The notes under the pieces: generated by a model | What the model saw: the letters and a program-made list of their open reading frames with translations, nothing else | What the model was told of the DNA's origin: nothing | Databases searched by the model: none | Source of the DNA: a virus | Reading direction: 5' to 3' (one strand) | Length of the DNA stretch: 31,607 nt | IMG/VR virus record: IMGVR_UViG_3300031521_000250 | Coordinates: 1 to 31,607 of that record | Part shown: piece after piece, positions 1 through 31,607 of the stretch | Layout of the letters: every line of letters begins with the position of its first letter | Position numbering within the stretch: the first letter of the stretch is position 1 | Translations under genes and position numbers: made by a program

Positions 1-2589
1 AACTGTTAAATCTGCATAAGTGTATCCCTCACCAGTATTTGATACTAATACCGAATCAACTGCACCATCAACAATAATTGGAGTTAGATAACCATTCACA
101 CCATCTCCATCTATAGTTATTGAGGTTGCGGAGCCATCGTCATAGTTTATGCCAGGATCAATAACGGCAACAGAATCTATTACAGAATCTATGGTTATAT
201 TCTCTACCACACTATTATACACATTAGCAGTAGCCGAACAGCAATAATCACTGGTGCCGGTAAAATATACATCTGCACTGGTATATCCGGTACCCTTCGT
301 ATCAACAGTTATACTAACAACACCATCATTTAATAAATTAGCTGTAGCTGTTGCGCCAGTACCATCACCAACTATTAATACTTTTGGTGCGGCATAATAT
401 CCAGTTCCATTGTTTACCACGCTTATTGTATTTACTAATCCGCCAGATAAATTTGCCGTTGCTGTAACTTGATGAGTACTACCTCCTTTAAAATATACTT
501 CTGGTTTTGTTGTATACCCTGTGCCATTATTCGTCATATTTATTTGTGTTACAATATTTCCAGATACAATTGCTGTAGCTGCCGCCGATGCACCAGTAGT
601 ACCACGTATATATACCAATGGTGTGCTGCTATATCCTATGCCATTTTTTACTAATATATTCGGTGATAATTTTGCCGTTGTATTTGGCGAATATTTGCCA
701 CTTACGCCAACATTACTAGTAAGAGCCATAGTAGTATTATAAACCAATTTACATTCGCTATACGATGAATATGCGGCCCCAGTTTGAGCAAAAGTAAAAC
801 TTGTACTGTCTACTACAGAAGCAATATTAACACTAATATCCGCAACTCCACCAGTACCACTTATAACTATATATTGACTTGCATATCCAGTTGATTCTGT
901 GCTATTTGCTCCAACCGCGCTATATGTAAATGAATACCCACTTATAACACTTGCTACTGTAGCATTACCATTAAACGCTGTTGTACCACTTATTGTTAAA
1001 ACATCCCCAACAGAAACATAATTTAGTGTGCTAGTAACTACAGTAACAACATTAGATGATCTAGCTATACTAGATATTGTAAATGGGCTTCTAAAATTAT
1101 GCTTTGATCTGGTAGTAACAGTAACAACATTAGAAGTCCTTGTTAAATTAACAATTCCAATTGGTTTTTGTTCTATAGTCCCAGTTGATAACACAATTGC
1201 ATCATCACCGAATTGATAAAATGTAAAGGAAGTTGGGCTAATATAATCACAAATAGTATATATTCCATTAAATCCACTAACTCCATTTATACTTATAATA
1301 TTTCCTTCTTCTCTAAAATGCGGAGTTGAGGTTACTACCGTTACTACATTTTTATCTCTTGATATGGATGTTATAGATTTACTATGAGTTGTTGTAAACC
1401 CAACATTACCCAATGTAGTAGATGATATATTAGTTCCACTAGAAGCAAACGTAAAACTATTATTATTAACTATTGTTGAAACTGTAAAAACACCATCGGT
1501 TAAACTTGTTCCGCTAACAGTAAAAGTAGTACCAGCAACCATATTATGAGCAGTATCAGTAGTAATTGTAGCAACATTAGATGTTCTTATGATTGATATT
1601 ATTTCTTTTGTTGTGGTTGAATAATACCCTCTACCACCATCTAATACCTTTACGTCTGAAATTTCCTTTTTTAATGAATCAATTCTTCCAGAAAAATCAC
1701 CATGAATTCCATCCCCAACTACATAAACTTTTAGGGGAGTAGATGGCGAATACCCGCTACCACCATTTGTTATTTCTACATAATCAATACCACCATCACT
1801 ATAAAAAGATGATGATAATGCAGTATAACAAGGCATATAATCTGGTGTTAAGAATTTCTTACGTAATCCTAATTGGATATGATACATGAATTTCCAAATA
1901 TAACCATCGACATGTGTTACTGGGTCTATTGTGGTATGTGTTGGCATATTGGTTGATGTATGATTGCTATTATTATACAGGCATTTATATACATTAAAAT
2001 CACTAGTCACAACATAAAACATAGCATTTTTGAGATTACATGCTCCACTATATGATAGAATATTTTCACTAATAGTAGCAGTTGCTACCGCATCGGTTGT
2101 ATTACCATCACCATCAACAATAACTACAGTTGGTACGCTTGTAAAGTTAATACCACCATCTTCAACACCGATACCAGTAATAACTCCAGCGGAGATATTT
2201 ATAGATAATTGAACACCAGTTCCACCACCCCCAGTAACATATGCAATAGTACTACCAGCATGATATCCGCTTCCGCCATTACTAATGGTAATATCCGTTA
2301 CTCTCGATCCATGATAATTATCATCATATTGGTCATAAATAGTTCCACTTTCCCATTGGTAGCGTCTTATTATGAATAATGTATCGGTAGAAGGCACTTT
2401 CTTGGCAAAAACTATATTATCCCTAATCAAATTATTATATTTAAGATTATCCTTTGTATATAAATCATCCCCAGTAAATTGAGAAGTTTTACCAATAAAA
2501 GAATATAGAGTAGTTTGTTGAGTTAAAACTTCATTATCTATTGCGTCGATAACAAAATTATATAAGTTTGATAATAGGACTGTAGACAT
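1..2589 (-). CDS. 8: gp8-like baseplate wedge protein with long repeat region (3' end cut off by window)
   Basis: The reading frame is open for 863 codons from an ATG at 2587-2589 to the left edge, so the C-terminus is missing. An AAGGAAG ribosome site precedes the start. The first ~240 residues follow the gp8 pattern of T4-like marine phages: 'TTLYSFIGKTS', 'FAKKVPSTD', 'FYVVTSD' (from residue 191), 'YKCLYNN', then 'DGYIWKFMY'. T4 gp8 is a 334-aa wedge protein that joins gp6, gp7 and gp10 in the baseplate. Here the protein is far longer because of two repeat types. G-x-G-Y units (such as GGSGYSPSTP, NNGTGYYAAP, TKGTGYTSAD) occur from about residue 100 and again near the right-hand limit. Between them are several units with the pattern SNVVTVTT...ISG...FNG...SFTF. 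Both look like beta-rich modules. Position two genes after gp6 fits the T4 order 6-7-8. The repeats could add a fibre-like or host-binding extension; that is inference. Confidence 0.8.
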   Translation of the reverse strand, partial: MSTVLLSNLYNFVIDAIDNEVLTQQTTLYSFIGKTSQFTGDDLYTKDNLKYNNLIRDNIVFAKKVPSTDTLFIIRRYQWESGTIYDQYDDNYHGSRVTDITISNGGSGYHAGSTIAYVTGGGGTGVQLSINISAGVITGIGVEDGGINFTSVPTVVIVDGDGNTTDAVATATISENILSYSGACNLKNAMFYVVTSDFNVYKCLYNNSNHTSTNMPTHTTIDPVTHVDGYIWKFMYHIQLGLRKKFLTPDYMPCYTALSSSFYSDGGIDYVEITNGGSGYSPSTPLKVYVVGDGIHGDFSGRIDSLKKEISDVKVLDGGRGYYSTTTKEIISIIRTSNVATITTDTAHNMVAGTTFTVSGTSLTDGVFTVSTIVNNNSFTFASSGTNISSTTLGNVGFTTTHSKSITSISRDKNVVTVVTSTPHFREEGNIISINGVSGFNGIYTICDYISPTSFTFYQFGDDAIVLSTGTIEQKPIGIVNLTRTSNVVTVTTRSKHNFRSPFTISSIARSSNVVTVVTSTLNYVSVGDVLTISGTTAFNGNATVASVISGYSFTYSAVGANSTESTGYASQYIVISGTGGVADISVNIASVVDSTSFTFAQTGAAYSSYSECKLVYNTTMALTSNVGVSGKYSPNTTAKLSPNILVKNGIGYSSTPLVYIRGTTGASAAATAIVSGNIVTQINMTNNGTGYTTKPEVYFKGGSTHQVTATANLSGGLVNTISVVNNGTGYYAAPKVLIVGDGTGATATANLLNDGVVSITVDTKGTGYTSADVYFTGTSDYCCSATANVYNSVVENITIDSVIDSVAVIDPGINYDDGSATSITIDGDGVNGYLTPIIVDGAVDSVLVSNTGEGYTYADLTV

Positions 2590-2629
2590 TTTTGCTTCCT
2601 TTTAATAAATAATAATATGGGTATACTAC

Positions 2630-2637
2630 TATTTATA
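2630..2637 (-). promoter_or_regulatory. T4-type late promoter for the gp8-like gene
   Basis: Minus-strand TATAAATA, about 40 bases upstream of the gp8-like start, in the shared context TTATATAAATAGTAGTATAC. It drives transcription leftward into gp8. Confidence 0.8.
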
Positions 2638-2707
2638 TAAAATTTTTGTGCTATTTGTCATTGGATTTAATTTTTGAATACTCCTTTGATATAGAGTTGA
2701 TAGAAGA

Positions 2708-2758
2708 AATGTAGCGGCCTTTATCAGAGGTTTTCGGACTCGATTTCCTAGCTACATT
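2708..2758 (-). other. Compact three-way-junction hairpin in the gap between the 162-aa gene and gp8
   Basis: The 2641-2772 gap holds no gene. Eight perfect base pairs (AATGTAGC at 2708-2715 with GCTACATT at 2751-2758) close a 35-base interior. The interior contains two small hairpins: CCT/AGG (2718-2720 with 2728-2730) and GGA/TCC (2736-2738 with 2746-2748), each with a 7-base loop. The two loops are partly complementary (CTGAT against ATC-g-AG on the minus strand). No T-run follows, so it does not look like a simple terminator. It lies in the 3' region of the 162-aa gene's transcript and upstream of the gp8 late promoter. Function is unknown. Confidence 0.45.
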
Positions 2759-2772
2759 ACATTTTTATAATT

Positions 2773-3261
2773 TTATGAAATAGTGAGGTCCCAACTTATT
2801 ACTATAGAATCACCCGCACTTTTGTTTATAACACTAAACAAAGTTCTAGCTAACATGCTTCCAGCACTGCTTGCATTGAATAATCCTGCTTCAGTTAATG
2901 CGCCAGTACCAACTCCAGCACCAAATGTGCAAATATGCCGCACTGCATTAGCTGTAGGTACACCAGCAGTTATGCTACCTAAAGCAGTTCTACTACCAGC
3001 CACAGCAGCTACTAAAGTAGTATCACCAACAACTGCTGCCTGTGAACTTGTGCCGACTTCCATATGAGACATAACGCCACTACTTGTACCAGCCAACCGA
3101 GATGCAATGTGCGTTTTTCCAGTTGTTACTACTAAATTTTTCACGGTTCTATCTTCTTTGACATTACCATGTTCATCGGTGTGTAAAATTCTTAATTGAC
3201 CAGTTACTTTTACAAGTTCATCTACACTGGCTGGTTCTACTGCTTTATTTTCTTCATTCAT
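2773..3261 (-). CDS. Small virion/tail-fibre-type protein, 162 aa
   Basis: The start is an ATG behind GGGGAT, 40 bases after a late box. After a charged N-terminus comes a segment with 'VKNLVVTTGKTHIASRL', 'MSHMEVGTSS', and a C-terminal run 'GALTEAGLFNASSAGSML' ending in 'GDSIVISWDLTIS'. This Gly/Ala/Ser/Thr-rich pattern is common in small phage structural proteins encoded among baseplate and fibre genes, and it is usually read as tail-fibre or adhesin related. No enzyme motif is seen. Its place between the gp7-position gene and gp8, with its own late promoter, supports a virion component. Which part of the particle it belongs to cannot be told from sequence. Confidence 0.6.
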   Translation of the reverse strand: MNEENKAVEPASVDELVKVTGQLRILHTDEHGNVKEDRTVKNLVVTTGKTHIASRLAGTSSGVMSHMEVGTSSQAAVVGDTTLVAAVAGSRTALGSITAGVPTANAVRHICTFGAGVGTGALTEAGLFNASSAGSMLARTLFSVINKSAGDSIVISWDLTIS

Positions 3262-3300
3262 TTTAATATCCCCTTGTTAAAAATTAATTGGTTATACATC

Positions 3301-3308
3301 TATTTATA
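3301..3308 (-). promoter_or_regulatory. T4-type late promoter for the 162-aa gene
   Basis: Minus-strand TATAAATA placed between the stop of the 684-aa gene (3313) and the 162-aa start (3261), with upstream TTATA as in the other late boxes here. Confidence 0.75.
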
Positions 3309-3312
3309 TAAA

Positions 3313-5367
3313 TTAATTTACTACTATTGATAAGGATTCTGTTGGAGTTACAGAATCCGTTAATACTTTATTAAATGCTACCGAAAGTTCTCTATCATAT
3401 AGATAATCACTTGTAAAATATCCATCAGTTATGTATCTATCATTTGTACCCATATACTGAGTACATGCATCACTTAAAGATTTTCCAACATTAAAAGATT
3501 GTGCTTCAGTTATTCCAGATGCAGCATAAGTATCTCCCAATACCTTTCCAATATTAAATACCTTTGTATCTGTTATATTAGCGGCTACATATGTATCACC
3601 TAATGCCTTTCCAACATTAAAAGATTGTGCTTCAGTTATTCCAGAAGCAGCATAGGAATCGGCCATAGGTTTTGACATATTATACTTTAATACTTCTAAA
3701 ACATTTGATGTAGAATATACGTCATCAAGTTTTTTTGCCATATTCATTGCTAATGTCATTGTATAATAAACTACATCAATAAATGAGGAACTTCTCTCCA
3801 AGTCTATTTTATTACTAGTCAATTGTATTTGGATTAATCTTTGTAAATCATATGCACCCCATAATGCGTATCCGGCTGGGTGTAATAGTTTTTTTAATGC
3901 GCCTTTGTATATGTCAAATAATTCGTTTATAACAATTTCATATGAATATTGTTGATAGTAATTACCATCATATAATACCATATCACTAGACAAGAACCCA
4001 TCGGTGTTTATATATTCGCCATTATAAACTCTTAATTTATTATTAGAGGCATTAATGGCGATTGATGTATCATCTGCAATTATTGCTGGAGCAACTGTAT
4101 ACCCTTTACCGCCATTTACTATAGTATATCCAGTAACAACACCAGCAGTTAAACTAAATGTTATATGGGCATCTTTTCCTACACCAAGAATAGTTGCAGT
4201 TGGTGGTATAGAATAACCATATCCACCATTTATTATATTAATGCTACTAATAACTCCATTAGTCACTACTGGAACTGCTTGTAGTATATTGGGCGTTTTA
4301 TTTATAACATAATTAAAACTATCTGGATAGTATGAGCCAAAAGATAGAATGGATATATTCTTTACATTATGTAAATAATCTTTATGTTTTATTTGTAGGG
4401 TAGCACCAGTTCCACTACCATAATCCACATCATAAGTTTTACCTTCTAAATATGCATTTGATGTTTGCAATATAGATACATTATTAATTGATGATAATAT
4501 AATACCAGTAAATATAGGTTCCAATGTAGCACTTAAATATGCCCCAGTTCCATTGGTAGATATTATGTTTAAAATTGGAGTATGAAAAAACCCAACACCG
4601 CCATTTGTGATAGTAGTTCCAGTTACTTTTCCGAGTGTAGTTGTAATATTTATATGAGCATTACCACCATCAGTATTAAGAATACTAATTGTATCATCAT
4701 CGGTATAGTAAAATCCATTAGTAATAATATCAATAGTAGAAATTGTATTTAATGTAAAGTCAATAGCAGTATTAAAGTCATCAAAAAAGTTTTTAATAAT
4801 AAAAAACTCATATAAATTATATGTAACATTTGAAGAATCTAATTTTACAATATTTGAAACTTTAATAGGTATATTTTTAGTACCTAAATTAACTACAATT
4901 ATATTATCTATTGCGCTCCTTACAGTATCAATTGGAATTGTTTTAGGGATATGACAAATAAATGAAGTCTTTTGTAGCCATTTTCCATCAGAAGATTTTA
5001 GTATTTGTTCTACTGGATAATTTATGGTAATTTCTTTATCAAATAATATTCTAAATAGTAATCTATATGAATCTTCTGTACCTTTTTTATTATAGAGTTC
5101 CTTTATATGTTTTGCCAATAATGTTCTATTAACCATAACATTATTTGGGATTTGTATCATAAGTTCATTGAATATATGATCCCTAAATGCATCCACAGTT
5201 TCATCAATATCATTATATGATAATACATTCTTTATTATATTATCCGGGCCAGTTGTTTCATTTAAAAAATTATAATATGCTTGCAAAAACTCATTAAATA
5301 TTGGATACTCATCCGATATATGATCTGGCAACAAAGCCGTAATATTTTTTGGTACACTATTTATCAT
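3313..5367 (-). CDS. Baseplate wedge protein in the gp7 position, 684 aa
   Basis: It lies directly after gp6 (12-base gap), where T4 has gene 7, the central wedge protein. T4 gp7 is 1032 aa and I see no clear sequence match to it, so the role is argued from position. The N-terminus ('ITALLPDHISDEYPIFNEFL', then 'LYNKKGTEDSYRLLFRILFD' near residue 95, then 'LKSSDGKWLQKT') follows a pattern I know from structural proteins of T4-like marine phages. The middle has G-x-G-Y/F units (NGGVGFFHTP, NGGYGYSIPP, NGGKGYTVAP) like those of the neighbouring gp8-like protein. The C-terminal third has ~21-aa repeats of the form KxLGDTYAASGITEAQSFNVG. There is no late box directly upstream, so it is probably co-transcribed with gp6. 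Confidence 0.65.
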   Translation of the reverse strand: MINSVPKNITALLPDHISDEYPIFNEFLQAYYNFLNETTGPDNIIKNVLSYNDIDETVDAFRDHIFNELMIQIPNNVMVNRTLLAKHIKELYNKKGTEDSYRLLFRILFDKEITINYPVEQILKSSDGKWLQKTSFICHIPKTIPIDTVRSAIDNIIVVNLGTKNIPIKVSNIVKLDSSNVTYNLYEFFIIKNFFDDFNTAIDFTLNTISTIDIITNGFYYTDDDTISILNTDGGNAHINITTTLGKVTGTTITNGGVGFFHTPILNIISTNGTGAYLSATLEPIFTGIILSSINNVSILQTSNAYLEGKTYDVDYGSGTGATLQIKHKDYLHNVKNISILSFGSYYPDSFNYVINKTPNILQAVPVVTNGVISSINIINGGYGYSIPPTATILGVGKDAHITFSLTAGVVTGYTIVNGGKGYTVAPAIIADDTSIAINASNNKLRVYNGEYINTDGFLSSDMVLYDGNYYQQYSYEIVINELFDIYKGALKKLLHPAGYALWGAYDLQRLIQIQLTSNKIDLERSSSFIDVVYYTMTLAMNMAKKLDDVYSTSNVLEVLKYNMSKPMADSYAASGITEAQSFNVGKALGDTYVAANITDTKVFNIGKVLGDTYAASGITEAQSFNVGKSLSDACTQYMGTNDRYITDGYFTSDYLYDRELSVAFNKVLTDSVTPTESLSIVVN
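3482..3645. repeat. Pair of 38-base exact direct repeats inside the 684-aa gene
   Basis: Copies at 3482-3519 and 3608-3645, spaced 126 bases (42 codons). They encode the '(S)GITEAQSFNVGK' unit, which alternates with a diverged copy 'NITDTKVFNIGK' between them. The in-frame spacing means unit number can change by recombination without breaking the gene. Confidence 0.85.
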
Positions 5368-5379
5368 TATATTTACCTA

Positions 5380-7227
5380 TTAACGGCTAGTTGTAAAGGA
5401 GTAATTTATACCAGATTGATTCCCATCCGAAAGAGCATCGACTATTGCATTTGTTGTTATATCCTCTTCATTTATACGTAGTATCATATTACGTATTGGA
5501 ATAATATCATTTGATTGAGTATTAACAGTAAAACTAATTCCAGTATCGTTTACATTAACTGGTAAAAATGTCGAAATGTTTAAATTCAATAATATCCTTC
5601 CGGTAACATAATCAATTGTACCAATATTATTATTTATATAAATTTTGGAAGTATTATCAAGATAATATAATCTTATATATTTATTTCCATCGTCATCCAT
5701 ATATAATATTCTACTATCACCTTGTATAGTAAATCCAGAAGAACTAACTGAACCTTGTGGGGTTCTAGTAGGATTTGTATAGATTGGATTATAAAATTTA
5801 ATATCATATTGTGTATCAAATCCATATATGGGTGTTATATATTTTTTTAATCTAAACGTCATAATATTACTAACTATTGATGGATTAACATTATCAATTA
5901 AGGTAGATAGTTTACTATATCTAAATACACCTTTAAATTGTGATAATTCTGTATTGTTATATATCATTATTTGGTTTTTAGTTAAAGTTTTTATTTCTTC
6001 TGCGCTTATTAATGAAATTGATTTGTCATAATATGTAGTAACATTAATATCAAAGTAAGTATATTCTGGGTCAATTATATTGTATTGTATCCCAATCATT
6101 TTGCGTTCTGAAATGATATTATTTATAATATCCAACTTCTCACTTGCACTTAATGCTCCATAATTTAATGGTTCTATTGCAATGAATACTGAACCAAAAC
6201 TTGGAGGAAGTTCTTCTTCACCACCCCATACAGATATACTTTTAATATTTGGATATGCAATTGGAAGTAGAGTTCTTATATCTTCTACTGTGACCATTCG
6301 ATTTTGTGTTGAAAATGCCCTTGGTGCATTTTTCTTAATACTATCTATTGTTTCAAATTCTGAACCACCATATGATATGTCAATAGTAGTAACTGCAACA
6401 GATGTGCTTCCCGCAATTGCACTTGCCGCCCTGAATACTTTTGCACCATTTGCCGATACTCCAGACGAAATTACATATTCGAGAATAACTACATTACCAT
6501 TTGCAACGGATTTACCTAAAATTCCATCGCCAAAATACACCTCATATTTATTGGTATTTGTTCCTTGTATAAAATATACTTCACTAGTACCAGTTACTTT
6601 AGTTATATCGGTAGATTCGTTATAATTTTTAATAGTTAAATCTGAAATACTATTTTGTACATATACTCGAAGTGTACTTAAATCTACATTTTGACTTGGA
6701 ATAATAAATTTTTGTTGTGAGTTTCCTAAATCTACCACATAACTATATGAATTCAATGTTCCTTCATATAGATATATATTTGGAAATGAATATACTCCAC
6801 CTATTGGGGAAGTAGTTACTTCTTCAAGAGTAACAAATTTATAACTTTCTCCATCAATTGTAGTGTTAAATTGCGAATTTTTTGGGAGTGTTATCAATGA
6901 TGGGGTTCCTGTAGGATTATTCACAGTTATGGTTGTGAGTGCTTTTGCCGAAGAACGGCTTCTGGGGTAATATCCCAATTCCTTCGCATGAGATACTACA
7001 CTACCTCTTGATACTGCTGAATCGAGGAAGGTTTCATTTGCCAGCTGATTGGCAATTATTGAATTGTAGTATGTGTTGTAGGATAACAAATCTATCAATG
7101 TATTGAGCGCACTTCCCGCAAATGAATAATCAGCGAAGGTATCTTGTGCTTGCATGAATGATATTAGATTGGCCTTAATTTCTTGGAAATCTAAGGAACT
7201 GACCCTCATTGTTTTGTCGTTTGCCAT
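5380..7227 (-). CDS. 6: gp6-like baseplate wedge protein (baseplate J family), 615 aa
   Basis: gp6 dimers form the ring that holds the T4 baseplate wedges together around the hub. The N-terminus 'VSSLDFQEIKANLISFMQAQ' and 'SALNTLIDLLSYNTYYNSI' with 'ELGYYPRSRSSAKA' (about residue 85) is the typical gp6/baseplate-J opening. A second conserved stretch, 'NRMVTVEDIRTLLPIAYPNI' (about residue 300), matches the family core. Length is close to T4 gp6 (660 aa). AAGGAAAA precedes the ATG, and a late box lies 42 bases upstream. It sits between gp25 and the gp7-position gene, the T4 arrangement. Confidence 0.92.
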   Translation of the reverse strand: MANDKTMRVSSLDFQEIKANLISFMQAQDTFADYSFAGSALNTLIDLLSYNTYYNSIIANQLANETFLDSAVSRGSVVSHAKELGYYPRSRSSAKALTTITVNNPTGTPSLITLPKNSQFNTTIDGESYKFVTLEEVTTSPIGGVYSFPNIYLYEGTLNSYSYVVDLGNSQQKFIIPSQNVDLSTLRVYVQNSISDLTIKNYNESTDITKVTGTSEVYFIQGTNTNKYEVYFGDGILGKSVANGNVVILEYVISSGVSANGAKVFRAASAIAGSTSVAVTTIDISYGGSEFETIDSIKKNAPRAFSTQNRMVTVEDIRTLLPIAYPNIKSISVWGGEEELPPSFGSVFIAIEPLNYGALSASEKLDIINNIISERKMIGIQYNIIDPEYTYFDINVTTYYDKSISLISAEEIKTLTKNQIMIYNNTELSQFKGVFRYSKLSTLIDNVNPSIVSNIMTFRLKKYITPIYGFDTQYDIKFYNPIYTNPTRTPQGSVSSSGFTIQGDSRILYMDDDGNKYIRLYYLDNTSKIYINNNIGTIDYVTGRILLNLNISTFLPVNVNDTGISFTVNTQSNDIIPIRNMILRINEEDITTNAIVDALSDGNQSGINYSFTTSR

Positions 7228-7268
7228 GATCGTTTTCCTTTACTTTTAGTATAAATGGGTTATACTAG

Positions 7269-7276
7269 TATTTATA
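7269..7276 (-). promoter_or_regulatory. T4-type late promoter for gp6
   Basis: Minus-strand TATAAATA in the gap between gp25 (ends 7304) and gp6 (starts 7227), followed by ACTAGTATAACC as at other boxes in this window. Confidence 0.8.
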
Positions 7277-7303
7277 TAAAAAAATAAAAGGAAATTTATC
7301 AAA

Positions 7304-7717
7304 TTAGCGTAGCCTATCGATAATCACCGTATATGTAGTTTCAATTCTAAGTGCAATTACTTCGAATCTTAAAGTAACTTCTAAAGCATTGTTTTCGATC
7401 CTTTCAGTAACATCTATACTATTAATAATAATCCTTGGTTCATATTTTTCTAAAAGTTGTCGGATTACAGTTTCCAATCCAAATTTTGTAGTCAAAGAAA
7501 AATTTTCAAATAATAAACTATATAAATCACTATATAAATCCGGCTGGAAAAATCTTTCCCCTTGCCGTGTCAAAAGTAAATTCTTAACACTTTGCTTAAC
7601 ACTTTCAACATTTATCTTTCTACTAACATCGCCATTTCCTGGATTGCTATTGAAATTAAAATCCAAATCACTATATTTTTTCTGAAGACTACTAATAGTT
7701 TTAATAACTTCTGCCAT
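7304..7717 (-). CDS. 25: gp25-like baseplate wedge protein, 137 aa
   Basis: A member of the gp25/GPW family, related to phage-tail lysozyme folds but structural in T4, where it links gp6 and gp53 and helps trigger sheath contraction. Visible family marks are 'RKINVESVKQSVKNLLLTR' followed by 'GERFFQPDLYSDLYSLLFE' (about residues 55-75), and the C-terminal strand 'LEVTLRFEVI'. Length matches the family (T4 132 aa). The start has AGGAG eight bases upstream. It lies 12 bases after the 224-aa gene and just before gp6. Confidence 0.93.
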   Translation of the reverse strand: MAEVIKTISSLQKKYSDLDFNFNSNPGNGDVSRKINVESVKQSVKNLLLTRQGERFFQPDLYSDLYSLLFENFSLTTKFGLETVIRQLLEKYEPRIIINSIDVTERIENNALEVTLRFEVIALRIETTYTVIIDRLR

Positions 7718-7729
7718 AAATTACTCCTA

Positions 7730-8404
7730 TTATGATAAATGGCTGCTTAAAGATTTACATTTTGCCAAATCTGATTGACCTTTCATAAATCCATATTTTG
7801 ATAAATCTGCCTCCGAAAATGAATCCATAACATCTTGGGCAGATTTTAGTGTATTTGTAGCAGAATCAACAGCAGATTGTGCTGTATCTGCCGCCAATTT
7901 AGCCGCATCATGGGCTGATTGTGCAGTAGCTATAGCAACCTTATCTCCAAATTTATTTGCGGCTTCTAGGGCATTTAAAGACGAATTAAGTGAACTAACA
8001 GCATCGGCAGCAGAATCTACAGCATCGCTCAATGCTTGTGTTGCATCTTCTAATGCTTGTGTTGCCGCATCTAATATTGCTTCTAAACTTCCCATTACAG
8101 CGGAAGTAATGCTATCCAATTCTGCAAGCATTGCACTTTCTATAGATGAAGCCATATTCATCATCATTTTTTTCATATCCACTTTTGGAATAAGGTCTAC
8201 TAATTTTTGTTGCAAGTCAAACCCACCAGCAGATAAGTTGTATATTGAAGACATAGCAGCAGATGCTGCGGCAGCTGGTGTAGCAGCTAAAGCTTCAACC
8301 AATTGAGACATACCGATATATGTAGCTGATATATTATTTTCAGCCTGCGATAATCTCAATTGTAATCCTTGTATTTGTTTATTTAATTCTGTTTTACATG
8401 CCAT
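7730..8404 (-). CDS. Alanine-rich coiled-coil protein of unknown role, 224 aa
   Basis: Not recognised as a named family. The composition is dominated by Ala, Ser, Asp and Leu in heptad-like order ('ALEDATQALSDAVDSAADA', 'AAKLAADTAQSAVDSATNTL'), predicting long helices or coiled coils from about residue 90 to 200. A Met-rich stretch, KKMMMNMASS, is near residue 78. Cys3 near the start and Cys217 near the end are the only cysteines. It lies between gp5 and gp25, with AGGAG upstream of the ATG and only nine bases after the gp5 stop, so it is certainly in the baseplate operon. T4 has small proteins at this location (5.3, 5.4, repEA/B), but I see no similarity. A structural or assembly role is inference. 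Confidence 0.7.
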   Translation of the reverse strand: MACKTELNKQIQGLQLRLSQAENNISATYIGMSQLVEALAATPAAAASAAMSSIYNLSAGGFDLQQKLVDLIPKVDMKKMMMNMASSIESAMLAELDSITSAVMGSLEAILDAATQALEDATQALSDAVDSAADAVSSLNSSLNALEAANKFGDKVAIATAQSAHDAAKLAADTAQSAVDSATNTLKSAQDVMDSFSEADLSKYGFMKGQSDLAKCKSLSSHLS

Positions 8405-8413
8405 TTTATTCTC

Positions 8414-11092
8414 CTATGCCATCTGCGCAAGCCCTTGGTGCACAGTTTTATTATTAAACAATGTAAGTACCATTTCACGATTGCTATTCTTATTAAAACT
8501 TACATGTATCCAAGGCATTCCGCTACCATAATTTTTATATTCCAAAAGTACTTGGTCATATGCTGGTAAAATTTCTGTAATTCTTTTTGCAATAGAATAA
8601 TATTCTGATTTACTTTTACCTGGAAATTGCATATCAACAGCCATACCCATATAATGCTTACTCATAGAACTACCACCTTTATAACGATACCCAGAAGTTA
8701 TTATTACCATTGGGTATTCTGCTAGAATCTTTTCCATAACATTTACAGAAAGATATTGAATATTTTGTACAATCTGCCCAACACTTAATCCCATTTGTGG
8801 TTGAATTTTTTTAATCTTATCAGAAGCTGCTAAATATTGCCTTAAAGAATAATTCTTACTAATTTGAACACCTGTTGCGATATCTTCTTCATTAGTAAAA
8901 TTATCATATTTATAATCTTCAATTTTACCATTTTTCTTTGTTGGTATGTATGTTTCAGATACAGATGGAATAGATTCATTTGGATCAAATTCTGCCTTAC
9001 TTTTCAAATCATCCATATACGGTTGAAAATTATCATCCATATCTTCTGGACTTTCGTATCTTCTTGATGGACCTTCAAATCTATTTCCTGTTGGTGGTAT
9101 TATGCCAACATCATTTTGTAATAGTTCTTGTCGTGTTAATTTATCACCCAATAATAATGGATCATTTAAATCCCTAATAATAACTTCTTGGGGAGTATTT
9201 GGTAATGGTACAGTACCTTTTAATGTTGGTAAATCCATATGCAATATTGTTGGTTTATTTGAATTTACAGAAGTCCCAGCTTTTTGGAATATTTCAGTTG
9301 CATCCATATCAATAGATGGTCCAGCCTTTATTGATGTCTTCTTTGTAGATTGTACTAATAATTCATCAGAAGTATTAATATTAAATTTACTTTTAGAACG
9401 CAATGAGCATACATTCTCGGTAACTAATGTAACACTATCCATAGAATTTAATAACGTTTGCTTTCCAACATCCATATCCCAATTATCGACACATTTCATA
9501 TCAATATTATGCGCGGATAACACATTAACATCACCATCAAATGTTTCTAAATTATAATTTTTACATTTTATATTATATTCTCCTTGCACATAATGATTAA
9601 AATTTCCATGTACCGTAGTATTTAAATCATTCTTAACTATTATGTCGGCATCACCATATACTTCGGCAGTCATATTATTTTGCACAAGAAGATTGCAATC
9701 TCCTTCCACAGTAATATTGAGATTACCTTTTAGCATTACATTTCCATTTCTTTCAATGATTGTGAAACCATCGCCAACTATTTTATTAACTTTTGTACCA
9801 TTGTTGTCTATTTCTGAAAAAGTTCCAGATGGATGAAATGTGTGTATTCTTACATTGTCCGGTGTAGAATCATGTTCAGTAATAATTCCGCCATGCGTTA
9901 CACTAACTTGATTATTGGGATATGTAGGATTCGCGGGGACACGAGGTTGGTCCCAAGTACTTTGCGTACCTGCTATGCGAGTATGTTTTGTTCTATCCGC
10001 TTCTTTAACACCTATTATAGTACCACTTAAAGATTCTCCACGAGCAAGGCGATTTACGTCCTGTTCTTGAATAAGACTTCTTTTAGGATAAATTCCATTG
10101 GGGTCGGAAAACCCTACTGTAGAACTTGCTTTGGCAGTTGTTGGCGGTAAACTTTGTTCAACGCTTGGGCGTGATATAGAAGGGGCTTTACCTGTTAGTG
10201 CGGTATGTCCATATTTATAATATGTAGAACATGAGGTGCCATTTGCATCATCTTTTACATAACCACCACGCAACCATTTTGCAGCTCCACCTGCACCTTG
10301 TAAATGCGCAACCATGAGCGCACCGCAAACGTGGTCACGGTCCGAATCATTTCGCAATAACCCCTTATTATAAAGGGTTTTAAAATTTCGAGCAAGTAGG
10401 GCATCCATTGCGGTTTCTTGTGCATCCTGATTGGTAAACCATGTATCACGCGATACTACACCATTCTTGCCCAACCAAGATTCTGAGTATTTTAAATCTT
10501 TATTATTTGTTCCACGCCTACAATACCCAAGGTCTACTAATACCGGACCCCCAAATTGGTAAGCCCCAATAAAACCGAGTTGGTTTAGTGCTGAATAATT
10601 GCCTCCACTTTCGTGCCTTTTTATTGTTGCTTTTAATTTATTAACATCGGAAGAACTTAGCGGTCCAATGGCTTGCGGTTTAGAATCTTTTGATGGAATA
10701 ATTGACTGCCCACCTTTGTCAGTTGGTATCGCATTTGGGTCCATGTCGTCAGCATCAACTTTATATGCCATTTGATTAACACTATCTCCAGAAATATCAT
10801 ATGTGCTTTGTATGTCCTGGGGGATGCCTTGTAGCGCACCAAACACAATTGTTGTTTGCCAAGTATCATCAAATGAACCAACCAAAACCCATGATCCTGG
10901 TAAAAAATTGCAACCAGAACTTCCTATTCCAGAAATTTGGGCAGTAGGATTAAGAGGCATTGACCATGCTAGGGAAGAAGTAGGAAGAGCAAATTTATCT
11001 GGAGTATGTAATCCTATAATTCTTACGCGCACTCTTCCTAGTGATAAATTATCGTTAATGTCCTCCACGACACCCACCCGAATTAGTTCCAT
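8414..11092 (-). CDS. 5: gp5-like baseplate hub/needle protein with two predicted murein hydrolase domains, 892 aa
   Basis: In T4, gp5 (575 aa) is the cell-puncturing needle: OB fold, lysozyme, then a beta-helix. Here residues 1-92 are the OB-fold part ('RVRVRIIGLH', 'PGSWVLVGSFDD'). Residues 150-300 hold a lysozyme/transglycosylase-like domain with 'RHESGGNYSALNQLGFIGAY' around the likely catalytic Glu161; this is not the T4-lysozyme type. Residues 395-600 are an irregular V/I-N/D beta-helix ('GNLNITVEGDCNLLV', 'GDADIIVKNDLNTTVHGNF'). Residues 745-870 form a second domain with 'SKHYMGMAVD' (His813, Asp820) and 'WIHVSF' (His863), the zinc-ligand signature of M15-type D,D-peptidases. The protein ends in an amber codon. 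The start is set by GAGGAGA. Its first 10 bases overlap the end of the GIY-YIG gene. Confidence 0.93.
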   Translation of the reverse strand: MELIRVGVVEDINDNLSLGRVRVRIIGLHTPDKFALPTSSLAWSMPLNPTAQISGIGSSGCNFLPGSWVLVGSFDDTWQTTIVFGALQGIPQDIQSTYDISGDSVNQMAYKVDADDMDPNAIPTDKGGQSIIPSKDSKPQAIGPLSSSDVNKLKATIKRHESGGNYSALNQLGFIGAYQFGGPVLVDLGYCRRGTNNKDLKYSESWLGKNGVVSRDTWFTNQDAQETAMDALLARNFKTLYNKGLLRNDSDRDHVCGALMVAHLQGAGGAAKWLRGGYVKDDANGTSCSTYYKYGHTALTGKAPSISRPSVEQSLPPTTAKASSTVGFSDPNGIYPKRSLIQEQDVNRLARGESLSGTIIGVKEADRTKHTRIAGTQSTWDQPRVPANPTYPNNQVSVTHGGIITEHDSTPDNVRIHTFHPSGTFSEIDNNGTKVNKIVGDGFTIIERNGNVMLKGNLNITVEGDCNLLVQNNMTAEVYGDADIIVKNDLNTTVHGNFNHYVQGEYNIKCKNYNLETFDGDVNVLSAHNIDMKCVDNWDMDVGKQTLLNSMDSVTLVTENVCSLRSKSKFNINTSDELLVQSTKKTSIKAGPSIDMDATEIFQKAGTSVNSNKPTILHMDLPTLKGTVPLPNTPQEVIIRDLNDPLLLGDKLTRQELLQNDVGIIPPTGNRFEGPSRRYESPEDMDDNFQPYMDDLKSKAEFDPNESIPSVSETYIPTKKNGKIEDYKYDNFTNEEDIATGVQISKNYSLRQYLAASDKIKKIQPQMGLSVGQIVQNIQYLSVNVMEKILAEYPMVIITSGYRYKGGSSMSKHYMGMAVDMQFPGKSKSEYYSIAKRITEILPAYDQVLLEYKNYGSGMPWIHVSFNKNSNREMVLTLFNNKTVHQGLAQMA

Positions 11093-11874
11093 AAATCTAT
11101 CTCCTCTTGTGTTGCATACCTACATTTAAAACCTTTGTGATGAGTGCGTTTCCCTTTTGCTACTCTTGACATATTGGTAGATGTTATATCATTAACCCTA
11201 CAAAATTCATTTAATCCAGTTACAAATTCTTCGCTACCATCTGGATATGTTATAATATATTTTTTAGCACAGTGATGCAATTCTCCAAATTTTCCAAAAT
11301 TTATAGCATTTTCACCGGAAATCTTAGCAATATGATCTGGTGTGTGTTTATATCCAAATGCTGGGTGATCTTCTCCAAATTTTCCATATTGTGAATTATT
11401 TTCACCACCATTTATTTCTCTTAATTTTATTAACGTGTCCTCCGAATGCAAATTTCCTAAATGTGCTAATCTATTATTTTTTTTAGCTTCTTCTGTATGA
11501 GTTTTACCATAAAATGGATTATCTTCGCCAATATATCTACCTTTCATAGTTTCCTTTTGTTTTTGAATCGATTCATTGGAATGAAGATTATTAAATCCAC
11601 CACTTTGTAAATTATACCCATATGGAACCCTAGTATTATGTTCTACTATATATAATTCTTCTTTAATATTAGCTTCTTCTAATGTTAATCCATATTCTAA
11701 AATTTCTTCAATAAAGTATTCTAACCCATTATATTTTTTTATAGCACTATGAAATACTCTACACCCTTCCGAATTTCTATGTGCAGATTTTCTCTTTTTT
11801 AAATTACATGTTTGCCCAATATAACTTTTGCCACTAGGACTAGTAAATTTATATATTAAGTAAGTTTTTTCCAT
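11083..11874 (-). CDS. GIY-YIG homing endonuclease with NUMOD3 repeats, 263 aa
   Basis: A free-standing DNA endonuclease of the Seg/intron-endonuclease type, which spreads by cutting genomes that lack it. The GIY-YIG core is at the N-terminus ('YLIYKFTSPSGKSYIGQT', residues 5-22) with a following conserved Arg in 'KKRKSAHR'. From about residue 115 come NUMOD3-type units (GEDNPFYGKTHTEEAK, GENNSQYGKFGEDHPAFGYK). The C-terminus 'KKYIITYPDGSEEFVTGL' through 'KGFKCRY' is shared with the other GIY-YIG gene at 21144-22031. It sits between the gp27-like gene and gp5, has its own late box, and overlaps the gp5 start by 10 bases. No defect is seen in the frame, so it may be active. Confidence 0.92.
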   Translation of the reverse strand: MEKTYLIYKFTSPSGKSYIGQTCNLKKRKSAHRNSEGCRVFHSAIKKYNGLEYFIEEILEYGLTLEEANIKEELYIVEHNTRVPYGYNLQSGGFNNLHSNESIQKQKETMKGRYIGEDNPFYGKTHTEEAKKNNRLAHLGNLHSEDTLIKLREINGGENNSQYGKFGEDHPAFGYKHTPDHIAKISGENAINFGKFGELHHCAKKYIITYPDGSEEFVTGLNEFCRVNDITSTNMSRVAKGKRTHHKGFKCRYATQEEIDLWN

Positions 11875-11901
11875 TAATTTTTTCCTATATAGTTATAATG
11901 A

Positions 11902-11909
11902 TATTTATA
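11902..11909 (-). promoter_or_regulatory. T4-type late promoter ahead of the GIY-YIG gene and gp5
   Basis: Minus-strand TATAAATA in the 39-base gap between the gp27-like stop (11914) and the GIY-YIG start (11874). It may have arrived with the endonuclease, and it also serves gp5 downstream. Confidence 0.7.
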
Positions 11910-11913
11910 TTAA

Positions 11914-13194
11914 TTATTTTAGGTTTATAATTAATGATTCCTTTACCACGCGCAAGATGCACTCCATTTCGGCCTTCGAAATTCTGTGATGTATTGCGAC
12001 GACTAAAAATTTACCTTTATTCATTTTTTCTACTGCGTCTTCACTGGTGGGATGATTTCTCACTGTGTTAGTCTCTAATTCTATCGTCATCCCACAAACG
12101 TAATCACTTCTTCCTGCTACAGTTATTTCAGAAACGTAACTCCCAATTTGTTGGACAAGACTCCTTCGCTGGAGTAACCAAGTCTCAGGATCATCGCTCT
12201 GAAATTCATCATACATATTCACATGATTCGTATAAGTTACAACACAACTTCCTGGATTGCGCAAGAATTTTGAACTGTTCATTGGAAATTCATTCAAATG
12301 GTTTGTGTCTTTAAATTTTCCTATATAATCATATTCCCGAATGTTTATTGTCTTCGAAAGTAAATCGCAAAAAATGCCCCTACTTGCGTACATTCCGCCT
12401 GCCATTCGCGTACTCACATCGAAGACTAGATCATTTGTCATATTTCTTAAAATATTATATTGAGTTAAATCTTCCGTTTTATGAAGTTCTCTTAATTGCT
12501 TGATATTCATCGTACTATTATAGAACTTCATCGAAGCAGGTTTGGCAATCAATGAATTAATACTTACAAAATTATATTTAAACATATCCTGATAGAACAC
12601 ATAATTTGCTGCTCTGGCATGTTTAGAAATACTTCTCGCTGCCAACCAATTAATACATTTCATTGGCGACCAAGTTGGCGCAACAAATTGGAAAGCATTT
12701 GCAGTTTCTTCTACATTGAATTTAGAAACTTGCTTATCACTTGCCCCTAAAGCGTCTTCATCGCCAAATATAGATTTTGCCATAGCCGCATAATTACCTT
12801 TATATGCTTTGGCAACTTTTACATGTTGATCTGAAAATCCTTCTTCACTCATAAAATGAATCACATACATCTGACTATTTTCTTTCATAAGTATTCTATT
12901 GGCAACTTTATAAATATAGAACATATTATCTACAAGCGCGTCAGAATCTTTCATTCCTGGAGTTTTATAAGATATCTCAAGTTTTTCTTCACCAACCAAT
13001 GGAATATAGTTTATTAAATCTATTGAATCAGTAATTGTAATAGTACCAGTAAGATAATTTGAAAACAAATTTTCATATATATTTAGTTCAACCATCAAAT
13101 TAGTCACATCAATTTTATTACCAGTTATAATGGAAGTAATAAGAACTTTTCCTATCTCAATTTGACCAGCAAATGTTGCAGTACGATCAGCCAT
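11914..13194 (-). CDS. gp27-like baseplate hub protein, 426 aa
   Basis: It occupies the place next to gp5 expected for gp27, the hub trimer that holds the gp5 needle and caps the tube; T4 gp27 is 391 aa. The N-terminal stretch 'IDVTNLMVELNIYENLFSNY' with 'TGTITITDSIDLINYIPLVG' and 'EKLEISYKTPG' matches hub proteins of T4-like marine phages and looks like the first hub barrel. The C-terminal 'FLVVAIHHRISKAEMECILR' is the typical second-barrel ending of hub proteins. Identity to T4 gp27 itself is not obvious by eye, so the call rests on pattern and context. GGAG precedes the ATG; gp53 ends three bases upstream. Confidence 0.8.
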   Translation of the reverse strand: MADRTATFAGQIEIGKVLITSIITGNKIDVTNLMVELNIYENLFSNYLTGTITITDSIDLINYIPLVGEEKLEISYKTPGMKDSDALVDNMFYIYKVANRILMKENSQMYVIHFMSEEGFSDQHVKVAKAYKGNYAAMAKSIFGDEDALGASDKQVSKFNVEETANAFQFVAPTWSPMKCINWLAARSISKHARAANYVFYQDMFKYNFVSINSLIAKPASMKFYNSTMNIKQLRELHKTEDLTQYNILRNMTNDLVFDVSTRMAGGMYASRGIFCDLLSKTINIREYDYIGKFKDTNHLNEFPMNSSKFLRNPGSCVVTYTNHVNMYDEFQSDDPETWLLQRRSLVQQIGSYVSEITVAGRSDYVCGMTIELETNTVRNHPTSEDAVEKMNKGKFLVVAIHHRISKAEMECILRVVKESLIINLK

Positions 13195-13197
13195 AAA

Positions 13198-13764
13198 TTA
13201 CTCCACCAACATTTTGTTAATTTCTCGTATTACTGGTTGTATAAATTCATTCCTAAGAAGATAAATATTCCGTTTATTTTCATTTAACGTGTCTTCATAT
13301 TCGTAATTTGTAATTGCATTAAATGTCGATATAGGGATCAAATCCCATACTAAAGTTACGGGATTAAATACTTGCAAATTATTTCCAGATACAATTGCAT
13401 TTACTTCGTTGCCGTTTGAATCTTCATAATGATGTACATCATATTTACCAGTTTCTCCATAAGTATATATTAAATAAGTTTCAAGTTCATATTGAGATTT
13501 TGGGAATGATTCTAACCCATAAAAAAGATTATTTAACATTAATATTAACCACCCATAATCTGGACTTCCGTAATACTTTTGGCTGATTGTTTCTGGAGTT
13601 TCTCTATCTTGACATTGATATAATTCAAATGCACCAGAAGTAGAAATATCAGTATTAATGATTTGTACACGACGAAGAATATCAACCACATTTATTACAA
13701 GGTCTTGTTCGCCTGTGATTGCGAAATTGTAATTGATTGTTGGGAATTTATTAAAGTAAGCCAT
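13198..13764 (-). CDS. 53: gp53-like baseplate wedge protein, 188 aa
   Basis: gp53 joins neighbouring wedges during baseplate assembly. The signature is 'MAYFNKFPTINYNF', then 'ILRRVQI', then the LysM-like segment 'PETISQKYYGSPDYGWLILM' with 'NNLFYG' at about residues 57-83, as in T4 gp53 (196 aa) and its marine relatives. AAGGAA lies upstream of the start. It is packed between the tail-lysozyme gene (13-base gap) and the gp27-like gene (3-base gap), so it is co-transcribed with them. Confidence 0.92.
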   Translation of the reverse strand: MAYFNKFPTINYNFAITGEQDLVINVVDILRRVQIINTDISTSGAFELYQCQDRETPETISQKYYGSPDYGWLILMLNNLFYGLESFPKSQYELETYLIYTYGETGKYDVHHYEDSNGNEVNAIVSGNNLQVFNPVTLVWDLIPISTFNAITNYEYEDTLNENKRNIYLLRNEFIQPVIREINKMLVE

Positions 13765-13776
13765 TTTATGTTCCTT

Positions 13777-15843
13777 TTATTGCTGAATGATTCCGAAGTT
13801 ATTGATATTACTAATAAAATTTAGACCTTGTGCAGTTGAATCTTGATTGACTACATGTATGCGAACGCCGCCATCACCCATTCCTCCATCTTTCGATTGA
13901 GTAGTGTAATTATTTGTTATAATTGTAGGCGCACCATCTGCCTTCTTTTGTAATAAATTATCGGCTGCTTGATGTGCTACAGTCAATTCTTCAGTTTTTG
14001 GTGATATAGCCTTCGGAATTATTGCTGAAGTTGCTGGGACAATTTTTGGGGCATTAATTGGCTTCCCAGATTTATCTCTTGGTATATTGTCTGGTTGGGG
14101 AGCAGGTTTGCCCTTATTTCCCTGTATTACCTGAACACCTTCCGAAGTTTTTCCTTCAAGTCTATTTTGCTCTGCTTGTGTTGGGGTAAATGGATGTTTA
14201 ATTGCATTTATTACTCCATCTATTGAATTTTTTATTGCACTTGATATAGAATCAGTAAGTTTTGTTACTGAACTTCTCACAGAGTCTGAAATATCTTTTG
14301 CAAGTTCTTTTGCGGTATGTTTCATAAAATCTGGAGTAATTGCATTTGCAATACCAGTTGCAAATTTGCTTGCACTAGCAATTGCCGGATCTACTACATT
14401 TTTTGACCAAGGTACTTCAGATAATGCTCCAGCAACTTTACCAACACCTCGTCCACCTTCTATTGCTAATCCACCAATACCTTGGAGAATTTTTCCTGGA
14501 ATAGTTTTTCCTCCTGATATTTTACCAGTAGCTGGATTAATATATTCTTGTCCTGGAGTTTTTAATGATTCAAGATTTAATGCTATACCTGCTGCTGCTT
14601 CTCCACCACTTCTAATTGTTCCTATAGTCGCATCACCAATTGACTGCAATAATTTTCCAGCACCAGTTGACTCGTATTTTTTACCAGTAATTTGATTTAT
14701 ATGCTCTTGTCCCGGCTTTCCCATTCCTTCTACTATTTTTGGGCTATTAACTATAGTTTCAAATGTTGATTTAGCAACTTCTGTTGCATCTTTAATAAAC
14801 TTTTTTGTTTCTTCTGGAATTAGAGCGGAAGCAATTACTCCAGCTAATGCGGCTAATGCTCCACCAACTAACAAAGCATCCATAACTTTTTTGATTAAAG
14901 ATTCTTCAGTTTTTACCTCTGTTACACTACCATCTTTGCCATTTTCGTGTCCAGTTTTATCCGAAATGTGTTTCAAGTACTTCAAAACTTTTTGTTGAAA
15001 ATTTAGAGTTTCTTGATTAAGTCTTGTGGCATTTATATCTACCACACCATTCTCTTTTATTACTGGAGCAACAGAAGCAGTTTTAGTGGAAGATTCATTA
15101 ACAATTGGCAATGGTTGACTTCCAACTCTTGCAGAACCACTTGCAACAGAATTGAACATACCAGCAGAAGATGTTTTAGGAGCAACAGCACTTGCGGCAA
15201 CTGTTCCCAATATTGCTCCGCCTACGCCGAGAGCAGTTGGGTTGACTTCCGCAAAAGATTCCTTAATCTTTCTGGTTGCCTTTTCGACTTTTGATTCTTC
15301 TTTTTGCCCATCGCCTTTGAGCGATATAAACTTACCAGCATGTAATTTTTCAGCATTTGCGATTTGTTCAGCTTGTTTAAATTGCCAATCTTTTGGGCGT
15401 TCATACCCCTTGGTAAAATCTTCCCATGACTGGGCAATATTAGTAGAACCTTTAATTTTATCTCTAGTTTTTGAATATTTATTATTTAATTCATGATCCA
15501 TATATTGCAATTGTTCTTGCATATTAGTTTCGTATGGGTCTTTGTTGTGAAATTTTCCTAAACCAGTTAACCGCTCCTTTCTCCATTGGGCGATTCCAAA
15601 TGAGTCGGCAGTATTACCTTTTTCTTTAATTCCATGATTAAGTTTAGATTCTTGTACTAATCTTGCAGTAATAGCGGCGGCAGATTCTTTTGTATATCCC
15701 TTATCCATAAAGAAAGTCATAACCTCTTTTGGAAGTTCTCTGTGTGCTTGCTTTGGCTTTTTATGTTCATCTGGATTGAACGTAGAAAATTCTTTCTTAT
15801 TAGAATCTTCTATAGGCTCACCAGTTTGTAAATTGATATCCAT
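13777..15843 (-). CDS. Tail-lysozyme domain protein, possible tape measure, 688 aa
   Basis: Residues 38-170 carry a phage tail-lysozyme domain: 'KESAAAITARLVQESKLNHG' with likely catalytic Glu65, then 'SFGIAQWRKERL'. Two hydrophobic Gly/Ala segments follow ('LGVGGAILGTVAASAV' near 205 and 'ALLVGGALAALAGVIASALI' near 323). A duplicated unit of the form PGQE(H/Y)IN..TGK...GK(L/I)LQ.IG starts near residues 377 and 438. Then there is an amphipathic helical region and a Pro/Lys-rich linker. Lysozyme plus membrane-like helices is typical of tape-measure proteins. At about 1.5 angstroms per residue the length would suit a ~100 nm tail like T4's. Its place beside gp53 and the hub fits a gp29 substitute, but I see no gp29 sequence match; that role is inference. 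GGTAAGGA precedes the start. Confidence 0.78.
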   Translation of the reverse strand: MDINLQTGEPIEDSNKKEFSTFNPDEHKKPKQAHRELPKEVMTFFMDKGYTKESAAAITARLVQESKLNHGIKEKGNTADSFGIAQWRKERLTGLGKFHNKDPYETNMQEQLQYMDHELNNKYSKTRDKIKGSTNIAQSWEDFTKGYERPKDWQFKQAEQIANAEKLHAGKFISLKGDGQKEESKVEKATRKIKESFAEVNPTALGVGGAILGTVAASAVAPKTSSAGMFNSVASGSARVGSQPLPIVNESSTKTASVAPVIKENGVVDINATRLNQETLNFQQKVLKYLKHISDKTGHENGKDGSVTEVKTEESLIKKVMDALLVGGALAALAGVIASALIPEETKKFIKDATEVAKSTFETIVNSPKIVEGMGKPGQEHINQITGKKYESTGAGKLLQSIGDATIGTIRSGGEAAAGIALNLESLKTPGQEYINPATGKISGGKTIPGKILQGIGGLAIEGGRGVGKVAGALSEVPWSKNVVDPAIASASKFATGIANAITPDFMKHTAKELAKDISDSVRSSVTKLTDSISSAIKNSIDGVINAIKHPFTPTQAEQNRLEGKTSEGVQVIQGNKGKPAPQPDNIPRDKSGKPINAPKIVPATSAIIPKAISPKTEELTVAHQAADNLLQKKADGAPTIITNNYTTQSKDGGMGDGGVRIHVVNQDSTAQGLNFISNINNFGIIQQ

Positions 15844-15877
15844 AATTTTTCCTTACCTTTAGAATTGGCTATACTAG

Positions 15878-15885
15878 TATTTATA
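15878..15885 (-). promoter_or_regulatory. T4-type late promoter for the tail-lysozyme/gp53/gp27 operon
   Basis: Minus-strand TATAAATA followed by CTAGTATAGCC, 35 bases before the 15843 start. It lies only 10 bases from the -35 element of the opposite-facing early promoter at 15896. Confidence 0.8.
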
Positions 15886-15895
15886 CTAAATATAT

Positions 15896-15924
15896 TTGAC
15901 ATTTTTATAAATATAATTTATAAT
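15896..15924 (+). promoter_or_regulatory. Perfect sigma70-type early promoter for the plus-strand moron
   Basis: TTGACA at 15896-15901, a 17-base spacer, and TATAAT at 15919-15924, exact consensus. The flanks ATATTTGACA and TATAATATTATC are identical to those of the promoter at 26182-26210. It points rightward into the two small plus-strand genes. Confidence 0.88.
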
Positions 15925-15954
15925 ATTATCTCAAATAAAACTATGGGGAATAAA

Positions 15955-16206
15955 ATGAATAAACAAGAGTTACTTGAATGGGTTCAATCAATGCCCGATA
16001 ACGTACAGATTTTATTATTATCAGTTGATGAAAATGTCTCTGAAAAAATAGGTACTCCTAATTTTTTGGGATTTAATGGGGCAATTTATAGTGCAGAGTA
16101 TGAACAAAATTATGAAAATAGATTGACAGTATCATTGCACTATAAAACAACTGTTAGGTATGAATACAGTGACAATAAAACAGCAAACAGAAGGGTAATA
16201 AAATGA
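15955..16206 (+). CDS. Small protein of unknown function, first gene of the moron, 83 aa
   Basis: No family is recognised. I chose the ATG at 15955 because GGGGAA lies six bases upstream; an in-frame ATG at 15943 is possible. The N-terminus 'NKQELLEWVQSMPDNVQILL' looks like a short amphipathic helix, and the remainder is beta-like and Tyr-rich ('RLTVSLHYKTTVRYEY'). There is no signal peptide, membrane segment or cysteine, so it is predicted cytoplasmic. Its TGA overlaps the ATG of the next gene (ATGA), so the two are translationally coupled and probably act together. It is read from a consensus early promoter on the strand opposite to the surrounding tail genes. Confidence 0.75.
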   Translation: MNKQELLEWVQSMPDNVQILLLSVDENVSEKIGTPNFLGFNGAIYSAEYEQNYENRLTVSLHYKTTVRYEYSDNKTANRRVIK

Positions 16207-16502
16207 AAAATAAAATATTAATTGCTACTATTATTTTGGCATCTTCATCAGTCTATGCAGATTATAATATAGGTGATGTATCAGGTGGCGAATATAAAGT
16301 ATATAGTGAAACAATAAGTAGATATGGCGACGATGTTAGATTTGTATTAGGCCATATGAATGAAAATAATAGTATTGACACAATGGATATAATTGTAAAT
16401 TGTACTACGCATAGAACTATTGATAATGACTATTTGCCTCCTCAAAGTGTTGGTAGAGAGGCAACAGATTATGTATGCGATTTGACAAATGATATTGAAT
16501 GA
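16203..16502 (+). CDS. Exported small protein with Sec signal peptide, 99 aa
   Basis: The N-terminus 'MKNKILIATIILASSSVYA' is a classic signal peptide: Lys residues, a hydrophobic core, and an A-x-A type cleavage site before DYN. The mature ~80-aa product would be periplasmic. It has two cysteines (in 'VNCTTH' and 'YVCDL') that could form a disulphide after export. It is acidic and has no membrane anchor. No family is recognised. It overlaps the previous gene by four bases and is followed by an intrinsic terminator, closing a two-gene unit. Expression from an early promoter suggests action on the host envelope during infection, for example superinfection exclusion or lysis timing; that is inference. 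Confidence 0.8.
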   Translation: MKNKILIATIILASSSVYADYNIGDVSGGEYKVYSETISRYGDDVRFVLGHMNENNSIDTMDIIVNCTTHRTIDNDYLPPQSVGREATDYVCDLTNDIE

Positions 16503-16515
16503 GGTTTAAAGAAGG

Positions 16516-16538
16516 AAAGCCCCTTGCGGGGCTTTTTT
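16516..16538 (+). terminator. Intrinsic terminator after the moron
   Basis: AAAGCCCC, loop TTGC, GGGGCTTT, ending in a six-T run. It lies 14 bases after the stop at 16502 and just before the converging end of the gp51-like gene (16543). Confidence 0.92.
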
Positions 16539-16542
16539 AATG

Positions 16543-16722
16543 TTATTCATATTGCGTTTTCTCTTTTTCGGCATTCTTTTCATTTATATGTTGAATCAAC
16601 AAACTTGTATACACTTCCTTCTCCCAAGGCACCATATTATCTAGCTCAGTTAATGAAAAACCATGATGTTTCATTAGGTCAAAATTAAGTTTATAATGGT
16701 TATACATACTTGTTGATCCCAT
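16543..16722 (-). CDS. 51: gp51-like baseplate hub assembly protein, 59 aa
   Basis: A small gene immediately after gp26. The protein has 'YKLNFDLMKHHGFSLTELDN' and 'PWEKEVYTSLLIQHI', the pattern of the small protein annotated as gp51-like in T4-like marine phages, where it follows gp26. T4 gp51 itself is much longer (about 249 aa), so the name rests on the marine relatives. The ATG is only two bases after the gp26 TAA, and no Shine-Dalgarno sequence lies close upstream (the nearest G-rich stretch, GAGGGG, is about 30 bases away inside gp26). Translation is therefore probably coupled to gp26. The gene pair resembles two-part tail assembly chaperones. Confidence 0.75.
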   Translation of the reverse strand: MGSTSMYNHYKLNFDLMKHHGFSLTELDNMVPWEKEVYTSLLIQHINEKNAEKEKTQYE

Positions 16723-16724
16723 TG

Positions 16725-17441
16725 TTACTGGAAAATTTGCTGCAATCCCCTCACTGAGTAAATATTATGGTGGTTACAATTGGGACAATCAAATATAATT
16801 TCTTCCGAAACAGTGGGTATGTTTGCGAAAAAAGTCGTAATCATTCCCATTTGTTTACCGGAAAGACTATCAAAAAATTCCGCAATCTCCTCAATAGTTT
16901 GGTCAGCAATATGAAATGTTTCATCATTATGAGTAACGCATTCAATATTGTTTGCCAATGCATTGAGAACTTCTTCGGGAGGAGAAGATGGGTTATTTAT
17001 CACATCTAAGGAATCGAGAGTTGCGAGTGTTGGATATTTTAAAGTTAGGAACATATCTGTATCAACTTCTATTATATTTGCCCTCTTGATCAATTTTGGT
17101 TGCTCAATTAGGTTGAGCTGCATAACATAGGGTACTTCCTCCTTACAGGCTGAACACAATACAGAAAGGTTGAGTTCTTCACCAAAACTTTTCATTATGA
17201 TCGAGAGGTACAACCACTCGACATCGCAACTTATTAATTTTGGAATATTAATTTTTGAAACTATACAGTTAGTTAATATTTGCTCAAGTGCTAGAGCCAT
17301 TTGTTCTGGAGATTGTGATTGAAGTGCTGCTAGTAAGATTTTTTCCTCTTTTGCAAGAAATCCGCGAAATATTATTTCAGTTTTAGGATTACTTGGTAAT
17401 GTAGTTTTGTAAAGTGAATGTGAAATTTTTGGCAGTGCCAT
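16725..17441 (-). CDS. 26: gp26-like baseplate hub protein, 238 aa
   Basis: A member of the T4 gp26 base-plate family; T4 gp26 (208 aa) is a hub subunit or assembly factor. Family marks are 'TEIIFRGFLAKEEKILLAAL' (residues 21-40), 'ALEQILTNCIV', and 'DVEWLYLSIIMKSFGE'. A C-x2-C pair in 'VLCSACKEE' and a second in 'FDCPNCNHHN' near the C-terminus could bind zinc. The start ATG has AGGA ten bases upstream. It is followed at once by the gp51-like gene and preceded by the split HNH gene, which has been inserted between the gp54-like gene and this one. Confidence 0.88.
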   Translation of the reverse strand: MALPKISHSLYKTTLPSNPKTEIIFRGFLAKEEKILLAALQSQSPEQMALALEQILTNCIVSKINIPKLISCDVEWLYLSIIMKSFGEELNLSVLCSACKEEVPYVMQLNLIEQPKLIKRANIIEVDTDMFLTLKYPTLATLDSLDVINNPSSPPEEVLNALANNIECVTHNDETFHIADQTIEEIAEFFDSLSGKQMGMITTFFANIPTVSEEIIFDCPNCNHHNIYSVRGLQQIFQ

Positions 17442-17453
17442 TGTAGTGTCCTA

Positions 17454-17837
17454 TTAAGTTGTTATATTACTATTTATGGTAAATTCTTCTGGAAGTTTGT
17501 TGCCTTTCTTTATATTATCTTCTGCCCATAATGGTTGAAAATTTGTATAATGGTTAAGTTGGAGTAGATGTTCTTCATCCAATGCCAGTGATACCGGAAA
17601 TATATGGTCAAGATGCCATAAATGTCTATTATCCCAAGACATACCATCTAGAAACTGATTTTCTATATGAATCTTAAATTCTTCAAAGGAACATCCAAGA
17701 ATTTCCGATGATTTTGATCTTTTAGTATATGGGCTTTTAGAAAATATTGAACTAATTGATTTTCGTATACTTATCTTTAACCTATATACTGGATCAGCCA
17801 GTTCCCTGTTACGCCGTTGTCTATAAATTTTTTTCAT
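17454..17837 (-). pseudogene. HNH homing endonuclease, C-terminal part (catalytic half of a split gene), 127 aa
   Basis: It carries the HNH nuclease core 'HLWHLDHIFPVS' and 'LNHYTNFQPLWAEDNIKKGN'. Residues 12-60 match the pre-HNH region of the family ('DPVYRLKISIRKSISSIF', 'SEILGCSFEEFKIHIENQF'). The normal N-terminal zinc-ribbon is encoded by the adjacent upstream frame (17834-18154), with which it overlaps by ATGA. The two frames differ by one base, and related genes (including 23833-24489 here) have both parts in one frame. So this is either a recent frameshift or a two-subunit form. The catalytic His and Asn residues are intact. Confidence 0.75.
17469..17476 (-). promoter_or_regulatory. 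Possible weak late promoter for gp26
   Basis: Minus-strand CATAAATA, one base off the TATAAATA box, followed by GTAATATAAC as at true boxes, 28 bases before the gp26 start. It overlaps the end of the HNH gene. Confidence 0.45.
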
Positions 17838-18154
17838 ATTGGTTTTGTATATAGTTTTGATTTTTCTATATATTTTTCAGGATTTTCCGCATATTTTATT
17901 CTTTCTTTTTCTGCAATAATATCTTTATTTTCATCATAATATAGTTTTGATTTTTCTATATATTTTTCAGGATTTTCCTTATATACTTCTCGCAATTTTC
18001 TTAATTTTTCATCTTTATTTTTCTCATAATGTATCTTGGATAATAATATAGCACAAGTTTTACATTTGCCACATAATCCATCTTTATTTATTTTATTTTT
18101 GTGAAACTCACTTTCATCTTTTTCAATGCCACATGTAAAACACATCTTACTCAT
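17834..18154 (-). pseudogene. HNH homing endonuclease, N-terminal zinc-ribbon part of a split gene, 106 aa
   Basis: The N-terminus has 'CFTCGIEKDESEFHK' and 'CGKCKTC', giving C-x2-C pairs of a zinc ribbon, then Lys/Glu/Tyr-rich repeats (ENPEKYIEKSKLY twice). It is homologous to the first part of the gene at 23833-24489 ('CSKCGIEKDESEFHK'). Its ATG overlaps the stop of the gp54-like gene (ATGA). The frame ends just after the second repeat with a short unrelated tail, TKPI, where the family normally runs on into the HNH part. The next frame (17454-17837) supplies that part. A one-base shift near the repeat is the simplest explanation. Confidence 0.75.
17849..17978. repeat. 40-base exact direct repeat inside the split HNH gene
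   Basis: Copies at 17849-17888 and 17939-17978, spaced 90 bases (30 codons), encoding ENPEKYIEKSKLY. The reading-frame break lies right at the end of the second coding copy. Confidence 0.9.
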
Positions 18155-18852
18155 GCTAATATGCCATATATGACTGGGGCAATTTTACCGAGCATTCTAA
18201 CGCCATAACTGCTCATAAGATTTCCCCAAAAAGATGACTTATCCCCTTCATAATTTATTTCCATATTCTTCCAGTGCTTATATGTAAAAGATATAGGTAA
18301 TCTATGCAAAGCACTTCCTTGATATGTTATTTGAAGCGGATAGGTCGATATCGGCCATATTTTATTTAATTGGACACCATATACTGGTACATCTGCTTTA
18401 TCGAGCTGAAAAATTCGAACATTAGTGGAGTAGTCATCATTATATGCCACAAGACCATCTATCGGATTTACAATTAAAGTAAACCAGTCATCAAAAAACG
18501 TTTTTACAGTCATTGCGGTATCAAGGTAGAAAAAAAGGAACATTTGGTTAAATCTTATATTTGTTGCATAAGGTTTTAAAGCACCAAATGTAAAAATATC
18601 ACGAGCTTCTAAACTAACAGCTGGTAGTTCACCACCTGCGCAGAGTAGCGATATTACTCCACCAAATTGAGAATATTTCGCCTGCAATGCTCTAGGTATA
18701 TCAAATGTGACGAAGTACCTATTATGGGTTGCCAATCCATTCTCCCGAACAAATGCCGTAAATTTACTCAAGCCTTGTGTGGAATTTGTTTGTTCTGAAG
18801 ACTTACCAAGTAAATCAACATTCCCAAAAGGTGTATTAAGTGTTAAAGCCAT
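18151..18852 (-). CDS. 54: gp54-like tail-tube-fold baseplate protein, 233 aa
   Basis: The middle and C-terminal parts show the contractile-tail tube fold pattern: 'CAGGELPAVSLEARDIFTFG', 'FNQMFLFFYLDTAMTVKTFF', 'DDWFTLIVNP', and a final 'LPISFTYKHWKN'. In T4, gp54 caps the baseplate and starts tube growth; gp19 is the tube itself and has the same fold. A baseplate neighbourhood (gp48, gp26, gp53) favours gp54 over the main tube protein, but sequence alone does not settle it. T4 gp54 is longer (320 aa). The start has GGGAGG upstream and follows the previous stop by one base. The end overlaps the inserted HNH gene. Confidence 0.72.
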   Translation of the reverse strand: MALTLNTPFGNVDLLGKSSEQTNSTQGLSKFTAFVRENGLATHNRYFVTFDIPRALQAKYSQFGGVISLLCAGGELPAVSLEARDIFTFGALKPYATNIRFNQMFLFFYLDTAMTVKTFFDDWFTLIVNPIDGLVAYNDDYSTNVRIFQLDKADVPVYGVQLNKIWPISTYPLQITYQGSALHRLPISFTYKHWKNMEINYEGDKSSFWGNLMSSYGVRMLGKIAPVIYGILA

Positions 18853-18853
18853 T

Positions 18854-19471
18854 TTATTTTCCTCCCATAGATTCTTTCCAAACTCGTTCTGCGCTATATC
18901 CTCTATTACCTGATCTAAAGTCTTGTACTGGTAATAGAGAAGCGATAGGCCATTCTGCTGGTGGTATTTTTAGGAACATTCCACCTTTCAATTGTCCAAT
19001 TCTATCGTATAAATATTGATGTATACAAGGTTTTAATAGGTCATAATTCGACGCACCTTTTAATAAATTATAATCCAATGCTAATCTTGCATCTTCTGAT
19101 GCTCTCCTTACAGTTGATATTTCACTATTCTGCATAAGTTGTTTTAGTAATATCCACCGCGCCTTTACTGGAATATAATGTAGGTTGAAAGCTGTAAGAT
19201 GAGCCGAATCCATACCGAAGGGGAGAATTAAGGGGAACGCATCAAAAAATGGAAGCGTCTGCTTATATTTTGGGTTGGCGTACACCATCAGGAACATAGA
19301 GCCGATGTCAATGCGACTTGTTATCATTTCGTCATATTGGATTAATTTATTTTTAGTAATTAACCCTCTTCCACGAAGTTCTTCTATTTTTCTCATATAC
19401 CATTCAAAACTTTTGATGCGGCTTCCCGTATCATTGGATATGGTATCAAAAATATTAATTTTTTGTGTCAT
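18854..19471 (-). CDS. T4-like phage virion protein of uncertain role, 205 aa
   Basis: The sequence has a distinctive conserved pattern, 'GSMFLMVYANPKYKQTLPFF' with 'DAFPLILPFG', 'FNLHYIPVKARWILL', and 'PAEWPIASLLPVQDF'. I recognise it from T4-like marine and giant myoviruses, where it is called a virion structural or DNA-end-protector-like protein. I see no direct match to T4 gp2 or gp3. The ATG overlaps the gp4 stop (ATGA), and the gp54-like gene follows one base after its stop, so the three form a tight operon. A job at the head-tail junction or in head completion is likely from context only. Confidence 0.6.
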   Translation of the reverse strand: MTQKINIFDTISNDTGSRIKSFEWYMRKIEELRGRGLITKNKLIQYDEMITSRIDIGSMFLMVYANPKYKQTLPFFDAFPLILPFGMDSAHLTAFNLHYIPVKARWILLKQLMQNSEISTVRRASEDARLALDYNLLKGASNYDLLKPCIHQYLYDRIGQLKGGMFLKIPPAEWPIASLLPVQDFRSGNRGYSAERVWKESMGGK

Positions 19472-19911
19472 AACGTTTTTATCCCCAATCTATGTAATTC
19501 ATTCTCAGTCCATAATAAAAATTCTATTCCATTTAATTCTGCAAGTTTTCTTGCCGCATCCCATTTTGACAGGTTCATGGCATATGTATAACATTCTGCC
19601 AAATATCCTTTTGTAATTTTCTTTCTCTGTTTTGGTGCTTGTGTTTGCTTAAAAGGTTTTACTTCTATTAAATATTTTTTACCATTTGTCATTTCTACAT
19701 AAAAATCTACCATATAAGTACGCATCTTACCATTTTCCGCAGCATTTGCGTATCTTACGTGAACATCTTCACTATTCCAGCGCAATACTTCGGGAGAATT
19801 ATCAAAATGCTTACAAACTGCATATTCCCATAATGAAAGGAAGCGTACTTTAGAAGGATCGCCAACATATTTTGCAAGGTTTTTCACCTTATATTTGCCA
19901 CGATATGCCAT
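19468..19911 (-). CDS. 4: gp4-like head completion nuclease, 147 aa
   Basis: T4 gp4 (gp50; 150 aa) is needed to finish filled heads before tail joining. The start 'YRGKYKVKNLAKYVGDPSKV' and 'SLWEYAVCKHFDNSPEVLRW' closely follow the T4 protein. The core has the layout of a PD-(D/E)xK nuclease: Asp69 in 'YMVDFYVEM', then Glu83-x-Lys85 in 'LIEVKPFKQ'. It would trim or process DNA at the portal; that function is inferred from the fold. It is first in a leftward late operon, with a late box 33 bases upstream. Confidence 0.93.
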   Translation of the reverse strand: MAYRGKYKVKNLAKYVGDPSKVRFLSLWEYAVCKHFDNSPEVLRWNSEDVHVRYANAAENGKMRTYMVDFYVEMTNGKKYLIEVKPFKQTQAPKQRKKITKGYLAECYTYAMNLSKWDAARKLAELNGIEFLLWTENELHRLGIKTL

Positions 19912-19923
19912 AGAATTTTTCCA

Positions 19924-19931
19924 TATAAATA
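19924..19931 (+). promoter_or_regulatory. T4-type late promoter for gp48 (plus strand)
   Basis: Plus-strand TATAAATA followed by GTAGTATAC, 43 bases before the gp48 ATG. It is the only late box on the plus strand seen here, and it faces the minus-strand box at 19944. Confidence 0.8.
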
Positions 19932-19943
19932 GTAGTATACAAG

Positions 19944-19951
19944 TATTTATA
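19944..19951 (-). promoter_or_regulatory. T4-type late promoter for the gp4 operon (minus strand)
   Basis: Minus-strand TATAAATA followed by CTTGTATAC, 33 bases before the gp4 ATG. Together with the box at 19924 it forms an imperfect palindrome centred on GTATAC, so the two predicted start points nearly coincide. Confidence 0.8.
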
Positions 19952-19974
19952 TTAAAATTTTAAAGGAAATTAAA

Positions 19975-21117
19975 ATGAGTGATCCATTTTTTGAACCACA
20001 ACCAAATAAGCCAAATTTTGGGAATACTAATGACCCATTTTTTCAGGCGCAACCTAATAATCCAAATTTTGGGAATACTAATGACCCATTTTTTAAAGAA
20101 CAAGATAGACTGAATAAACTTAAAAAAAAATCAGCTACTCCTAAAAAAGTTGATGGGACACAAACAGATGACCAATCAAATCAAGGTGTAAAATTATTGA
20201 CATACCCAATCGATATTTCAAATTATCCGAATGCTAATGTTGTAATGTTTAGTATATTACAAACTAGTGATATTGGGATTTCACAACAATCAGTTAGAGG
20301 TTCGGGACAAGATGTTTCGAAAAATATTAAGCAAACTGTTACTGGTGGTAAGGAACTAAATGCCCCAAATATTGTGGATAATATTCATAATGCTTCACAA
20401 GCCATCCCGAAAACAATTAACGAAGTCCTTGGGAAGTTAGGTGATTCAATGAATTTCAACAGTTATGTGCCAAGAACACGCACAATAATTTGTCTTCCTA
20501 TTCCAGATATGGATACAAAAAGCGATTATTCGCTTAATTATCAAACATCAAACTTAGGGCTTGCCGGAAACCTTGTGAATAATTTGTACAGTGGAGGAGG
20601 CATTTCACAATTTATAAAAAATGCTTCAGGAAGTGCTGCTAGATATGCTCTAGGAGCTGCTGGAACAGTATTACAAGGAACTTTAGGAAGAGATGTTGGA
20701 GATATAAATGGAACCATTGAAAGCGCAACGAGGAGCGTATACAATCCCAAATTGGAATTATTATTTAAGAGTGTAGATTTGAGGTGTTTTGCGTTCACAT
20801 ACTCGTTCGCACCATCATCGAAAAGTGAAGCCGAGTTATTACATAATATAGTTAAAGAGTTTAGAATGGCTGCGACTCCTGGCTTAAATCCTAACGGGTT
20901 TTATATGACGTACCCGTTCGAAATTGACGTAAAATATATGTTCAGGGGAGGGGAAAACCAATATCTTCCTAAGATTGCCAGATGTTGTATTACTAAGATT
21001 AATACATCTTATGATAGAAGTCTTTTAAATAATGGTTGCCCAGCCATAATTAATATAAGATTGGAGGTGATGGAAATTTTGCAGCAAATGCGAGCAGACA
21101 TCAATAATGAATTTTGA
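19975..21117 (+). CDS. 48: gp48-like baseplate tail-tube cap protein, 380 aa
   Basis: In T4, gp48 (364 aa) and gp54 cap the baseplate and start the tail tube. The C-terminal half shows the gp48 pattern: 'TIESATRSVYNPKLELLFKS', 'LRCFAFTYSFAPSSKSEAEL', then 'YMTYPFEIDVKYMF' and 'INIRLEVMEIL'. The first 45 residues are unusual: three copies of a DPFF-(E/Q/K)-x-Q unit joined by 'PNFGNTN', rich in Asn, Pro and Phe and probably disordered. AAGGAA lies before the ATG. It is the only structural gene on the plus strand, separated from its partners gp54 and gp4 by the face-to-face late promoters, which suggests a local inversion. Confidence 0.85.
   Translation: MSDPFFEPQPNKPNFGNTNDPFFQAQPNNPNFGNTNDPFFKEQDRLNKLKKKSATPKKVDGTQTDDQSNQGVKLLTYPIDISNYPNANVVMFSILQTSDIGISQQSVRGSGQDVSKNIKQTVTGGKELNAPNIVDNIHNASQAIPKTINEVLGKLGDSMNFNSYVPRTRTIICLPIPDMDTKSDYSLNYQTSNLGLAGNLVNNLYSGGGISQFIKNASGSAARYALGAAGTVLQGTLGRDVGDINGTIESATRSVYNPKLELLFKSVDLRCFAFTYSFAPSSKSEAELLHNIVKEFRMAATPGLNPNGFYMTYPFEIDVKYMFRGGENQYLPKIARCCITKINTSYDRSLLNNGCPAIINIRLEVMEILQQMRADINNEF
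20011..20094. repeat. 33-base exact direct repeat in the 5' end of gp48
   Basis: Copies at 20011-20043 and 20062-20094, spaced 51 bases (17 codons), encoding PNFGNTNDPFF. Confidence 0.9.
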
Positions 21118-21128
21118 TGTAATAATAA

Positions 21129-21148
21129 GGTGAGTTGCACAACTCACC
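21129..21148. terminator. Hairpin between converging gp48 and GIY-YIG genes
   Basis: GGTGAGTT, loop GCAC, AACTCACC: eight perfect pairs, 11 bases after the gp48 stop and overlapping the end of the GIY-YIG gene. On the minus strand it is followed by TTATTATTA, on the plus strand by no T-run, so it is better as a terminator for the leftward transcript. Confidence 0.65.
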
Positions 21149-22031
21149 AATATCTACATTTATAATTTTTATGATTAGATTGTTTTGATTTAGCAACTTT
21201 TGTCATGGGACTATTATCTAAGTTATATAACTTACAAAATCCAACTAATCCAATTATTACTTCTTCATGTCCATCTGGAAAGGTAATTATATATTTCTTT
21301 TTTTGACGTTCACTTAATTCTTCGCAATATTCTCTAGTGCGTGTTTTACCACTATTAGCTTCGCTTATTTTTTGTTTAGCTTCGTTTGTGTGGGTTTTAT
21401 TAAACATGCCATTATTTTCACCACTAATAGCTTCGCTTATTTTTCTACGTGTTTCTTCTGATACAATTTTACCCCACATTGGATTATCTTCGCCCATTCT
21501 AGTTCCGGTTCGGCTTTCGCTCATTTTTAATTTAGATTCTTCAGAATGTCTAAATCCATAATGCAAACAATCTTCACCAAATTTGCCCCAATTTGGATTA
21601 TTTTCACCACTAAATGCGTCTCTAAGTTTCTGTTTATGTTCTTCACTAAATTCTCTACCAAAATTTGGATTATTTTCTCCAGCCCTGGTTATACACATAA
21701 GAGCTTTCGTTTCTTCCGTGTGACCATTACATACAAAATTCTTTCCACCATTTTGACGATTTAAATAATTTGGATTTCTGGCTGCGTCAACACTGATTAA
21801 ATATAACTCTTCCCATTTTAGCGCAGCCTCTTTAGTTGCATGATTTTTAGTATATAAAACTTCAAATGAATCTTTTCCATGTTCCGTTATTAATGCTTTA
21901 ACTATTTCCGATGTTGTGAAATATTTCACCCAAAAGTCATCTGGGTGACAGTCAATAGCAGTCTTAGACCCATAATAAAGTTGTCCAGTAATTATAAATC
22001 TTATTAAATAAGTATATGGTTGGTATATCAT
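21144..22031 (-). CDS. GIY-YIG homing endonuclease with NUMOD3 repeats, 295 aa
   Basis: The start is taken at the ATG at 22031 because GGAGAA lies directly before it; a longer frame with a TTG start at 22103 would run through a terminator hairpin. The core begins 'YTYLIRFIITGQLYYGSKTA' (the Y-x-I...YYGS form of GIY-YIG), followed by 'VDAARNPNYLNRQNGGKNF'. Five NUMOD3-type units (GENNPNFGREFSEEHKQKL, GEDNPMWGKIVSEETRRKIS and others) are a DNA-binding array. The C-terminus 'KKYIITFPDGHEEVIIGL' to 'KNYKCRYW' is the same module as in the gene at 11083-11874, so the two are relatives. Its stop is TGA inside the hairpin at 21129. It has probably moved in next to gp48. Confidence 0.9.
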   Translation of the reverse strand: MIYQPYTYLIRFIITGQLYYGSKTAIDCHPDDFWVKYFTTSEIVKALITEHGKDSFEVLYTKNHATKEAALKWEELYLISVDAARNPNYLNRQNGGKNFVCNGHTEETKALMCITRAGENNPNFGREFSEEHKQKLRDAFSGENNPNWGKFGEDCLHYGFRHSEESKLKMSESRTGTRMGEDNPMWGKIVSEETRRKISEAISGENNGMFNKTHTNEAKQKISEANSGKTRTREYCEELSERQKKKYIITFPDGHEEVIIGLVGFCKLYNLDNSPMTKVAKSKQSNHKNYKCRYW

Positions 22032-22055
22032 ATTTTCTCCAATTCCACCCTGCAT

Positions 22056-22102
22056 AAAAAATGGCGAAGACCTTTGGTATTTTACTCCCAAAGAATTCGC
22101 CA
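22056..22102 (-). terminator. Intrinsic terminator after the P-loop gene
   Basis: On the minus strand, TGGCGAA and CTTTGG pair with CCAAAG and TTCGCCA across a 10-base loop (7 + 6 pairs with a small internal loop), followed by TTTTTT. It begins 7 bases after the P-loop gene stop and ends 25 bases before the GIY-YIG start. Confidence 0.88.
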
Positions 22103-22108
22103 ATTATT

Positions 22109-22567
22109 TTAAAATAATGTCGTTAATCCTACAATCATTTCATTGCCAGTTTTTGTTAGATATTTAATAAGTTCATTAAATCCTCTACCACTAAGTGTTG
22201 TTAATGATAACTCATCACACCATATAGTTTCATATGATTTTTGAAATATATCATCAGCAAAACTAGTTATACTGTTATATGCAACTCTTGTTGCCAAAGT
22301 GTTTGGTGAATTTTTCATCATCAACCGATTATTATATATTACCAAATCATCTATAGAAGCATGTTCTGCTATGTATGTACTTTTGCCACATTGTCTTGGT
22401 AATTGTAATATAATAGTTCTATATTCTTTAATATATAAATCTTTTCCCAAAAATTGTTTCATTGATGATGTTTCACCTTCTTTTGTCATCATCATAGATA
22501 TAGCACTATCAACCACAGTGTAACATGTAAAAAATCGCTTTTCTGTTAATTTATTTATTTTATACAT
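22109..22567 (-). CDS. Small P-loop NTPase-like protein of unknown role, 152 aa
   Basis: Residues 51-64, 'TIILQLPRQCGKST', form a Walker A motif of the LPRQ-x-GKS/T kind seen in terminase-like and helicase-like ATPases. Residues 114-120, 'TIWCDEL', look like Walker B. Between them is 'DLVIYNNRLMMKN'. At 152 aa there is room only for the core ATPase, and the nuclease half expected in a large terminase is absent, so it is either a degenerate piece or a free-standing small ATPase. It has a possible early promoter upstream and a strong terminator downstream, so it is a single-gene unit. Role not known. Confidence 0.65.
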   Translation of the reverse strand: MYKINKLTEKRFFTCYTVVDSAISMMMTKEGETSSMKQFLGKDLYIKEYRTIILQLPRQCGKSTYIAEHASIDDLVIYNNRLMMKNSPNTLATRVAYNSITSFADDIFQKSYETIWCDELSLTTLSGRGFNELIKYLTKTGNEMIVGLTTLF

Positions 22568-22594
22568 AATAATACTCCAAAGTTAGTTATAAGT

Positions 22595-22622
22595 ATTATA
22601 ATAAGATATCTTTACTGGTCAC
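22595..22622 (-). promoter_or_regulatory. Possible early promoter for the P-loop gene
   Basis: On the minus strand, GTGACC (4 of 6 to TTGACA), a 16-base spacer, and TATAAT at 22595-22600, about 28 bases before the gene start. Weaker than the three consensus promoters in this window. Confidence 0.45.
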
Positions 22623-22654
22623 TCATTAAAAAAGATAAATTATTATAAAATTTT

Positions 22655-22773
22655 AAATAAAAAGAAGGGAGATTAAAAGTTTATTCTAATCTCCCACTAT
22701 TTCCTATAAAGCATCCATAACTTAGTTCTTTCCTAAACTTCTTCCATGATACTTCCTATGTAACATCATCCTT
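22655..22773 (-). ncRNA. Candidate late small RNA between gp32 and the P-loop gene
   Basis: A late box (22779-22786) and a strong terminator (22667-22695) bracket about 115 bases with no gene of normal size, so a short transcript is predicted. Within it the minus strand has purine-rich GGAAG/GGAAA motifs (ATAGGAAG, ATGGAAGAAG, TAGGAAAG, TAGGAAAT), which resemble ribosome-binding sequences. A 15-codon frame (22722-22769, MMLHRKYHGRSLGKN) exists, but its start would be nearly leaderless. Ends are inferred, not observed. Confidence 0.4.
22667..22695 (-). terminator. Intrinsic terminator downstream of gp32
   Basis: On the minus strand, GGGAGATTA, an 11-base loop, and TAATCTCCC (nine perfect pairs), followed by TTCTTTTTATTT. 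It ends gp32 mRNA and any transcript from the late box at 22779. Confidence 0.9.
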
Positions 22774-22778
22774 AATAG

Positions 22779-22786
22779 TATTTATA
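22779..22786 (-). promoter_or_regulatory. T4-type late promoter just after gp32
   Basis: Minus-strand TATAAATA, followed by CTATTAAGG, eight bases after the gp32 stop codon. The only thing downstream before the terminator is the candidate small RNA. Confidence 0.65.
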
Positions 22787-22793
22787 TAAAAAA

Positions 22794-23762
22794 TTATTCC
22801 TCCTTACTCAGTTTTTCAAAGAAACTTAAATCTTCATCATCATCTTCAACTAAAGACTGAACGACTGGTTTCTTTTTTATTTCTGGAGCACTAAAGACTG
22901 GAACATCTTCATCGGAATCCATGAATGTTACAATATCAGTTTCAGCAGCATTTCCAATAGATGCTGAAGAAGTAACTTCCAAAAATCTTTTCTTTAGTTC
23001 ATCATAAGACTTGAAATGAGATGGGTCTAAAAGTTCTTGTAATGAATAAGTTGCAGCAAAAGCCTTTTCAATTGCTTCATCATCACCCTTTAACATCGGT
23101 TTTGGCTTTTTGAATGATGAATTTTCATAACTAGGCCAGCCTTTGATTCTTGCAATACGCAATGCAAAATCTGCTCCAAAATATGGGTTAAATGGATCAA
23201 ATGCTTCTGGTTTCTCATCATCAAAATCATCCGCAACAACTGGGTTCATAGCCTTTGCAATATGGTCCATAATACTTTTGCCATATTTGAAAAGAAATAC
23301 TTTTCCGTTGTTTTCACTGTGCTCAGGATCATTGATCACAAGAATATTTGAATAATAGTTCAAAGTACGTTTGCGTTTTCTTGCAATTTCTTTATTTGAT
23401 TCTACTCCAGTCTCCCACAGTTGCTTATTTGCTTCATATACATAATCAGTTTGACCTAAAGTTGAAAGAGAATTCTCTATAAACCATTTGCCGGTTTTGC
23501 TACCTTGTGGTTGGATTTCACCATTGAGATATGAGAACGCATATCTGAAGATTTTTACAAACGGGAGTTGTCCTTCATCTGGACAAGGAAGAAAGCGTAT
23601 AAGAGCACTTCCATTACCATCCTTTCCAATTGTCAGCTTCCACTCACGCTCATCTACATAAGATTTAACTTTTGAATCTGGTGTAGCTATTTTATTGACT
23701 TCTTCCAGTAATTTACTAAAAGAACCTTTTGATTTTAATTGTGATAATATTGAATTAGCCAT
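22794..23762 (-). CDS. 32: gp32-like single-stranded DNA-binding protein, 322 aa
   Basis: gp32 coats single-stranded DNA in replication, repair and recombination. The start is the ATG at 23762, with AGGAAA upstream; an in-frame ATG five codons earlier overlaps that site. The OB-fold core shows 'WKLTIGKDGNGSALIRFLPC', 'GKWFIENSLSTLG', 'ARKRKRTLNYYSNILVINDP', and 'GKVFLFKYGKSIMDHI'. The C-terminus is the usual acidic tail ('VEDDDEDLSFFEKL') that contacts partner proteins. Unlike T4 gp32, there is only one cysteine (in FLPCPDE), so the zinc site (three Cys and one His in T4) is missing, as in marine relatives. The ~40-base leader is A-rich and unstructured, which would suit self-repression by gp32 binding its own mRNA as in T4. 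Confidence 0.95.
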   Translation of the reverse strand: MANSILSQLKSKGSFSKLLEEVNKIATPDSKVKSYVDEREWKLTIGKDGNGSALIRFLPCPDEGQLPFVKIFRYAFSYLNGEIQPQGSKTGKWFIENSLSTLGQTDYVYEANKQLWETGVESNKEIARKRKRTLNYYSNILVINDPEHSENNGKVFLFKYGKSIMDHIAKAMNPVVADDFDDEKPEAFDPFNPYFGADFALRIARIKGWPSYENSSFKKPKPMLKGDDEAIEKAFAATYSLQELLDPSHFKSYDELKKRFLEVTSSASIGNAAETDIVTFMDSDEDVPVFSAPEIKKKPVVQSLVEDDDEDLSFFEKLSKEE

Positions 23763-23807
23763 GTTATATTTCCTCATTGTTGTATGTTGTTTTATTTTTC
23801 AGTATAT

Positions 23808-23836
23808 ATTATATCAGTTATATTTTGTATTGTCAA
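23808..23836 (-). promoter_or_regulatory. Perfect sigma70-type early promoter for gp32
   Basis: On the minus strand, TTGACA (23831-23836), a 17-base spacer, and TATAAT (23808-23813). It sits at the very end of the broken HNH gene, so gp32 does not depend on transcription from upstream. Confidence 0.88.
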
Positions 23837-24489
23837 GTTGTAATCATATTATATTCCTCCGGTAGTTTGTTGCCTTTTCTAATATTATCTGCCGCCCATA
23901 ATGGTTGGAAATTAGTGTAATGATTAAGTAGAATTAGATGTTCTTCACTTTCAGCTAAAGAAATTGGATAAATGTGATCAAGATGCCACAAATAACGATT
24001 ATCCCAAGTCATACCATCTTGAAATTGATTCTCAATATGAATCATAAATTCTTTAAAAGAGCAACCGAGTATTTTTGCAGTTTTGGAAGATTTTTTAATG
24101 CCACTATTTTTAAATGCGCACTATATTAAACTTCTTATATTTTTTGTAAGTTTAAATAATGGGTCAATTAAATTTCTTTTTGCTACATATTTTGCGGCGC
24201 ATTTTAATGATTTTTCTTTATTATTTTCCGCATAAAGTTTCCTCTTTTTCTTTATTTCTTCTGAGTTTTCTTCATAATATTTTGATTTATCTTCTAATAT
24301 TTGCAATTTATTCTCTTCATAATATAACTTTTTCTTTTCCTTTATTTCTATAAAGTTATCTTTTCTATATAGTTTTCCCATTTCTTTAGCGCAAGATTTA
24401 CATATACTAGTTAATCCATCTTTTGCTGCTTTCTTTTTATGAAACTCACTCTCATCTTTTTCAATACCACATTTTGAACATTTTTTCAA
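23833..24489 (-). pseudogene. HNH homing endonuclease broken by one in-frame amber codon
   Basis: The frame from 24489 encodes a zinc-ribbon N-terminus ('CSKCGIEKDESEFHKKKAAK', 'CKSCAKEM'), then Lys/Glu/Tyr repeats. It stops at TAG (24121-24123) after 'NIRSLI'. The same frame then continues without a stop: 'CAFKNSGIKKSSKTAKILGC', 'CSFKEFMIHIENQF', and the HNH core 'YLWHLDHIYPIS' with 'LNHYTNFQPLWAADNIRKGN', to a stop at 23833. The homologous gene pair at 17454-18154 shows what the joined protein looks like. A single base change would restore a 218-aa enzyme. The catalytic residues in the second part are intact, suggesting the break is recent or is suppressed. TAG also ends gp5 here, so it is a real stop. 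Confidence 0.88.
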
Positions 24490-24508
24490 ATTAACCTCCT
24501 ATTTTCTA

Positions 24509-24706
24509 CTATTTATATAAATTTCTTATAAGTCTTCGTTGACTATTTAATTTAATTGTTTCAAATTGATGATGAACTGCCACCCATTCCTTTATTCCAG
24601 CATTTACTAAAACATTCTCAACTTCAGACCTATTATTTACAGTCACTGAATAATATCCACTACCAAATGGTGCTCTGTTTGCAACAGTTACAAAATATGT
24701 TTTCAT
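24509..24706 (-). CDS. Small protein of unknown function, 65 aa
   Basis: No family is recognised. The start has AGGAG seven bases upstream. The sequence 'MKTYFVTVANRAPFGSGYYS' followed by 'VTVNNRSEVENVLVNAGIKE' suggests a small beta-alpha fold with a basic C-terminal tail (NSQRRLIRNLYK). It follows gp59 by 14 bases and belongs to the early operon beginning at 26150. A late box for the HNH gene lies inside its last codons. Confidence 0.65.
   Translation of the reverse strand: MKTYFVTVANRAPFGSGYYSVTVNNRSEVENVLVNAGIKEWVAVHHQFETIKLNSQRRLIRNLYK
24510..24517 (-). promoter_or_regulatory. T4-type late promoter ahead of the broken HNH gene
   Basis: Minus-strand TATAAATA followed by GTAGAAAATAGG, 21 bases before the HNH start at 24489. 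It overlaps the end of the 65-aa gene. Confidence 0.65.
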
Positions 24707-24720
24707 TATTTCTCCTAAAA

Positions 24721-25305
24721 TTAAATTAAAGTTTTCTTATAAATTCTCTTAATTTTTTCACTATCGTATTTTATGAATCCTCCTTCAAAAAATTTCATAT
24801 AATTGTTTATAAATATTTTCCTCTCGTTCCAAATATAATCATAAAAATTCAAACTAAACACATCAAATATCTCCATTTGAAGCAATATAAAGCTCTCTAA
24901 GGAGATTTTACCACTCAAGACATATCTTACTATTCCTGGTTGATAATCATCGTTTATATCGAATAAATCGGCCTCAGAATCAAGTTTTAATATATCTTGC
25001 TCAAAGAAATAACTTATACTACTTTTCATTTTACAAAAATCTACATAAATCTTCATTGACTTTTCATAATCACAAAAAGGGTAGTTATTACCCACTACAG
25101 AATTTGCCAAAAAGAAATATATAAGTTCTTCTGAATGAAGTTTCGAAACAACTTTCTTGTATCCATATTTATCTTCACGTTGATTGAATGCCTTTCCACT
25201 TATCTTGAGAAGACCTTTCTCAACCATATGGTATTTTGATGGAGAAAGGCTTTCTTTAATTGATTGATGAATAATACACCCAACTATTGGTTGAACTAGA
25301 GCCAT
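24721..25305 (-). CDS. 59: gp59-like DNA helicase loader, 194 aa
   Basis: gp59 loads the gp41 replicative helicase onto gp32-covered DNA; T4 gp59 is 217 aa. The sequence follows the family: 'GKAFNQREDKYGYKKVVSKL' (about residues 37-56), 'ELIYFFLANSVV', 'SYFFEQDILKL', and near the C-terminus 'YVLSGKISLESFILLQMEIF' and 'DYIWNERK'. A basic end (SEKIKRIYKKTLI) is typical. It is in the gp32 neighbourhood, as in T4. The ATG lies 10 bases inside the upstream 116-aa gene and lacks a strong ribosome site, so its translation is probably coupled. Confidence 0.8.
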   Translation of the reverse strand: MALVQPIVGCIIHQSIKESLSPSKYHMVEKGLLKISGKAFNQREDKYGYKKVVSKLHSEELIYFFLANSVVGNNYPFCDYEKSMKIYVDFCKMKSSISYFFEQDILKLDSEADLFDINDDYQPGIVRYVLSGKISLESFILLQMEIFDVFSLNFYDYIWNERKIFINNYMKFFEGGFIKYDSEKIKRIYKKTLI

Positions 25306-25646
25306 CTATCATCCATAGAAGGATAATCTTCCTCCTCTGCTTTATGATTTCTAAAACAAAAATCTTCTATCACCTCCCAATCTACCAAATAATCTATTAA
25401 ATCTGATTGATGTGCATTTATTTTAAATTCTCCTGTAGATGTTTCAACATTGGTAACTAAAATAGAAAGCAGTTCGATTTCTTCATATTCAGGTGGTTCC
25501 CAATGACTTCCAGGCCATCCTGGAATATACCTATATTCTATTTCTACATTAAGTCCTATAAATTCTTGCGGTATGCATAAAAGTTTAGACATTTCTTGTG
25601 ATATTTCCTCATCACAAACCCAGTAATAAAAATTAAATTCTGACAT
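25296..25646 (-). CDS. Protein of unknown function, 116 aa; paralogue of its upstream neighbour
   Basis: It begins 'MSEFNFYYWVCDEEI', almost the same as the gene at 25660-25974, and shares the pattern LLC.P.E..GLN...(D/E)Y.YIP, then STGEF.I..HQSDLI..L.D.E.IE. It is acidic and has an extra Trp/Pro loop ('GWPGSHWEPPEYEEIELLSI') that the other copy lacks. No known domain is recognised. AGGAAA lies before the start, and its end overlaps the gp59 gene. Tandem duplication followed by divergence is clear; the function is not. Confidence 0.72.
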   Translation of the reverse strand: MSEFNFYYWVCDEEISQEMSKLLCIPQEFIGLNVEIEYRYIPGWPGSHWEPPEYEEIELLSILVTNVETSTGEFKINAHQSDLIDYLVDWEVIEDFCFRNHKAEEEDYPSMDDRWL

Positions 25647-25659
25647 TATATTTTCCTAA

Positions 25660-25974
25660 CTACCTTTCAATCCAAAAATCTGGAGAATAATGATGTCTTA
25701 GGCAAGCATTTTCTATAGTTTCTGTATCAATTAAATGCTCTATCAAAGACGATTGATGGGGAGTTATCGTAAATGTTGATGTATCACAATCTATTGAATA
25801 TGTATAAATATAATTAATTTCAATATCCTCATAATCATATTTACCTACACCTTTTGGAATATATGTATAATCAACTACAATATTAAGACCCCACATTTCA
25901 TGTGGTAAACATAATATTTTTTGGATTTTGGCTATCTCATCTTCAATACAATAATAAAAATTAAATTCTGACAT
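25660..25974 (-). CDS. Protein of unknown function, 104 aa; paralogue of its downstream neighbour
   Basis: It shares 'MSEFNFYY', 'LCLPHEMWGLNIVVDYTYIP', and 'STFTITPHQSSLIEHLID' with the 116-aa gene that follows 13 bases later. It is acidic, rich in Tyr and Ile, and has no signal peptide or membrane segment. It lies five bases after the stop of the 56-aa gene and has no strong ribosome site, so coupling is likely. No family is recognised. Confidence 0.72.
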   Translation of the reverse strand: MSEFNFYYCIEDEIAKIQKILCLPHEMWGLNIVVDYTYIPKGVGKYDYEDIEINYIYTYSIDCDTSTFTITPHQSSLIEHLIDTETIENACLRHHYSPDFWIER

Positions 25975-25979
25975 TCTAT

Positions 25980-26150
25980 TTACTCTGTTAAAATGGTTTG
26001 ATGTTGCTTTATGAAATTTGCTTCCGAAATTATTTGCTCCATTGGTAATGTTTTATGATATTCTGTATATCTATCGCACAATTTTAGAAATAAAACTGCG
26101 TCCCTATATCCTAAATTACTGAACGGGAATGTGTGTTGCTCTTCTAACAT
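25980..26150 (-). CDS. Small protein of unknown function, 56 aa
   Basis: First gene of the early operon that leads to gp59. The ATG at 26150 has AGGAG seven bases upstream, and the consensus promoter at 26182-26210 lies just before it. The protein 'MLEEQHTFPFSNLGYRDAVL' continues with 'FLKLCDRYTEYHKTLPMEQI' and looks helical. It has no recognisable domain. The ribosome site and promoter make it a convincing gene in spite of its size. Confidence 0.72.
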   Translation of the reverse strand: MLEEQHTFPFSNLGYRDAVLFLKLCDRYTEYHKTLPMEQIISEANFIKQHQTILTE

Positions 26151-26181
26151 TTCTTGCTCCTATTAAATTATTGTAGATAAT

Positions 26182-26210
26182 ATTATAAGGTATATGTTGA
26201 AGTTTGTCAA
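26182..26210 (-). promoter_or_regulatory. Perfect sigma70-type early promoter for the small-gene/gp59 operon
   Basis: On the minus strand, TTGACA (26205-26210), a 17-base spacer, and TATAAT (26182-26187) with the flanks ATATTTGACA and TATAATATTATC, the same as at 15896-15924. It lies just after the uvsY stop. Confidence 0.9.
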
Positions 26211-26215
26211 ATATT

Positions 26216-26653
26216 TTAAAATCCTGCTGAAAATTTCAAATATTCAATATGACTTTTTATATCATATCCTCGACCATGAATTGCTTTTATAATTTCAGTA
26301 AGAGTATATATACAAATTCCCTCATGTTCTATTTTTAATTTGATTTTTTGAATATCCAAATCGCCAGCCAAATAGTCCATCATGTCAGTTTTGAGGAGTT
26401 TTTTCCCATTATATTGATCTAGGCTTCTGCTTTCTAATTCTTCTTTAGTAAGTAACCCACTATAATAACGTATTTTAAATTTCTTTTCAGTGTCATATAA
26501 TGCAGTTAAATTTACTAGACGACCTTTGTGATCCGCCAGCTCGTTTATATATTTTGAATGTAGTGATGATGTTTTGATTGATTCTAATTGAATATCGTTT
26601 GAATTTATTTTTGAGTCGTTTGTCCATTCAGATTTGATTGTTTCTAGGTTCAA
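26216..26653 (-). CDS. uvsY: UvsY-like recombination mediator, 145 aa, TTG start
   Basis: UvsY helps UvsX displace gp32 and form recombination filaments (T4 UvsY is 137 aa). The protein follows marine UvsY closely: 'NLETIKSEWTNDSKI', 'LESIKTSSLHSKYINEL', 'KIRYYSGLLTKEEL', 'LDIQKIKLKIEHEGICIYTL', and the ending 'IKSHIEYLKFSAGF'. No in-frame ATG exists before residue ~98. The TTG at 26651-26653 has GGAGA six bases upstream and gives exactly the family N-terminus, so it is taken as the start; a longer TTG start at 26677 would add eight residues foreign to the family. TTG starts lower expression, which suits a mediator needed in limited amounts. Confidence 0.88.
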   Translation of the reverse strand: MNLETIKSEWTNDSKINSNDIQLESIKTSSLHSKYINELADHKGRLVNLTALYDTEKKFKIRYYSGLLTKEELESRSLDQYNGKKLLKTDMMDYLAGDLDIQKIKLKIEHEGICIYTLTEIIKAIHGRGYDIKSHIEYLKFSAGF

Positions 26654-26681
26654 TGTGGTTCTCCAAAATTTTAACAAAATA

Positions 26682-26711
26682 AAGCCTATTATATCAAAAT
26701 ATAATAGGCTT
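26682..26711 (-). terminator. Strong hairpin terminator upstream of uvsY
   Basis: AAGCCTATTATAT, loop of four, ATATAATAGGCTT: 13 perfect pairs, followed on the minus strand by TATTTTGTT. It ends the transcript of the 170-aa fibre-assembly gene. A late-type box (26717) lies immediately before it. Confidence 0.85.
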
Positions 26712-26716
26712 GTAAA

Positions 26717-26724
26717 TATTTATA
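26717..26724 (-). promoter_or_regulatory. Late-type box directly ahead of a terminator hairpin
   Basis: Minus-strand TATAAATA, 6 bases after the 170-aa gene stop. A transcript from here would begin at the edge of the 13-bp hairpin at 26682-26711, and could read on into uvsY only if the hairpin does not terminate it. It may be chance in AT-rich DNA. Confidence 0.4.
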
Positions 26725-26729
26725 TTAAA

Positions 26730-27242
26730 TTATAGAGTTGCTCCAAGTAAAAATAAATCATCAATGTCTTTTCCGGTTTTACCAAGAGCGGTTAATATTT
26801 GGTTTATTAACGGGTTATTTCTTTGGACTTGGGTGGAATATTCCCAAGTAAGCCTTATCGCCTCAGATTGCTGCGATATTATTAACTCAACACTAGATAA
26901 CAATCCAGTCTGTAGTAATGCCAATCTCGCCTGTCTTGGTGTAATAGCAGCATTTGCCATTATTAGTGCATCGGGAACTTTACGATCCCAACCGGAGAAA
27001 CAATGTGGAAATTGACTTGCATCTCCAACAAGGTCTACTACACTACCATCTGCTTGCATTTCTCCAACATAATATGGATCAGTTGGTACTGGAAATTGGC
27101 CTTCGTCGAGATAATCTAAATATAAATTTCCTTCATGCTGTAATAGAATTGATCTATCTGGCAAAGAAAACATGCTAAAATTTGATATAGAATTTGCTTC
27201 TAACGAAACAAGTGGATTGAATTTTACTATATACCGCTTCAT
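26730..27242 (-). CDS. Tail-fibre assembly-like protein, 170 aa
   Basis: The C-terminal 80 residues, 'AAITPRQARLALLQTGLLSS', 'VELIISQQSEAIRLTWEYST', and 'NPLINQILTALGKTGKDIDD', match the conserved module found in many phage proteins encoded right after tail fibres and taken to be fibre-assembly or fibre-cap proteins. The N-terminal half ('SISNFSMFSLPDRSILLQHE', 'LYLDYLDEGQFPVPTDPYYV') has no clear match. It follows the 960-aa fibre gene, has AGGAG before the ATG, and has two late boxes in the gap. A job in folding or attaching that fibre is a reasonable inference. Confidence 0.7.
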   Translation of the reverse strand: MKRYIVKFNPLVSLEANSISNFSMFSLPDRSILLQHEGNLYLDYLDEGQFPVPTDPYYVGEMQADGSVVDLVGDASQFPHCFSGWDRKVPDALIMANAAITPRQARLALLQTGLLSSVELIISQQSEAIRLTWEYSTQVQRNNPLINQILTALGKTGKDIDDLFLLGATL

Positions 27243-27322
27243 ACTGGTAAATCTCCTATTAATTAATTATTTACATAACATCCGCAGTTTTTCATATTTA
27301 CTACTAAACTTTTACGGACATC

Positions 27323-27330
27323 GTATTTAT
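27323..27330 (-). promoter_or_regulatory. Late-type box, proximal to the fibre-assembly gene
   Basis: Minus-strand TATAAATA, 81 bases before the 27242 start. It is the second of two boxes in the 152-base gap between the fibre and fibre-assembly genes. Confidence 0.55.
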
Positions 27331-27375
27331 ACAAGTGATTATTATAAACATACTGCATTCTCCACTTTACAACTA

Positions 27376-27383
27376 TATTTATA
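27376..27383 (-). promoter_or_regulatory. Late-type box, distal to the fibre-assembly gene
   Basis: Minus-strand TATAAATA followed by TAGTTGTAAAG, 12 bases after the fibre gene stop. Confidence 0.55.
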
Positions 27384-27394
27384 ATAATTAAAAC

Positions 27395-30277
27395 TTAACA
27401 AACAAGACGTGCGCCAATACCTCTATCAACAAACCCAAAACCAAAACTAGAATTGAAATAGAAAACCCCAGCAGAAGTACCATAACTCGCTCGACCACTA
27501 ACAAGAGCCGCCGCCCATCCTGCTGTCTGATAATAATTATCAGTTATATAATAATCTTCGCCCACAGAAATTGGTAAAAATGCAGTTCCTGTCGCCAACA
27601 AATTCGTCTGGTAGCCACTTGTATTGGCGAGTGTTCCTACAGACGTATAGTTTGTTGCTGTATCATCGGCCAAATTTGATCGGATATTGCTGGTGATAAT
27701 ATAGGCGGCATTATTATTGACATTGATTCCATCAACCCAACTCCAGCAATTGCCATACAAATTCTCAATACCCCTATAACTCATCCATGCTGTATCACGT
27801 AATGTTGAGGCCGCTGCGCCTGTGGCATTACCGATACTGTTACTCTTACCAGCAACTGAGTGAGGAGAATCCGTTTGTGCATTTGAAGGAGCAGGATAAC
27901 CCAATGCAACTGCCGTATTACCTGCGCCAATTTTAGTCTGTGAATCGAAACTGCCATACTCAATCAGGTATAATAACTGAACTGCCGCATGTAATTCATA
28001 ATCCGTTTGCCGCCATGTTGTGCCTCTATTTGCTGCAAGAGTACGGGTTTCGGCTCTATTAATACCTACTGCCGGATAAATTCCTGATACCGAGGCGAGT
28101 TTTGCGGTAGCCGTATCCCAGTTTAATCCTGAACCAACATTATCATCATAATTCAGACCGGATTGATAAGTTGTTCCTGTTGTCCAAACACATGCATCAT
28201 AGGCACCCATATACCGATAATCTACCTCAACCCCGTCGAGTATAAATGCCGGATGAACGGTATACCCCACTTGCGGTATAGCAGATATTGCCCAATTATG
28301 GACATTGCCTACATGAGAATATTTAACATAGAATTTTGGTATTTCTACCATCACCATGCCATCTGCACCAGTTAAGACAGAGGCAGAGCCATCGGCTTTT
28401 AATGCCGAGTTAGTTGGGTTTAGATAATAATTAACCGTTCTGTCGTCACGCAGTAGACAACGTTTCATGTTGGTGTGAGTGGCGGTGACTATGGGTGTTG
28501 CTGCTGTTCCGCTTGTGCGGCTATAAGTATTGCCAACTGCATCCCACGATAAATCCGCATAGCTGGTATCAAAGGCTGTGGTTAACGTACCAGTTACCAA
28601 TGAAAGAACCTTATTGGACTTAATTGCTTTTGGGTAATAGGTAAACTTGGATAAGTTCAATATTCCCTGTTCACCTAACAGAATCGTGATCGGTGTCGGT
28701 ATGTTCTGGTATTTAACTGGATTAACGCCTGCTTGAGCGTTGGGCAGGTAGAGATAGGCTGAGGTATCAACGTTTTTGTTATAAGTGATCGCATAGCTAC
28801 CTGAGCCAGTCAGCAACTGATTCCATACACCGATATTGCCAGGGGCTGATGAATACTGTCCAGAAGCGGTAATGGCAAAGGTGCCTTGCTGGGCGTTGTA
28901 CCAGTTCAACCCTGCGCCCGTGAAACTGGCTGCGTCTACCGTGCGGGTAACGGCTGCTGTTGTGGTGGGTATGTAGCTTGAAGCGTTGGAGGCGGCTTCT
29001 AGTTGTAGCCCCCAAAAGTAAGTCCCTTTTACACCATTGCCCGTAACACTTTTCGTATTATCTGAGTCGGTTAACTCAAGAGCACGTTGACAAATACTAC
29101 TCCCTGCAACAAGGGTAGCCGTCACGGTGCACCGATACCAACCATTACCCGAATCAGTTATTGTTGCTGTGGTATTAGCTTGTACCGTGCCTTTTACGCC
29201 TGTTGCTAAATTAAACCACGCCCCAAGGTCTGCTGCGCCGTTATACAATCTAATGTATGCCCACGTAAAACTAGACGGTGCATTTTTAATGTAAACGCTT
29301 AAAGTGTAAGGTTCTGCTGATGCCGTAAATGATTTATATAACGCACTTCGACCCACCCCAGGGGGTATTAAAACACTAGCAGAAGTAGGAACACCAGCCG
29401 GTGATGTAGCGACATTATCAGTAATTCCACAATTTACCGCCGAAAACCCGGACGCTGAAATCGTCTGCGATTGGATAGCTAAATTCGTCCGCGCTTCTTC
29501 AGCCAGTAGGGTGATGGTATTGGTTAGCGGTACGCCTGCGACCTCGGTGACGACGTTAGATGCAACCGTATTGCCATTGGCCGTTGTGAAGTATTGCACC
29601 CCATCAACACCCGCACCGTGCCAAGGGGCGGAGAGAACGCCAACTGAGATGTATTCAGAGGGGTTCTGATTGGTTTGGCCTACAGCATCTTCAATCATCA
29701 AATTAGTAAGGTTTATTGTTCCTGCTGCTGTAGTTGTAGTCCTACCTACGTAAAAAGCTAATGAGCCACCGAATGTGCTGGATGCTGTTAAATTATTAAT
29801 GAATGAATATTTTGTCCGGGTTGTAGTTAGTGTTAGTGTTACTCCAACAGCATCACTTCCATCTGAAACATCTAATAACTCAAACCTTACACTTTTAGTT
29901 CCAGAGTCTACCCACGCTTCAAAGGAACAAACAAAATAGCCTTTGGTATTTAAACCGTCTTTTCTATTATGTATGCCTGAACCTGCTGCCCCACTAAACG
30001 TAAGAGTGGTAGCCGCTCTTGTTGCGTCATGCAAAGTCCATGCGGCCCCGGTTAAATCCTGTGAGTTAGACGCTAAATTCTCAACCCGTCGAGCGCCCGG
30101 AAAGCGCACCTCGTTGGCTTTGGCGGTCTTAACCAAGCCTTCAAAGTCAACTACGGAAGCCGTGACATTTCTTGTAAATGATAAACTTGAAGGAATAGCA
30201 GGAACATTTGCAAAATTCAAGTCCAAATTACTTGCAACATCCCCATCTTGAAATAATTTTCTTCTTGAAGGTATCAT
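27395..30277 (-). CDS. Tail fibre/receptor-binding protein with C-type-lectin-like tip, 960 aa
   Basis: The short N-terminus ('MIPSRRKLFQDGDVASNLDL') is in the phage's own AT-rich style. Then come two carbohydrate-binding-type beta modules: one around 100-215, and one around 280-450 ending 'GTYFWGLQLEAASNASSYIP', a linker typical of phage fibres. A repeat-poor stretch follows, then from about residue 640 a domain with 'MVEIPKFYVKY', 'YRGIENLYGNCWSWVDGINV', and a final 'GRASYGTSAGVFYF...GIGARLVC'. That end has the form of the C-type-lectin/formylglycine-enzyme-like fold used by Mtd-type receptor-binding proteins. Most of the gene beyond the first ~40 codons is visibly richer in GC than its neighbours, suggesting it was acquired from another phage. 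The start is translationally coupled to the preceding gene. Confidence 0.82.
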   Translation of the reverse strand: MIPSRRKLFQDGDVASNLDLNFANVPAIPSSLSFTRNVTASVVDFEGLVKTAKANEVRFPGARRVENLASNSQDLTGAAWTLHDATRAATTLTFSGAAGSGIHNRKDGLNTKGYFVCSFEAWVDSGTKSVRFELLDVSDGSDAVGVTLTLTTTRTKYSFINNLTASSTFGGSLAFYVGRTTTTAAGTINLTNLMIEDAVGQTNQNPSEYISVGVLSAPWHGAGVDGVQYFTTANGNTVASNVVTEVAGVPLTNTITLLAEEARTNLAIQSQTISASGFSAVNCGITDNVATSPAGVPTSASVLIPPGVGRSALYKSFTASAEPYTLSVYIKNAPSSFTWAYIRLYNGAADLGAWFNLATGVKGTVQANTTATITDSGNGWYRCTVTATLVAGSSICQRALELTDSDNTKSVTGNGVKGTYFWGLQLEAASNASSYIPTTTAAVTRTVDAASFTGAGLNWYNAQQGTFAITASGQYSSAPGNIGVWNQLLTGSGSYAITYNKNVDTSAYLYLPNAQAGVNPVKYQNIPTPITILLGEQGILNLSKFTYYPKAIKSNKVLSLVTGTLTTAFDTSYADLSWDAVGNTYSRTSGTAATPIVTATHTNMKRCLLRDDRTVNYYLNPTNSALKADGSASVLTGADGMVMVEIPKFYVKYSHVGNVHNWAISAIPQVGYTVHPAFILDGVEVDYRYMGAYDACVWTTGTTYQSGLNYDDNVGSGLNWDTATAKLASVSGIYPAVGINRAETRTLAANRGTTWRQTDYELHAAVQLLYLIEYGSFDSQTKIGAGNTAVALGYPAPSNAQTDSPHSVAGKSNSIGNATGAAASTLRDTAWMSYRGIENLYGNCWSWVDGINVNNNAAYIITSNIRSNLADDTATNYTSVGTLANTSGYQTNLLATGTAFLPISVGEDYYITDNYYQTAGWAAALVSGRASYGTSAGVFYFNSSFGFGFVDRGIGARLVC

Positions 30278-30278
30278 A

Positions 30279-30863
30279 TTAGTTATTATCCACAGAAAGT
30301 TCTAAATAAAATCCTTGACCAGAAGTTGGAGTAAAAGCAGTTTTTGTTTCAAGTACGGCATAAATAATTCTACTTGCCGATGCACATTTATAATGTATTT
30401 GGCCTGTCCATAGAGAATATGCAGCAGTAGAATTTGTTCCATCTTCCGTGGTCATTGGTGGAAAATCCAAATACCCAATCCTGTTTGCCCTGTTTGCCCA
30501 AAGTAAAAGGTATGGGGAATTATCGGCAATTGCAGTTGGGGTAGTATGAAATAAATGTACTCTAAATTGGGCAACATTGGATTTTTGATCGGTCAATAGT
30601 CGAGCTTTTACAACATATCCACTCCCACCATTTACTCGTGCAATATTTGGAAAAGATATTACTGTAGGCGAACCTACCGAAGTATTTATACAATCACCTA
30701 ATGCATAAAGATTTACATCTCCTCCGGCTGGTCTTGTAATATCTACGGAAACCACAGAACAACCTGTACCAAATTCTCCCAAATGCAATTCTGATGCGGA
30801 TAAACCTACGGTTCCAAGTACTGTTGAGACACCACTTGGTGCCAATACGGTTGTTATAGCCAT
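30279..30863 (-). CDS. Virion/fibre-associated protein of unknown role, 194 aa
   Basis: The sequence opens 'MAITTVLAPSGVSTVLGTVG' and contains 'RPAGGDVNLYALGDCINTSV', 'YVVKARLLTDQKSNVAQFRV', 'LFHTTPTAIADNSPYLLLWA' and 'YAVLETKTAFTPTSGQGFYL'. It is beta-rich with no signal peptide. I know this pattern as a recurring small phage structural protein, without a fixed function. AGGAG precedes the ATG, and a late box lies 40 bases upstream. Its stop is directly followed (one-base gap) by the fibre start, so the fibre is probably translated in coupling with it. A fibre-base or collar role is inference. Confidence 0.65.
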   Translation of the reverse strand: MAITTVLAPSGVSTVLGTVGLSASELHLGEFGTGCSVVSVDITRPAGGDVNLYALGDCINTSVGSPTVISFPNIARVNGGSGYVVKARLLTDQKSNVAQFRVHLFHTTPTAIADNSPYLLLWANRANRIGYLDFPPMTTEDGTNSTAAYSLWTGQIHYKCASASRIIYAVLETKTAFTPTSGQGFYLELSVDNN

Positions 30864-30902
30864 TTCATATCTCCTGTTTAAATTCTTTTGTGGTGTTACT
30901 AC

Positions 30903-30910
30903 TATTTATA
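30903..30910 (-). promoter_or_regulatory. T4-type late promoter for the 194-aa gene and fibre
   Basis: Minus-strand TATAAATA followed by GTAGTAACACC, 40 bases before the 30863 start. Confidence 0.8.
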
Positions 30911-30916
30911 TAAAAA

Positions 30917-31462
30917 TTACCCACTAAAATTTCCATATAATTTGGTTGCTGCACCAATACTAGTTATATTAAGTCTTAAATATGCCCAACTAACATTTAT
31001 CACCACAGCCTGTGTGTCACCATCTACTCCCAGATGGGTTGTAATATTAGAATCTGTTGAATAGTGTTGTCCATCAAGTGACCCTTCTACTGTATATACT
31101 GCGCCACCTATACCCGATACCCATAACTGCATAACTGCCGCCAATGCGGTAGTAGAATTAACAGTAATTGGCGACTGAGGCCCAGTCATTCCAGTACTAT
31201 AAAATAGTACTTTTATTTCTCCCCTTGAATCTATTTTATAATCCATTGGGGTATCAACCGTAAAAGCAGTTCCAGAAGTAACTGTTACTGGCACATCTTC
31301 TAAAATTTGAGGAACATTTGGGAAACGTATCCTAATCCTGTCTCCTGTAGTTAAATAATGTGTTTCCAAAACATTTATAAGTGTATTACCAAACGATGGC
31401 TGGTATGTTGAATTTACTATGGTAAGTGTTCTTACTAGTGGCGTCACCTTTCTGCTGCTCAT
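30917..31462 (-). CDS. Virion/fibre-associated protein of unknown role, 181 aa
   Basis: I chose the ATG at 31462 (MSSRKVTPLV) because AAGG lies eight bases upstream; the ATG at 31468 is too close to that site. The protein is beta-rich: 'RIRIRFPNVPQILEDVPVTV' with 'GTAFTVDTPMDYKI', then 'ALAAVMQLWVSGIGGAVYTV' with 'EGSLDGQHYST', ending 'WAYLRLNITSIGAATKLYGN'. The second half resembles the small beta-sandwich domains found in phage neck and fibre proteins. No enzyme motif is seen. It has its own late box and lies directly upstream of the 194-aa gene in the adhesin cluster. Confidence 0.65.
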   Translation of the reverse strand: MSSRKVTPLVRTLTIVNSTYQPSFGNTLINVLETHYLTTGDRIRIRFPNVPQILEDVPVTVTSGTAFTVDTPMDYKIDSRGEIKVLFYSTGMTGPQSPITVNSTTALAAVMQLWVSGIGGAVYTVEGSLDGQHYSTDSNITTHLGVDGDTQAVVINVSWAYLRLNITSIGAATKLYGNFSG

Positions 31463-31502
31463 TGTCATATCCTTTTAGTTAAATTTTTAATGGTTATACT
31501 AC

Positions 31503-31510
31503 TATTTATA
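31503..31510 (-). promoter_or_regulatory. T4-type late promoter for the 181-aa gene
   Basis: Minus-strand TATAAATA followed by GTAGTATAACC, 41 bases before the start; identical in its flanks to the box at 2630. Confidence 0.8.
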
Positions 31511-31517
31511 TAAATTT

Positions 31518-31607
31518 TTATACACCAACTACAGAATAATTTGCCTGATATTGTGGCTCAATTACAGCAGCAATATACATACTTTGTACACTACTTGGAA
31601 ATGTCAA
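31518..31607 (-). CDS. 3' end of a gene cut off by the right edge of the window
   Basis: The minus-strand frame is open from the edge for 29 codons and ends in TAA at 31518-31520, reading 'LTFPSSVQSMYIAAVIEPQY' then 'QANYSVVGV'. A late box for the next gene follows eight bases after the stop, as expected for a gene end. Too short to identify; probably another structural protein of the same cluster. Confidence 0.6.
   Translation of the reverse strand: MTFPSSVQSMYIAAVIEPQYQANYSVVGV

What the first reader, a model, noticed from the sequence alone, without database searches (positions are those of the whole stretch)
15896..16538. Early 'moron' with an exported protein inserted in the late tail region
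Two small overlapping genes lie on the opposite strand to the surrounding tail operon, with a perfect sigma70 promoter and a strong terminator. The second product has a clean Sec signal peptide and two cysteines. This unit splits gp26/gp51 from the tail-lysozyme gene. Neither protein matches a family I know. An envelope-directed role such as superinfection exclusion would suit it.
Basis: partly seen in the sequence, partly recalled or inferred. Interest (0 to 1): 0.7.

Follow-up and report, generated by a model that had tools for sequence, protein, structure and literature searches.

The report
Early two-gene cassette in phage tail operon
An uncultured T4-like phage carries an extra pair of small genes of unknown family, one coding for a protein probably exported to the cell envelope, inserted backwards into its tail operon under a promoter like those of its early genes; it is an accessory cassette of a known general kind whose job is still only guessed at.

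Summary
On the + strand at 15896-16538, inside a minus-strand tail operon, lies a unit made of a 12/12 sigma70 promoter, ORF A (83 aa), ORF B (99 aa, ATGA overlap) and a strong terminator. Three exact sigma70 promoters occur in the window against 0.06 expected; the other two precede the gp59 operon and gp32, so early expression is well supported. Late promoters precede tail genes, including one facing away from the unit at 15885(-). In 67 of 70 related contigs gp26, gp51 and the tape-measure gene are contiguous (169-210 bp); here the gap is 881 bp, so the unit is a derived insertion. ORF B has a standard Sec signal by rule (SignalP not run) and a very acidic 80-aa mature part with two cysteines. 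Neither protein has a relative in Pfam, PHROGs, NCBIfam, PADLOC, 50,697 phages, 72,556 plasmids or exact-seed scans of IMG/VR and GTDB genomes, except in the same phage. Structure models were poor and gave no match. Superinfection exclusion in the envelope (analogous to, not homologous with, T4 Spackle) is the best guess, about 1 in 3. It is a new member of a known kind: an early moron-like ORFan cassette.

The parts
15896..15924 (+). Sigma70 promoter, 12/12 consensus, 17-bp spacer
   Evidence: same class as the promoters before the gp59 operon (26210-) and gp32 (23836-)
15955..16206 (+). ORF A, 83 aa, no export signal, no known family
16203..16502 (+). ORF B, 99 aa, Sec signal (1-19, cleavage after VYA), acidic 80-aa mature part, Cys67 and Cys92, no known family
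16513..16538 (+). Intrinsic terminator; the hairpin also forms on the minus strand just behind the gp51 stop codon, but without a good T-run
15878..15885 (-). Late promoter TATAAATA (extended form TATAAATACTAGTATA) for the tape-measure gene, back to back with the cassette promoter
   Evidence: score 25.4
13777..15843 (-). Downstream flank: tape-measure-like ORF with N-terminal Phage_lysozyme2 domain
16543..16722 (-). Upstream flank: gp51-like baseplate hub assembly catalyst
   Evidence: phrog_634, 3e-22
16725..17441 (-). Upstream flank: gp26-like baseplate hub protein
   Evidence: PF12322, 6e-45

Best explanation
The unit is an early-expressed accessory (moron-like) cassette that was inserted backwards between gp51 and the tape-measure gene of a T4-superfamily phage. 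Host sigma70 polymerase transcribes it early as a two-gene message that ends at its own terminator (read from sequence; not measured). ORF A stays in the cytoplasm. ORF B is exported by Sec to the periplasm, is cleaved after VYA and folds with one disulfide (inferred). There it most likely alters the envelope against later infecting phages, a superinfection-exclusion role; blocking an incoming tail's cell-wall hydrolase, as T4 Spackle does, is one concrete route (guess). The tail genes downstream keep late expression from their own late promoter at 15885(-).
For: Exact sigma70 promoter of the class that precedes gp59 and gp32; no credible late promoter on the + strand; own terminator; gp26-gp51-tape measure contiguous in 67 of 70 relatives and split by 881 bp here; Sec signal and two cysteines in B; early, small, exported, acidic (pI 4.2) like Spackle (pI 4.6), and basic cell-wall hydrolase domains in this phage's own tail (PMC7677548).
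Against: No homologue of known function and no usable fold; no sequence similarity to Spackle, whose fold is a helical bundle whereas weak models of B are beta. No expression data. Adjacency to the lysozyme gene is a single case and says nothing by itself. Small early phage proteins have many possible jobs. The confidence given is for the whole statement; I hold the anatomy and insertion at about 0.9 and the exclusion role at about 0.35.
Confidence: 0.35

Rival explanations
1. Lysis timing: ORF B is a periplasmic regulator of the holin or endolysin (working like the T4 RI antiholin), so the cassette sets the time of lysis.
For: Exported, small, disulfide-capable; in Cr30, Melnitz and three IMG/VR relatives the same junction carries a small membrane protein that looks holin-like by eye.
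Against: Those ORFs are on the late strand and unrelated to A or B; no similarity to a lysis family.
Confidence: 0.15
2. Host envelope takeover or protection: ORF B binds a host periplasmic or outer-membrane protein (for example a protease, a stress sensor or a receptor) to help the phage's own growth, with no effect on other phages.
For: Same early and exported anatomy; very acidic mature protein.
Against: No homologue or partner known; this is a residual class.
Confidence: 0.25
3. Counter-defence or a paired system in which ORF A is the active, cytoplasmic part and ORF B is auxiliary.
For: Tight ATGA coupling of A and B; early timing.
Against: No PADLOC or other family match; the exported partner is unusual for such pairs.
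Confidence: 0.12
4. The pair is a structural or tail-assembly part of the phage, expressed with the tail genes.
For: It lies inside the tail gene cluster.
Against: Opposite strand, early promoter, no credible late promoter, absent from relatives' tail operons, Sec signal on B.
Confidence: 0.03
5. Recent, near-neutral ORFan passenger with no fixed function in the phage.
For: Found in one phage only.
Against: Intact promoter, two intact frames with phage-like codon use, signal peptide, terminator; present in two samples.
Confidence: 0.1

Closest known systems
Morons of tailed phages (lambdoid type)
   Same: Short inserted DNA with ORF(s) flanked by its own promoter and terminator, between genes that adjoin in relatives.
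   Different: G+C not distinct from the phage; the host phage looks lytic (T4-like) rather than temperate; two genes in opposite orientation to the late operon.
PeSL promoter-terminator cassettes of T4-like phages (Arbiol 2010, Comeau 2014, as cited in PMC4503421)
   Same: Early promoter plus stem-loop associated with accessory ORFs.
   Different: Here promoter and stem-loop lie at the two ends of a lone unit in a late tail operon, not in a dense array; the original papers were not held, so motifs could not be compared.
T4 Spackle (gp61.3)
   Same: Early, signal peptide, 75-80 aa acidic mature part, two cysteines.
   Different: No sequence similarity; helical bundle against weakly predicted beta; Spackle lies among replication genes, not in the tail operon; lysozyme inhibition untested for B.
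Small membrane ORFs at the gp51/tape-measure junction in Melnitz, Cr30 and three IMG/VR contigs
   Same: Accessory gene, seemingly envelope-directed, at the same junction.
   Different: Late strand, membrane proteins by eye, unrelated sequence.

Membership tests
Moron | ORF(s) flanked by own promoter and terminator | tested here: met
Moron | Inserted between genes adjacent in relatives | tested here: met
   67 of 70 relatives contiguous
Moron | G+C distinct from the phage | tested here: not met
   cassette 29.7%, genes of the window 23-45%; criterion as stated in PMC1524935
Moron | Transcribed independently of the neighbouring genes | not testable with these tools
   Promoter class and strand predict it; no RNA data
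PeSL cassette | Composite early promoter and stem-loop motif at module boundaries | tested here: inconclusive
   Both elements present but at opposite ends; original definition not readable here
T4 Spackle | Sec signal and mature part of about 75 aa with a cysteine pair | tested here: met
T4 Spackle | Sequence homology to Spackle | tested here: not met
   best BLASTP match is in the signal peptide, E 0.49
T4 Spackle | Helical-bundle fold | tested here: inconclusive
   beta predicted at pLDDT 58-60, too low to decide
T4 Spackle | Inhibits the tail lysozyme | not testable with these tools
   Needs purified proteins
Adhesin_E (PF16747) | Match to the Pfam model | tested here: not met
   no match of ORF B or the window even at E 10; the resemblance was recalled from memory

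The most novel reading that the evidence does not exclude
ORF B is the founder of a new family of early, exported inhibitors of phage tail cell-wall hydrolases, sitting next to the tape-measure lysozyme domain whose counterpart it blocks in superinfecting phages: a second, unrelated answer to the problem that Spackle solves.
Probability: 0.1. Interest if true: 0.65.

Novelty: new member of a known kind. Interest (0 to 1): 0.3.

Why it matters
It shows an early, envelope-directed ORFan pair placed inside one of the more collinear stretches of T4-superfamily genomes, with promoter classes that predict opposite timing on the two strands. If B excludes superinfecting phages, it would be a new exclusion protein in environmental T4-like phages. 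As it stands, this is a well-supported annotation with an open function.

Tried and rejected
Relatives of A or B: tblastn in phages and plasmids, exact-seed scans of IMG/VR and GTDB genomes, six-frame phmmer over the fetched loci, whole records of 35 relatives: nothing beyond the same phage. A search of bacterial genomes by kinship was not possible because no genome handle could be obtained. Families: Pfam, PHROGs, NCBIfam, PADLOC and PDB sequences (ORF B only); DUF7154 for A (E 0.013) and YLP for B are below their cut-offs and taken as chance. Fold: two AlphaFold jobs without an alignment gave pLDDT 57.5 and 60.3, and Foldseek found no match at E below 0.1; ORF A was not folded. Adhesin_E was suggested by a recalled residue pattern and rejected by its model. 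A late promoter for the cassette (TATAAATA at 15906+) was rejected: score 6.8, like decoys inside genes. No Rfam match. The structural-gene reading was rejected on strand, promoter and conservation grounds.

Full report
Observation. The window is a 31.6-kb virus record, IMG/VR type, of a T4-superfamily phage. Most of its tail genes run on the minus strand. Between the gp51-like gene (16543-16722) and an ORF with an N-terminal tail lysozyme domain (13777-15843, taken as the tape measure by position and length) lies a + strand unit. It consists of a 12/12 sigma70 promoter at 15896-15924, ORF A 15955-16206, ORF B 16203-16502 with an ATGA overlap, and a terminator at 16513-16538.

Is it more than chance? 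Exact TTGACA-N16/18-TATAAT sites number three in the window; second-order Markov shuffles give 0.06 on average, never more than one in 200. The other two lie before the gp59 operon (26210-) and gp32 (23836-); an 11/12 site lies before uvsY (26716-). The cassette promoter and the gp59-operon promoter share 79% identity over 52 bases. So the unit uses the promoter class of this phage's replication genes. Late promoters have an extended form close to TATAAATAnTAGTATA; one at 15885(-) faces the tape-measure gene, back to back with the cassette promoter. The TATAAATA inside the cassette promoter spacer scores 6.8, while the sites taken as late promoters score 13-29 and decoys up to 11.7. The sites taken as true trained the matrix, so their scores are flattered; the comparison with decoys is not affected by that.

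Insertion. An alignment of gp26 fetched 80 relatives from IMG/VR. In 70 the next large ORF was in reach, and in 67 of these gp26, gp51 and the tape measure are contiguous, with 169-210 bp from the end of gp26 to the tape measure. In three there is an extra small same-strand ORF. P-SSM2, S-P4 and Marzo are contiguous too; Cr30 and Melnitz carry a small same-strand ORF there. The inserts of the three contigs, Cr30 and Melnitz look like small membrane proteins by eye and are unrelated to A or B. The window has 881 bp at this place. The cassette is therefore a derived insertion, at a junction that now and then takes accessory genes. Only one of 80 relatives' sets was examined, drawn by similarity of gp26, and many are marine; closer relatives of this phage were not found.

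The proteins. ORF B starts MKNK-ILIATIILASS-SVYA/D, with mean hydropathy 2.45 over the core; this is a standard Sec signal by rule, though SignalP could not be run. The mature part is 80 aa, charge -11, pI 4.2, with Cys67 and Cys92 of the precursor. ORF A has no export signal. No relative was found in any library or collection apart from a 99.99% identical contig of the same phage in another sample. The scans of IMG/VR and GTDB rest on exact short peptides and see close relatives only, so distant ones may exist. AlphaFold without an alignment gave pLDDT 57.5 for the whole protein and 60.3 for the mature part, both with a strand-rich meander; Foldseek found no match. These models are too weak to name a fold.

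Function. Early, exported, small, acidic and disulfide-capable is also the profile of T4 Spackle, an early periplasmic protein that binds a basic surface of the gp5 tail lysozyme and inhibits it (PMC7677548). The tail here has three possible cell-wall hydrolase regions: Phage_lysozyme2 in the tape measure, a lysozyme-like stretch in the gp5 homologue (read by eye; only weak aggregation-promoting-factor matches) and Peptidase_M15 at its end. All three have pI above 8.7. But B has no sequence similarity to Spackle and the weak models are not helical. It is not shown to be a Spackle; it may work like one. Lysis control, envelope takeover and counter-defence are not excluded. I put envelope exclusion by any route at about one in three and the tail-hydrolase inhibitor reading at one in ten.

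Verdict. An early moron-like cassette, confirmed in anatomy and as an insertion, with proteins of unknown family and inferred function. It meets the promoter-ORF-terminator and insertion criteria of a moron but not the G+C criterion, as was noted for most novel ORFs of T4-like phages (PMC1524935).

Noticed in passing
17454-18154 (-) and 23833-24489 (-): Two split endonuclease-VII/HNH-like ORF pairs of similar sequence (about 79-81% identical in parts), one between gp26 and the tail-tube gene, one just upstream of the gp32 promoter.
   Followed up: partly
11083-11874 (-) and 21144-22103 (-): Homing-endonuclease-like ORFs with NUMOD3-type repeats; the first is a GIY-YIG enzyme between the gp27-like and gp5-like genes, the second follows a short ORF with a P-loop-like stretch (22109-22567) that may be a broken gene.
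   Followed up: partly
8414-11092 (-): gp5 homologue carries Gp5_OB, a lysozyme-like stretch and a C-terminal Peptidase_M15 domain, so this tail may hold three cell-wall hydrolases.
   Followed up: partly
13777-15843 (-), residues 39-166: Phage_lysozyme2 domain at the N-terminus of the tape-measure-like protein; only 4 of 46 tape measures scanned, this one included, match that family, and other positions are used in at least two of them.
   Followed up: partly
L008:4319-4648, L009:4372-4620, L017:2601-2924, L019:3661-4137, L054:4877-5203: Small, apparently membrane-spanning ORFs between gp51 and the tape measure in several T4-superfamily phages; holin-like by eye, not tested.
   Followed up: no
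25296-25646 and 25660-25974 (-): Two tandem paralogous small ORFs (MSEFNFYY...) of unknown family in the gp59 early operon.
   Followed up: no
19975-20103 (+): Repeated NPNFGNTNDPFF-like units at the N-terminus of the 380-aa + strand tail ORF, which has its own late promoter at 19924; divergent late promoters at 19924(+) and 19951(-) overlap.
   Followed up: no
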